Positions 1-42,299 of a stretch of 42,299 bases of DNA are shown here, in pieces; position 1 is the first letter of the stretch; the number at the start of each line of letters is the position of its first letter. The translations under genes were made by a program, and so were the position numbers. Location of the stretch: IMG/VR virus record IMGVR_UViG_3300038696_000186, positions 1-42,299 of that record; one strand, written 5' to 3'. This DNA comes from a virus. The notes beneath the pieces are model-generated. The model saw nothing but the letters and a program-made list of their open reading frames with translations, searched no databases and was not told where the DNA came from.

Positions 1-136
1 TTGTAGTCCCGAGAACATGGAGTAGGCAATAATCCAAATTCTTTCCCGTCTATGTGGCGCACCAATGGAGCAAGCTGATATAATATGCCATTCCGCATTA
101 TACCCGATCGCCCGTAAATCTTTGAGGACTCTTGCA
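1..136. repeat. Contig-end overlap, left copy
   Basis: The first 136 bases recur as the last 135 bases of the window. The only difference is one G missing in the right copy, near position 126 (GAGGACT here, GAGACT there). The repeat lies inside a methyltransferase gene whose reading frame continues from base 1 to base 42164. This is what an assembler leaves when it fails to close a circular or circularly permuted genome. A physical terminal repeat is less likely, because it would sit inside a gene and would not be expected to differ between copies. Confidence 0.9.
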
Positions 137-498
137 AGTCCGAGATTTCGCAAGTTCGCCACGTTTTCGATAATGACGTATTTTGGTCTGATTTCATTTA
201 TGAGTCTCCAATACTCGAACCAAAGGCCAGAGCGTTTTCCGGCGAGTCCCTTTTTAGGTCCGGCGACGCTTATATCTTGACAAGGAAAACCGCCACAAAT
301 GAGGTCGATTTCTCCTTCTTCAAAATCTAAAAAAGATAGGTCGCGGACGTCTTCAAAAATAGGAACTTTCGGCCAGTGGTTTTTTAAAACTTTTTGCGCG
401 TGTTTATCGACTTCACAAAAAGCGACGGTCTCCATTCCGGCGCGTTCAAGCCCGAGAGAGAAACCACCAATTCCGGAGAAAAGGTCGAGAACTTTCAC
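1..498 (-). CDS. C5 DNA cytosine methyltransferase, N-terminal part (continues at 42164)
   Basis: This is the first 166 codons of a DNA (cytosine-5) methyltransferase; the other 122 codons are at 42164-41796. Visible motifs are the SAM-binding motif I (DLFSGIGGFSLGLE, residues 5-18), the catalytic loop GGFPCQDIS with Cys73, the ENV motif at 111-113 and RRER at 150-153. GTG at 498-496 is chosen as start because it directly follows the stop codon of the HTH gene (TAA at 501-499) and opens right at motif I. At 288 aa the joined protein is short for the family, with a small target-recognition region. It probably protects phage DNA from host restriction; it has no restriction partner here. The target sequence cannot be read. 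Confidence 0.93.
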   Translation of the reverse strand, partial: MKVLDLFSGIGGFSLGLERAGMETVAFCEVDKHAQKVLKNHWPKVPIFEDVRDLSFLDFEEGEIDLICGGFPCQDISVAGPKKGLAGKRSGLWFEYWRLINEIRPKYVIIENVANLRNLGLARVLKDLRAIGYNAEWHIISACSIGAPHRRERIWIIAYSMFSGLQ

Positions 499-729
499 TT
501 ATTCTTTTCCCGAATTGAAATCGACATAGGGTTTATAAATGGACTCCCAAGAAACGAGCCCGTAAGAGAGTTCTATAATTTGAGCCGCCGTTATCGGCTT
601 CGGCGCGCTCGTAAGCGTGTACCACGTCGAAACGGCTTGCTTTGAGACGTTGAGTCTCATGGCGAGTTCGTTCGGTCCTATTTGGTCGACGAATTCGCGA
701 AGTGTGAGGCTCTTTTTCTTTTGGCCCAT
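499..729 (-). CDS. Small Cro-like helix-turn-helix protein
   Basis: A 76-aa protein with a probable HTH core at about residues 20-40 (NELAMRLNVSKQAVSTW) and a helical C-terminal half. Size and layout suit a Cro/XRE-type or YdaS-like phage regulator. A strong ribosome-binding site (AAGGAG, 8 bases before the ATG) supports the start. Its stop codon abuts the GTG of the methyltransferase, so the two are probably translated together. Its start overlaps the upstream zinc-binding gene by 52 bases. It is the only obvious DNA-binding regulator in the window and is the natural candidate for binding the TTGAC-rich region near 37.9 kb; that link is inference. Confidence 0.75.
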   Translation of the reverse strand: MGQKKKSLTLREFVDQIGPNELAMRLNVSKQAVSTWYTLTSAPKPITAAQIIELSYGLVSWESIYKPYVDFNSGKE

Positions 730-887
730 GTTTTTATCTCCTTAATCGTTTGACAAAGCTCGCAAGTCACGGCTTCGGCGTTGTTTGTTGCTTGGATTGA
801 CGGAACTCGACTTCCACAAAGAGTCGTCCGTTTTCCCCAGGGAGCCGGGTCGCGGACGGACGAGTTCGTCTTTGTTTTATGAATCAA
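678..887 (-). CDS. Small zinc-binding-like protein, TTG start
   Basis: A 69-aa protein with the pattern H-x(n)-TTLCGSR-x(n)-VTCELCQTI. This resembles small phage proteins in which one His and three Cys probably bind zinc. The longest reading starts at 932, deep inside the upstream gene. I prefer TTG at 887-885, which has GGAG 7 bases upstream and gives only an 11-base overlap. Its 3' end overlaps the HTH gene by 52 bases. The Lys/Arg-rich C-terminus suggests nucleic-acid contact. Function unknown. Confidence 0.55.
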   Translation of the reverse strand: MIHKTKTNSSVRDPAPWGKRTTLCGSRVPSIQATNNAEAVTCELCQTIKEIKTWAKRKRASHFANSSTK

Positions 888-1167
888 GAGGAAGCTCCAT
901 TTGTGAAGAGCCTTGCTCTTTTGGAGTCTCAAGAAGCGCGCCCGCCGTTTGACAAATCATTTCGGTAGCGACCTCTTGGGTTACGTTATTAGTCGGAAAA
1001 ATATGAATCCCGGTCTTTTCCTCATAAGCGAGAATAACCATTCCGTCGACGCCCGTTAAATTCATAAGTTCGTCGGATTTTTCTTTCCAAAGATTCTTAA
1101 AACGAGTCATTCGCTCGACGGTCTCGTTTGATATTTCGCCTTTAATGTTTGCTTTTTGGTTTTCCAT
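877..1167 (-). CDS. Hypothetical 96-aa protein
   Basis: Not recognised. The protein is charged, with a helical N-terminus (residues 1-38), then a segment with alternating hydrophobic residues (about 40-62: GVDGMVILAYEEKTGIHIF) that could form a beta hairpin, then another helix. It begins one base after the SEC-C gene stops and overlaps the next small gene by about 11 bases, so it belongs to the compact leftward operon. No Cys cluster, membrane segment or catalytic motif is seen. Confidence 0.65.
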   Translation of the reverse strand: MENQKANIKGEISNETVERMTRFKNLWKEKSDELMNLTGVDGMVILAYEEKTGIHIFPTNNVTQEVATEMICQTAGALLETPKEQGSSQMELPLDS

Positions 1168-1443
1168 TTATTCTTCTCCTTTTTCTTTTCGTTCATAATA
1201 GGCGGCTTTTTCCGCTTGTATCCGTATTGCAAGGGTTTTTCTTTCTTCTTGATTAAGCGAAGAGCCGTCTTCGACAAACTTCTTACAAGTCGCCGCGAGG
1301 TCCGCTTTCATATATGAAAATTGTCCACAACAACGTTTAATTTTTTTCCCGGAACCACAAGGACAAGGAAGGTTTTTCGCCTTCCCTTTGGTCAAAGGGT
1401 TTGAGACCATGCCTTTCGGCGGAGATATTAGATAAGCCGCCAT
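1168..1443 (-). CDS. SEC-C motif zinc-binding protein
   Basis: A 91-aa protein with a clear SEC-C metal-binding motif, CPCGSGKKIKRCCG, at about residues 27-40. In SecA and many small proteins this motif binds one zinc and docks on a partner protein. The remaining residues (about 45-91) look like a charged helix hairpin. It overlaps the stop of the exonuclease gene by one base (ATG/TAA overlap at 1443), so translation is probably coupled. Its partner is unknown; SEC-C domains are often adaptors, so it could tether another phage or host protein. Confidence 0.85.
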   Translation of the reverse strand: MAAYLISPPKGMVSNPLTKGKAKNLPCPCGSGKKIKRCCGQFSYMKADLAATCKKFVEDGSSLNQEERKTLAIRIQAEKAAYYERKEKGEE

Positions 1444-1985
1444 TACTTCTTCCCCTTTTTGTTCATATATTTAACCATTGCGCGCGCTTGCCAAATGGCG
1501 TCGTCGACGGCGTTGTGGTGAGTTCCTTCGTTGTCTTCTTCGGTCATTAAATCAGCACATTTCGTCATGGCGGCGTAGGTTCGAAAGCAGCGAGCGTTAA
1601 CATAATTCCAAGGGACGCGCCCTTTAAAGTCTTTCGCGTAGTCTTCAAGGAAAGGGATATCGAAAGCCGCCCCATTACTCCAAAAGATCGCGTCGCCTAT
1701 ATGACAAAAAGATTCGACCCAAGCTTTGAACTCTTTTAAGAAGAGTTCGGAAGTGACCGAGTGAGTTCCCAAAAGCGCGCTCCTTGCTTCGTCCCCTTGT
1801 CGCATCCAAAAAGCTATCGTCCCGGCGTCAATGGTTCGCCCTTTGTCGATTTGTTCTTGAAGGTCCAAAGTCATGTAAAAAGTTTTTTCGTTAATCCCTT
1901 TCGGCGAGAACGCGCAAGCTCCGACGGAGGCTATAACTCCGGAAGGCTTTGTCGAAAGGGTCTCAATGTCGACCATGAAGTTCAT
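1443..1985 (-). CDS. DEDDh-family 3'-5' exonuclease
   Basis: A 180-aa stand-alone exonuclease of the DEDD superfamily, similar in layout to the Rv2179c/RNase T-like phage family. Exo I is VDIETL (Asp6, Glu8), exo II centres on Asp109 (NGAAFDIPFLEDY), and exo III is HHNAVDD (His156/157, Asp161/162). These four acidic residues bind two metal ions for 3'-5' hydrolysis; whether it acts on RNA or DNA is not clear. The ATG at 1985 has AAGGAG 9 bases upstream. It is first in the leftward operon, with its promoter presumably in the short gap before the rightward helicase gene. Confidence 0.85.
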   Translation of the reverse strand: MNFMVDIETLSTKPSGVIASVGACAFSPKGINEKTFYMTLDLQEQIDKGRTIDAGTIAFWMRQGDEARSALLGTHSVTSELFLKEFKAWVESFCHIGDAIFWSNGAAFDIPFLEDYAKDFKGRVPWNYVNARCFRTYAAMTKCADLMTEEDNEGTHHNAVDDAIWQARAMVKYMNKKGKK

Positions 1986-2010
1986 TTATTTTTCTCCTTG
2001 CGTTAAACGT

Positions 2011-2038
2011 TTGAAATGTAAGTTTAAAAACAAATAAT
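2011..2038 (+). promoter_or_regulatory. Candidate promoter for the rightward early operon
   Basis: TTGAAA (2011-2016), a 16-base spacer and AATAAT (2033-2038) resemble a sigma-70 promoter. Transcription would start near 2045, after the upstream ATG at 2037 and before the ATG at 2085. This is one reason for preferring the later start of the helicase. The leftward operon begins 25 bases away on the other strand, so this is a divergent control region. Confidence 0.45.
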
Positions 2039-2084
2039 GAAAAAAATTCTTGTCTTTGTCTATTTTTATTTTTACATTTCCGAC

Positions 2085-3470
2085 ATGAAAAAATTATCTC
2101 CTTCACAAATCAAAGAGAGGCTTTTCGCGTCAATCGCCTTGGAAAGCGACCTCGAAGTCCCCGCGCCTCCCGGATGCGTTTACCGCCCTTTTCAGATCGC
2201 GGGAATTCATTACATGGTTTCAAGTTTTGGGAATCGTCACTTACTCGGCGACCCAATGGGCGTCGGGAAAACTATTCAAGCGATAGGGCTTATAAATTAT
2301 CGAGGTTACAAGCGCGTGACGATAGCTTGTCCCGCGTCCCTTGTTCTCAATTGGAAAGACGAGCTTTTGACGTGGCTCGTTAATGAGACAAAAATTCATA
2401 TTATAAAGAACGGAAAAGACGTAATCCCGGAAGACGCCGAAATCGTTATCGGCTCTTATAGCCTTGTTTCCAACGCTAATATATTGAAACAATTACGTTA
2501 TGGCATGGAAACCGAGCTTTTAATTTGTGACGAATCTCACTATTTAAAGAACCCGAAAGCCGGAAGAACCAAGACGATTTTAGGCTCGGGCGGCTTAATG
2601 AAATGCGCGAAAGAGGTCATTTTTATTTCCGGGACTCAAATGCTTAACCGCCCGATTGAGCTTTTCGGGATAGTTGATTCGGCCTGTCCGGTCGCTATCG
2701 GTTTTCGCAATTGGTTTGAATACGCAAAAGATTTTTGCGGGGCCTATCATGACGGCTTCGGTTGGAACGTCGACGGGGCTTCCAATATGAACGAACTCGG
2801 ACAACGCCTTCGCTCTTATTTAATGGTTCGAAGAAGGAAAGAGAAGGTTCTCCCTCAACTTCCCGACAAGGAAGCGCGAATCGTTTTCCTTGACCCAAAC
2901 CCGGCGAGTAAAAAAGCCGCGAAGAAAATGGCGAAATTCTCTCTTGACGAAATAGAGAAAAATAAAGGAAACGCCGTCGGCTTTGAAGGTCTCTCGGAAG
3001 CAAGAAGAGAACTCGGAGAAGCGAAGGTTCCTTCGGCGATTAAGTATTTAAAAGAGAAGCTCGAAAGCGACGACGGAAAAATTATCGTCTTCGCTCACCA
3101 TAAAGACGTCATAAAGAACCTTGAAGAAGGTCTCGCCGATTATGGTCTCGTTTCGATCAAAGGGACGACCGCAAAAGAGAAGCGTCACGCGAACGTAAAG
3201 GCGTTTCAAAACGACCCGAAAATCCGCGTCTTTGTCGGCTCCATTACGGCGGCGGGAGTCGGCTTAACATTGACGGCGGCTTCTTATATCGCCTTTGTCG
3301 AGGCGTCTTGGGTCCCGGGAGAAAATCAACAAGCCTTTGACCGCGCTCATAGGATGGGACAAAAGAACTTTGTTCTCGGGGAGTTTTTAACCTTCGCCGG
3401 AACGCTCGATGAAAAGATTTTAAAAAGTCATATTGTTAAAAACAAAGTTATCCGGGAGATTATGGGATGA
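2085..3470 (+). CDS. SNF2-family DEAD/DEAH-box helicase
   Basis: A 461-aa SF2 helicase of the SNF2 type common in phage replication regions. Motif I is GDPMGVGKT (Lys62), motif II is DESH (about residue 149), motif III is SGT, and motif VI is QAFDRAHRMGQ (about residue 415), the signature of SNF2 proteins. There is no extra DNA-binding domain. The frame opens at 2037, but the first 16 residues look like translated promoter; the ATG at 2085 starts a normal sequence, though without a clear Shine-Dalgarno site. It likely remodels DNA or protein-DNA complexes in replication. The next gene overlaps it by four bases (ATGA). Confidence 0.9.
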   Translation: MKKLSPSQIKERLFASIALESDLEVPAPPGCVYRPFQIAGIHYMVSSFGNRHLLGDPMGVGKTIQAIGLINYRGYKRVTIACPASLVLNWKDELLTWLVNETKIHIIKNGKDVIPEDAEIVIGSYSLVSNANILKQLRYGMETELLICDESHYLKNPKAGRTKTILGSGGLMKCAKEVIFISGTQMLNRPIELFGIVDSACPVAIGFRNWFEYAKDFCGAYHDGFGWNVDGASNMNELGQRLRSYLMVRRRKEKVLPQLPDKEARIVFLDPNPASKKAAKKMAKFSLDEIEKNKGNAVGFEGLSEARRELGEAKVPSAIKYLKEKLESDDGKIIVFAHHKDVIKNLEEGLADYGLVSIKGTTAKEKRHANVKAFQNDPKIRVFVGSITAAGVGLTLTAASYIAFVEASWVPGENQQAFDRAHRMGQKNFVLGEFLTFAGTLDEKILKSHIVKNKVIREIMG

Positions 3471-4264
3471 ATGGAGAAGAGAAGGTCACAAAAAAAGACC
3501 TATTAGAAATTGCTATTTTAATCACAATTATGGGTCTAGTTCTCGTTTTCCTTTCGGGATGCGCGACGACTCCCCCAACAACGCCGCAAGAAGAGACGAA
3601 GCCGGTCGGACCCACAAAGCCCGAAGAGGCGGTCGAGTTAACTTTTAAGAAGGGAAGGAAAAGAATTCTTTGGTCGACTTATTACAAGACGCCCAAGCTT
3701 AAAAGCGGGACCGGCTCTTTTTGTTTAAGAGACAAAACCGCGAAATGTATTTCCGGAGGAATCCGCCACGACCAAAAATGTTTCGTACAAATGCAAGGCT
3801 CGGGCGTGATCGACGGAAAAATGTTCGCCTATCATTCCGCAAGTTCTCGCGGGATTCCCTCTTCGGACTCTTGCGCAAAATACGGAAACGCTTGGAAAGG
3901 CTCGGGGAACGTCCGGTTTTATATCTCGGAAGTTTTTAAATATGGGAAGGGCTCTTTCAATAACCCGCTCGTCCCTTATAAGTCGATAGCGTGTCCGCGT
4001 GAGTTTAAGAATAATCATAAATTTTTTATCCCGGACGCCAAAGGCGTAGTTCTTCCCGACGGTTCGACCCACAACGGCGTCTTTGTTTGTCATGATAGGG
4101 GCGGGGCGATTAAGGGAAATCATATTGATACTTTTTTGGGGCTCATAGACTATTCGACAAATTGGAAAATGTTCGACTGGAATAGAGGCGCGAAAAATAA
4201 CCCTTTTAAACACGTTAAATCAACTAAGGGCGGGACTTTCACCGCCTACGACATTAAGGAGTAA
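3467..4264 (+). CDS. Lipoprotein with a 3D (MltA-like) domain
   Basis: A 265-aa predicted lipoprotein. A charged start is followed by a hydrophobic stretch and the lipobox LSGC, with Cys32 as the lipidation site, then a Pro/Thr/Glu-rich linker. The C-terminal part has the three-aspartate pattern of 3D domains: IPDAKG, CHDRGGAIKG and HIDTFLG, in order. In MltA and related proteins this double-psi barrel fold cleaves peptidoglycan glycan strands. The gene overlaps the helicase by four bases and sits in the early operon rather than with lysis genes. It could remodel the wall, block superinfection or help lysis; the position argues against a simple endolysin. Confidence 0.8.
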   Translation: MNGEEKVTKKDLLEIAILITIMGLVLVFLSGCATTPPTTPQEETKPVGPTKPEEAVELTFKKGRKRILWSTYYKTPKLKSGTGSFCLRDKTAKCISGGIRHDQKCFVQMQGSGVIDGKMFAYHSASSRGIPSSDSCAKYGNAWKGSGNVRFYISEVFKYGKGSFNNPLVPYKSIACPREFKNNHKFFIPDAKGVVLPDGSTHNGVFVCHDRGGAIKGNHIDTFLGLIDYSTNWKMFDWNRGAKNNPFKHVKSTKGGTFTAYDIKE

Positions 4265-4267
4265 AGC

Positions 4268-4483
4268 ATGGACATAAGGAATCAATTTCCCATTTTAAAA
4301 TTCTTCAAATACGAGCATTTACCGCCCGTATTACAAGAAATTTCAAAACCTTTTTGTACTCTCGCCGAATCAATGGTCGACGGAGTCGAAAAAGACGTTT
4401 TCTTTAACCGCGCCGAAGTCGCCGCGACATTAAGAAAACTACTTGAAGCAAAAGATTGCGCCGTTCGCGCTGCTATAAAATAA
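4268..4483 (+). CDS. Acb2/Tad1-like hairpin protein, candidate nucleotide-signal sponge
   Basis: A 71-aa all-helical protein. It has the layout I associate with phage proteins annotated as Acb2/Tad1 hairpin domain: an aromatic/HLPP start (EHLPPVLQEISKPF), a central helix with LAESMV, and the C-terminal signature LRKLLEAKDCAVRAAI. Acb2 and Tad1 bind cyclic nucleotide signals made by CBASS or Thoeris defences and so stop effector activation. The assignment rests on remembered family pattern, not a search. It lies three bases after the lipoprotein gene in the early operon, where counter-defence genes are expected. Alternative: an unrelated small helical phage protein. Confidence 0.6.
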   Translation: MDIRNQFPILKFFKYEHLPPVLQEISKPFCTLAESMVDGVEKDVFFNRAEVAATLRKLLEAKDCAVRAAIK

Positions 4484-4508
4484 CTATTTTTTTTTGGAGG
4501 AATAAAGC

Positions 4509-5060
4509 ATGGAAAAATTATTTAAACTTTTACTTGTAAATTTGGCTTACGCTTTCGACGCTACGGCGAACGAAAAAGAAGTTGTCATTCTTGAAGAAGA
4601 CGAAATCGACATGACGGAAGACCTTGAGGGCGAAACTCAAGAAGAGGAAGAGACTCCCAAGAAGGAGAAAAAAGAAGAGAAGAAGGGGAAGCCAAACCCA
4701 AAACGTAAGGCCTACACGGCGGACGAGCCCGCAAAAACGAAGGCCGAAAAAGACCTCTACATGGCCCAATGGAAGGAACTCGGGGAAAAAGGTCTCCAAG
4801 ACGACTTCCTCGCCGGAAAAATCGACTCTCTCGGAAACGCTCTTGAGAGCGCGGAAGAAGACGACGAGTTCGGAGATTTTGGAGAAGTCGAAGAAACAAA
4901 AGCCGAGTTCACGGCGGAGCAAGTTCGCGAAGCTCTCAAGGCTTACGCGGCTTCAAACGGAAAGGAAGAAGCTTATAAAGTTCTTGCGCAATTTGGGGCG
5001 AAGAAAATCGCCGACATAAAAGAAGACCAATTCGCGGACGTCATGTCGGAGGTTTCTTAA
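4509..5060 (+). CDS. Acidic/lysine-rich protein with a C-terminal helical domain
   Basis: A 183-aa protein of three parts: a short hydrophobic start, a low-complexity middle (about residues 28-75) of Glu/Asp then Lys-rich blocks, and a structured C-terminus (about 133-183). The last part contains EQVREALKAYAASNGKEEAY, a pattern I have seen in small phage proteins near ssDNA-binding and recombination genes. A very strong ribosome-binding site (GGAGG, 9 bases before the ATG, after a T-run) suggests high expression. It ends directly before the DUF2800 gene. It may be a recombination or replication accessory factor; function is not established. Confidence 0.6.
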   Translation: MEKLFKLLLVNLAYAFDATANEKEVVILEEDEIDMTEDLEGETQEEEETPKKEKKEEKKGKPNPKRKAYTADEPAKTKAEKDLYMAQWKELGEKGLQDDFLAGKIDSLGNALESAEEDDEFGDFGEVEETKAEFTAEQVREALKAYAASNGKEEAYKVLAQFGAKKIADIKEDQFADVMSEVS

Positions 5061-6194
5061 ATGTCTGGACCTATGGCCCACGCAAAACTCGGAGCTTCGA
5101 GCGCAAGCCGTTGGCTCAATTGTCCCGGTTCTATTCGGATGGGACAAAATACCGTTGAAAGGCGAACTTCCAAGTTCGCTTCTCAAGGAACCGCCGCGCA
5201 CGAACTCGGCGAGCTTTGTCTCGAAACCGGGAAAAACGCGAAGGACTTTAAAGGGCGAAAACTTGAAGCGGACGGCTTAACTTTCATCGTCGACGACGAC
5301 ATGATCGACGCCGTTCAAGTCTACGTCGACCACGTCCGCAAGGTCGCGGGCGATAACCAAATCGACATTGAAGTCCGCTTCGACCTTTCGTGGCTTCATC
5401 CTAATATGTTTGGGACGAATGACGCTTGCGTCGCGGAAGAGTTCGGAGACTTACACGTCTTTGACTATAAACACGGAGCGGGCGTCCCGGTTGACGTCAC
5501 GAATAATTCTCAACTTCTCTATTATGGAATAGGGCGAGCATACGACAAGGACCGGAAAGAATGGGGCGATTTTGAAAACGTCCACTTGCATATAGTTCAA
5601 CCGCGTTGCTTTCATCCGGACGGCGTTGTCCGGACGTGGACCGTCCCCATGAGTTACTTAAAAGAATTCGCGGACGTTCTTAAACGAGGCGCGGTCGCGA
5701 CGGAAGCTCCCGACGCTCCTTTGAGCGCGGGCGACCATTGCCGTTGGTGTTCGGCGGCGGGCTTTTGTCCCGAGCTTGCAAGACAAACCCAAGCGGTCGC
5801 AAGAGCGGAGTTCGGCTCCCCAATGCCCGAAGTCGAGAAACTCACGACCGAACAAATTTCAAAGATTGTCCAAAGTGAAAGCATGATTAAAGGCTTTTTG
5901 GAAGAAGTAAGGGAGTACGCGCTTCATTTAAAATTACAAGGCGAAGACCTTCCGGGGCTTAAACTTGTGAGGAAGAGAAGTTCTCGCGAATGGCGAGACG
6001 AAGAATTCGTGAAGCGATCTCTCGGAAAGGCTTTCCCAATGGAGAAGGTTTTCAATATGAAAATGAAGACCGTCGCCCAAATGGAGAAGTCCGTCGGAAA
6101 AGAAGTCGTTAAAGATTTATTTTTAAAAGTTGACGGGGATTTAACCGTCGCAAAGACAAGCGACCGTCGAAAAGCGGTTGACTTAGATCAATAA
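5061..6194 (+). CDS. DUF2800 PD-(D/E)XK nuclease-like protein
   Basis: A 377-aa protein of the DUF2800 family, distant relatives of Cas4/RecB-type nucleases. It has the characteristic opening ASSASRWLNCPGSIRM, then GTAAHELGE, and the nuclease core HVFDYKHGAGVPVD, in which Asp and Lys fit the D-x-K catalytic pair. A CRWCSAAGFCP cluster with an upstream Cys may bind an iron-sulphur cluster or zinc. The gene lies between an acidic protein and the DUF2815 ssDNA-binding protein, a common phage arrangement suggesting end processing or recombination. It starts directly after the previous stop codon. Confidence 0.85.
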   Translation: MSGPMAHAKLGASSASRWLNCPGSIRMGQNTVERRTSKFASQGTAAHELGELCLETGKNAKDFKGRKLEADGLTFIVDDDMIDAVQVYVDHVRKVAGDNQIDIEVRFDLSWLHPNMFGTNDACVAEEFGDLHVFDYKHGAGVPVDVTNNSQLLYYGIGRAYDKDRKEWGDFENVHLHIVQPRCFHPDGVVRTWTVPMSYLKEFADVLKRGAVATEAPDAPLSAGDHCRWCSAAGFCPELARQTQAVARAEFGSPMPEVEKLTTEQISKIVQSESMIKGFLEEVREYALHLKLQGEDLPGLKLVRKRSSREWRDEEFVKRSLGKAFPMEKVFNMKMKTVAQMEKSVGKEVVKDLFLKVDGDLTVAKTSDRRKAVDLDQ

Positions 6195-6222
6195 TACCAC
6201 TCAAGACAAAAGGAGTCTTAAA

Positions 6223-6834
6223 ATGAATAACGCAAAAACAAAAAGTAACGTTATGAGCCCAAAATTCCGCGCATTTTACGCGAACGTTTGGGAACCAAGG
6301 GCAATGCAAGAAGGGAAAGAGCCATTTTATTCGGTTATGATGGTCTTCGACAAAGAAGCGCAAGCGACGGACGAGTTTAAGGCCCTTAAACGCGAAGCCA
6401 TGAAAGCGGCGAAGGAAAAGTTCGGAGAGAAACTTCCTTCAAACCTAAGAACTCCATTTCGTAAGGGCGAGGAAAAGCTCGACACAAACGGAATGGAAGC
6501 GGATTTTGTTTTCGTTAACGCGAAATCAAAATACCAGCCGGGCGTCGTGGACCAAGGGGCTCGCGATATTATCGACAAGGACGCTTTTTATTCTGGATGC
6601 TACGCTCGCGCGACGGTTATGGCTTACGCTTACGACGTTCAAGGAAATAAAGGAGTCGCCTTTGGTCTTCAAAACCTCCAAAAGCTAGGAGAAGGCGAAG
6701 TTCTCGGCGGTCGTAAAGCGGCGAAGGATGAATTTTCCGTCGTCGAAGGTTTTGATTCAAACGAAAGTGATTTCGGAGAAGACGATTTCGGTTCGAGTGA
6801 AGGCGAATCGAACGACGACGACTTCGGAATTTAA
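6223..6834 (+). CDS. DUF2815 single-stranded DNA-binding protein
   Basis: A 203-aa protein of the DUF2815 family, phage ssDNA-binding proteins with an OB fold like T7 gp2.5. Family features include VWEPRAMQEGKEPFYSVMMV near the N-terminus, FYSGCYARATVMAYAYD in the middle, then GVAFGLQNLQKLGEGE. The C-terminus is strongly acidic and ends in DDDFGI, as expected for an SSB tail that recruits polymerase and other replication proteins. It is followed at once by a terminator, so it may be the most abundant product of this part of the operon. Confidence 0.9.
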   Translation: MNNAKTKSNVMSPKFRAFYANVWEPRAMQEGKEPFYSVMMVFDKEAQATDEFKALKREAMKAAKEKFGEKLPSNLRTPFRKGEEKLDTNGMEADFVFVNAKSKYQPGVVDQGARDIIDKDAFYSGCYARATVMAYAYDVQGNKGVAFGLQNLQKLGEGEVLGGRKAAKDEFSVVEGFDSNESDFGEDDFGSSEGESNDDDFGI

Positions 6835-6845
6835 CTTGGGTCATA

Positions 6846-6887
6846 GCGGGCGGGTCGTGTCGGAACCTCCCGTCCGCTTTTTTTTTT
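6846..6887 (+). terminator. Rho-independent terminator after the SSB gene
   Basis: GCGGGCGGG (6846-6854) pairs with CCCGTCCGC (6869-6877), a 9-bp stem with one G-U pair and a 14-base loop, followed by ten T residues (6878-6887). It lies between the SSB stop and the polymerase start, only 10 bases before the polymerase ATG. It probably lowers polymerase transcription relative to SSB. Confidence 0.9.
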
Positions 6888-6897
6888 GGAAAACTTT

Positions 6898-8976
6898 ATG
6901 GCAAAAATAATTAACCTCGATTTCGAAACAAAGTCCGCTTGCGATATTAAGAAGGCGGGCGCGTGGCGGTATTCTCGCGACGAATCGACCGAAGTTTTAT
7001 GTTTTGCATATCGAATCGACGGCGGACCGATTGATATTTGGTCCCCGTTTTTATCTGATTTCGACGACAATAAAATCCCGCAAGACCTCCGGGAAGCTAT
7101 CGGAGAAGGCGCGACGATTCACGCTTGGAACTCCTTCTTTGAGTTCTCAATTTGGAATAACGTTTTAAGCGAGTTCCCGGGATTTATGAAACTTCCGCTC
7201 TCGCGCTTTATGGACACGGCGGCGAAGGCGGCGGCCCTTGCGCTCCCTCGTAACCTTGAAGAGGGGGCGAAGGCGATAGGGCTTCCCATTGAAAAGGACA
7301 TGACCGGGCGGCGTTTAATGCTCAAAATGTCCAAACCAAGGAAAGCTCGTAAGGAAGAGAAGAAACAAATTTTAAGCGACCCGAGTATTATCGCCCTCGA
7401 CGACGGCGGGTTTGAGCATTGTCCGGGCGGCGACCCTCACGGAGAGAAGTTTTATTTATGGCACGAAGAGCCCGCCGACATTCTTCGCCTTTTTGAATAC
7501 TGTAAAAAAGACGTCGAGGTCGAATCGGCGGTCGCTACGCGGATTTTGAATCTCCCTTGGTCCGATAGCGAGAGAAACCTTTGGCTATTCGATCAAAGAG
7601 TTAACCTTCGCGGCGTCCCCGTTGACATTGACATGGTCGGAAAAGCCCTTGGGTTTTTGGCGAAATACTTCCGAGAACTTCTCGGAGAACTTAACGAAAT
7701 AACAAACGGCGAAGTCACGACCGCCGGACAACGCGCCCGGATTCTCGCATGGCTTGAAAAAAGAGGCGTCGTCCTTGAAGGTCTCACAAAAGACCACGTT
7801 ACGGCGGCTTTAAAAGACGACTCAATCGACGCCAAATCAAAGCGCGTTCTTGAGATTCGTCTTCTTCTTGGAAAGACTTCCACAAAGAAACTTGAATCAA
7901 TGCTTAAATGCGTGGACCAAGCCGACGGAAGGGTTCGCGGGACTCTCCTTTATCATGGGGCTTCGACGGGGCGTTGGTCCGGTCGACTTATTCAACCGCA
8001 AAACTTCCCAAGAGGCTCGCTCAAAGAAGACGAAGTTCTTCTCGCTTTTGAGCGTCTCAACCGGGGCGGTTATGAGAATTTTCGCGAGCATTATCCGGAC
8101 TTATTAGACGCGATTTCTTCCATGCTTCGTGGCTTCATAAAGGCGAAGAAGGGGCGGGAGTTTATCGCCGCCGACTTCTCTTCGATTGAATCCCGCGCTC
8201 TTTTTTGGCTTGCAAAAGAAGAAGCCGGACTCGAAGTTTATAGGACTCACGGAAAAATCTATGAAGACATGGCGGGGACGATTTATAACAAATCAATCGA
8301 CCAAATAGGGAAGGGCTCTTTCGAGCGTCAGCTAGGAAAGCAAGCCGTTCTCGGATGCGGTTATGGGATGGGAGGTCCGAAGTTCCAAACGACTTGCGAA
8401 GGTTACGGAATGGACGTCTCGAAAGACCTCGCAAAATTTACGGTCTCGGCGTTTCGTGCGAAGTTCCCGGACGTTGTCGGTTATTGGCGACTTCTCGAAA
8501 ATGCGGCGATTATGGCCGTGAAGAATCCCGGGAAAGCCTATCCTGCGAACTCGGTCGCGTTCAAAGTCGCGAAGGGCTTTTTGTGGGCGCGTCTTCCAAG
8601 CGGACGACTTCTCGCTTATTATAAGCCGAGATTAAAAGCGAAAGAAACCCCTTGGGGCGAAAAGAAGCTCGCCGTCACTTACATGGGCTTAAACTCTCAA
8701 ACGAGAAAATGGGAGCGACAATCGACTTACGGAGGAAAGCTTTGTGAGAACGTGACCCAAGCGGTCGCCCGTGATCTCATGGCGGAAGCTATGACTCGCC
8801 TCGAAGCGAATCATTATCCGGTTATCATGACCGTTCATGACGAAGTCGTCTCGGAAGTTCCCGAAGGTTTTGGGACGGTTAACGAATTCGAACTCTTACT
8901 TAATACGCTCCCCAAATGGGCGAGTAAGCTCCCGGTTGAATCCGAAGGATGGCGCGGGAAAAGGTTTAAAAAATAA
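6898..8976 (+). CDS. Family A DNA polymerase with 3'-5' exonuclease domain
   Basis: A 692-aa replicative polymerase of the Pol I family. The exonuclease domain starts with NLDFETKSA (Exo I) and has CKKDVEVESAV (Exo III, about residue 203). The polymerase domain has motif A FIAADFSSIESRAL (about 422-435), motif B RQLGKQAVLGCGYGMGG (about 477) and motif C MTVHDEV (about 644), so all catalytic carboxylates are present. A 5'-nuclease domain is absent, as in many phage enzymes. The frame extends to a TTG at 6886, inside the terminator tail; ATG at 6898 with GGAA upstream is preferred. Its stop overlaps the amidase start (TAATG). Confidence 0.95.
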   Translation: MAKIINLDFETKSACDIKKAGAWRYSRDESTEVLCFAYRIDGGPIDIWSPFLSDFDDNKIPQDLREAIGEGATIHAWNSFFEFSIWNNVLSEFPGFMKLPLSRFMDTAAKAAALALPRNLEEGAKAIGLPIEKDMTGRRLMLKMSKPRKARKEEKKQILSDPSIIALDDGGFEHCPGGDPHGEKFYLWHEEPADILRLFEYCKKDVEVESAVATRILNLPWSDSERNLWLFDQRVNLRGVPVDIDMVGKALGFLAKYFRELLGELNEITNGEVTTAGQRARILAWLEKRGVVLEGLTKDHVTAALKDDSIDAKSKRVLEIRLLLGKTSTKKLESMLKCVDQADGRVRGTLLYHGASTGRWSGRLIQPQNFPRGSLKEDEVLLAFERLNRGGYENFREHYPDLLDAISSMLRGFIKAKKGREFIAADFSSIESRALFWLAKEEAGLEVYRTHGKIYEDMAGTIYNKSIDQIGKGSFERQLGKQAVLGCGYGMGGPKFQTTCEGYGMDVSKDLAKFTVSAFRAKFPDVVGYWRLLENAAIMAVKNPGKAYPANSVAFKVAKGFLWARLPSGRLLAYYKPRLKAKETPWGEKKLAVTYMGLNSQTRKWERQSTYGGKLCENVTQAVARDLMAEAMTRLEANHYPVIMTVHDEVVSEVPEGFGTVNEFELLLNTLPKWASKLPVESEGWRGKRFKK

Positions 8977-9758
8977 TGAAATGCTTTAAGAAAAAACAAG
9001 TTGAAAGAAGCCGAGACATTGACGACCGAATGAAAGAGCCCGGTCACGAATCCGACTATAAAGCTTGGGTTCCTTTTGCGGAGAATATCGCCGAGACCGA
9101 AAGGCTTCGGATGAAAACTCGCGGCGAATACGCGAACGGTTATCCGGAAGGGCTCGTCGTCCATTGGACGTCGGGATGGCATTTAAAGCGCGGGTTATGG
9201 GGGAGCGCTTTTCCTCAACCGACTTTAAAAACCGACACGCTCGACAAATCGGCGCGCGACTACGCTCTTCGGACCGCAAAACTCGGTGTTAAAAACGGCC
9301 ATAATTATTTAGTTATGGACGCCTTCGGACAATTATACCAATCGCGAGACCTCACAAAATGGGGCTATCACGCGGGGAAATCTTTTTGGACCGGGACGGG
9401 CTATTCCGTCTCAAACCATTTCGCCGGAGTCGAAATTCTTTCTCCGGGAGAACTCCGTTTCGCCCGAGACGGGAAGTTCCGGACATGGTTCGACTACGTT
9501 GTCCCAAAAGGACACGTCCGCGAAATCGAGACGGCTTCCGGGCTTCGCTATTTTCATAAATTTTCAATTGAACAAGAAAATCAACTTGTCCGCCTTTGTT
9601 TGTTTCTCGCGAGAAACTCTCCGGAGGACGTTTTCAAAATCAAAAACATTGTCGGTCACGACGAAGTCTCTCCGGGAAGGAAGAGCGACCCGGGAGGAAG
9701 TTTATCTTTCGGAATGAACGGGCTTCGTGATCGCGTTTTAAGGGGGATAAAAAGATGA
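8976..9758 (+). CDS. N-acetylmuramoyl-L-alanine amidase (endolysin)
   Basis: A 260-aa Amidase_2 (AmpD/PGRP-like) protein. Residues fitting the zinc and catalytic sites are His63 (VVHWTSG), His132 (YHAGKS) and the GHDEVSPGRKSDPGG block with His228, Lys236 and Asp238. It would cut the bond between muramic acid and the peptide stem of peptidoglycan. There is no signal peptide or cell-wall-binding repeat, as expected for a Gram-negative endolysin needing a holin. It is unusual that it sits in the rightward replication operon directly behind the polymerase, far from the membrane-protein cassette at 13.5-14.8 kb. Confidence 0.92.
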   Translation: MKCFKKKQVERSRDIDDRMKEPGHESDYKAWVPFAENIAETERLRMKTRGEYANGYPEGLVVHWTSGWHLKRGLWGSAFPQPTLKTDTLDKSARDYALRTAKLGVKNGHNYLVMDAFGQLYQSRDLTKWGYHAGKSFWTGTGYSVSNHFAGVEILSPGELRFARDGKFRTWFDYVVPKGHVREIETASGLRYFHKFSIEQENQLVRLCLFLARNSPEDVFKIKNIVGHDEVSPGRKSDPGGSLSFGMNGLRDRVLRGIKR

Positions 9759-10030
9759 ACGAAAAACCAACGATTCAAGTCTTAAAATTGATTTACGAAG
9801 ACGGCTCGGTTTCCCATTACACGGGAACCGTTCAAAGACCGAGACAAGCGAACGCCGCCGTCGCTCATTTTCAAATTTTTGAAATTGAAGACCCAATGAA
9901 TATGGTCGCCGCCGCGCTTGCGACGTGTAGAAATACGCTCCAAACGATTGAGAAGGACCACTTGTCCGACGCTCAAAGAGTTGAGCTTCTCCAAAAAGCG
10001 ATTAAGGAACTAGACGAGTCCGGTTCTTAA
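9755..10030 (+). CDS. Hypothetical 91-aa protein after the amidase
   Basis: Not recognised. The first half reads as short beta strands (IQVLKLIYEDGSVSHYTG), the second as two helices ending in LQKAIKELDESGS. It overlaps the amidase by four bases (ATGA), so it is co-translated. Its TAA stop shares bases with the stop codon of the converging late gene on the other strand. It could be a lysis regulator or an unrelated early protein. Confidence 0.6.
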   Translation: MNEKPTIQVLKLIYEDGSVSHYTGTVQRPRQANAAVAHFQIFEIEDPMNMVAAALATCRNTLQTIEKDHLSDAQRVELLQKAIKELDESGS

Positions 10031-10049
10031 CAAACCGGCTTTATTTTAA
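10020..10049 (+). terminator. Weak terminator at the end of the rightward operon
   Basis: CCGGTT (10020-10025) and AACCGG (10033-10038) form a 6-bp stem with a 7-base loop that includes the stop codon, followed by the T-rich stretch CTTTATTTTAAATTTG. It fits a modest rightward terminator where the two converging operons meet. No matching leftward terminator is seen. Confidence 0.5.
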
Positions 10050-10362
10050 ATTTGTTTTCAAGAGGGACGAGAGTCGGGTCGCTTGGCGTTTGGTCAAGTT
10101 TCAAATAACCGTCCGTGATAGCTTCGTCGAGAGTCGCGGTTTGTGCGGCGGTTAACGTCACGAAAATGTCGCCCGAGCTTGGGTTTGTCGGAGCGGTCAA
10201 AGGGAACGTTAAGTCGGTTCCGCCCGGAACGCACAAAATGAGTTCAAAAGAATCAAACGAATCAAGCGGAAAAACTCTTCCTTCTTGACGAACGTCAACC
10301 CAAAACTCGGACCGTGACCCGATAATTATTTCTTGAATTTCTTCGTTTCTTTCGCACGTCAT
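10027..10362 (-). CDS. Small beta-rich virion-associated protein candidate
   Basis: A 111-aa protein, last in the late operon. A strand-rich start (EIIIGSRSEFWVDV) is followed by a segment ending IFVTLTAAQTATLDEA. That resembles small immunoglobulin-like proteins encoded next to fibre and baseplate genes in other phages, where the phrase TLTAAQTA recurs. No membrane segment or catalytic motif is visible. Position next to a similar beta protein suggests a distal tail accessory. This is weak family-pattern evidence. Confidence 0.5.
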   Translation of the reverse strand: MTCERNEEIQEIIIGSRSEFWVDVRQEGRVFPLDSFDSFELILCVPGGTDLTFPLTAPTNPSSGDIFVTLTAAQTATLDEAITDGYLKLDQTPSDPTLVPLENKFKIKPVC

Positions 10363-10379
10363 TTTTATTTCTCCTTGAA

Positions 10380-10898
10380 TTATTCTCTCACGTTCGCTTC
10401 GAGTCGCCCATCGGTTTTTAAACTTCCTTCGAGACGCTCGTTTTGCCTCATTTCGCCCGTTAAATTATCGCCCTTGTCGACGCTTGCGACAACGTGTTCG
10501 GACTCTCTCACGTCGCCTTTTATGCGCTCTCGCCTTACGTTTGCGATTATGCTCTTTTGTTTCGGGATAATCGTCTCCGGGATTTGGACGCTCACTTCAT
10601 TTAAAAGACGATAACGGTCAACCGCTCGGGAGTGAATAACGCTTTCCGTCACGCCGTCGGTTTCCATGACGCGAAAATAGGCGAAAATTTCTTCGGTCCC
10701 GTCCGTCGGAAACGTTCTCGCGTCCTCTTGGAAAAGCCCGCCGCCCCTTGCGGGAAGCTCAAACGTCGCCCCGATCAAAGACGAATCGGCTTTTCGTAGG
10801 TCACAAAGAACCCGCTTCGGAAGAGAGTCGGCTCCGTCGTGAAGTTGTAAGGTGAGGTTATAAGGCTCGCCCGGTTGAATGGAGATAACTCCGCTCAT
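10380..10898 (-). CDS. Beta-domain protein with short C-terminal repeats
   Basis: A 172-aa protein. Residues 1-100 look like an immunoglobulin-type or baseplate-upper-protein domain (SIQPGEPYNLTLQLHDG). The last 60 residues contain loosely repeated units of about 11-12 residues: RRERIKGDVRESE, VVASVDKGDNLTGE, MRQNERLEGSLKTDG and RLEANVRE, each carrying a small-hydrophobic-charged pattern that could form a short solenoid. It probably belongs to the virion distal tail region. Function unknown. Confidence 0.55.
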   Translation of the reverse strand: MSGVISIQPGEPYNLTLQLHDGADSLPKRVLCDLRKADSSLIGATFELPARGGGLFQEDARTFPTDGTEEIFAYFRVMETDGVTESVIHSRAVDRYRLLNEVSVQIPETIIPKQKSIIANVRRERIKGDVRESEHVVASVDKGDNLTGEMRQNERLEGSLKTDGRLEANVRE

Positions 10899-10901
10899 AT
10901 T

Positions 10902-11279
10902 TTAATCCTTATAAAATTTAAGTTCTTCGAAACGGTTGTTAAAACCCTCTTCCCGCTCGATTGACTCTTGAACGTGGTCCTTGTCTCCGAAGAAGAAGTC
11001 GAAAAGCCAGTCAAGGGTCGCGCCGAATTCTCTTATTCCGGCTCTTGGTCGCCCCGTCTCGATCGCTCTTCCGACTCGTCCTGAAATAGACTCGTCCGGG
11101 AAACCAAGAAGCAACGTGTTAAGTAATTGGTCAACGCTTAACGCTATTCTATAACCGTAAATAAAAAGGGACAAGGAGCCAAAAAGAGTTCCTATCGCTG
11201 CAAAAACCGCCCCGAAGACAAGTTGAACGAGCATATAAGGAAAAAGAATAATGGAAACTAAAATCGCCAAATAAATCAC
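10902..11279 (-). CDS. Small membrane protein, holin-associated type
   Basis: A 125-aa protein with a long hydrophobic N-terminal half (about residues 1-50) that could make two membrane spans (LAILVSIILFPYMLVQLVFG and AAIGTLFGSLSLFIYGY). The soluble C-terminal half contains SVDQLLNTLLLGFPDESISG and FGDKDHVQES. The DQLLN-LLGG-PDE-(S/T) pattern is familiar from small phage membrane proteins encoded near lysis genes. It overlaps the upstream gene by four bases. A holin or holin-accessory role is possible but not proven. Confidence 0.55.
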   Translation of the reverse strand: MIYLAILVSIILFPYMLVQLVFGAVFAAIGTLFGSLSLFIYGYRIALSVDQLLNTLLLGFPDESISGRVGRAIETGRPRAGIREFGATLDWLFDFFFGDKDHVQESIEREEGFNNRFEELKFYKD

Positions 11280-12127
11280 AGTTTTGAGCCCTCATATTGT
11301 CCGCCGTGAACTTCTTCATATTCCCAATAATTTATTTTTGAAAGGATAAAATCGCGAATCGTGAAACCTGGGGCGAGTAAATCGTCCATGAGGCTCGCCG
11401 AATGATTTTCGATAGCGGCTAAAACGTCTCGATAGGCCCAAACAATATAGTCGGAGACCTCTTCTTTTATTGTTTCAATAAACGCTTGGGACGTCCCGGT
11501 CGCTTCTTGTTCGCTCGCTCCGCCGAGAATTAACAAGTCTTGGATTTGTTTTTGAAGGAAATTTATGATATTTCGGCGACGCCTTTCCGCTTCCGCCGGA
11601 CCCTTAAAGCCTTGATAATTCTTTCGCATTTCCTTTGAAGTAAAAGACAAAGAGCCGTCGGTTTTAAAATAGCGGATTCTTTTTATTCGGCTTGCGACAT
11701 AACCCGAAGTCACTTGGTCGATTTCATAATCAAAAGTCACGTTCACGACCGGGAGAGAATCAATCCGCGCGCCGGTCTCGTCCATAGCGAAGCCGACGGA
11801 CTTTAAGAGACGCCCATAAAGAAACGTCATTTCCCAATCGAAAGACGTCCGGATTTCGGTTTTATAGTTTATCTCCGGAGCTTCCTTATTTTTAAGCTCG
11901 TTACTTACGACGTAGTCAAAAACTCGGAGGTCGTCTTCTTCGAGATAGAACTCCGTCACGTCATAAATTGAAGAGCCGAAGCGGTTTTGAAACGCTTGGT
12001 CGACATTATATTTTATGACGTCCGCGTGAGTGACCCAAGAGCGCGTCTCGTCGTATTTGTTAAAAATAAAAAATTGGACGTCGACGAATATTTGGTCGGC
12101 GTAATTTGTGGGGACGATTAATCTCAT
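11276..12127 (-). CDS. Hypothetical 283-aa protein of the distal late region
   Basis: Not recognised. The N-terminal 150 residues are rich in strand-like segments (FVDVQFFIFNKYDETRSW), while residues about 165-250 are helical and charged (AEAERRRRNIINFLQKQIQD). It overlaps both neighbours by four bases (ATGA), so it is part of a tightly coupled run of three genes ending with the small membrane protein. No signal peptide, Cys cluster or enzyme motif is seen. It may be a virion or host-contact protein given its place after the fibres. Confidence 0.5.
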   Translation of the reverse strand: MRLIVPTNYADQIFVDVQFFIFNKYDETRSWVTHADVIKYNVDQAFQNRFGSSIYDVTEFYLEEDDLRVFDYVVSNELKNKEAPEINYKTEIRTSFDWEMTFLYGRLLKSVGFAMDETGARIDSLPVVNVTFDYEIDQVTSGYVASRIKRIRYFKTDGSLSFTSKEMRKNYQGFKGPAEAERRRRNIINFLQKQIQDLLILGGASEQEATGTSQAFIETIKEEVSDYIVWAYRDVLAAIENHSASLMDDLLAPGFTIRDFILSKINYWEYEEVHGGQYEGSKL

Positions 12128-12720
12128 GAGACGACCTCTTCAAAGAAAAGCTCGAGGATGGAGTCCTCCAGAGTTTGACCCGATTCTAAATAAAACCCAT
12201 AACGCCTATTCGGGACGACTTGTTTTGTTTGGTCCGGAGCTATCCAAATTAGATTTTTCCCGCCGCCTAAGAACTTAGTAACGCCCGTTTCGGTCGAAGC
12301 GACGTTCCAATTATTAGCGTCGCCGGTTGAAATGTCGTTTATGTTCGAATCGGGGACCGAATAAGCTCGGATTCTTACGAGGTTCGCGGTGTTTCGATTT
12401 CTTGCGGTCGAGAGAAAAAGTTTTTTAAGATAATAAGTCTTGTCAAACATTGAAGCCGAGTCGCTTGTTATTATCCCGCCTTCGAGTTCGAAAAAATCTC
12501 CGCCTTCGAGTCCCGAAATACTAAAATGGAGGCTCCGCGTATCTTTTAGGCGAATAGTGACGTCGCCGGTTCCGTCGTCGACTCCCGTTTGGGTTATGAC
12601 GATTCCTTCCCCGGCGATAACTTTTCGCGTAACGGCGGACCCGATTTCGGAGACGTTAAGGTCTTGTCTTTTGACCTCGCCGTCTCCAATGTCTCGGGTT
12701 TGAACTATTGTCTTCGCCAT
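12124..12720 (-). CDS. Fibre-like protein with N-terminal tail-fibre segment
   Basis: A 198-aa protein. Residues about 1-55 (TVRxDIGDGEV-type start, then GEGIVITQTGVDDGTGDVTI) resemble the short repeated elements found near the start of phage fibres. The rest (about 60-198) looks like a beta sandwich with SISGLEGGDFFELEGG, a likely trimeric receptor-binding or head domain. It lies just after another fibre-like gene and is coupled by ATGA overlap to the next gene. A distal fibre or fibre chaperone are both possible. Confidence 0.55.
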   Translation of the reverse strand: MAKTIVQTRDIGDGEVKRQDLNVSEIGSAVTRKVIAGEGIVITQTGVDDGTGDVTIRLKDTRSLHFSISGLEGGDFFELEGGIITSDSASMFDKTYYLKKLFLSTARNRNTANLVRIRAYSVPDSNINDISTGDANNWNVASTETGVTKFLGGGKNLIWIAPDQTKQVVPNRRYGFYLESGQTLEDSILELFFEEVVS

Positions 12721-12738
12721 TAAACGCCGCCCCCCATT

Positions 12739-13539
12739 CTATCTATTATAATCGACGAGAACTTTGTCGGTCGCCGTCAACGTGTATTCGAAAGTCACGG
12801 TCGAACCGGCGATTTGATAATCGTTCCCACTTCCTCGCTGCATTCTTAAACCATTCAAATAGACGCGCTCGCTTCCTACGACGGGCGGATTATTTAGGTT
12901 CCCGATAGCCGCTTGACCGGAAGTTACGACGCCCACTTCGCCCCAAACTGGAATCCCTCTATTTTCAAGAGTGACGAGCCTTTGGTCAAGGACGCGACCT
13001 TGATTCGCCGACAAAGGAGCCGCCGCATCGGTCGAAGTTAAGTTGTCGATAACGTCGCCGGTTCTTAAAATGTCCGGGCTTTCCGTATTGTCGACGAGGT
13101 CGAAATCCGCGCTTACGTCGATAGCGAGGTCCGTCGCGACGTCTTTGTTTGCGATAATCATGTCGCCCGCATTAACGGCGAGATTATTCGTTCCGTCCGT
13201 GATTTGACCCGACGAAGTTATATAAAAGAAATCTCCGACTTCGAGTCCCGCTCCGCCGTCAAGGTAGGCGTTTCCGGTCGTATTCCCCGAAAGGTCGGAA
13301 CCGGCGGCGAGTCCGCCACGGTATGAGAGACCGCCCGAGACCGAAGCCGCGAGCGAATCAAGTTGAGCTTTCGTAACCGCGTCCCTTGGGTTAACGCCGT
13401 CTTGAAGTCCCGTAATGGTCGCGTCGTTCGCGCCGTTTGTGATATTCCAATCGGACCCGTTTAAGAAGTTCGAGACGAGCTTCGCGAGTTCGATTGTTTG
13501 GTCTTTAATTTGTAAGTTTCTAATTTGAGTAACGGCCAT
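12739..13539 (-). CDS. Tail fibre/hinge-like protein
   Basis: A 266-aa protein with typical fibre sequence: RNLQIKDQTIELAKL at the start, then GLQDGVNPRDAVTKAQLDSL, a phrase seen in many fibre shafts. This is followed by Gly/Asp/Asn-rich strands and a C-terminal beta domain (YLNGLRMQRGSGNDYQIAG) resembling the pentraxin-like or T4-type fibre ends. It is likely a structural fibre subunit. The ribosome-binding site is AAGGAGACC before the ATG. Confidence 0.65.
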   Translation of the reverse strand: MAVTQIRNLQIKDQTIELAKLVSNFLNGSDWNITNGANDATITGLQDGVNPRDAVTKAQLDSLAASVSGGLSYRGGLAAGSDLSGNTTGNAYLDGGAGLEVGDFFYITSSGQITDGTNNLAVNAGDMIIANKDVATDLAIDVSADFDLVDNTESPDILRTGDVIDNLTSTDAAAPLSANQGRVLDQRLVTLENRGIPVWGEVGVVTSGQAAIGNLNNPPVVGSERVYLNGLRMQRGSGNDYQIAGSTVTFEYTLTATDKVLVDYNR

Positions 13540-13583
13540 TTTAAGGTCTCCTTTCCTAGTCGTTTATGGTTATATTTTAACGG

Positions 13584-13958
13584 TTATTCCTTGCCTTGAG
13601 AAGTTTTAACGTTTTTGTCAATTATTTTGACGGTTCGCTCCCAATTTGAAATCGTTCCGGAGCATTTTTTTGACCGCTTGCATATTTTAATTATGAAAGA
13701 TTTGATTTCGACCCATGAATCAATCGGCATTAAGACCATGAAGGGGCGAAGCTCAAACCAAGTTTTCCCGTTAAAAAGTTTCACGTCGTCGACTTCGAAC
13801 TCTTCCGAAGAGATCGTCTTCACGCAAAAGCCTCTTCCGGGATTTATTTCCGCGCACAAAGGGACGTCGGGAGGCGCGGTCCCACAAGAATTAATTAGTA
13901 AGACGAACAAGCTCGCGAAAAGCATTTTTAAGATTCGTCTCGGCGCGTTTTTTATCAT
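13584..13958 (-). CDS. Small lipoprotein, outer-membrane spanin candidate
   Basis: A 124-aa protein with a basic start, a hydrophobic core and the lipobox INSC, with Cys25 as the lipidation site. The mature part has two pairs of cysteines (PLCAE, GFCV, KICKRSKKC). It starts inside the preceding gene in a different frame, with a 68-base overlap, as Rz1 does with Rz in lambda. Lipidation, small size and overlap suggest an outer-membrane spanin component. At about 100 mature residues it is larger than most Rz1 proteins and is not Pro-rich, so this remains a candidate. Confidence 0.6.
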   Translation of the reverse strand: MIKNAPRRILKMLFASLFVLLINSCGTAPPDVPLCAEINPGRGFCVKTISSEEFEVDDVKLFNGKTWFELRPFMVLMPIDSWVEIKSFIIKICKRSKKCSGTISNWERTVKIIDKNVKTSQGKE

Positions 13959-14238
13959 TCTCGCTTCCGTTTTGTTGGGCGACTTGGTTATCCAAAATCG
14001 CGTCGTAATATCTCCGACCTTGCGCGCTTGTTCTGAAATCCGTATAGGCGAAGAAGGCGGCGAGTTCGGTTTCGTTAATTAAGAAAACTAAAAATTTTTT
14101 AAGGACCATTTCGGTTAAAGTCCCGAGCGGTCCCCAAGCCAAAAAAGAGAACTTGGAAAAGACGAACGACGTCGACGCGCTTAAAAGGCTCTTTAAGAGA
14201 TACTCTTTTAAGGTTTCGACGTGTTCGTCAAGGGTCAA
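13891..14238 (-). CDS. Membrane-associated protein of the lysis-like cassette, TTG start
   Basis: A 115-aa protein. The frame is open from 14316, but that start lies inside the upstream gene and encodes an Arg-rich run with no ribosome-binding site. TTG at 14238-14236 has AGAAGG 6 bases upstream and starts MTLDEHVETLKEYLLKSLL just after the upstream stop. The middle is hydrophobic (about residues 20-50); the C-terminus is charged and helical (NDKKRAETNLKNAFREL). It resembles small phage proteins encoded near holins. A role with the overlapping lipoprotein is inferred from position. Confidence 0.55.
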   Translation of the reverse strand: MTLDEHVETLKEYLLKSLLSASTSFVFSKFSFLAWGPLGTLTEMVLKKFLVFLINETELAAFFAYTDFRTSAQGRRYYDAILDNQVAQQNGSENDKKRAETNLKNAFRELVRLTN

Positions 14239-14240
14239 AA

Positions 14241-14471
14241 TTAACCTTCTTTGCCGTCGATCTTGTCGACTAAACCGTCGATAAGTTCTTCGGCGGTTCC
14301 TTTGATAGCGGCCCAAACCATATTATCGTATTGGTTTGGCGTGTAAGAAACGATTTTCCCCACGGCGCTAAAAAGGAAGTCGACGATCTCTTCGAGACTC
14401 TTCTCGGCGAGGTCGAGACCTTTCGCTTTTGCTTCGGTCTCAAGTTCTTTTTTCAATTCTTCTTTTGTCAT
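14241..14471 (-). CDS. Hypothetical 76-aa helical protein
   Basis: Not recognised. Charged and helical throughout (EELKKELETEAKAKGLDLAE), with one mildly hydrophobic stretch (IVDFLFSAVGKIVSYTP) that could be amphipathic. It has a good ribosome-binding site (GGAGGAAATTATC before the ATG). It lies between a membrane/coiled-coil protein and the TTG-start membrane-associated protein, so it probably works with them. A mycobacteriophage- or holin-like helper role is only a guess. Confidence 0.6.
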   Translation of the reverse strand: MTKEELKKELETEAKAKGLDLAEKSLEEIVDFLFSAVGKIVSYTPNQYDNMVWAAIKGTAEELIDGLVDKIDGKEG

Positions 14472-14487
14472 GATAATTTCCTCCGTG

Positions 14488-14832
14488 TTATTTCGAACGT
14501 TCTTGTTCGATTCGGTTAAACCTTTTTTCGTAAGTTCGAATTAAAACGTCAAAACGCGAGTCGATTCTTCGAGCGAAGTCTTTGTGGTCGTCTAAGGTCC
14601 AATGGTTTTTCGTTCCGGTCTCCAAAGCGTCGAGGCGTTTCCTAAAAAAATCGTTTAATTCTTTTTGATTTTCTTGTCTCGTAATGATTTGAATAACGTT
14701 AACATTCAACTTGTTGACGCTCGCTTCAATGTCTGAAAGCGTTTTTCCAAATCCCGAAAAGATATAAAGCCCTATCGAACCGATAGTCGTCAAAAGGGCG
14801 ATTGAAACTTTTTGGAAAATGTCGTTTGTCAT
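14488..14832 (-). CDS. Single-span membrane protein with coiled coil
   Basis: A 114-aa protein with an N-terminal membrane segment (about residues 8-30: VSIALLTTIGSIGLYIFSGF) followed by a long charged helix ending in RTYEKRFNRIEQERSK. This is the shape of an inner-membrane spanin (Rz-like) or of XhlA/hemolysin-type lysis proteins. It lies three genes before the lipoprotein, rather than overlapping it as classical Rz/Rz1 do. With that lipoprotein and the amidase far upstream it could complete a three-part lysis system. Confidence 0.6.
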   Translation of the reverse strand: MTNDIFQKVSIALLTTIGSIGLYIFSGFGKTLSDIEASVNKLNVNVIQIITRQENQKELNDFFRKRLDALETGTKNHWTLDDHKDFARRIDSRFDVLIRTYEKRFNRIEQERSK

Positions 14833-14846
14833 ATATTAAACTCCTT

Positions 14847-15605
14847 TTAAGGACAAGTTTTATAAGCGTCGAGCTTCGCAAGAACCGCCGTTTTGTCGGC
14901 TTCGCGAATGAGAGTCCCATCGGCGGAGAGCGCGACAAGGTCCGCTCTTACGTCACAAAGACTTCCGTCGAGAAGGTCGTCTCTCATAGTCTTGAGGTTT
15001 TGACGAAGCGTCCGCCTTTGAGCTTTTGAGAGCCCTTTTTGCTTGTTCAAAAGTTGAATTGAAGCGTAAATTTCACGCCCGAAGTTCATGTCTTTTACTT
15101 GGTTTTGGACCGCTTGACGTTGCGCTTTCGCCGCCGCTCGCTCCGCTCCCCATTGGGTTTTCAAAGTCCCATTGACGACCGCTTTCGAATAACCGGCGGG
15201 CTTTTGCTCGTAGCGAAGAAGCCTTGAACAATAAACTTCGGAATTGTCTTCGGCGCGGATAGCTTCGCCTTTCCCTACGCAATTTAGGGCGGCGAGTTTT
15301 TCTTGACAATCGTCTTCAAGACTTTTCGTCTCGTCAACTTCGGTCGTCTCCGGGTCGTCGGCGGTCGCCGCGCAAGCGACGACGTCGGTTTTCGAATAGA
15401 CGGGTTTTGTTAAATCGTTGACCATGACTTCTTCAAGCTCAATAAAAACCGGAGCCGAACCAACGGGAACGCGATAACATTTCCCGGGACAAGCGGCTCG
15501 CCTTGAAACCTTGGTCCAATTCTTTGAGAGAATCTCCGACTCGCGGACCCATTGAGCCCGCGCCGTCGTAATTGTTAAAAGTATGAAAGGGATTAAGAAC
15601 TTCAT
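14847..15605 (-). CDS. Secreted cysteine-containing protein with Sec signal peptide
   Basis: A 252-aa protein with a clear signal peptide (MKFLIPFILLTITTARA, cut before Gln). The mature part has CPGKC near the N-terminus and further cysteines (VVACAA, DDCQEK, LNCVG, YCSRL, SLCDV, KTCP), so disulphides in the periplasm are likely. The second half is helical and basic. It lies directly after the large fibre-like gene, which also has a signal peptide, and has the same strong leader (AAGGAGAAAAATAA before the ATG). Not recognised. It could be a partner or chaperone for that protein or act on the host envelope. Confidence 0.75.
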   Translation of the reverse strand: MKFLIPFILLTITTARAQWVRESEILSKNWTKVSRRAACPGKCYRVPVGSAPVFIELEEVMVNDLTKPVYSKTDVVACAATADDPETTEVDETKSLEDDCQEKLAALNCVGKGEAIRAEDNSEVYCSRLLRYEQKPAGYSKAVVNGTLKTQWGAERAAAKAQRQAVQNQVKDMNFGREIYASIQLLNKQKGLSKAQRRTLRQNLKTMRDDLLDGSLCDVRADLVALSADGTLIREADKTAVLAKLDAYKTCP

Positions 15606-15623
15606 TTATTTTTCTCCTTAAAA

Positions 15624-17885
15624 TTATTTATTTCTTGAGCAGTAAATCGAAACGGACTCGTTCGCCGTAGCCCCTCCAGTGTTTCGAGTTTGAATCCTAA
15701 CGTTTTGGGGGAGGGTGTTCGTTACAACGCTCGCATTATCGTCTAAAGTTATACTGACGACTCGGTTTCCGCCGAGAACGCTTACTCCGCATTTAAATCC
15801 GGGTTCCGTAAGATTCAAGTTAAAAATTCCGGTTGAGTCAAAAGACAAAGAGTCAACGAACCAACAATCCGGGTCGGAAGAATCGAAAGACGGAGTCCCG
15901 GAAGGGTTTAACAGGAAGCAAGCCCCTCGTTCGGCCCCATAACGAGCGCGGGTCGAGACTTGATTAAGAAGTCTTGGAGTTGCGACGTCGTTTTTAACGG
16001 GACTAATTGAAAATTTTCCCGTCTGCATATCGTTAGAATTATTTCCGACGGAATTAGAGAGTCTATAAAAGGCGGTCCCATTCGTTGCTCCGTAAACCGC
16101 AAAAGAGTATTCTCCGATTGAGCTTATTTCAAAAAGTTCGCAAATGTTAAAGCCGTCCCAATTTGAACTGTTACCGGATGAGTGAACGGTCTTGTCTTGG
16201 ATAATCAAACCACTATTTGAATTGGAAACCATAACAAGTTTAGTCGAATAGACAGTCCCGTTCCCGTCCCCTATACCGTCGACACAAACTTCGACCTTTC
16301 CTGATACGGGGATATTATACCTAAAACCGAAAATAGTATCGGTCGCGCAATTACCTCCAACAGGTTGCTCGACCCCGGCGCAAAGTTCGGAAAAACCTTC
16401 CCCCTCAATTACGCCAGTATTTCCCAAGCTTATTTGAGCAAAGGTTGAACTTGCGTTGGAGGCGTCGGCAGCATTTGACCGGTAAATTATAGCGTCTTTT
16501 TTTGTAAATCCCGCTTGTTCGGGCGTGAACGCTTCTTGGGTTTCTTGAGAAGTTGGGAAGTAGTAAACGTCATATTTAAAGCTATTGTCTGTTGCCTCGA
16601 TTATTGCAGCATCAGAGCCATTAGAGGTCTTAGACTCCAAAACAATCTGTGCGTTGGTGAGGTCTTGATCTGTGTTAATTGAAAAAACTTTTACAGGAGA
16701 CCCTCCAGAAGTGTTATCAAAAAATTTCATGTCTTGGCTAATAAACTGACCGCCATTGACATTTAGTCTGTGTGAAATCTGTGTGCCTGTTACACCACCT
16801 GTATTGTCTTGGAAAAGACCTGTTGCAACAATTTGATAGTGGCCCTTTCTCATAAAATTAATTTGAAAGTCCGGTCTTAGGCCCGCTTGATAGTCAGTTA
16901 TGTTGCCTGTGATTATTCTGAGGTTGTCGTCACAATCATTATCTGGACCGTAGCCTCCAATATAGCTTGTGGAGCCATCGAGCCATTGACAACTAGTTGT
17001 TGGCTGCCATTCAATCGACCCGACAAAGTGAGCACCTTTTCCAACGGGAGAGATGTTTTTGTTCGACCCTAAATAAGCGTCTTCGAGATCAATCGTTCCG
17101 GCTCCCGTTGACTCAAAACGAAGTTTAAAGACGTCGCCGCCTTCACAGGGAAAAGTAACCGTCGGAGCTTTTAGAAAAGCCGTAAGGTCCGAAAAATCGC
17201 CGGAAGCGACGTCAATAAAAGTTCCCGGATTCCCGGGGAGGTCTTCCTTTAAAACTTTAAGAGTGAAAGCGTTATCGCCTTGATTATATTTTACGTCGGC
17301 CATGCAGCCGAAACCCAAGTCGTCGGAAACCGTGACCGTGTCACTTTCAACGTATTGAGCCGCGCCCGTTGCAACGAAGCGAGCATACTTCAAATTGTCT
17401 TCGCGTCCGTTGGTATGGGCTTCTTGAGTCAACGTCCCGCCCGAATTGGTCCAATTCAAAATCGGACTCCCCGGGTCTTCAAAAGAAGAGTTCGAAAGGA
17501 GATTAACTCCGCCGCTTCCGCCGCTTCCCGAACCGCTTCCGATTTTCTTTATAAGAGTTCCGTCGTTTGAAAAAGACAAGGCTCCGGCGGCGTTGTCCCA
17601 AAATAATTTCGGGTTATTCGCGCCCGCGCCTACGTCAAAAGATAGGGTCTTGTCGGAAGCCGCTCCGTCTCCGAGAGAGACATCGTTCGGACGTAAGAGA
17701 AGACTTCCGTCTCCCGAGTTCGCCCGGATTGAAGGGTTTGTCCCCGCGCCCGTGTCAAAGATTAACTCTTTTATTGAGCCGTTCGAACCGCCTCCGAATT
17801 GAAGAACGTCATTTGTGAACTTCTTCGGAGCCGCTGCGAAGACCGCAAGGGAAAAGAGAATTAAAAAAAGAATGAGTTTTTTCAT
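15624..17885 (-). CDS. Large fibre/adhesin-like protein with Sec signal peptide
   Basis: A 753-aa multi-domain protein. Residues 1-18 form a signal peptide (MKKLILFLILFSLAVFAAA). Residues about 20-120 hold shaft-like repeats (ELIFDTGAGTNPSIRANSG, LSFDVGAGANNPKLFWDN), then a Gly/Ser linker (about 115-128). A galactose-binding/CBM-like domain follows (LLSNSSFEDPGSPILNW, about 130-275), then a C1q/TNF-like jelly-roll domain (about 282-442), a second jelly-roll-like region (about 450-650) and a C-terminal beta domain. Such carbohydrate-binding and C1q-like domains fit host recognition. A Sec signal on a phage fibre is unusual, since virions assemble in the cytoplasm. Base composition shifts over the C1q-like domain. 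Confidence 0.8.
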   Translation of the reverse strand: MKKLILFLILFSLAVFAAAPKKFTNDVLQFGGGSNGSIKELIFDTGAGTNPSIRANSGDGSLLLRPNDVSLGDGAASDKTLSFDVGAGANNPKLFWDNAAGALSFSNDGTLIKKIGSGSGSGGSGGVNLLSNSSFEDPGSPILNWTNSGGTLTQEAHTNGREDNLKYARFVATGAAQYVESDTVTVSDDLGFGCMADVKYNQGDNAFTLKVLKEDLPGNPGTFIDVASGDFSDLTAFLKAPTVTFPCEGGDVFKLRFESTGAGTIDLEDAYLGSNKNISPVGKGAHFVGSIEWQPTTSCQWLDGSTSYIGGYGPDNDCDDNLRIITGNITDYQAGLRPDFQINFMRKGHYQIVATGLFQDNTGGVTGTQISHRLNVNGGQFISQDMKFFDNTSGGSPVKVFSINTDQDLTNAQIVLESKTSNGSDAAIIEATDNSFKYDVYYFPTSQETQEAFTPEQAGFTKKDAIIYRSNAADASNASSTFAQISLGNTGVIEGEGFSELCAGVEQPVGGNCATDTIFGFRYNIPVSGKVEVCVDGIGDGNGTVYSTKLVMVSNSNSGLIIQDKTVHSSGNSSNWDGFNICELFEISSIGEYSFAVYGATNGTAFYRLSNSVGNNSNDMQTGKFSISPVKNDVATPRLLNQVSTRARYGAERGACFLLNPSGTPSFDSSDPDCWFVDSLSFDSTGIFNLNLTEPGFKCGVSVLGGNRVVSITLDDNASVVTNTLPQNVRIQTRNTGGATANESVSIYCSRNK
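16560..17040. other. Compositionally foreign segment inside the fibre gene
   Basis: This stretch is in frame with the fibre gene and covers the C1q-like domain (about residues 282-442). By hand count it has about 18 CAG or CTG trinucleotides in 480 bases. The neighbouring 480 bases (17101-17580) have 2, and a portal segment (33661-34140) has none. It also uses more TGT, TGC and CA-rich codons than the rest. This suggests recent replacement of one receptor-binding domain from another source. Confidence 0.7.
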
Positions 17886-18485
17886 TTACGCCACCTCGTT
17901 TATAACATTGATTTCAGTATTTATTCCGTTGTCTTGAATCTCGCCGTCGTTATCGAAGAAGTAACCTTGGAAGAACGCCGTATTTTTCGACGTCGCTTGG
18001 ACGTTAAAAACGAAGTCTCCCGAATTGTTAAAACCGACAAAACGCCCGCCGATTATTTGGATTCTATTCGTGTTTAAAAGATCAAAGGCGAGCGGGATAT
18101 TATCGACCGTCGTTATTTGGACGCCCGGTTTGAACTCGATAACGAGGTCCGTCAAGCCGTCAATTTCGACCGCGTCGTCGAGAACTTGGTCGTTCGTGAC
18201 TAAGATTTTACTTTGAGAGCCTACGCGCGCGAGAGCGGTCGGGAGGTCCGCATCGGTTCCGCCGATTCCGACAATCGCGTCATAATTGTTTTGCTGCGCT
18301 GCGACCGCGTCAATTTCTCCGTCAAAATGCAAAACCCATTGATAAACTAGGTTTTGCCAGTGATTAAAAAACTCATGAGGCGGAAGCTCCGCGACCCATC
18401 CTTGAGCGTTCTTCGCCGCGCCCGGGTTTTCAATCGCCGCGCCCGGGTCCGTCGCCCATATTGGTAGTGAACTAGGTTTCGCCAT
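17886..18485 (-). CDS. Tail fibre protein, short beta-helix type
   Basis: A 199-aa protein starting SSLPIWATDPGAAIENPGAA, the typical N-terminus of phage fibres that attach to the baseplate. It continues with EFFNHWQNLVYQWVLHFD, then Gly/Asn/Ile-rich strands (about 90-199) like a short beta helix or its cap. It is likely the baseplate-attached fibre. The next gene encodes the exported large fibre-like protein. The leader AAGGAGAAATAATC before the ATG is shared with the capsid and tail tube genes. Confidence 0.75.
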   Translation of the reverse strand: MAKPSSLPIWATDPGAAIENPGAAKNAQGWVAELPPHEFFNHWQNLVYQWVLHFDGEIDAVAAQQNNYDAIVGIGGTDADLPTALARVGSQSKILVTNDQVLDDAVEIDGLTDLVIEFKPGVQITTVDNIPLAFDLLNTNRIQIIGGRFVGFNNSGDFVFNVQATSKNTAFFQGYFFDNDGEIQDNGINTEINVINEVA

Positions 18486-18525
18486 GATTATTTCTCCTTA
18501 TAAAAAGTTTAAGCCCTTATTCGCT

Positions 18526-19209
18526 TTACGTCACGCTTTGAAATTTTCCCCCGAAAATATGGTCTTTGAGGGTTCCAAAACCAGCGACGTCGTTTCGGTT
18601 CGGGTTTTCGAACGAGAACGGTCTCGCCGTGTCATATAAAAAGGCGAACTCGCCTCCGATAACTTGGTTTATGTCCGAGAACCCTTGGGCCCCGGGCGCG
18701 CCGACAAAGCCAAAAGGGTTTGTCTTTGAGAATTGACCGATTCGGTCAACGCGGATTCCCGCTCCGACGACTCTTTGAAGTCTTTCGAGAATGAAGCTCG
18801 CCGTAATTGGGTTAATGGTTCCGTCGGATAAAATAATCATTCCGGCGGGGAAGTGTTCTTGAAGTTCCGCGCGATTCGCTCGCGTGATAATCTTATAAAC
18901 GTCGACAACGCGAACCGTCTCCCCTTGAGAAACGTTCTCCCCTATTTTTGCATAGAGTAAGACCCGATAAAAAATGTCGTCGAATCCGAGACGCTCTTGT
19001 CCGACAATGGTTCCGAAATCGTCAAGAACTTGACCCTCCGCCGTGTCAATCCAACGGCCTTCGAAAAGAGAGTGAGAAGCGTCTTCAATGTCTTGGACTT
19101 GTTTAACGAAAGCGTCAAGAATGGCCGTAAGATTTGGCGCGTCCTTATATTGGGAAATAAGTCGGTCGCGCGCTTCTTGAATATGGTTTTCAATTTTTAC
19201 GACAATCAT
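18526..19209 (-). CDS. Baseplate protein, DUF2612/tail-protein-I-like
   Basis: A 227-aa protein that follows baseplate J, in the place of gpI of P2-type phages. Its segments RWIDTAEGQVLDDFGTIVGQ and DIFYRVLLYAKIGENVSQGE match the DUF2612 family of baseplate proteins that I recognise by pattern. The C-terminus (PFGFVGAPGAQGFSDINQ, FGGKF) probably contacts the fibre. The role would be to link wedge proteins to the fibre network. Confidence 0.75.
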   Translation of the reverse strand: MIVVKIENHIQEARDRLISQYKDAPNLTAILDAFVKQVQDIEDASHSLFEGRWIDTAEGQVLDDFGTIVGQERLGFDDIFYRVLLYAKIGENVSQGETVRVVDVYKIITRANRAELQEHFPAGMIILSDGTINPITASFILERLQRVVGAGIRVDRIGQFSKTNPFGFVGAPGAQGFSDINQVIGGEFAFLYDTARPFSFENPNRNDVAGFGTLKDHIFGGKFQSVT

Positions 19210-19212
19210 TTT

Positions 19213-20679
19213 TTAAATTCTCCCGACCAATACGCGAGAAGTGTCCCACTCGGAAATCTCCGCCGCGTCTATGTCTATATTATCCGAGAGAGTCGGACCC
19301 GCCGAAGTTCCGACGCGAATCTCGACGTCGGTTATCCCGGGAATAGAATCAATCGAACAAATGAGTTTCGGGAAGACAATAACGTCCGCCCCAATTCCGA
19401 GCCCGTTTCCGAAAGCGACGATCGCCGCTTGAACTTGGTCGTCCCCGTTCGCCGGATAATTCGCGTCGACGGAAAGGTCGATCTCGACAAAGATTTGGAT
19501 TCCGGTCGGTCTTGAAAATTTGACGTCTTGGAAGAAGCCTTGAGAGTCCGTAATTTGTTGCGTAACCGAGCCGAAAGTTTCAATCCCGGCGGGCTTAATC
19601 GCGAAAATAGTCTCGGCGATTTCGTTAACGTCTCCGCCTTGGACGACCATTTCAAAAGACTTTGGGGGTCTCCCGTCAACCTCGATAAAAGTTATATTTT
19701 CAAAACCGACGACGGCGTTCACGCCGTCAAGGTCCGCAAGAGTTGAGAGAATAGAACCAAGCGTTCCCGCTCCCGCTCTTTGAAGAGAGTTCTCTCTTCT
19801 TTGTTTAAGGCTCGCGTCGTCTTCAATGTCGCTTCCGATTAAAGCGTCGGAAGGATTAAGGACGGCGTCAAGTCCCGAAATTGGGTTTTCGATAACAGTC
19901 AAAGCGCGAGCGGGAGCGACGTTCGCTCCGATCTCTTCGGCTTCGAGAGTCACTTGTCCCGAAGAAACTCCCTTCGTCGTCTCGACAAGGTTTGTCGTGA
20001 CGGGAGTCGCCGTTTCGGTCAACGTATTTTCCACAACGGAGAGAAGAGGTTTGTCCTCGCTTCCGTCGGCCCCTTGGAAAGTAATAACAAAGCCGGTTAA
20101 AAAGTCGCCCGCCACAAGGACGGACGACAAGGAGGAAAGAGCGTTGAGGGCGTTCTCAACGTCCGTCGCAAGTGAGTTAAAAGTTAATAGGGTCGTGTCC
20201 TCGCTATTAAGTGAGAGGCGAAAAGAGCCCGCATCCGGGACCGCCCCAAAAGTAAGCGTTTGGACTTCGTCAATTCCCGCGATCAAAGTTAAATCAGTCC
20301 CTAAGACAAAACGAGAAGGCGAGTCGTTTACAACGGAGAAGACCGAGCCCGAAGGAATAACCGTTCCGGCGGTTCCTTTTAAAATAAGGTCAACCGTTGA
20401 GCGCGTCCCCGGTTGACGAGTTAAGCCCGTAAGACTGACAACGTTGTCAAGAGTTAATCCTTCCGCCGTCGCCGGGTATTGGGAACTATAAACCGCTTCG
20501 GAGAGTTCCCATAACTCGGACTCCCGTTCGGAGAAAATCCCGACGAGTTGTCCGAGAACCGAACTCGGGAGAAGGTTAATCGAATTCCCAAGTTCGCTTT
20601 TAAGGGCGTTTTCGATTTCGGTTTGAATGTCCGCGATTCGTTTAGAGACGAATCCGCTTGTCGTTAATCCAAAAGTCAT
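19213..20679 (-). CDS. Baseplate J-like protein
   Basis: A 488-aa baseplate wedge protein of the gpJ family. It begins GFVSKRIADIQTEIENALKS and has LWELSEAVYSSQYPATAEGL then TLDNVVSLTGLTRQPGT, the conserved start of baseplate J proteins. The C-terminal third has ISGLDAVLNPSDALIGSDIE and DDASLKQRRENSLQRAGAGT, also typical. It forms the periphery of the contractile baseplate together with the gp25-like protein directly upstream, whose stop adjoins this start. Confidence 0.93.
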   Translation of the reverse strand: MTFGLTTSGFVSKRIADIQTEIENALKSELGNSINLLPSSVLGQLVGIFSERESELWELSEAVYSSQYPATAEGLTLDNVVSLTGLTRQPGTRSTVDLILKGTAGTVIPSGSVFSVVNDSPSRFVLGTDLTLIAGIDEVQTLTFGAVPDAGSFRLSLNSEDTTLLTFNSLATDVENALNALSSLSSVLVAGDFLTGFVITFQGADGSEDKPLLSVVENTLTETATPVTTNLVETTKGVSSGQVTLEAEEIGANVAPARALTVIENPISGLDAVLNPSDALIGSDIEDDASLKQRRENSLQRAGAGTLGSILSTLADLDGVNAVVGFENITFIEVDGRPPKSFEMVVQGGDVNEIAETIFAIKPAGIETFGSVTQQITDSQGFFQDVKFSRPTGIQIFVEIDLSVDANYPANGDDQVQAAIVAFGNGLGIGADVIVFPKLICSIDSIPGITDVEIRVGTSAGPTLSDNIDIDAAEISEWDTSRVLVGRI

Positions 20680-21027
20680 TTATAAGTCCTCGTCAAAAAG
20701 TAAAATTCCGAAAATAGTCAACGCCGTGAACTTCAAGGAGAGTTCTCTTCCGTTAATCTCAAGTAAGAAACTTTGAAGCTCGATAATCCCCGGAGAGTTT
20801 AAAATCTCGTTTTTGAAAAGGGAATCGACCGTGACCGGGTTCGGGTTCTTCTTCAAAACTTCGTCGAAATAGGGAAGCCCTTCTCGCGTGTCGAGGAACC
20901 ATTCTCCGCGAAAGACCCGGAGGCGTTGCCTTAATACTTGGGCGACTTCGTCGACGCCGCTTATTAGTTTCAAATTATTGTTTTCGATTAAAACGTCGTT
21001 CGTCGAGTCGATAGCGATTGAACTCAT
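20680..21027 (-). CDS. GPW/gp25-like baseplate wedge protein
   Basis: A 115-aa protein of the gp25/GPW family (also called DUF2634 in some phages). The key stretch is EVAQVLRQRLRVFRGEWFLD followed by TREGLPYFDEVL, and the usual end with two strands (GRELSLKFTALTIFGILLF). gp25-like proteins connect the baseplate hub to the sheath and start sheath assembly. It is immediately upstream of baseplate J and one base overlaps the 88-aa gene before it. Confidence 0.9.
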   Translation of the reverse strand: MSSIAIDSTNDVLIENNNLKLISGVDEVAQVLRQRLRVFRGEWFLDTREGLPYFDEVLKKNPNPVTVDSLFKNEILNSPGIIELQSFLLEINGRELSLKFTALTIFGILLFDEDL

Positions 21028-21293
21028 TATGTGATTCTCCCGTCAATGGTCGCGGCGAGAGTCTCGCCTTCTCCGCTTATTGGGTTATTTTGGTCGTCTT
21101 CAAAAGTTCCCGGACCGACCCCAATGTCCCCGACTTCGAACTCTATTTGAGCCCTTCCCACTTCCGCGACAATCTCTTCCGCCCATATTAAAAGGGAGGC
21201 TTTGACTTTTGTTTCGTCCGCCGGGTCAAGAGTGACGCCGACAAAAAGTCTCGAAAATAAGTTGTCCCGAAGTCGGGTCGTGTCCATAGGCAT
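21027..21293 (-). CDS. Hypothetical small baseplate-region protein
   Basis: An 88-aa protein between the spike and the gp25-like wedge protein. It starts TTRLRDNLFSRLFVGVTLDP, has a helix (SLLIWAEEIVAEVGRAQ) and ends in acidic, Gly-rich loops (IGVGPGTFEDDQNNPISGEG). Position argues for a small baseplate component or assembly factor. I do not recognise the family. Confidence 0.65.
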   Translation of the reverse strand: MPMDTTRLRDNLFSRLFVGVTLDPADETKVKASLLIWAEEIVAEVGRAQIEFEVGDIGVGPGTFEDDQNNPISGEGETLAATIDGRIT

Positions 21294-21300
21294 GAAAAAA

Positions 21301-22104
21301 CTACTCCTTAAAAGTGTCTATTTTCGTTTTCAAAACCGGAAAGGTTTGTCCAAATCCGACGAGCGGTTGTAAGCCGAGAAGCGTTATCGTTTGAGCCCCG
21401 ATAATTTCAGTCAATAAATCCGAAAGGAGGGAGACAAGTTCTTCGGAAGAGTTCTCGACTTTGACTTTCCCGCTTGGTTTAAGTGTAAAAGTTAAGTCGC
21501 CATTCGTGAAGTCGAGTTCTCCGTCGGGTTTAATCGTCAACGTTCCGGCGTCGTTTTGATAGCTGAATTCGCCGTCGGCCTTGATTAATGTTTTCCCTTT
21601 TTCGTTTTCGGCTTTAATGTCGCCGCTTTTTTCAAGTGACAAAAAGTTTTTCTCATTTGTCAATTCAAAAGAAAATGCTCCGCCGCGCGGAGAAAAGCCT
21701 TCGGACTTTGGGAAGCCTCCGGGAATTCCGTAAGCATCTGACAAATTGAATCGTCGAGGGTCATTAGGGGAAACCACGCCGCCCGATTCTTTCCAAGAGT
21801 CAAGGCTCCTTTGTGAAAATATAAGACTGACATAATCGCCCTTTTCCAAATCGAAGTGAATATGATGGGAAGCCGAGCGAGGAAAGATAATAGGGACGTT
21901 ATTTATAATCGGGAGGTCAACGATTCTTCCGTCAATATATTTTCGTTTCAAAGCCGGTTGAACTTTCGCGGTTTGGTTTTCTCGGTTATAAGATTCGATA
22001 ATCCCGGGAAGGCAAACGTTCACGTCGGCGAGACGTGAGTCGATAGCTTGGTTTAAAAGTTCGGGGAGAGTGATTCTCTCGCTTCCCTTTTTTGTCCCGG
22101 TCAT
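21301..22104 (-). CDS. Gp138-type membrane-puncturing tail spike
   Basis: A 267-aa protein. The N-terminal OB-fold part (DVNVCLPGIIESYNRENQTA, then VPIIFPRSASHHIHFDLEKG) matches Gp138-family spikes, which pierce the outer membrane on contraction. The middle (about 155-215) is a run of short strands with regular SGDIKAENEKGK, ADGEFSYQND and PSGKVKVEN units, as in a trimeric beta-helical needle. The frame opens at 22125; ATG at 22104 is preferred because it overlaps the hub stop (ATGA) with GGGGAGG just upstream. Confidence 0.85.
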   Translation of the reverse strand: MTGTKKGSERITLPELLNQAIDSRLADVNVCLPGIIESYNRENQTAKVQPALKRKYIDGRIVDLPIINNVPIIFPRSASHHIHFDLEKGDYVSLIFSQRSLDSWKESGGVVSPNDPRRFNLSDAYGIPGGFPKSEGFSPRGGAFSFELTNEKNFLSLEKSGDIKAENEKGKTLIKADGEFSYQNDAGTLTIKPDGELDFTNGDLTFTLKPSGKVKVENSSEELVSLLSDLLTEIIGAQTITLLGLQPLVGFGQTFPVLKTKIDTFKE

Positions 22105-22964
22105 TCGATGGCCTCCCCTTCGCAAGTGAATTTCCCGTCTTTATTATCTCCCGAGAAGGTCAATTTGCGAACCTTAAAGAACGCCGGAATAAGACTTGAT
22201 TCGCCTATCTCGTCAAGTTCCGAAAAGATCGCGATTTCTCTCCCCACTTTTACGTCGGGATTAAGAAGACAAGAAAAACGAATCACGTCGGCGAGTTGAG
22301 CCTTCCCGGGTTTGTTTTTCTTTTCGCGAAAAGCTTTAAGAAGCCCCGTTTCTTGAGTTAAAAGGACGGCTTCTTCGCTCGTCTTTCCGTCTTCGGGGAG
22401 GATAATTAACTCCCCATTTTGGACGGACCATTCGAGCCCCTCTTTTTGAGTTAACTCGTCGAGTCGGTCTTTGACTTTTCCCGTCGCCGAATATCCGGAA
22501 TTAAAAATTTTGTCGCCTATCCCTTCGATGGCCCCTTTTGTGATCTCCAAAGCGTTTGCGAATTCATCTATAACGGACCCAACGGAGACGCCTTCGGCGA
22601 ATGATTTGTCGAGAGTCTTCTCGGCGAGGACTTTGGTTCCTTCTCCGATTTTAAAAGTCGTCACGACTTCGGTTCCGCTTCGCTGCGTTGAAATGTCGAG
22701 AACGTCTCCCGAAGAAATCTCTTTAATGAGGGGGACTTCATTAAGTCCCGCATAGCCCGCGCGAAGTTTAAAGACGAGCCCTTCGTCTTTGAGGCGGTCT
22801 CTTGTATTTTTCGAAAGATTTGTAATTGTGATTCGACCGGGATTCGCGTTTGAATCGGCGGTCTTTGTGATCGAAAAACCGATTTTTAGTTCACTAAAAA
22901 CAAAGCCTTCTTCGCCGGGTTTCCCGACTTCGAATTCGACAACGCGATTAAAAAGGGTCGTCAT
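22101..22964 (-). CDS. Baseplate hub protein
   Basis: A 287-aa protein with the layout of myovirus hub proteins (gpD/gp27/gp44-like). It opens VVEFEVGKPGEEGFVFSELK, then SNANPGRITITNLSKNTRD, a pattern typical of hub proteins of small myoviruses. Next come GDVLDI and a helical middle domain (about 120-190), and the end has strand segments. It would sit as a trimer at the end of the tube and hold the spike encoded next, with which it overlaps by four bases. Confidence 0.8.
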   Translation of the reverse strand: MTTLFNRVVEFEVGKPGEEGFVFSELKIGFSITKTADSNANPGRITITNLSKNTRDRLKDEGLVFKLRAGYAGLNEVPLIKEISSGDVLDISTQRSGTEVVTTFKIGEGTKVLAEKTLDKSFAEGVSVGSVIDEFANALEITKGAIEGIGDKIFNSGYSATGKVKDRLDELTQKEGLEWSVQNGELIILPEDGKTSEEAVLLTQETGLLKAFREKKNKPGKAQLADVIRFSCLLNPDVKVGREIAIFSELDEIGESSLIPAFFKVRKLTFSGDNKDGKFTCEGEAIE

Positions 22965-23284
22965 TCGTCCGCCTCGTCATATAAGAGTTGGTGAGACTCT
23001 CCAAGGTCTTCTCTTCCCGGGCTCTCGTTATTCTCTTCGCGGTTAAAGATTAAGAACTCGTTCTCCGGTTGTCCCGGAACTTGATAGCGACCTATTAAGC
23101 CGACGCCCGTTTGAAGCGGGATTCCCATAATTAAGTTATTTTCTTGTTCGTCTTGAATGTCAAAGAACCACCTATTCGGGCGAAGGGAATAGCGAAACGA
23201 CAATATAAAAATAACGCCGTCAAGCTCGACTCTTTGTGAATAGCTTGGGAGATCATTTCGAGTAAAAATTCTTTGAATCGCCAT
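22961..23284 (-). CDS. Baseplate plug-like protein (DUF6983 type)
   Basis: A 107-aa beta protein. VELDGVIFILSFRYSLRPNR and WFFDIQDEQENNLIMGIPLQ match the pattern of small baseplate plug proteins found between the Dit-like protein and the hub in many myophages. The C-terminus is acidic and probably disordered. It overlaps the hub gene by four bases. Confidence 0.75.
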   Translation of the reverse strand: MAIQRIFTRNDLPSYSQRVELDGVIFILSFRYSLRPNRWFFDIQDEQENNLIMGIPLQTGVGLIGRYQVPGQPENEFLIFNREENNESPGREDLGESHQLLYDEADE

Positions 23285-23286
23285 AA

Positions 23287-23970
23287 TTAACCGCCCGCCG
23301 ATTTGAAAAGGTCAAATAAAATCGAACTCCCTTGTTCTTTGAGATTCGCAATTGACTTGGTCTTCTTCCCGATTGACTGTTTTTTCGGCTTGGAATGGTT
23401 CGACCGCTCTTCCGGAATGTCAATCGTTTGACTTTCGACCAAGCGGATGACTTCACATTGGGCCGTGAATCTTAAAGAGTTTCCGTCCTTGTAATTGACG
23501 GGGATTGTCAAGCTCGTAATGACCACGTCGTCGTATTTTTTAAGCCCGGTCAAGACCGTGAAAGGGATTTTATTTTTCCAAAAGTTTTCGAGTTGAATAA
23601 GCGCGACAATCCTTTTTAAAGCCGCTCCCGCGTCCGGAATAAGTCCGCCACTCAACGCCCCGACCGCTCCGGAAAGCGCGCCGAAGCCCGCATTTTGGAC
23701 CGTCAAAGCTATGTCTCGAATGTCGTTCGAGGGAAGAGGGGCTTCCGAGATAATCCCTTGGATTTGAAACTTCTCGTTTTGGAGGTTTATATTATCCGCG
23801 ACGTTTGCCCCACTTTCAATTTCGTTTTGAGTTACTCTTGCAATTCTTTGATGCGACTCGCTTACGGTCGCGTCAAGTTGTAAGAAGCCGATTTTTCCTC
23901 CGGCTTCGAGTTCATAAAAAAGAACCGTTCTTTTTACGAGAGTCCCAATTGCATTTCCAAAAATGGCCAT
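23287..23970 (-). CDS. Dit-like tail protein / tail-baseplate connector
   Basis: A 227-aa protein whose N-terminal half carries KIGFLQLDATVSESHQRIAR, the start of a Dit-like domain found after tape measure genes in small myoviruses. The middle has KKYDDVVITSLTIPVNYKDG, another conserved stretch near VTGLKKY. The C-terminal 40 residues are basic and likely disordered (SKPKKQSIGKKTKS). It would form the ring joining tube to hub. It follows the tape measure gene directly. Confidence 0.75.
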   Translation of the reverse strand: MAIFGNAIGTLVKRTVLFYELEAGGKIGFLQLDATVSESHQRIARVTQNEIESGANVADNINLQNEKFQIQGIISEAPLPSNDIRDIALTVQNAGFGALSGAVGALSGGLIPDAGAALKRIVALIQLENFWKNKIPFTVLTGLKKYDDVVITSLTIPVNYKDGNSLRFTAQCEVIRLVESQTIDIPEERSNHSKPKKQSIGKKTKSIANLKEQGSSILFDLFKSAGG

Positions 23971-23977
23971 AACTATA

Positions 23978-25531
23978 TCACTCCGCTACGGGGCTCGCGA
24001 CTTGTTCTCGCGTGTCCTCGAATAAACTTGTAAGAGATTCCATAATCCCTTCTTTCGCCGCTCCCGCGACTTCTTCCGGCGGCGTTCCGGGAGGGACGTT
24101 AACTTCAATCGGAGCCGAGACGGTCGTCGAGTTACCTCCGGAAGCTCCCGCCGTTGCGGTTGAATCACTTGGACCAAAACCGAGAAGTCCGCCGACTCCG
24201 TTTTCCATTGCGTTACTAAAAGAGAAACCGTCCGAAAAAGTTCCAAATCCTTTTTTGAGAGACTCGATAACTCCGCCGCCGCTTGTCAAAGACTTGACGG
24301 TTTCTATAATCCCCCTAATTTGAGAAATAAAGAAGCGAAGGGGGACGGTCATAACCGCGAGGGCCCCGCGAACTATTCCGGGAAGAGAGTTAAAGCTATC
24401 TCCAATGCTCGTCACAAAGGCGTCTATTTCGTTTATGATCGCGCCTAGAACCGAACTCTCGCCGTTAAAGTAGGCGAATATGTCGTCGAAGACGAGAAAA
24501 ATAACCGCCGCCGCCGCTGCGATAGCGAGTCCGATCAATAAAAATTTCCCTATAAGTAAAAGAAGCCCTAAATTTGTTATACCTATCGAAGCCGCAAGAG
24601 CCCCGAACCCTGTTACAAGAGTTCCTATCCCAATAACGACCGTCGAGATTATAAGAATTAAAGGTCCGAGAACGGCGGCGATTCCTAAAAGGACAACGAT
24701 AACCGTCTTCGCCCTTTGGTTTAAGTTCGTGAAGAAGTTAACCATTCTCATTATGACTTTTAAGGCTTTTTGAGCGGGCGGGATTAAGATTTTCCCAAAA
24801 GAGACGGCGAGGTCATTAAGTCGAGACCCAAGGAGTCGCATTTGGTTCGCGAAGCCGTCACTTGTCCGGGCATAATCCCCTATCGCGTTCTTACTTTGAG
24901 CTTGCGCGAGTTGTAGGGTCGCGTAAGCTTTCGCTTGGCGTTCGGTCTCGAAAGTCAATCCCTTTTGGGTATTTTCTAAAACTTTCGCTTTGACGTCCGC
25001 GTCGAGAATGGAAATCCCGAGCGACTTAACGCCTTCCCGTTCCCCGAGAAGGGCTTTCGTTAATGCAGCGGACGCGCCTTCGGCTCCGCCCGAAAAGTTC
25101 GTAAATGACGCGAGGTCGACCGCGAGTTCGTTAACTTGTTTCGATAAGTCGAGCGCGGACTCTCCCGTGAATCCAAAGCCCGAGAGAAGGTCTCCCGTGT
25201 CGCCGAGAAGTTCCCGCGCCTTGGTCGAAGAGAGACCAAAGTTTTGAGCGAGGTTATTCGCGACCTTTTCGGATTCGTCTCCGACTTCCTTAAAGACCGT
25301 CCCGAATTTCGAGAAGGCTTCTTCGGAGTCCGACGCTGCTTTAAGGGCCGCCGCGCCTATCCCGACAATGGGGAGAGTTACGAAGGTCGTTAAAGAGCCT
25401 CCGACTTTTTGCGCTCTCTCGGCTATGGAAGTCAATCCGCTTTTTGATTTGTCGATAGCTCCGTCTACTTTCGCGACCGAAGACTCGTCGAGTTTAAATC
25501 CAAATTTCGCGAATAACTCCCGTAAAATCAT
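23978..25531 (-). CDS. Tail tape measure protein
   Basis: A 517-aa protein. The N-terminal ~220 residues match phage tape measure proteins (LTSIAERAQKVGGSLTTFVT, FGLSSTKARELLGDTGDLLS). Residues about 265-350 form a strongly hydrophobic region with several possible spans (VIVVLLGIAAVLGPLILIIS), as expected for a protein injected into the membrane. The end is Ser/Gly/Pro-rich. By the usual rule of about 0.15 nm per residue, a tail near 75-80 nm is expected. The ATG overlaps the stop of the frameshift ORF (ATGA). Confidence 0.92.
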   Translation of the reverse strand: MILRELFAKFGFKLDESSVAKVDGAIDKSKSGLTSIAERAQKVGGSLTTFVTLPIVGIGAAALKAASDSEEAFSKFGTVFKEVGDESEKVANNLAQNFGLSSTKARELLGDTGDLLSGFGFTGESALDLSKQVNELAVDLASFTNFSGGAEGASAALTKALLGEREGVKSLGISILDADVKAKVLENTQKGLTFETERQAKAYATLQLAQAQSKNAIGDYARTSDGFANQMRLLGSRLNDLAVSFGKILIPPAQKALKVIMRMVNFFTNLNQRAKTVIVVLLGIAAVLGPLILIISTVVIGIGTLVTGFGALAASIGITNLGLLLLIGKFLLIGLAIAAAAAVIFLVFDDIFAYFNGESSVLGAIINEIDAFVTSIGDSFNSLPGIVRGALAVMTVPLRFFISQIRGIIETVKSLTSGGGVIESLKKGFGTFSDGFSFSNAMENGVGGLLGFGPSDSTATAGASGGNSTTVSAPIEVNVPPGTPPEEVAGAAKEGIMESLTSLFEDTREQVASPVAE

Positions 25532-26162
25532 TTTTTCTTCCTTGACTCTTTCGAAGCTTTCGCTTCGATTTCTTCTCGAATGTCTAAAGCTTCGTGGAAA
25601 TCTAAGACTTCACAAAGCGAGAGCCATTCGTCTATTTCCCGATAGGTCGTAACCTTCGCGAAAATCGGTCGAAAGATAAACCAATCGACCGTCGACTTTT
25701 CCGGAATAGCTATCTCGTCGGACCCGGAGGCTTTTTTTATCCGACGAGGTCTTTTAAAAAATCGGAATAGTTTGTTTCAAGAACAAAACGAGCGAGCTTA
25801 AACATGGCCCCCATTCCGCCGAACTCCGTAAAGTGTCCGTCAATGCTCGTTAACTTTTTATAGGCGTCTCCGTCCGTCGTAAAAGTGACATAGTCTGAAT
25901 GAATAATTTTCTTCAATAAAGTTTCCATTTCGTCTTCGTCGAGCTTTTCGGTCAACGCGGAAAGGGCTTCGGAGATCAATTTTCCGTCGATTTGTTGCTC
26001 AAGAAGTCCTTTGCCCCCTTCTTTTTTCATGTTCGCGAGCTTCCCAATGGGTTCCCCAACGATCTTTAAAAGACGGGTTAAAAGCTTGGACGCCTTAATG
26101 GGCGACATAGGCGTGACATTATATTGAACGTCGCCGATTGTTGTTCTTTGTGTTTCTCTCAT
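25528..26162 (-). CDS. Tail assembly chaperone, -1 frameshift fusion product (G-T type)
   Basis: This is the predicted 211-aa product made when ribosomes slip back one base at T TTA AAA (25758-25752). It has the first 137 residues of the chaperone, then 74 residues in the -1 frame (opening RPRRIKKASGSDEIA, ending KASKESRKKK) to a TGA at 25530-25528. The -1 frame has no stop through the overlap. I see no ATG in its 74 codons before the tape measure start; two internal GTT/TTG-type options lack ribosome sites. The arrangement is that of lambda G/GT: the fusion binds the tape measure protein, encoded next. Confidence 0.8.
25737..26162 (-). CDS. Tail assembly chaperone (G-like)
   Basis: A 141-aa protein between the tail tube and tape measure genes, the fixed position of tail assembly chaperones. 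It starts RTTIGDVQYNVTPMSPIKAS and continues with the conserved pattern SKLLTRLLKI, with a helical end (DSDYVTFTTDGDAYKKL region). It probably coats the tape measure protein during tube assembly. The slippery site lies five codons before its stop codon. The ribosome-binding site is AAGGAGGAAAG before the ATG. Confidence 0.85.
   Translation of the reverse strand: MRETQRTTIGDVQYNVTPMSPIKASKLLTRLLKIVGEPIGKLANMKKEGGKGLLEQQIDGKLISEALSALTEKLDEDEMETLLKKIIHSDYVTFTTDGDAYKKLTSIDGHFTEFGGMGAMFKLARFVLETNYSDFLKDLVG
25752..25758 (-). promoter_or_regulatory. Programmed -1 ribosomal frameshift site T TTA AAA
   Basis: Read on the minus strand in the chaperone frame, the codons are GAT TTT TTA AAA GAC. TTTAAAA fits the X XXY YYZ heptamer exactly, in the right phase. 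It lies 13 bases before the zero-frame stop codon, within the overlap with the -1 ORF. I did not identify a clear stimulatory stem-loop or pseudoknot downstream. Confidence 0.85.
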
Positions 26163-26194
26163 TCTACTTTCCTCCTTAAAAAAAGTTTTTTTGA

Positions 26195-26231
26195 AATCAA
26201 TTTATAAAGCGCGGACAACGCCTTCCGCGCT
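26195..26231 (-). terminator. Possible terminator or processing hairpin after the tail tube gene
   Basis: On the minus strand AGCGCGG and CCGCGCT form a 7-bp stem with a 10-base loop (26231-26208), followed by TTTATAAATTG. It lies between the tail tube and chaperone genes. The T-run is broken, so partial termination, which would lower chaperone and tape measure expression relative to tube, is more likely than full stop. Confidence 0.55.
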
Positions 26232-26237
26232 ATAACT

Positions 26238-26663
26238 TTAGAGGGTCGGATTTCCGCCGACGCTCATGTCTAAGTTTTCGCATTGAATCACATATTCGCG
26301 AGTCGAGTTTTCCTTCGCGTATTGGGTCGAAGGAAATTTCGAAATATAACTCGATTCGGATTTATGAACGTCCACTCCGGAATTGTCTCGGATTAAAACC
26401 GGGAAAACTCCTTGATTATTTTCTTCGTCGTTTTTCAGAGCGTCCGAAAAAACTTGGTTTGAAGGGCTCGTTTGGTTTAGGACGATTGTTATTTTTCCCG
26501 CTTTGTTCGCGTTCTTAACTCTTGTCCCGCCTCCCGAAGTCGAAGGCGCGTAAGTATAAGCGTCCTCGTCTCTTTCAACCGTGATAAAAGTTCCTTCCGC
26601 GAATCCGGAAATAACTTGTCCGTTAACTATGACGCTCATGTCCGCCGGGCGATATTCTCTCAT
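26238..26663 (-). CDS. Tail tube protein (DUF3277-like)
   Basis: A 141-aa protein directly after the sheath gene. Segments MSVIVNGQVISGFAEGTFIT and KAGKITIVLNQTSPSNQVFS match the DUF3277/KPP10 structural protein family, the inner tube of small myophages. The leader AAGGAGAAATAATC before the ATG is the same as that of the capsid gene, as expected for a high-copy virion protein. A hairpin follows the gene. Confidence 0.88.
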   Translation of the reverse strand: MREYRPADMSVIVNGQVISGFAEGTFITVERDEDAYTYAPSTSGGGTRVKNANKAGKITIVLNQTSPSNQVFSDALKNDEENNQGVFPVLIRDNSGVDVHKSESSYISKFPSTQYAKENSTREYVIQCENLDMSVGGNPTL

Positions 26664-26689
26664 GATTATTTCTCCTTATTTCCTAAAAG

Positions 26690-27724
26690 TTAAACCGTTA
26701 CAACGCCTTGAATTCTTATCTCATGGACCGCGCCTTGAAGAAGTCCGTCGAACTTAATGTCTGGAAGAACTCTTGAAGCTCGGTCATTAAAAGAAATCTC
26801 CGAAAGAACCGGCTTCGTAATTACGAAAGAGCCGTCGACGAGAATCCCTTGGTTAACCGCGCGTCTTCCGACCGCTTCCATTTCGTTAATGATAATGTCG
26901 ACGCCTTGGTCCGTGTAAGGGATTTTAGGGAGGTTAACGAGACGAGCAAAAATCGCTTCTTGTAGCCTTGCGTGTAACCAATCGACTCCGCGAATTTCGT
27001 CAATGAATGAGCCGTCTCCGGTCCATCCTTCCTCGGTTATCGCGGTTCCTCCGACTTCGTTATAATAGTTCGCGTTCTTGTCACGAAGGGCCGTTCTTGC
27101 GGCTCCCGTAAAAGCGTCAACGATAATTCCCGTAAGACTCTTAAACTTCCAAGTCAAAGAACCCGGTTCGGCGGGGAGGCAACGTCCCATCCAAGCGATT
27201 TCGGGATATTTTGTCGCCGCTTCCGCGTTATAGAAAGAGAATGAACGGGTCCGACTATTATCCGAAAAACTCTTCGCGAGGTCTCCGGTTGAACTCGGGT
27301 TTAACATTTCCGCGTCGGCGGAAGCGTGTCCGGAGATTCTTTTTTGAGTTGAAACGTAAGCCGCGCAAGCCTCTTGGTCGGCGAGAGTTCTCGACTCCGT
27401 CGCAAGCGCATACCAATCCGAACGCTCGTCGTCGATAGCGGCGAGGGCTTCGCCGATTGTTTCGATTCCTTCGACGTAACCCACGAGAACTTTTTCCGGG
27501 ACAAGGTCTTGGGAAAAGAACGCCGTAAGAGCGTCAAAGACTACGCCGGACGTAAAATCGTCCTTGAAGGAGCTTTGGTCGTATTCGCCGACTCTTGTCG
27601 TTTGACCTACGGGCTTCAAAGCGTCGTCGGTAACGAGAAGGAGCATGACTCCGAAACCCTTTTGAGGGACCGGCGTCGTTTGGCGGTCGATTTGAATGTT
27701 AATGATGCGGTCGAGTTGACTCAT
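26690..27724 (-). CDS. Contractile tail sheath protein (DUF3383-like)
   Basis: A 344-aa protein of the DUF3383 sheath family: LDRIINIQIDRQTTPVPQKG at the start, then FGVMLLLVTDD, and near the end GSFVITKPVLSEISFNDRAS. Sheath subunits slide on contraction to drive the tube through the envelope. Together with tube, gp25, J and spike this makes the phage a myovirus. It is small for a sheath (T4 gp18 is about twice as long), normal for this family. Confidence 0.92.
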   Translation of the reverse strand: MSQLDRIINIQIDRQTTPVPQKGFGVMLLLVTDDALKPVGQTTRVGEYDQSSFKDDFTSGVVFDALTAFFSQDLVPEKVLVGYVEGIETIGEALAAIDDERSDWYALATESRTLADQEACAAYVSTQKRISGHASADAEMLNPSSTGDLAKSFSDNSRTRSFSFYNAEAATKYPEIAWMGRCLPAEPGSLTWKFKSLTGIIVDAFTGAARTALRDKNANYYNEVGGTAITEEGWTGDGSFIDEIRGVDWLHARLQEAIFARLVNLPKIPYTDQGVDIIINEMEAVGRRAVNQGILVDGSFVITKPVLSEISFNDRASRVLPDIKFDGLLQGAVHEIRIQGVVTV

Positions 27725-27738
27725 GATTTTATCTCCTT

Positions 27739-28305
27739 TTAAGAATCACTTATAGTAAGTTTTCCCGGGGCTTTCACTTGGTCCGCCACGTCTTTTATAG
27801 TTCCGTCGAGAACGACTTCTCCGATTGTTTCGACGGTCTCACTTAATAACGAAACGACTCGAATCCGTATGTCCATTTGAGCCCGTTGTTCATAATTAGA
27901 GTTTAACAACGCCGTTAAGTCTTGAATAGACAAAGCGTCAATAAATGCGAGACTTTGTCCGCGAGCTTTCGCCTTAAACCGAGCGGCTTCTCGAAATCTC
28001 CGACTTTGGATTTTCGTTTGAAGAAGGGCCATCTTTTGAAAGGCGTCTTCTCGATATAAATTGACCGAGAGAATAAGTTCTCTTTGTCCTTGCGTTGTTA
28101 TGATCGCGTTATCTCCGTCGGCTTCGACCGTTTCGGAGTCTTGTCCCTCCATAACAAGGGGCGTAATGAATTTAATCGTCCCATAGTTCCCGGACTCGGG
28201 TCTCGGTCCCGCTTGGTCTTCAAAAATAAAAGGCGAAACGCCCGTCGCTTCTTCAAGAATCGAGACAAGGGCGACTTTAAGGATGTCGAATCGAATCTCG
28301 GACAT
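27739..28305 (-). CDS. Neck terminator-like protein (phage Gp12-like/LIC_12616)
   Basis: A 188-aa protein just before the sheath gene. Its pattern (PFIFEDQAGPRPESGNYGTI, then DLTALLNSNYEQRAQMDIRI and a short strand-rich end) matches the LIC_12616 or Gp12-like neck protein family that caps the tail tube at the neck. Its start overlaps the upstream stop by one base (TAATG). Confidence 0.8.
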   Translation of the reverse strand: MSEIRFDILKVALVSILEEATGVSPFIFEDQAGPRPESGNYGTIKFITPLVMEGQDSETVEADGDNAIITTQGQRELILSVNLYREDAFQKMALLQTKIQSRRFREAARFKAKARGQSLAFIDALSIQDLTALLNSNYEQRAQMDIRIRVVSLLSETVETIGEVVLDGTIKDVADQVKAPGKLTISDS

Positions 28306-28652
28306 TATGTTTCATCCTTTTTTAAAATCGCTATGGTTTTATAATGGGGAATGACGTCCTCATAGCGGCGGACTTGGGAGACTTCCCATTCTCGCCCGTC
28401 ATAGAGGACCACGTCGGCGTCGCATCCCTTCTCTTGAGTTCTTAACCGCTCGTCCGTGTATATTTTCAAAGCGGCTTCAATATGAGAGCCGAAGACCTCA
28501 CGAATCAAAGTGATATTTCGCTCCGGTTGAATGTTTCCGGCGACGCTTATTTCTTCGGTTTGGTCTTGGAGGATTCTCCCCTCGACATAGCGAACGGGCC
28601 CTCGTCTTAAAACCTTAACGGTTCGATTCATGAAATATGTTTTCTTTTTCAA
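28305..28652 (-). CDS. Head-tail connector protein, TTG start
   Basis: A 115-aa protein in the neck block. The open frame runs back to 28796, but its first 48 codons overlie the previous gene and look like out-of-frame translation (Arg-rich). TTG at 28652-28650 is preferred: it overlaps the upstream stop (TTGA) and GGAGG stands 7 bases before it. The protein then begins MKKKTYFMNRTVKVLRRGPV, with a strand-rich middle and an end (VSQVRRYEDVIPHYKTIAIL) typical of tail-connector or head-closure proteins. Confidence 0.65.
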   Translation of the reverse strand: MKKKTYFMNRTVKVLRRGPVRYVEGRILQDQTEEISVAGNIQPERNITLIREVFGSHIEAALKIYTDERLRTQEKGCDADVVLYDGREWEVSQVRRYEDVIPHYKTIAILKKDET

Positions 28653-29095
28653 GACTCGACCTCCCAAGCGATAGCGTTTCGGAGACGCCCTTCGTCGATT
28701 AAGGGATTCGACGAGCCTTTTTTCACAATGGTCGAAGGCGCGTTCGGCGGGTCTTGGAGTGTCGTAATTTTGATAACGATTCGCGCGCGAAGCCATTCCC
28801 CCATTAACCCAAGGGCTTGTCTCGGATTCATTGTCCCGGCGGCTATTTGGTTTAAATACCTCTCGGCTTGTTGAAATAAAGCGAAGCGGTTTTGGCCCAT
28901 TGTCGAGCGGATAAAAGACCGCTCGGGGATTCGTCCGTCTCTTGTCCCGAACTCGTTCGCGCCCGCGTAGGTCGCAAGCTCCGAGCCCGATTTCCCAAGA
29001 ACGCCGACTTTGACAAAGGGCTCCCGGTCAAGTTTCTTGACGTCGTCCATTAAGGACTCATAACCCAAATCGTTGTCAATAACGAGCTTGCTCAT
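28649..29095 (-). CDS. Neck/tail completion protein (gpG or HK97 gp10-like)
   Basis: A 148-aa protein. VKVGVLGKSGSELATYAGAN, then EFGTRDGRIPERSFIRSTM, and PPNAPSTIVKKGSSNPLIDE are the conserved marks of Mu gpG/HK97 gp10-type tail completion proteins. These join the finished tail to the head or control tail tube length. It overlaps the gene before it by four bases and the connector gene after it by the TTGA overlap. Confidence 0.82.
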   Translation of the reverse strand: MSKLVIDNDLGYESLMDDVKKLDREPFVKVGVLGKSGSELATYAGANEFGTRDGRIPERSFIRSTMGQNRFALFQQAERYLNQIAAGTMNPRQALGLMGEWLRARIVIKITTLQDPPNAPSTIVKKGSSNPLIDEGRLRNAIAWEVES

Positions 29096-29439
29096 AAAAC
29101 TTGAATCCCTATCGTGTTTTCTTTCATTAAGCGAAGGTATTGGAGCCCGTATTGGGTCGAAGCGAGTTCTTCCGAGCTTCCTCCGCCGACGTCGTAAGAG
29201 ACGGAAAGGTCTCCGGCTTTTTCCGAAGAGATTTTCCCGTTTGCGGCTCGGGCCGGGTCGAGTATTGTCGCAGTATGCGCGGTCATTAAATACACGGCCA
29301 TTTTATAATTTTGTTCGTCGCAAAAGTTTTTCTCCCCGACGCGAGCTTTCGCCGTGTCATAAAAGAATTGGACTTTCGCGTTTGCGAGACAATCGAACTC
29401 GGAAAAGATTTTTAAAAATTCGGTCAAAGTCGGTTCCAT
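29092..29439 (-). CDS. Head-tail adaptor (DUF4054-like)
   Basis: A 115-aa all-helical protein in the place of the head-tail adaptor. It starts EPTLTEFLKIFSEFD and ends DVGGGSSEELASTQYGLQYL, matching DUF4054 adaptor proteins. The frame extends to 29514 but that part encodes a hairpin region with no gene-like sequence. ATG at 29439 is chosen; upstream is AAGGGAAAT. Confidence 0.82.
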   Translation of the reverse strand: MEPTLTEFLKIFSEFDCLANAKVQFFYDTAKARVGEKNFCDEQNYKMAVYLMTAHTATILDPARAANGKISSEKAGDLSVSYDVGGGSSEELASTQYGLQYLRLMKENTIGIQVL

Positions 29440-29463
29440 TTTTATTTCCCTTGTCTTATAGTA

Positions 29464-29500
29464 GGCGTCCCCTTCGCAGTACGATGTAAAAGGGAACGCC
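29464..29500 (-). promoter_or_regulatory. Leader hairpin before the DUF4054 gene
   Basis: On the minus strand GGCGTTCCCTT (29500-29490) can pair with AAGGGGACGCC (29474-29464), an 11-bp stem with one G-U pair and a 15-base loop. It ends 24 bases before the start codon. There is no T-run after it on this strand, so it is more likely an RNA processing or stability element than a terminator. Confidence 0.5.
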
Positions 29501-29506
29501 TTTAAG

Positions 29507-29532
29507 AGACCCATCCGTGGGTCTTTTTTTTA
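29507..29532 (+). terminator. Terminator facing the late operon
   Basis: AGACCCA, loop TCCG and TGGGTCT form a perfect 7-bp stem followed by a run of Ts on the plus strand. All surrounding genes are on the minus strand, so it would stop antisense transcription. In the minus direction the hairpin is present but has no T-run after it. Confidence 0.65.
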
Positions 29533-29898
29533 TTTTTCCTCTTCTTCTTCGCTCTCGCTTACAGAATTCGCGATATATTCAAGTTGTTTCGTGATCGCGT
29601 CTTTTACTCCTTTTCGTGAGTCTCCGGCGAACCATTCATTAAGAAGTGATTCGTCGGCGGTTTCCTTGACGAGCTTCTTCGCTTCGGCGACCGAAAACGC
29701 TCCCAAACCTTCTTCGAATTCGTCTTCCATGCGCTCGTCCATGTTTTCGACTTCGCCTTCTTCGAGCTTGTCTTTAACTTGCGGCGCGATTTCTTTCCAT
29801 TTGGCACTTTCAATTTCTTGAACTCCGGGCATGATGCGGACGTTTCCGCCTTTCGTTGGGATAACCATTATCCTCAAAGTATTATTTCGAATTAACAT
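29530..29898 (-). CDS. Hypothetical 122-aa head-region protein
   Basis: A protein after the capsid gene. A strand-rich start (IRNNTLRIMVIPTKGGNVRI, with PGVQEI) is followed by an acidic helical region and a Glu-rich tail (SVSESEEEEEK). The start resembles small proteins annotated as head fibre or decoration near capsid genes, but I do not recognise the family. It has its own strong ribosome-binding site (AAGGAGGAAAAC) after the capsid terminator. Confidence 0.7.
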   Translation of the reverse strand: MLIRNNTLRIMVIPTKGGNVRIMPGVQEIESAKWKEIAPQVKDKLEEGEVENMDERMEDEFEEGLGAFSVAEAKKLVKETADESLLNEWFAGDSRKGVKDAITKQLEYIANSVSESEEEEEK

Positions 29899-29922
29899 TG
29901 TTTTCCTCCTTAATGTTTATTC

Positions 29923-29950
29923 AAAAAAGGCGCGCATAAAGCGCGCCTTT
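29923..29950 (-). terminator. Rho-independent terminator after the capsid gene
   Basis: GGCGCGC, a 5-base loop and GCGCGCC make a perfect 7-bp GC stem (29947-29929), followed on the minus strand by TTTTTT (29928-29923). T-rich bases also follow on the plus strand, so it may work both ways. It would make capsid mRNA more abundant than downstream messages. Confidence 0.88.
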
Positions 29951-29975
29951 AATTCTTTTTTAAATTTTAACGGAA

Positions 29976-30905
29976 TTAAATCCCATCGGCAAAAGAAGCC
30001 GAAAGAGGATAATACATAATCACGCCGCCGATTCTTTGGTGACAATAAACTACGAATTCCATTCCTTCTTCTTGCGGAGGGAATTGCTCGAAGTCCACAG
30101 GAACTTCAAGAGTAACCGCGTCGGGGTCTCTCTTATAGCAAAACATTCTATCCGTTGCACCGGCTCCCGCCGCTTTCAACTTATAGTAATGGTCAACCGT
30201 TTGAATGAAAGGATTCGACTTCAAGAAAAACTCAAGAATCGTCGTGTCGCTATCGTTTGAACGAGGCGTCGACGCAATAAAAGTGTATTTTTCAATCGGA
30301 AGAAGAATCGTGTTCGGAACTTCAACGCCGTTTGTCGTCTCGACAATACTATTCGCGATCAAATTAAGGTCGCGAATAATTTGGTCCGGAGTTTTATCCG
30401 CCCATAGCTTTGAAGAACCTGTCCCGTCCGCCGGAAGAACCGTCTCGGGAATATTCGGATGATTAAAAAGACCAAGAAGACCCGTCTCCGCGTCTCCGAA
30501 AGCCGCGATTTGGTCTTCTTTTTGAAGCATTGCGCGACGAGCGGCGTTTGCTTCTCTTTGTTCAAGAGACGCCCCGGTCATTTGTGATTCCCGAATGTCT
30601 TGGATTGAGTAACCGTAAGAATCACCAAGAGACTTAACCGGCGAGCGGAACTCTTTTTTCTTAACGTTAACTCTTGGGAAGTCTTTCGCGTAAGACTCGA
30701 TAATTTTCGCCACGCCCACCATGTCGTACTGAAAATATTTAATAGTGTTCGCGCCCGGACCGGCTTCGTTTGAAACCGGGATAAGGCTTCTCATTTTTAG
30801 TTCGGGATATTTTTTGTCGTAGGTTTTCGACTTAACCATTTCCAATTCTTTTAAGAAAAAGATTGTCTCTTGGGAGTCGAGTTTTACCATTTTATTTTTT
30901 TCCAT
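29976..30905 (-). CDS. Major capsid protein (DUF2184-like)
   Basis: A 309-aa protein with the features of the DUF2184 capsid family (HK97-type fold): SYAKDFPRVNVKKKEFRSPV and KSLGDSYGYSIQDIRESQ, and the P-domain stretch TILLPIEKYTFIASTPRSND. It is preceded by the decoration and scaffold genes, followed by a strong terminator and begun by the leader AAGGAGAAATAATC, all consistent with the most abundant virion protein. Confidence 0.92.
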   Translation of the reverse strand: MEKNKMVKLDSQETIFFLKELEMVKSKTYDKKYPELKMRSLIPVSNEAGPGANTIKYFQYDMVGVAKIIESYAKDFPRVNVKKKEFRSPVKSLGDSYGYSIQDIRESQMTGASLEQREANAARRAMLQKEDQIAAFGDAETGLLGLFNHPNIPETVLPADGTGSSKLWADKTPDQIIRDLNLIANSIVETTNGVEVPNTILLPIEKYTFIASTPRSNDSDTTILEFFLKSNPFIQTVDHYYKLKAAGAGATDRMFCYKRDPDAVTLEVPVDFEQFPPQEEGMEFVVYCHQRIGGVIMYYPLSASFADGI

Positions 30906-30929
30906 GATTATTTCTCCTTAAAGGTTTGG

Positions 30930-31391
30930 TTATGGAAGGTTAAGATCAAGAACCGCAAGTTCTCCCGCAAGGGCGGAAGTTACGAATTCAGCTTTTCCGG
31001 TTAAGTCAATAGTGTCCGTCCCGTCCGCGCTCGCTCTAAAAGCTCCGGCCCTTTCCGGGTCAACGGCTACGGCGCGAACAAATGCAGCGTCTCCGGCGTC
31101 CACGTTCTCTTCGACTTTTACATAAATGCGACCTTTACGAAGAACGCTTACGGAAACTTTGTCTCCGAGTTCGCCTTCTTCTCTATGACGATGAATAACG
31201 ACGCCCGCGAAGTTGTCGGCGGTAGCAGCGAGGGGAGCGACTTGGTTATCACTTGTCCCAAGAGCGGCTCCGAGACCGAATTCAAGGCTTGCGCCTTCCG
31301 TGATTTTTGAAAGAGCGTCGATTTTTCCCGAGTCGGCGAGCATACCCTCGAAAGCGACGTCCATGTTTACATTGTAGTTAAGTTGACTCAT
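30930..31391 (-). CDS. Capsid decoration/structural cement protein
   Basis: A 153-aa beta-rich protein between scaffold and capsid genes. The stretches AATADNFAGVVIHRHREEGE and VSVLRKGRIYVKVEENVDAG match phage structural cement proteins (DUF2190/Gp24-like) that stabilise the capsid after expansion. The RKGRIYVKV block is typical. It has a good ribosome-binding site (AAGGAGAAAACGTC). Confidence 0.85.
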   Translation of the reverse strand: MSQLNYNVNMDVAFEGMLADSGKIDALSKITEGASLEFGLGAALGTSDNQVAPLAATADNFAGVVIHRHREEGELGDKVSVSVLRKGRIYVKVEENVDAGDAAFVRAVAVDPERAGAFRASADGTDTIDLTGKAEFVTSALAGELAVLDLNLP

Positions 31392-31422
31392 GACGTTTTC
31401 TCCTTTGTGAGTTACTTAGTTT

Positions 31423-32022
31423 TTATTTTCCGAGGTTTTTCCAAGCGTCGCGACTTTCGTTCATCATTTTTTGACGAGCTTCCGAAGCGTCGATTTTTGT
31501 TTCCTTGTTTTTTTCTTCGTCGTTCTTGTTCTCAAGAGCGGCTTTCAAATGATCGACAAAGAGTTCCTCTTGTTCGGCGATAGCGTCAAACCTTGCGTTA
31601 ACATAGTCGTCGCTTTTTTCGTCGATTTTAAGTTCCGGAGAAACCGCGAGAATAACTTCTTTTTTAATCGCTTGGTTTTCTTTTCCGTCTTTTTTGAACT
31701 CTTCTCCGATAACTTTATGAGCTACTTCACAAACGTTTGCTCTCTCTTGAACAAGAGCGTCGATTTGTGCGGCGTCCATTTTATTTTCTTTCGAAGACTC
31801 TTTGAGCTTAGAAATTTCAGATTCGAGGGCGTCTTTTTTGCCTTCCATTCCGTCTTTTTCTTTTTTCATGCCTTCCATGTCTTCTTTGAGCTTCTTCATT
31901 TTCTCGCCCATTGAATCGTATTCTTTTTTCATGTCTTCATACGATTTGGCGTCGGCTTTGACCGCTTCCGCGATCTCGGGAGAAACTTCGAACTCTTTCC
32001 CGTTAATGTTAATTTTTTCCAT
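31423..32022 (-). CDS. Nested scaffold protein from an internal in-frame start
   Basis: ATG at 32022-32020 lies in the same frame as the DUF2213 protease, at residue 198. It has AAGGAG (32036-32031) with an 8-base spacer, better than the ribosome site of the long gene. The product would be 199 aa: a short strand-rich head (EKININGKEFEVSPEIAEAV) and a long charged coiled coil of Met/Lys/Glu, then a helical C-terminus. This mirrors lambda C/Nu3, where the scaffold is made from inside the protease gene. It would act as internal core for prohead assembly and be removed by the protease. Confidence 0.65.
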   Translation of the reverse strand: MEKININGKEFEVSPEIAEAVKADAKSYEDMKKEYDSMGEKMKKLKEDMEGMKKEKDGMEGKKDALESEISKLKESSKENKMDAAQIDALVQERANVCEVAHKVIGEEFKKDGKENQAIKKEVILAVSPELKIDEKSDDYVNARFDAIAEQEELFVDHLKAALENKNDEEKNKETKIDASEARQKMMNESRDAWKNLGK

Positions 32023-32613
32023 TGACTCGTCTCCTTGTCGGTTATTTTCATGATAATAAGCGTTGTCGCTTTCGTCTAGTTTAACTCGCGCCTCCGGACC
32101 GGCTCTTCCCCTATCCACAAAAGCGACGTGATTATATCTTATTTTCCTTTGAACGGCGTCATACGCTTGGCCATTCCAAACCCCGGGAGTGAAGTCCATT
32201 TCCGCGACGTAGCCGCAAGAAACCTCTTGTCCGAGCCCTTGGTCTCTTTTCCTTTCGAGCATGGCGACCGCGCGAGAATCCGTAACGGTCCCGACCAAGT
32301 CGACGAAGCGTTCTTCGTTTTTCTCGATAGCGTCGCCCGTGAAACCAACGGAGAGATTCTTAACGTTTTTAATGTCGACCAAATCTTTCGGATGGGCGAC
32401 CGTCAAAGGAACGCCCGCAAGCGTGGCGAGTGAGTCCGCGTTAAAGACTTCTTCTTCGGGTCTTAATTCCCTACGAATTGAGCCATCTTTTTGAACGTAC
32501 TCAAAGACGCCGACTCTTGTCGCACGAATAGGAACTCTTAAAAAACCGGCGTCGGTTTTTATGAGAGTTCTCACGGGGAGTAATTGAAAGTCGAAACGTT
32601 TAACCGGCTTCAT
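31423..32613 (-). CDS. DUF2213-type head protease/scaffold fusion
   Basis: A 396-aa protein. The N-terminal ~185 residues (VPIRATRVGVFEYVQKDGSI, with AGVPLTVAHPKD and HVAFVDRGRAG) match the DUF2213 family, prohead protease-like proteins. His and acidic residues suited to a serine-type protease are visible; the active site was not assigned. The C-terminal half (about 198-396) is a long, charged coiled coil, as in phage scaffolds. The ATG at 32613 has no clear ribosome-binding site. An in-frame internal start at 32022 probably gives a separate scaffold. Confidence 0.85.
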   Translation of the reverse strand: MKPVKRFDFQLLPVRTLIKTDAGFLRVPIRATRVGVFEYVQKDGSIRRELRPEEEVFNADSLATLAGVPLTVAHPKDLVDIKNVKNLSVGFTGDAIEKNEERFVDLVGTVTDSRAVAMLERKRDQGLGQEVSCGYVAEMDFTPGVWNGQAYDAVQRKIRYNHVAFVDRGRAGPEARVKLDESDNAYYHENNRQGDESMEKININGKEFEVSPEIAEAVKADAKSYEDMKKEYDSMGEKMKKLKEDMEGMKKEKDGMEGKKDALESEISKLKESSKENKMDAAQIDALVQERANVCEVAHKVIGEEFKKDGKENQAIKKEVILAVSPELKIDEKSDDYVNARFDAIAEQEELFVDHLKAALENKNDEEKNKETKIDASEARQKMMNESRDAWKNLGK

Positions 32614-32635
32614 AAATAAAGATTAAACACAAAGG

Positions 32636-32678
32636 GTCAACTTGCAAAGCCCCGAATTTAGGGTTTTTTCAAGTTGTC
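32636..32678. promoter_or_regulatory. Inverted repeat before the protease/scaffold gene
   Basis: GTCAACTTG (32636-32644) and CAAGTTGTC (32670-32678) are inverted copies with one mismatch, 25 bases apart; the space includes CCCC-GAATTTA-GGG and a T-run. The TTGACA on the minus strand could be a -35 box, but no good -10 box is at the right distance. Related TTGAC/GTCAA units occur near 37.85-37.96 kb. The largest gap in the late operon is here (77 bases), so an internal control site is plausible. Confidence 0.4.
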
Positions 32679-32690
32679 AAGAATAAATTG

Positions 32691-33626
32691 TCAGGGAGCG
32701 GACTTCTTGGTTTTCGTATTGTCTTGAGTGTCGCGCTCAATTATGCGACGAGTCTCGGCGTCGCTCTCTCCGACGCTTGAAATAATAGGGACCAAAGCGC
32801 AGCGACAATTTATAGGCTCTCCCGGAAGAACGCCCGTTTCGCCGTCAACGCTTGCGCCTTTTTCATACGAATAGACTTTCCCATGTAAAGCCCTATGAGA
32901 CGCGCGGACTCGGTCGTCAAGTGACGTGACCCAACGGAAACGCTTAACTCCAAGTTCCGAAGAGCGGCGGGCGGTTATGTTCGCCGTAATTTTCCCGACT
33001 TGGTCGCGAGCGATCAACTTCGCCCGATTCCTTGACGCTTTGGTTTTCTTTTGAATCTCTTTTGTTATGGTTCGGAGCCCTTTTCCTTGTTCAACGCCGT
33101 CAATGACGATTCTTTCAATGTCTTTGAAGTGTTCTTCTCCGAGCGTTTTAATTAACGTCACGTTTTGACGGGTCCACAAATTGACGGCGTCTCTTACTCC
33201 GGGAACGTTTGCGATAACATTAACGCCCGTCACGGCGGAGATTTTAGACGTAAAAGCTCCGGCGTTTGTGGTGTTAACGGCGTTCCCGGTCTCTCCGACA
33301 ACGTTCGTAATGCGAGGGTCGTCGACTCTCTCGCCATAGACGATTCGCATTTGATTAAACATAGCTTCGAGGTCGTCGACGTAATTATCGAAACGCTCAT
33401 TTGAGGCGCGAGCGTCTCGAAGGACCGAAGGAAGACGGGCGACGACTATTTCTTTGACGACCTTGTCCATTTCCCGGACGATTCGGCGGAGCTTTTTATC
33501 GTAGGCCCTTTCGATCATACGGGGGTAGGAAATCGGCGAGCCCGTTTCGATAGGCTCGTCGTTCCCTTTCGCCTTTCGACGCTCTTTCCTCTTTTGGACT
33601 TCTTGAATGAAGCGCGCGTTTGACAT
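32691..33626 (-). CDS. Head morphogenesis protein (Mu gpF/SPP1 gp7-like)
   Basis: A 311-aa minor head protein. The C-terminal half carries the hallmark of the family: GVKRFRWVTSLDDRVRASHR, then ALHGKVYSY, and PGEPINCRCALVPI with the conserved Cys pair. The start is basic and helical. Such proteins sit inside the head near the portal, acting in early prohead assembly or DNA ejection. It starts directly after the portal stop codon (TAAATG). Confidence 0.9.
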   Translation of the reverse strand: MSNARFIQEVQKRKERRKAKGNDEPIETGSPISYPRMIERAYDKKLRRIVREMDKVVKEIVVARLPSVLRDARASNERFDNYVDDLEAMFNQMRIVYGERVDDPRITNVVGETGNAVNTTNAGAFTSKISAVTGVNVIANVPGVRDAVNLWTRQNVTLIKTLGEEHFKDIERIVIDGVEQGKGLRTITKEIQKKTKASRNRAKLIARDQVGKITANITARRSSELGVKRFRWVTSLDDRVRASHRALHGKVYSYEKGASVDGETGVLPGEPINCRCALVPIISSVGESDAETRRIIERDTQDNTKTKKSAP

Positions 33627-35735
33627 TTATTTCGCCTTTTCGCTTATTTTTTGGGCCCATTCAATTCCGACACGGTCTCCCCATCCCATTACGGCGACGT
33701 TTCCGTTATCTTTCCAAGGCGTCGCTTTGTTCTCTTCGGAGATTGTCGCGTTCTTTAAATGCCTTGCGAATTGGGCCATTTTTTTAATCGTTTGGAGCGA
33801 GAGCGGGCGACCGCTTGCGATTTGTTTCGCGCGTCCCCATCCGACCGACGTCATGCCTTGGATTTCATCGGGATATTTTTCTCGCCATTCGAGAACCTTC
33901 TTCGCCGCATTGATAGCCCCTTTCGGCGGCGTCCGGTCTTGTGCGGTCAAGCCGCTTTCGTCGGCTTTTATCTCAAGCGAGACTCCGGTCTTCTCCGCGT
34001 CTTCGATCGTATGCGCATGATAAGCGGAGTTTAGGGCGGTGTCGGTCCTTACGGTTTCGCCGTCGATAATGACTTCGTGATAATGCCCGCCTTCTCCGTC
34101 GTCAACGGCTCCGCCGGAAGGAGTTCCGTCAAAGTCGTGATAATGTTCGGCTTCGTCTTGAACGGTTTCGGGAAGGCTTGAGCCGTCTCCGAGAATCTTT
34201 TCCGCGAGGTCGTCGTCGAGGTTAAACGCTTTCATGAGAATAGCTCTTGCGGCGAGGCGGTCGAGAACTCCTTGTTTTAAGTTTAAAACCACGTCAATCA
34301 TAGACGAAACTTGCGCCCCGTTTAACGCGGTCTTTTGAATGTCTTCGTTCGGCGAGTTTTGAAGCTCGGCGATAACTCTCGACTTCTCGTCGACCTCGCC
34401 TCCGGGGAGAGTGACGTCTTCGTCCTCGTCGTTTTCGAGATTCTCTTGTCTCTCTTCGACGTCGATTGTCGTTTTAAGAGACATTTCGTCCCCGCCGAAG
34501 CGTGAGACCGCGATCTCGTCCGGGCTTACGACTTGGTTTTGGATATAAATTTGGTCGGCTTCCGCTTGCGTTTTGTTAATGGTCGCTTGCTTCTCTTCGC
34601 TCATTTCTTCAAGAGGCGGGAAGCTCATGTCGGTTTTGTCGGTCCACTTAACCGGGGCGGTTCTTGCGCTCATTAAAAGTTTAAGGCCATATAAATAAGA
34701 CGGGCGAACCCATGCCATTTGAAGCCCTTTTATAAAATCGTTCCATTGTTTCGTCTCGGACTCTCCGGCTCCCGAAAGGCTCCCGGTTGAGCCTTCCCCA
34801 AGTAAGACCGTATGAGGGAACTCACTTTCGCCGACGAGCTTGTCGCCCATTTTATCGAGAATAGTGTCGAGCCCGGTCAAGGAAGTGACTTTTCGGTCGA
34901 AGTCTTCTTCGGAGTCAAGGACGATTCCTCGAACGACGGACCTTGTCGCGTCTATGAGTTGTAGCCTCTTAATGACTTGGTCGTCCTTTCCGGCGGCGAT
35001 TAAGTTTCCTAAGTTTTGGATTTTGAAGACCGCTTGGGCGAAGTCGTCAAGTAACGAAGCGGCGGAGTCGTGCGAAGCCGAGAAGTTCCTCAATGAATTT
35101 TGAAGAGAATTTAGGACGCTATCATGATAATAGCCGTTAAGCTTGAATAGTTCGTCGGGAAGAGTTTCTCCGTCAATACGAACAAGTCTTGAACGATGGA
35201 CCGTAAAGCCGACCCCTTCGTCCGGGCTCCCGCCTGCTTCGTTAAGTGTATAAATTACGGGCTCTCTATAATACGGTTGAGAGACGTCCCTCCCAATTTC
35301 CGAATAACCAAGCTCCCATCTATGGAGCGGTTGAATCCAATCGACCGAGCGAATATTCTTGAAATCGACGGGCTCATTTGGGAGGCGTCCGTCTCGTATT
35401 CCGAAGAGAAGAAATCCCGCGCCATAAAGACGCGCCCATTTCGCCGCTTGAATGAATTTATTTTGGTAGTCAAGGGGCGTGATTATTTTATCCCTCACGC
35501 TCTCGGAGAAGGTCGCGTCGTCGCCGTTCTCAAAGATAGGGTCTTTTTTAAAGGCTTCCGTCACGGGGCGGTCGACTATTTTCTTCGCGAGCTTGTCGAT
35601 TGAATATATCGACTCGGCGTCGCCTTGACTCATTCGCTCATATTTGGCGACGGTTGACATTTTCTTGTCACGTCCCATGATATTAAGCCCGGTTAAAACG
35701 TTTTGCCATCCGTCGTTCTTTTTAATTTTTGCCAT
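33627..35735 (-). CDS. Portal protein (DUF1073) with C-terminal extensions
   Basis: A 702-aa portal protein. The first ~430 residues match the DUF1073 portal family (KKIVDRPVTEAFKKDPIFEN, then FIQAAKWARLYGAGFLLFGI). After an acidic linker comes a His-rich part (about 520-575: EHYHDFDG, GHYHEVIIDGE, YHAHTIED) that could bind metal. A C-terminal domain (about 600-702) follows, with VGWGRAKQIASGRPLSLQTI, FARHLKNA and WGDRVGIEWA. That domain pattern is common in phage head proteins and in small DNA-binding-like modules. At 702 aa it is long for a portal; the extras explain the length. The name Acb1 is sometimes given to this family, but the gene position is that of a portal. Confidence 0.92.
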   Translation of the reverse strand: MAKIKKNDGWQNVLTGLNIMGRDKKMSTVAKYERMSQGDAESIYSIDKLAKKIVDRPVTEAFKKDPIFENGDDATFSESVRDKIITPLDYQNKFIQAAKWARLYGAGFLLFGIRDGRLPNEPVDFKNIRSVDWIQPLHRWELGYSEIGRDVSQPYYREPVIYTLNEAGGSPDEGVGFTVHRSRLVRIDGETLPDELFKLNGYYHDSVLNSLQNSLRNFSASHDSAASLLDDFAQAVFKIQNLGNLIAAGKDDQVIKRLQLIDATRSVVRGIVLDSEEDFDRKVTSLTGLDTILDKMGDKLVGESEFPHTVLLGEGSTGSLSGAGESETKQWNDFIKGLQMAWVRPSYLYGLKLLMSARTAPVKWTDKTDMSFPPLEEMSEEKQATINKTQAEADQIYIQNQVVSPDEIAVSRFGGDEMSLKTTIDVEERQENLENDEDEDVTLPGGEVDEKSRVIAELQNSPNEDIQKTALNGAQVSSMIDVVLNLKQGVLDRLAARAILMKAFNLDDDLAEKILGDGSSLPETVQDEAEHYHDFDGTPSGGAVDDGEGGHYHEVIIDGETVRTDTALNSAYHAHTIEDAEKTGVSLEIKADESGLTAQDRTPPKGAINAAKKVLEWREKYPDEIQGMTSVGWGRAKQIASGRPLSLQTIKKMAQFARHLKNATISEENKATPWKDNGNVAVMGWGDRVGIEWAQKISEKAK

Positions 35736-35744
35736 CGGTCATTC

Positions 35745-37199
35745 CTATAAAGTTAAAATCGCTTCGAGCGAATAGTTCGAATCAAGTCGTTTTTTGTTAA
35801 TATATTGAGTCATAGCGTCCACTTGGTCGTCATGTTTTGCGTTCGGGAAGAATAACAGTTCCGAAGTGAATTCTTCAATCCAATTCGCCTTCGCGTTAAT
35901 GAAAACGTTTCCAGCTTCCCATGCGGGCGCGACCGCTTGGAGTCGGGCTTCTTTTGATTCCTTCGGATTAATCGCGATAACGCCCGGGAACTTGCGCTTT
36001 AAGACGTCGATAATCGCCGAGCCGTTCGCCTTGTCTTCGACGAGGATTTCGAAAATCTCCGGGTATTTCTTGAGCATATTCGCGACCCAAACAATCGTCT
36101 CCGTAAAGCCCATTTTCTTACGGACTTGGTCGACGAGATAAAAGTTCGCCTTGAATTGTTTCCAAATTTGAATCACGACGTAGTCGTTCTTTTTGCCTTC
36201 TTTGAAGTTCGCGTCAACCGAGAGAGCGGTCATTCCGCCCTTGGGGAGTTGGTGCGGTTGAAAGTGTTTAATCCAAGCCTTCTTAATTATTTTTCCCTCT
36301 TTCGGGGCCGGTCGTTGTTGGTATTGTCCGGCGTAAGTGTCGGGGCTTTTCGCTTGCATCCGTTCGAGTTGTTCGACGCTATGTTTTTGGGGCCATAAAG
36401 CCGCGCCCCGCTCTCTTGGGTCGTAGTCATTCGGTCCGTCTTCGTTGATAGCGGGAAGGTTTAAATGCTTGAAGACGAACTCGCTCCCTTCGCCTAGTAA
36501 AAAGCCCGCCATGTCGTCTTCGTGAAGACGTTGCATAATGACAATGATAGGCGTCTTCGACGGGTTATTCATTCTCGACTTAATCGTGTTATTGAAGCGG
36601 TCATTTATGTTTCTTCGAACCGTCTCCGAGCGCGCGTCTTCGGGCTTCAAAGGGTCGTCGATTATGATAGCTCCCTCAAATTGCGAGCCTACCCCGCCCG
36701 CTCCGAAACCTGTAATTTGTCCGCCCGTTGAGGTCGCATAAACGCCGCCCGCTTTGTTTCCATTTATGGCCGTATACCATTTCTTTTTTGACTTCGAATC
36801 GGCCTTGAAATCGAGCTTCCATAGGTCTTGAAACTCTTCGGTCATGAGCGTGTCTTTCACTTCCGACGAATTGTCGAGAGCGAGGTCGTCCGAATAACTT
36901 AAATGGAGAAACTTACTTCTCGGGTTAAGAGCGAAGGACCATTCCATGAAAGACTTAACGGCGATTTCGGTTTTCGTATACCGTGGGGGAATCGTAATAA
37001 GTAAGAATTGAGTAAGGCCCGCGAAGACTTCTTCAAGCTCCCGGGCTATGACGGCATGATGCCAGTTAAGAAGAAACGGGGTCTTCCGAATCGTTTCGAA
37101 CTTCCATTTCGTGAACTCAAGGAGCGACGATTCGAGTCGCCGCTTCAAGAGTTCTTTTTTTATGGTTTCCCTACTTGGGACCGGCGGCGGATTGTTCAT
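35745..37199 (-). CDS. terL: Terminase large subunit
   Basis: A 484-aa packaging ATPase/nuclease. The ATPase has ITIPPRYTKTEIAVKSF (Walker A-like, Lys76), AIIIDDPLKPEDA (Walker B, Asp181/182) and a coupling motif near IVIMQRLHEDDMAG. The nuclease part has ALSVDANF, LVEDKANGSAI and KHDDQVDAM as metal-binding acidic sites. ATG at 37199 overlaps the small-subunit gene by 29 bases; no good ribosome site is visible, suggesting translational coupling. The overlapping contig ends suggest headful packaging, but this was not tested. Confidence 0.95.
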   Translation of the reverse strand: MNNPPPVPSRETIKKELLKRRLESSLLEFTKWKFETIRKTPFLLNWHHAVIARELEEVFAGLTQFLLITIPPRYTKTEIAVKSFMEWSFALNPRSKFLHLSYSDDLALDNSSEVKDTLMTEEFQDLWKLDFKADSKSKKKWYTAINGNKAGGVYATSTGGQITGFGAGGVGSQFEGAIIIDDPLKPEDARSETVRRNINDRFNNTIKSRMNNPSKTPIIVIMQRLHEDDMAGFLLGEGSEFVFKHLNLPAINEDGPNDYDPRERGAALWPQKHSVEQLERMQAKSPDTYAGQYQQRPAPKEGKIIKKAWIKHFQPHQLPKGGMTALSVDANFKEGKKNDYVVIQIWKQFKANFYLVDQVRKKMGFTETIVWVANMLKKYPEIFEILVEDKANGSAIIDVLKRKFPGVIAINPKESKEARLQAVAPAWEAGNVFINAKANWIEEFTSELLFFPNAKHDDQVDAMTQYINKKRLDSNYSLEAILTL

Positions 37200-37662
37200 A
37201 TAGTTTTAGCATCCTTTCCAAAACTTCGGAGGGAACGTTCGAAAGGTCGTGAGACGTTGAGACGTTCCCGGTTATTTCTACTTTGTCGGAAAACATTTTT
37301 AAGTACTTCCCTTGAAGCTCGGTCGCTTTCAAGAAGGAGCCGAGTTCTCTTTTCATGTTTCCGTTTGCGTCTACCTTGGGAATCATGGCCTCACTTTTTG
37401 CGAGTTCGAGGTCGGCGAGAATCTTTTCGACCGTTATGTTCGCCGACTCCATGCTCTTTCGAGTAAGCTCCGCAAGGGCGTCTCTTACGACTTTCTTTTG
37501 AAGAAGTTTTCTCGCCTGATTATAAAGCGTCGCCTTGTTTCCATTATATCCCGCAGCGGCGGCGGCTTCGCCTCCGTTCATTCCGTTGCGGACGTACTCT
37601 TCGACAAAGAGGGCTTGCTTTATTGTTAACTCTCCGGCGTGTTCGAGGTCTTTAAATTTCAT
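37171..37662 (-). CDS. terS: Terminase small subunit
   Basis: A 163-aa protein of the Terminase_2 family. The N-terminal DNA-binding part has LTIKQALFVEEYVRNGMNGG, EAAAAAGYNG and ATLYNQARKLLQKKVVRDAL, the standard helix-turn-helix layout; a coiled coil and oligomerisation region follow. It recognises the pac site and regulates TerL. The frame opens at 37704, but ATG at 37662 is preferred because it overlaps the stop of the zinc protein gene (ATGA). Confidence 0.9.
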   Translation of the reverse strand: MKFKDLEHAGELTIKQALFVEEYVRNGMNGGEAAAAAGYNGNKATLYNQARKLLQKKVVRDALAELTRKSMESANITVEKILADLELAKSEAMIPKVDANGNMKRELGSFLKATELQGKYLKMFSDKVEITGNVSTSHDLSNVPSEVLERMLKLYEQSAAGPK

Positions 37663-37835
37663 GAGCCTATTTTCTCCCGTTGACCAAGAAGCGACGAAGT
37701 CCATTCCGGCGATTCTTTACATTTCAGACAAACGCGGTTGAATACGTTTCGGGATTTAAACTTCCCGCCGCATTTGAGACAAGGTCTCAATGCCCATTTA
37801 ACCGCTTTTTCGGACTTCCGTTTCCCCGCGCTCAT
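37659..37835 (-). CDS. 58-aa zinc-ribbon protein before the terminase genes
   Basis: A short protein with two Cys pairs: CLKCGGKFKSRNVFNRVCLKC spread over residues 19-39 (CxxC, 13 residues, CxxC). This pattern is found in small phage zinc-ribbon proteins (like 'Sxgpgn-R-C-xxC' types) near terminase and regulatory genes. The start is Lys-rich (SAGKRKSEK). It overlaps terS by four bases (ATGA), which also fixes the terS start. AGGG stands before the ATG. It may act in late gene expression or DNA packaging; no function is established. Confidence 0.75.
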   Translation of the reverse strand: MSAGKRKSEKAVKWALRPCLKCGGKFKSRNVFNRVCLKCKESPEWTSSLLGQREKIGS

Positions 37836-37850
37836 TTCTTACTTTCCCTC

Positions 37851-37955
37851 GTCAACTTTGTTTTGACAATAATTTTACGGGATTATCGGAATTTCCGCAA
37901 CTTAGGGAGCGAAATAGTCGGAGATTCATAGTTGACTTGTCTCGTCAATTTTGAC
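37851..37955. promoter_or_regulatory. Cluster of TTGAC/GTCAA units before the late operon
   Basis: TTGAC or its complement GTCAA occurs five times: 37851 (GTCAA), 37863 (TTGAC), 37932 (TTGAC), 37944 (GTCAA) and 37951 (TTGAC). They form inverted pairs such as GTCAACTTTGTTTTGAC and GTCAATTTTGAC. The region separates the leftward late operon from a rightward small gene and holds a possible promoter. Paired half-sites suggest operators, with the Cro-like protein as candidate binder. Confidence 0.45.
37872..37900 (-). promoter_or_regulatory. Candidate late promoter
   Basis: On the minus strand TTGCGG (37900-37895), a 17-base spacer and TAAAAT (37877-37872) resemble a sigma-70 promoter. It points into the late operon, with about 30 bases of leader before the zinc protein start at 37835. 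It is flanked by TTGAC/GTCAA units on both sides. If used, phage late genes depend on host polymerase; no phage RNA polymerase is present. Confidence 0.45.
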
Positions 37956-38046
37956 TTAACGTGTTAAAATAAGTTAATCACGAACCCGGAGGCAATTGTT
38001 CGACGCGGCGATTTTGGTCGTCGACGTCAAGGAAAAAAAAAAAATA

Positions 38047-38163
38047 ATGGAAGAAGAAGAACGTTTATGTTACTGCGGGCGTTGTCGTTATTGCGACGCC
38101 TTTTTATCAAGCGAAGACGACTATCCCGAACCGTGTCCGCGTTGTACGCGCTGCGAAGAGTAG
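38047..38163 (+). CDS. 38-aa cysteine-rich protein
   Basis: A tiny open frame with seven cysteines in 38 residues: LCYCGRCRYCDAF near the start and PCPRCTRCEE at the end, with an acidic middle (SSEDDYPE). The spacing (CxCxxCxxC ... CxxCxxC) suits a zinc-binding knot. It starts after a run of 12 or more A residues, with AGGA 14 bases before the ATG, a weak site. A strong terminator follows 8 bases after the stop. It lies alone on the plus strand between leftward blocks. A dense Cys pattern and a proper terminator support it as real. Confidence 0.5.
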   Translation: MEEEERLCYCGRCRYCDAFLSSEDDYPEPCPRCTRCEE

Positions 38164-38170
38164 TTCAAAA

Positions 38171-38206
38171 ACGCCCGCTCGGAAAAAGCATAAACCGAGC
38201 GGACGT
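38171..38206. terminator. Bidirectional terminator between converging genes
   Basis: ACGCCCGCTCGG (38171-38182) and CCGAGCGGACGT (38195-38206) form a 12-bp stem with one mismatch and a 12-base loop. On the minus strand it is followed by TTTTT, a good terminator for the replication block; on the plus strand a looser T-rich tail (TTCATTTCAGTTTTT) follows the 38-aa gene. Confidence 0.8.
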
Positions 38207-38246
38207 TTCATTTCAGTTTTTCAACCGAAGGACAAATCTTATATTT

Positions 38247-38708
38247 TCAAAATCCGTTCTCAAGGTCAAGCAAGCGCGCTCGCGTTTGTGACGCATCGAA
38301 AATATTTTCACGCCCATAATAGGCGATGTAAGGCTCTTTAACTTGCTCCCTAGCCAGAACCCTCCCCCGAGCTTTGAAATAGCTATAACGCCAAATTAAG
38401 AGCCTTAGATCGCCCCTTGCGACTTTGACGAAGAGTCCGACGAGCGCGAGACCGCCGGAACGCTCGAATTTTTCGAGCGCGTCGCGTTGATTTGGGGAGA
38501 GTGAGTTTTGATTTATGGACTCGGGAGCCTTGCGCCATTTGAACTCGATAGCGGTCGCGCGTCCGTCGATTGACGCGACCATGTCAAAAGGGCGCGCGAT
38601 CTTAAACCGGGAAGACGTGTCGTCCGGAATTTTATAGGCGTAATGCCCGAGCTTTTCGAGAGTCTTTCGAAAGTGATTTGTAAGTTCGGTTTCTTTTCCT
38701 CGGGCCAT
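38247..38708 (-). CDS. PD-(D/E)XK nuclease, RecU-like Holliday junction resolvase candidate
   Basis: A 153-aa protein with the nuclease core RPFDMV (Asp42) and AIEFKW (Glu55, Lys57), preceded by a helix with acidic residues near position 6-8. The order 'helix, KIPDD, PFDMVASIDGRATAIEFKWR, SLSPNQRDALEKFERSGGLA' matches small phage RecU/Holliday-junction-resolvase-like proteins, where the SL-NQ and GG blocks are conserved. It could resolve recombination intermediates before packaging. It is last in the leftward replication block, before a terminator. Confidence 0.78.
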   Translation of the reverse strand: MARGKETELTNHFRKTLEKLGHYAYKIPDDTSSRFKIARPFDMVASIDGRATAIEFKWRKAPESINQNSLSPNQRDALEKFERSGGLALVGLFVKVARGDLRLLIWRYSYFKARGRVLAREQVKEPYIAYYGRENIFDASQTRARLLDLENGF

Positions 38709-38723
38709 GCGGGGAGGTTACTC

Positions 38724-38936
38724 TTAAAACCATTCTCCGTCGAGAAATTCGCTCATACCTTCCGGCTCGCTCTCGCCTATGTGACGATAAGGTTTTTCGC
38801 GCCCTTTGACGAAAATCTTTGTCATAGTCACTTCGTCATTGTCCTCGAAAAAAAAAAACTTCGACATGAGAGACGGAGTCTCGACCGTGATTGTTAAATC
38901 TCTTTTTATAACGCGCCCCATTATATCTGTGTTCAC
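38724..38936 (-). CDS. Hypothetical 70-aa protein
   Basis: Not recognised. It starts with GTG at 38936 (GGGGCGG upstream) or ATG at 38921, so the start is unsure. The first half has strand-like VIKRDLTITVETPSLMSKFF, the second is charged (KGREKPYRHIGESEPEG). It lies 15 bases before the resolvase-like gene and just after the candidate origin, whose AT-rich part is non-coding. Confidence 0.5.
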   Translation of the reverse strand: MNTDIMGRVIKRDLTITVETPSLMSKFFFFEDNDEVTMTKIFVKGREKPYRHIGESEPEGMSEFLDGEWF

Positions 38937-39254
38937 GCCGCCCCAATTCTTACGCGCGACGTCGGTTTTAAGGTGTTCCCCCCATGTTACCGTTTGTTTT
39001 TCATAGGGTAACGCCGTAAGTCCTTATTTATATTATTCTTGTTACCTTGTTACCCTTGTTACCCTTAAAAAATAATACTTATATAAGAGAAATAGTAGTT
39101 TTTACATTATAAATACATTGATTAAAGAGGTTAATAACTACGAACATACACGTTAAAAATATCTAATAAGGTTCAAAACATAAGGGTAACGGGGCACAAG
39201 GGGAACGCGCCTCATAATTTCAAAGGCTTACGGCGCGCGTGTTACCCCCCTTCG
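38937..39254. other. Non-coding iteron and AT-rich tract, candidate replication origin
   Basis: This 318-base stretch has no gene. It holds seven copies of GTTACC or its complement: direct at 38986, 39041, 39049, 39058 and 39241; inverted at 39007 and 39185. The three middle copies form a tandem repeat of CTTGTTACC at 8-9-base spacing. Between the groups lies a strongly AT-rich stretch (about 39064-39180) that would melt easily. It lies directly downstream of the primase/helicase gene. Repeats beside an AT-rich zone are typical for plasmid and phage origins. Confidence 0.65.
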
Positions 39255-41636
39255 CTAAATTTCGAAATCGGGCTCGAACGGTTCCTCGTCAAAATCGACG
39301 ACGCCGACCAAATCCGAAGCGTGAAAATCGCTCGGTTTTTCAATTTGATTTTGAAAATAATAAGACTCGAACGCCTCCGAAACTTTTATTTTTTTGACTG
39401 GAGTCGTGCGGCCGCCGAGTCGGGCCCTTTGTTTTCCGGTCGGAATTTCCGGAATTAAGTCTTTCGTCTTGTGCCAAAACTTCGCCGCGCTCAAAGATTT
39501 TTCCCAAGTGTTCGTCTTTTTTGCGTAGTCAATAAACGCGTCAAACGCTTTTTTATTGACCAAAGTCCTTTCGTCCGACCAAGGCGAAGACTCTAAATGT
39601 CCGTTAAAAAGGTCGTTCCAAAATTCCGACACGACTCCGCCGGTCCTTACTTTCGCCGAAGAGCCCTTGAGATTCCCCGCCGGAATAGCGACCGGGTTCC
39701 AAGCGGAAATGTCTCTCGCCATTAAGAATGTATAAAACGCCTCGATCAAGTCCCCCTTACGGGCCGCTTGCCAAATTGGGTCGAAGTAGTCTGAATTCCC
39801 GGCGAACTCGTCGCTTGATTCAATGGGATAATAACGGCGATTTGAAGTCTCAATGGCGACGGCCTCTTCATTGTTTGACGTTATGGCGTAGCGCGAAAAG
39901 TTCTCCGTCTCATACTTAGGGCCGAACTTAACTTCGACGGTTAACCTATTCCCGCCCGTGAGATTCTTCAAGACTCCGTCTTCGGTCTTATTCCCTCGCC
40001 AAGTCGCCTCGTCTATGACCGTTAAAAGGCGGTTTGCAAGGTCCGTATTGAATTGGGCGGTTAAGTCCTTCGCCGTCTTCACGGTCAAGAATAAGTCCTT
40101 TAAAATCGCTCTCATGACGTAGTCAAAGAGAAGACCTTTCCCGGTCCCTTGGGGCCCAACGATAACTGGAACGACGGTCGGTTTCTCATGGGGCCTTTGA
40201 AGAGCATGGGCGAGGAAGCTCAAGAGCCATTCGGAGGCGTTGTCGTCTCCGCCACAAAGCGAGTCTTTTATCATTGCTATGAACTCGGGGAGTCCGGCGA
40301 CGCTCATAGGCGGTCGAGTTATCTTTTTACAAGGTATTCCCTCAAAGAGGTTTATTCTCCCTTTGTCGGGCGAGGCGTCCGGGTCCGGATTAAAACAAGG
40401 GACCACAAAGCGAGCTTTATTCTTTGAGCCGAGCCATATATCGGCGGCGGGCTCTTTGACGAGCTTAACGTCGGTCGCCATAACCTTTAAGTATTTATAT
40501 TGATATTCCCGCGTCGCTTCAATCATTCCCCGACTCGTCATGGCCTTGAGCTTCTTCACGCCCGAGCCATCCTTTGAAACCTTTATGACCGAGAAGCGTT
40601 GTTCGCCTTCTCCTAAGTAGGCGAAGCCTTTTCGGTTGAAATGCTTAACAATGGCGCGCTTATTAGTGCAAACCCAAGTTTCGGCGTCGTCCTCGTCTTC
40701 GACGAAGCCGTCCTCCGTCTCGTTCGTTTCGACCCATGATTCGAAAGAGTCTATTTTTGCTTTTTTAAAGGCTTCTTTGTCGCTCTCATAATGAGGGTTC
40801 GGAACGACGCCGCCTTTTTGTCTTACTAAGAAGCCGAGAGTTAAAGGAGAGATCGAACCTTCTTCGCCGCTTCTTTTAAAACTCTCCCACTTCTCGCAAG
40901 CCTTCTCTTCGTCGCCGGGCTCGTAGGATTCCCCTTGAGATAGCTCAATAAAAAGATCACGCCCCACGTCGGAAGGCTCCGCCGCGTGAAGGGCCATTCC
41001 CGCTTGGACCCATTCATGGTAGTCGAGTTCGTGCTTCTTTAATTCTGCGACAAGCCGCCCGAGATAATCGTCTCCGAACTTGAAAGTCGGATTCGCCTTT
41101 CCTTTGAGAGCGGTTTTTTCTAGGTATTTCGCGAGCCATTTCGGGGGCTCGGCGTCCTTGTCGTGATTCTTCCAGTTAACCCAAGTGTATTTCTTTTTCG
41201 TCTCGGGATGGGTCGACGGGAAAACGACGATGTAGCCATTAAACATTATGTCGATTCCGTCTTTGATCTTTCCGCGATATTTCGCCCCTTCGCTCGCCTT
41301 GAATACGTAATGGCGCGCCCCGGAGCCCGAGACCGCGCGAAGGACATTTGGAAGAACCTCGTCGGCCTTTTTATGCTCTTCAAGAAGAGCATCCCACGCT
41401 TCGACGCCGCCATGTTTGAAATCAACGTCAACGGCGACAAGACCCGAGCGCGAACAAGCGACCGCCCAATTACAGCCGGGAAACTTCTCGGACCATTTAA
41501 GGAGTTGAGAGAAGTCGTCACTTGCGGCGTTTAAGTTGTCTTTAATTGCCGGACGTTTCGTCTTCGGGATAACCGGGAAGAGTTTCCAACCTCGACGACA
41601 ATATATTTTTAAAACGTTTTGAATTTTTTCATTCAT
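39255..41636 (-). CDS. Primase-polymerase / superfamily 3-type helicase fusion
   Basis: A 793-aa replication protein. The N-terminal prim-pol domain has VAVDVDFKHGG (metal-binding Asp pair, about 68-78), SGSGARHYVF (about 104-113) and YIVVFPS. The middle resembles a primase C-terminal linker (KHELDYHEWVQAGMALHAAE). The helicase part has Walker A VGPQGTGKG (about residue 492) and Walker B LLTVIDEATW (about 538), as in D5/DUF5906-type helicases. It would open the origin, unwind and prime DNA. ATG overlaps the previous small gene (ATGA). With family A polymerase and SSB on the opposite operon the replisome is nearly complete. Confidence 0.93.
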   Translation of the reverse strand: MNEKIQNVLKIYCRRGWKLFPVIPKTKRPAIKDNLNAASDDFSQLLKWSEKFPGCNWAVACSRSGLVAVDVDFKHGGVEAWDALLEEHKKADEVLPNVLRAVSGSGARHYVFKASEGAKYRGKIKDGIDIMFNGYIVVFPSTHPETKKKYTWVNWKNHDKDAEPPKWLAKYLEKTALKGKANPTFKFGDDYLGRLVAELKKHELDYHEWVQAGMALHAAEPSDVGRDLFIELSQGESYEPGDEEKACEKWESFKRSGEEGSISPLTLGFLVRQKGGVVPNPHYESDKEAFKKAKIDSFESWVETNETEDGFVEDEDDAETWVCTNKRAIVKHFNRKGFAYLGEGEQRFSVIKVSKDGSGVKKLKAMTSRGMIEATREYQYKYLKVMATDVKLVKEPAADIWLGSKNKARFVVPCFNPDPDASPDKGRINLFEGIPCKKITRPPMSVAGLPEFIAMIKDSLCGGDDNASEWLLSFLAHALQRPHEKPTVVPVIVGPQGTGKGLLFDYVMRAILKDLFLTVKTAKDLTAQFNTDLANRLLTVIDEATWRGNKTEDGVLKNLTGGNRLTVEVKFGPKYETENFSRYAITSNNEEAVAIETSNRRYYPIESSDEFAGNSDYFDPIWQAARKGDLIEAFYTFLMARDISAWNPVAIPAGNLKGSSAKVRTGGVVSEFWNDLFNGHLESSPWSDERTLVNKKAFDAFIDYAKKTNTWEKSLSAAKFWHKTKDLIPEIPTGKQRARLGGRTTPVKKIKVSEAFESYYFQNQIEKPSDFHASDLVGVVDFDEEPFEPDFEI

Positions 41637-41824
41637 AAAATTATCCTATAAAGTTCGCGCCCGAGTTCGAGTTTTAACTCTTTCCATGCGAGGGCGACTT
41701 CTTCACATTGACGGTTAAATTCGCCGTAAGGTTCGCCGCCCTTGAGTCGAGCGCGACGGGCGAGAAGGTCCACTTGTAAGCGTATGAGTCGCGCTTCAAT
41801 GGCGAGAAGTATTTTTCTTTTCAT
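41633..41824 (-). CDS. Hypothetical 63-aa helical protein
   Basis: Not recognised. Basic, all-helical (RKILLAIEARLIRLQVDLLA, then CEEVALAWKELKLELGRELY), like a small helical hairpin. It overlaps the methyltransferase C-terminus by 29 bases and the primase-helicase start by four (ATGA), so it is translated between them. A role as replication or methyltransferase accessory is open. Confidence 0.6.
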   Translation of the reverse strand: MKRKILLAIEARLIRLQVDLLARRARLKGGEPYGEFNRQCEEVALAWKELKLELGRELYRIIL

Positions 41825-42164
41825 ATTCCAAAATCGCTTCCCCGATAGTTTGCGGGATTTGAGGGACGACGGCGTTTCCTAGTTGTTTGATTTGTTGTTT
41901 TCGAGGTCCGTCCACCCCTCGGGGAAACCCATCATTGTTTCGACAAATTGCGGGTTCAACCGAAAAGATTTGTCTAAACAAAGGACGGAAACGAGCGGCG
42001 GTTTTTGACCTCCACTCTTGTTTTTCTTGCGCGGGGGAAGAGGCGGGCCCGAGTCGAATGTCGTCGGGGTAGGTAACAAACCCTTTTTTAAGCGGTCGCA
42101 TAGCACCGGAACGAGCTTCCCCTTCCGTGCGTGTTTTGCGAGCTTCTCCGGGTCCCCCGTGTCC
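41796..42164 (-). CDS. C5 DNA cytosine methyltransferase, C-terminal part (joins 498-1)
   Basis: This is codons 167-288 and the stop of the methyltransferase begun at 498. Base 42164 follows base 1 in the same reading frame, with no gap. The C-terminus has motif X-type KQQIKQLGNAVVPQIPQTIG, which completes the SAM pocket. Residues about 167-255 (basic, with Pro and Arg) are the target-recognition region, much shorter than in most C5 enzymes. The right overlap copy (42165-42299) repeats codons about 122-166 but lacks one G, so its frame breaks there. Confidence 0.93.
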   Translation of the reverse strand, partial: GHGGPGEARKTRTEGEARSGAMRPLKKGFVTYPDDIRLGPASSPAQEKQEWRSKTAARFRPLFRQIFSVEPAICRNNDGFPRGVDGPRKQQIKQLGNAVVPQIPQTIGEAILEYEKKNTSRH

Positions 42165-42299
42165 TTGTAGTCCCGAGAACATGGAGTAGGCAATAATCCA
42201 AATTCTTTCCCGTCTATGTGGCGCACCAATGGAGCAAGCTGATATAATATGCCATTCCGCATTATACCCGATCGCCCGTAAATCTTTGAGACTCTTGCA
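42165..42299. repeat. Contig-end overlap, right copy
   Basis: This copy matches positions 1-136 except for one G missing near 42290. Single-base differences at a GG pair at the very end of a contig are typical of low read support, so the left copy is taken as correct; it keeps the methyltransferase frame open. The unique genome is then 42,164 bases. Confidence 0.9.

Follow-up and report, generated by a model that had tools for sequence, protein, structure and literature searches.

A tip-swapping fibre with a predicted Sec signal peptide in the tail gene region of a contractile-tailed phage and its relatives

Introduction

Assembly of tailed phages is taught as a cytoplasmic process in which the tail fibres normally remain inside the cell until it bursts, and ordinary tail fibres carry neither a signal peptide nor cysteines of the kind described below. 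Receptor blockers of the T5 Llp type are small phage-encoded lipoproteins or membrane proteins of the envelope. We know of no tailed phage that builds a receptor-binding fibre in the periplasm, and no title or abstract that came up in searches of open-access papers concerned an exported tail fibre in tailed phages.

Exported fibres with exchangeable tips have been described in the predatory bacterium Bdellovibrio bacteriovorus, which displays mosaic adhesive trimer (MAT) fibres on its surface (PMC10769870). Behind a signal peptide these proteins have a conserved N-terminal domain of ~130 aa, a trimeric beta-prism or beta-helix fibre, and a tip of the TNF/C1q-like, C-type lectin, beta-sandwich or S74 type (PMC10769870). 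The tip of the MAT fibre Bd2734, solved as PDB 8OKW, adopts a divergent TNF fold that is similar to a C1q-like protein, and TNF-like MAT tips contain disulfides (PMC10769870).

The fibre analysed here is encoded by a phage genome of 42,299 bp, a whole IMG/VR record that we refer to as the window. It resembles the MAT proteins in its signal peptide and the constant N-terminal domain of ~100 aa that follows (the two N-domains being likened by description), in its phage-fibre-like, beta-rich body with exchangeable C-terminal tips, and in a tip domain of the TNF/C1q type whose family matches the Bd2734 tip (8OKW, E=2e-8). Unlike them, it is encoded by a contractile-tailed phage among late tail genes, adjoining a baseplate adaptor and a co-exported partner; it shows no sign of display on a predator surface; and no S74 chaperone domain was found in it, whereas the MAT set includes S74 tips. 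The locus also recalls the J-I-fibre region of P2-like phages, where a tail-fibre N-terminal domain (phrog_2282) is encoded next after J and I and a variable tip lies behind a constant part. In the present locus, by contrast, the adaptor stands alone as a short protein, and a signal peptide and 12 cysteines are found in the long variable fibre. Finally, it is like the T5 Llp type in being a predicted exported phage product that could act on the host surface, and unlike it in being a large tip-swapping fibre in a tail operon.

Genome and tail gene region

The two ends of the window overlap by 136 bp at 99% identity (1..136 versus 42165..42299) without an exact end repeat, so the genome is probably complete and circularly mapping. 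It encodes the tail sheath, baseplate hub, baseplate J, gpI-like, major capsid, portal-type and terminase proteins of a contractile-tailed phage, with the late genes, starting at the terminase, on the minus strand as far as ~10 kb. None of the annotated genes was recognised as an integrase and no tRNA was found in the window; relatives of the terminase and portal proteins are scattered across many hosts. The genes that concern us are the following.

19213..20679, minus strand: baseplate wedge J
18526..19209, minus strand: baseplate gpI-like protein (DUF2612)
17886..18485, minus strand: short tail-fibre adaptor of 199 aa, Cys-free, matching phrog_2282 (tail fibre N-terminus), directly upstream of the fibre gene
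15624..17885, minus strand: predicted Sec-exported fibre, 753 aa, 12 Cys
14847..15605, minus strand: second predicted exported protein, SP252, 252 aa, with signal peptide MKFLIPFILLTITTARA cut before QW
13584..13958, minus strand: small lipoprotein with a lipobox-like LINS followed by C, outer-spanin-like, in a presumed lysis segment

The small lipoprotein has a homologue, 45% identical, in the related phage L032, and a further fibre-like gene, this one without a signal peptide, lies at 12739..13539 of the window. Outside the late operon, the plus-strand gene at 3467..4264 encodes a product with a lipoprotein-type N-terminus, a 3D domain (PF06725, E=1.8e-6) and seven cysteines, perhaps an envelope or peptidoglycan enzyme.

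A conserved module behind baseplate J and I

Used directly as a query, the fibre found no relatives in phages or plasmids, nor, with single sequences, in the PDB; two scans of bacterial and archaeal genome collections by peptide patterns returned none. Relatives surfaced only through the neighbouring genes. The first, an 8-kb contig (L011), was reached via SP252, and a wider set of 80 loci came from a search with an alignment of the baseplate J protein.

Behind J and I, the trio of adaptor, exported fibre and exported partner, or at least the first two, occurs in seven other IMG/VR phage lineages. The complete order of J, I, adaptor, fibre with signal peptide and partner with signal peptide is present in the window, L011, L027, L028, L029, L030 and L036. 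Adaptor and fibre also occur in L032/L033, a single lineage in which the second exported protein was not found, and in L026, whose contig stops inside the fibre gene. Across lineages the adaptor measures 199-204 aa, the fibre 623-775 aa and the exported partner 213-257 aa, and in most members the start of the fibre gene overlaps the adaptor stop codon or directly adjoins it. In the J tree the carriers group together on the branch nearest the window, with J identities down to ~48%. Elsewhere in the wider set, the adaptor N-terminal domain in most cases forms part of a long fibre (254-855 aa), and the gene that follows encodes no exported fibre; in some outgroups (L079, L080, L086, L091 and L098) the adaptor is short (154-162 aa) and likewise has no exported fibre beside it.

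Fibre-like genes without signal peptides lie further on in L027, L029, L032 and L036. These phages may therefore have another receptor-binding protein, and the idea that the exported fibre is their sole one was dropped.

Downstream of the module, three relatives encode a putative metalloprotease-like protein with HExxH-like motifs (L027 11616..12212, L028 16488..16982 and L036 13015..13617), followed in two by an exported or lipoprotein-type protein of 236-240 aa (L027 12209..12931 and L028 16979..17689). In one further contig (L034, IMGVR_UViG_2264265215_000001) the tail genes are spread over both strands, their order is broken and a gene fragment is repeated; this contig is probably a chimeric assembly.

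Start site and signal peptide

The initial annotation had placed the fibre gene at 15624..17885, and the ORF lies exactly there, on the minus strand, encoding 753 aa. Its ATG immediately follows the stop codon of the gene before it, with a Shine-Dalgarno-like GAGGTGG upstream. An artefact of start-site choice is ruled out as the source of the signal peptide, since residue 103 is the first place where another in-frame start codon occurs.

The textbook signal peptide reported in the same annotation likewise stood up. The N-terminus MKKLILFLILFSLAVFA, followed by AAPKK, has the best signal-peptide score among the 51 genes of the window by a home-made n/h/-3,-1 rule (not SignalP). Composition-matched random N-termini, a null that is also home-made, reach this score with P ~1e-4, and none of 202 internal Met positions reaches it; together with conservation in the homologues, the random-N-terminus null rules out a chance hydrophobic N-terminus. 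The runner-up is SP252, which had previously gone unremarked. The fibre N-terminus has the positive n-region, short hydrophobic core and small -3/-1 residues of a Sec substrate; as transmembrane helices go, the hydrophobic stretch is short, and the protein has no other hydrophobic segment that could form one.

All eight homologous fibres have a signal peptide with a usable -3/-1 cut, though its residues differ. Between the window and its nearest relative, L011, the signal peptide has diverged at a dN of 0.37 with its hydrophobicity kept, and the 13 residues behind the predicted cut have a dN of 0.00.

Domains of the fibre

The fibre is divided as follows, in order from the N-terminus.

17835..17885, minus strand: signal peptide, residues 1-17, predicted cut between AVFA and AAPKK
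17541..17834, minus strand: constant N-terminal domain, residues 18-115, Cys-free in 8/8 homologues, 39-78% identity to the window
17508..17540, minus strand: Gly/Ser linker GSGSGSGGSGG, residues 116-126, where tip swaps have their recombination border
17046..17507, minus strand: CBM-like jelly roll, residues 127-280, with Cys194 and Cys247, from an AlphaFold2 model of moderate confidence
16506..17033, minus strand: C1q/TNF-like domain, residues 285-460, with Cys299 and Cys318, family profile match to 8OKW
15981..16505, minus strand: beta-rich segment, residues 461-635, 4 Cys
15627..15980, minus strand: C-terminal domain, residues 636-753, 4 Cys, all common to L011

The fibre-shaft repeats, CBM-like domain and pair of C1q-like domains of the initial annotation survived in part. 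Conserved, Gly/Asn-rich, beta-like segments do span residues 22-115, but no internal repeat was detected by self-BLAST. A CBM-like fold remains plausible for the next domain, for which there was no Pfam match: the AlphaFold2 model of residues ~127-285 (pLDDT 65, pTM 0.66) has as its best PDB match the carbohydrate-binding module TmCBM61, at a TM score of 0.47-0.51. The full-length AlphaFold2 model of the fibre, built with two sequences, was unusable (pLDDT 36). One C1q-like domain, at residues 285-460, is upheld by the family profile, but the second, at 461-635, gained no support in any search.

A profile built from the eight fibres gave a single significant match to a solved structure, 8OKW, across the 285-460 domain. 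Taken alone, the L033 copy of this domain matches 8OKW (34% over 135 residues) and the window's own copy falls below significance; the profile without L033 still matches (4.5e-7 against 5000 shuffles). The homology is thus one of domain families, as judged from these alignments, and reaches the window through its relatives. In the C-terminal domain, Cys656 and Cys749 are invariant in all eight fibres.

Two features expected of a tail fibre were found: the place after J and I in the late operon, and a constant N-terminus with exchanged tips. A baseplate-attachment N-terminus or membership in a known tail-fibre family was not. The attachment domain (phrog_2282) lies on the adaptor and has no recognisable counterpart on the fibre; no PHROG family was found for any of the eight members, nor a Pfam family for the two members scanned.

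Exchange of tips

Over 8,599 bp, contigs L026 and L027 share 98.9% identity, which breaks off within the Gly-rich linker, at residue 135 of the fibre; beyond that point their tips are unrelated. The window and L011 are 81% identical up to about residue 123, similarity is then lost through the tip, and likeness returns in the last codons of the fibre and in the partner gene. Within the window fibre, GC3 is lowest (0.26) at aa 351-400, inside the 285-460 domain. From these alignments, the part behind the Gly/Ser linker is a swap cassette, with the signal peptide and N-domain held constant, as would be expected of a protein that binds a variable surface.

Cysteines and predicted export

After removal of the predicted signal peptides, all eight full-length fibres have an even number of cysteines (10, 10, 12, 12, 12, 12, 14 and 14) and all seven partner proteins have exactly eight, although one cysteine of the partner shifts place between subfamilies. 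The only odd raw counts, 15 in the L036 fibre and 9 in the L028 partner, arise from a surplus cysteine inside the predicted signal peptide. Mature counts are therefore even in 15/15 proteins; these are related, so that they are not fully independent observations, and the counts step by two. In the window, the four proteins with export signals contain 2.30 Cys/100 aa versus 0.32 in the structural region. The pattern is that expected of cleaved, disulfide-bonded proteins: even mature counts, surplus cysteines confined to signal peptides and Cys-poor virion neighbours together point to cleavage and oxidative folding outside the cytoplasm. We infer that the fibre is very probably exported by Sec, cleaved and locked by disulfides.

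Export had been suggested earlier, with masking or decoying of a receptor, action on the envelope or joining of virions at lysis as possible roles. Export gains from the signal peptide in every homologue, the even mature cysteines and the co-conserved second exported protein.

Role of the exported fibre

The data presented above lead us to propose a model whereby the phage makes an adhesive fibre, probably trimeric, late in infection, and the host Sec pathway would carry it out of the cytoplasm. Its signal peptide would be cut off and its tip domains locked by disulfides in the periplasm or outside the cell, with SP252, exported together with it, as a candidate assembly factor or cap. The constant N-terminal domain would hold the fibre to a partner and the swappable tip would bind a surface. 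Virions would be built in the cytoplasm with the short adaptor on the baseplate, to which the periplasmic fibre would dock when lysis mixes the two compartments.

Joining of virions at lysis is the end use that we favour, with a confidence of about half, because of the tail-fibre position, the tight coupling to the adaptor gene and the comparison with sister phages, and because it is the exported fibre that is exchanged, beside an adaptor that is short and constant in this branch. For the scheme as a whole, in which the protein is an exported, distal, receptor-binding fibre that joins virions at lysis, we put the chances close to even. Against it stand the lack of a precedent known to us and the other fibre-like genes without signal peptides in these genomes. 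In addition, the adaptor could itself form a complete short spike, some outgroups have short adaptors without an exported fibre adjoining, and the closest relative of one tip domain is a cell-surface adhesin and not a virion protein. Were the fibre part of the virion, it would be the first case known to us of a tail part matured outside the cytoplasm.

The strongest alternative, a less probable one that still carries weight, is that the fibre is exported and kept on the infected cell, where the N-domain would anchor it at the host envelope as in MAT. There it could mask or occupy the receptor, with superinfection exclusion or protection of progeny from debris as the outcome, or alter cell adhesion. 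A signal peptide, a constant N-domain and an exchangeable TNF/C1q tip make up the MAT architecture (PMC10769870), one tip domain is homologous to a MAT tip at family level, and fibres without signal peptides are found elsewhere in these genomes, all of which suit such a display. The fibre gene nevertheless holds the tail-fibre position beside the adaptor, and with no integrase recognised a lysogen fitness factor would have no obvious use. If the fibre is used in this way, the adhesive fibres with which Bdellovibrio meets its prey would have a counterpart carried by a phage.

Since one tip domain is homologous to a secreted adhesin of bacteria, it could also be that the signal peptide is a relic of a bacterial secreted fibre, and that the protein is now made and assembled in the cytoplasm. 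This is improbable, since the signal peptide is retained in 8/8 members across deep divergence (J identity down to ~48%) with residues drifting under hydrophobic constraint, the mature part has even cysteine counts and the partner protein likewise has a signal peptide.

The alternative raised in the initial annotation, that the N-terminus, strongly hydrophobic and with a fixed start site, is an uncleaved anchor in the virion or baseplate, is highly improbable given its short hydrophobic core, the -3/-1 cleavage motif in 8/8 homologues, the confinement of odd cysteines to signal peptides and the conservation of the residues just behind the hydrophobic stretch and not of the hydrophobic ones.

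Wider occurrence

If the parts join only at lysis, this lineage would build its receptor-binding fibre in two compartments, combining a cytoplasmic body with a periplasmic, disulfide-bonded fibre that has a dedicated co-exported partner. We put this forward tentatively, at somewhat less than even confidence. Export of fibre-like proteins may recur among environmental phages and, if two-compartment assembly is true, the signal peptides on fibre-like genes of L028, L053 and L087 would make it a recurrent strategy. If phage fibres and the surface adhesins of bacteria exchange tips, this would bear on the origin of the adhesins.

Among distant J relatives, large fibre-like or repeat proteins with signal peptides lie near the tail genes of L053 (14101..15657) and L087 (15087..17219 and 17227..18606). 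The L028 phage (L106, record G012) encodes two more large fibre-like ORFs, at 20080..21978 and 21988..23814, with the signal peptides MKLLLSFFLISFNLFA and MKVFLLLLFLSTKLFA; both are Cys-poor and unmatched by the fibre family profile.

Follow-up and report, generated by a model that had tools for sequence, protein, structure and literature searches.

Mirrored iterons about an AT-rich tract beside a primase-helicase gene: a probable replication origin in an uncultured tailed phage

In the PICI elements, the origin of replication directly follows the 3' end of the initiator gene, and an AT-rich region is always bordered by two sets of iterons (PMC6092414). The SCCmec helicase Cch2 binds direct repeats located just downstream of its own gene through its C-terminal domain, a type of binding that had previously been reported for the SaPI Rep proteins (PMC7581432). 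In the phages BIP-1 and BPP-1, which encode proteins of the Prim-Pol/PriCT_2/SF3 type, a large downstream stem-loop has been proposed as the origin (PMC4234260). The record of Streptococcus phage Sfi21 (NC_000872, 34487-34784) annotates a 302-bp origin directly after a DUF5906/Pox_D5 gene, and labels this origin as a phage inhibitory sequence. In the Sfi21 block, as read here, copies of GTTAC repeat at steps of 8 bp, in mirror image on the two sides of an AT tract. The alpha protein of P4 combines a primase, an SF3 helicase, and an iteron-binding domain in one protein.

The window, that is, the whole stretch of DNA analyzed here, comprises 42,299 bp and makes up one virus record. Its ends overlap by 136 bp (135/136 identical, with one gap), so the molecule is circular or circularly permuted, with a length of approximately 42.16 kb. 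The overlapping ends (1-136 and 42165-42299) belong to a C-5 cytosine methylase gene, whose reading frame continues across the junction. The genes of a tailed phage are encoded (terminase, portal, capsid, tail sheath, tape measure, and baseplate), together with an exonuclease and a group of replication genes at 2037-8976, which includes a helicase, a family-A polymerase, and a Gp2.5-like SSB. Searches for Rfam families and tRNAs found none. The element was not classed as a PICI, a satellite without its own full set of virion genes, because it has portal, capsid, sheath, tape measure, baseplate, and terminase genes.

The block at 38937-39254 is bounded by the stop codon of a gene for a 793-aa protein on one side and by the start of a 70-aa ORF on the other, with a VRR-NUC-like gene beyond the latter. 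Its immediate neighbors are:

38247..38708, minus strand: VRR-NUC / Holliday-junction-resolvase-like gene, the counterpart of which in the related genome G056 is also found 3' of the primase gap
38724..38936, minus strand: 70-aa ORF with a GTG start, just past the candidate origin and without a known family
39255..41636, minus strand: probable initiator, a 793-aa Prim-Pol / PriCT_2 / DUF5906 (SF3-type) primase-helicase (PHROG 1156)

This block is probably the replication origin of the phage (a probability of roughly 85%), at which the primase-helicase would bind the iterons, melt the AT tract, and carry out the priming. The anatomy of the block, its position, and the comparative pattern support this reading. 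Bacterial satellites and certain phages are known to have this layout, and the present locus adds one more case. A probable origin and a probable initiator are located in an uncultured tailed phage.

The first-pass annotation, which was based on the letters alone, had described seven GTTACC/GGTAAC copies, three of them in tandem, inverted copies on both sides, and an AT-rich stretch of about 115 bases adjoining a primase-polymerase/helicase gene, and each of these points was recovered here. The exact search returned seven copies between 38986 and 39246, the stop codon of the 793-aa gene directly adjoins the block, and the minus-strand copies are those at 39007 and 39185. The mirrored degenerate set at 39185-39206 is an addition to these observations. 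The elements of the block are:

38986..38991, plus strand: outer iteron GTTACC of the left side, an exact match that forms an inverted pair with the copy at 39007
39007..39012, minus strand: outer iteron GGTAAC of the left side, an exact match
39038..39063, plus strand: tandem triplet, three copies of CTTGTTACC at steps of 8 and 9 bp (TRF period 9, 3.3 copies, 95% matches)
39068..39180, no strand: AT-rich tract of 113 bp, 80% AT, a probable DNA unwinding element
39185..39206, minus strand: mirrored iteron set, with an exact GGTAAC at 39185 and the decayed GGCACA (39193) and GGGAAC (39201), at 8-bp steps
39241..39246, plus strand: outer iteron GTTACC of the right side, an exact match close to the stop codon of the initiator

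The clustering of GTTACC is far beyond chance. The copies at 38986(+), 39007(-), 39041(+), 39049(+), 39058(+), 39185(-), and 39241(+) represent 7 of the 11 found in the window, and are contained within 261 bp, while the total of 11 is itself at the level expected by chance (12.3 +/- 4.1). The cluster scan gave a bound of 1.3e-10, whereas 100 dinucleotide shuffles produced no hexamer with a bound better than 4.8e-5. In the window, the exact search found CTTGTTACC only at 39038, 39046, and 39055, and the most AT-rich 115-mer starts at 39069, with nearly all of it being overlapped by 39068-39180. The right set is the weaker of the two, with one exact and two decayed units plus the outer copy, while the left set has the exact triplet and the outer pair; the degenerate inverted set on the far side has a shuffle p of 0.0006, in a test devised post hoc. 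The innermost decamers, GTTACCCTTA and TAAGGGTAAC, are perfect complements, with TAAGGGTAAC complementing 39058-39067. The block is the only multi-word cluster of mirrored repeats in the window.

The first-pass annotation had also considered the block to be the only non-coding stretch of more than 300 bases, which is not fully correct: no long ORF occupies 37705-38246 (542 bp) either, and once a credible 58-aa gene is subtracted, the remaining 411 bp (37836-38246) are still without a convincing one. This 58-aa gene, at 37659-37835 on the minus strand, encodes a CxxC protein, overlaps terS, and is kept just before terS in two related genomes, G056 and G057. A small CxxC-rich ORF on the plus strand (37996-38163), amid minus-strand genes, is preceded by a possible ribosome site and may be a real gene. 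A strong terminator-like hairpin, CGCTCGG...CCGAGCG followed by GGCGTTTTT, was seen by eye past the nuclease gene, at approximately 38160-38205 on the minus strand, where it separates this gene from the terminase genes. The GC skew was a check proposed by the first-pass annotation. Its extremes are found at approximately 2.2 and 10.2 kb, away from the block, and were set aside as uninformative for the location of the origin because both coincide with switches of gene direction.

The helicase part of the 793-aa protein matches PDB 6k9c/6k9e, which is named “Primase”, and its C-terminal domain has no Pfam match. The AlphaFold models, one of the full-length protein and one of its last 154 aa, have pLDDT values of 40 and 38, which is too poor to show a DNA-binding domain. 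Judging from its relatives, the primase-helicase would bind the iteron sets from both sides, probably through the C-terminal domain, and would assemble as two oppositely facing hexamers, which would then melt the AT tract. The same protein would also make the first primers, after which the forks would be extended, probably bidirectionally, by the family-A polymerase, SSB, and helicase that the phage itself encodes. The assignment of the initiator role to this adjoining protein, as had been suggested beforehand, is supported by the position, the architecture, and the comparison with annotated or experimentally tested origins, which likewise support the origin reading itself.

The relatives of the replicon provide a further line of comparison. 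The closest terL relative (L004, 99%) does not quite reach the block, as it ends at window position 38709. The exact-repeat search and DNA similarity recovered no close copy, no DNA-level relative of the replication region was found in the phage collection, and the primase-based scans of viral and genome contigs recovered no relative. A scan with the capsid protein led to two genomes in which the primase-helicase has a full-length orthologue. In the first, G056 (44% identity over 785 aa), the order is primase, gap, nuclease, 58-aa CxxC gene, and terS, and TTGTCC iterons at 9-10-bp steps are mirrored about an AT-rich tract (up to 82%), starting within approximately 110 bp of the stop codon; the unit of this genome, CTTGTCCAC, resembles the CTTGTTACC of the window. 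In the second, G057 (40% identity), no clear mirrored set was found downstream of the primase, and there is a 23-bp tandem repeat at the primase stop (L332:4225-4282), with TGTATATACA palindromes 450-670 bp further on. None of nine related virus records, among them two with the orthologous gene, contains tandem copies of GTTACC. The exact word is therefore not conserved, and the layout has persisted in one orthologue at least, that of G056. The conservation of the repeats that the first-pass annotation had proposed as a check is thus found in the layout, in one of the two orthologous replicons, and not in the word, which changes.

A motif-blind sample of 12 records with primase-helicase homologues, chosen from tblastn matches, was examined in the same way. 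Mirrored tandem words are present within approximately 510 bp 3' of the homologue gene in half of these records (6/12), each with its own word: ACCAAG in a Citrobacter plasmid, TGTCCA in a Roseomonas plasmid, GTGCAG in a Methylobacterium plasmid, TTTCCA in V. vulnificus pMP1, ACCCTG in the Moraxella phage Mcat3, and TATGAC in Rhizobium pTH2c. The layout is absent, by the same criterion, from the other six (ZP6, Simon, DoCa6, phiH2, PaMx11, and RHph_I65).

Viral contigs contain at least 120 triplets of GTTACC at short steps, although this raw count is not evidence by itself, because triplets of the reversed control word, CCATTG, are likewise abundant among the matches listed. Inverted tandem copies are found nearby in 25 of 80 GTTACC loci, compared with 6 of 80 control loci, among the matches listed, which are a selected sample and reflect association only. 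The GTTACC triplets, again among the matches listed, prefer steps of 8-10 bp, and many are located just 3' of genes encoding 500-850 aa, several of which have VapE-like, DUF5906, or DUF927 domains. Some CCATTG clusters with inverted tandem copies also face the stop of a large ORF (L215, L239, L246, and L268), and are possible origins with another word. In a sample obtained with a Walker-A pattern (L138-L181), DUF5906-like initiators of approximately 515-568 aa have 9-bp iterons just downstream, and the iteron word differs between members (AACGTATA, AGTGTATA, GTGATAAA, AAACGTCA, ACTACACT, and others). At one further locus (L014:6246-6273 and 6341-6354), three tandem copies of TAGCCTACA and their inverted counterparts, on the far side of an AT-rich spacer, are located upstream and not downstream of the primase-helicase gene.

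The combination of a constant geometry and a word that changes rapidly, across phages, satellites, and plasmids, is suggestive. It may be proposed, tentatively and at somewhat less than even odds, that one general design is shared by phages, satellites, small plasmids, and some “stem-loop” origins: iterons in steps of 8-10 bp, mirrored on either side of an AT-rich tract and located just 3' of an initiator of the SF3/VapE/DUF927 type, with the geometry fixed and the word exchanged between close relatives. If this is true, the word and its initiator would constitute a switchable replicon identity. The matching of the word to the initiator is directly testable, and iteron decoys are a possible tool for the inhibition of phages.

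The block may instead be an operator and promoter, at which the repeats bind a phage regulator, such as a small HTH protein, and control the operon of the 70-aa and nuclease genes, with the AT tract as the promoter. Two features are relevant here:

499-729: gene for a 76-aa Cro/CI-like HTH protein
39106..39134, minus strand: promoter-like TTAACC-17-TATAAT in the AT tract, directed toward the 70-aa gene, 10/12 matches

This alternative is quite unlikely. The phage does encode such a protein, and the promoter-like sequence points at the 70-aa gene, but the match is not above that of the shuffles, the other four GTTACC copies in the window all lie outside intergenic stretches, neither the 147-bp leader of the HTH gene nor the divergent gap at 1986-2036 contains GTTACC, and the layout resembles that of origins rather than operators. 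The earlier suggestion that a small neighbor binds the repeats is unsupported, given that the 70-aa protein has no recognizable family and the flanks of the HTH gene lack GTTACC. Origin and operator roles could coexist in the block.

It is very improbable that the origin is of the structure type proposed for pRN1 and BIP-1 (PMC4234260), with the initiator recognizing a large stem-loop or cruciform and the hexamers having no role of their own. The 793-aa protein shares its Prim-Pol/PriCT_2/SF3 composition with BIP-1, and mirrored repeats can pair, but the fold of the 318-nt strand has a z of -1.5, and an equal or better fold was obtained for 9 of 100 shuffles. In the Bordetella phage BPP-1, moreover, the 48-nt arms of the stem-loop (L313:1108-1211) hold tandem TTTGCCTCG / AAACGAGGC at 9-bp steps, and the pairing of the arms would therefore follow from mirrored iterons. 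A pRN1-type stem-loop origin was considered separately and rejected, as the block is not predicted to form the large, stable stem-loop of that type.

That the block is some other cis site (a packaging pac site, a partition centromere, or a regulatory incompatibility cluster like P4 crr) and not the initiation point is extremely unlikely, for while the terminase genes are approximately 1.3 kb away and iteron clusters distinct from the initiation point exist, as in P4 crr, the genome has no second multi-word iteron cluster to act as the origin, and an origin accords both with an AT-rich tract enclosed by mirrored sets and with the location 3' of the initiator.

The replication-origin reading places the locus alongside the PICI and SaPI origins (PMC6092414, PMC7581432), in which the origin is immediately 3' of the initiator gene and two opposed iteron sets flank an AT tract, all of which are found in the window. 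Some members also have a fused primase-helicase initiator, as the window does; by contrast, the right iteron set of the window is partly decayed, and the element is not a satellite but a complete tailed phage, which encodes a capsid, sheath, tape measure, polymerase, and SSB of its own. Compared with the window, P4 differs in its TOPRIM-type primase and its iteron word, and its crr has no counterpart seen in the window. The BPP-1/BIP-1 phages share the replication-protein family (PHROG 1156), the mirrored 9-bp repeats, and a similar order of primase, stretch without same-strand genes, nuclease-like gene, terS, and terL, although the word is TTTGCCTCG, the spacer is shorter and less AT-rich, and the repeats are approximately 470-570 bp from the stop codon. 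In Sfi21, the Prim-Pol and helicase are separate genes and the word is mainly GTTACT, with the exact GTTACC of the window being absent from its origin block, but the two loci share a non-coding block of approximately 300 bp after a DUF5906 helicase gene, the core GTTAC, and mirrored tandem copies at 8-bp steps.
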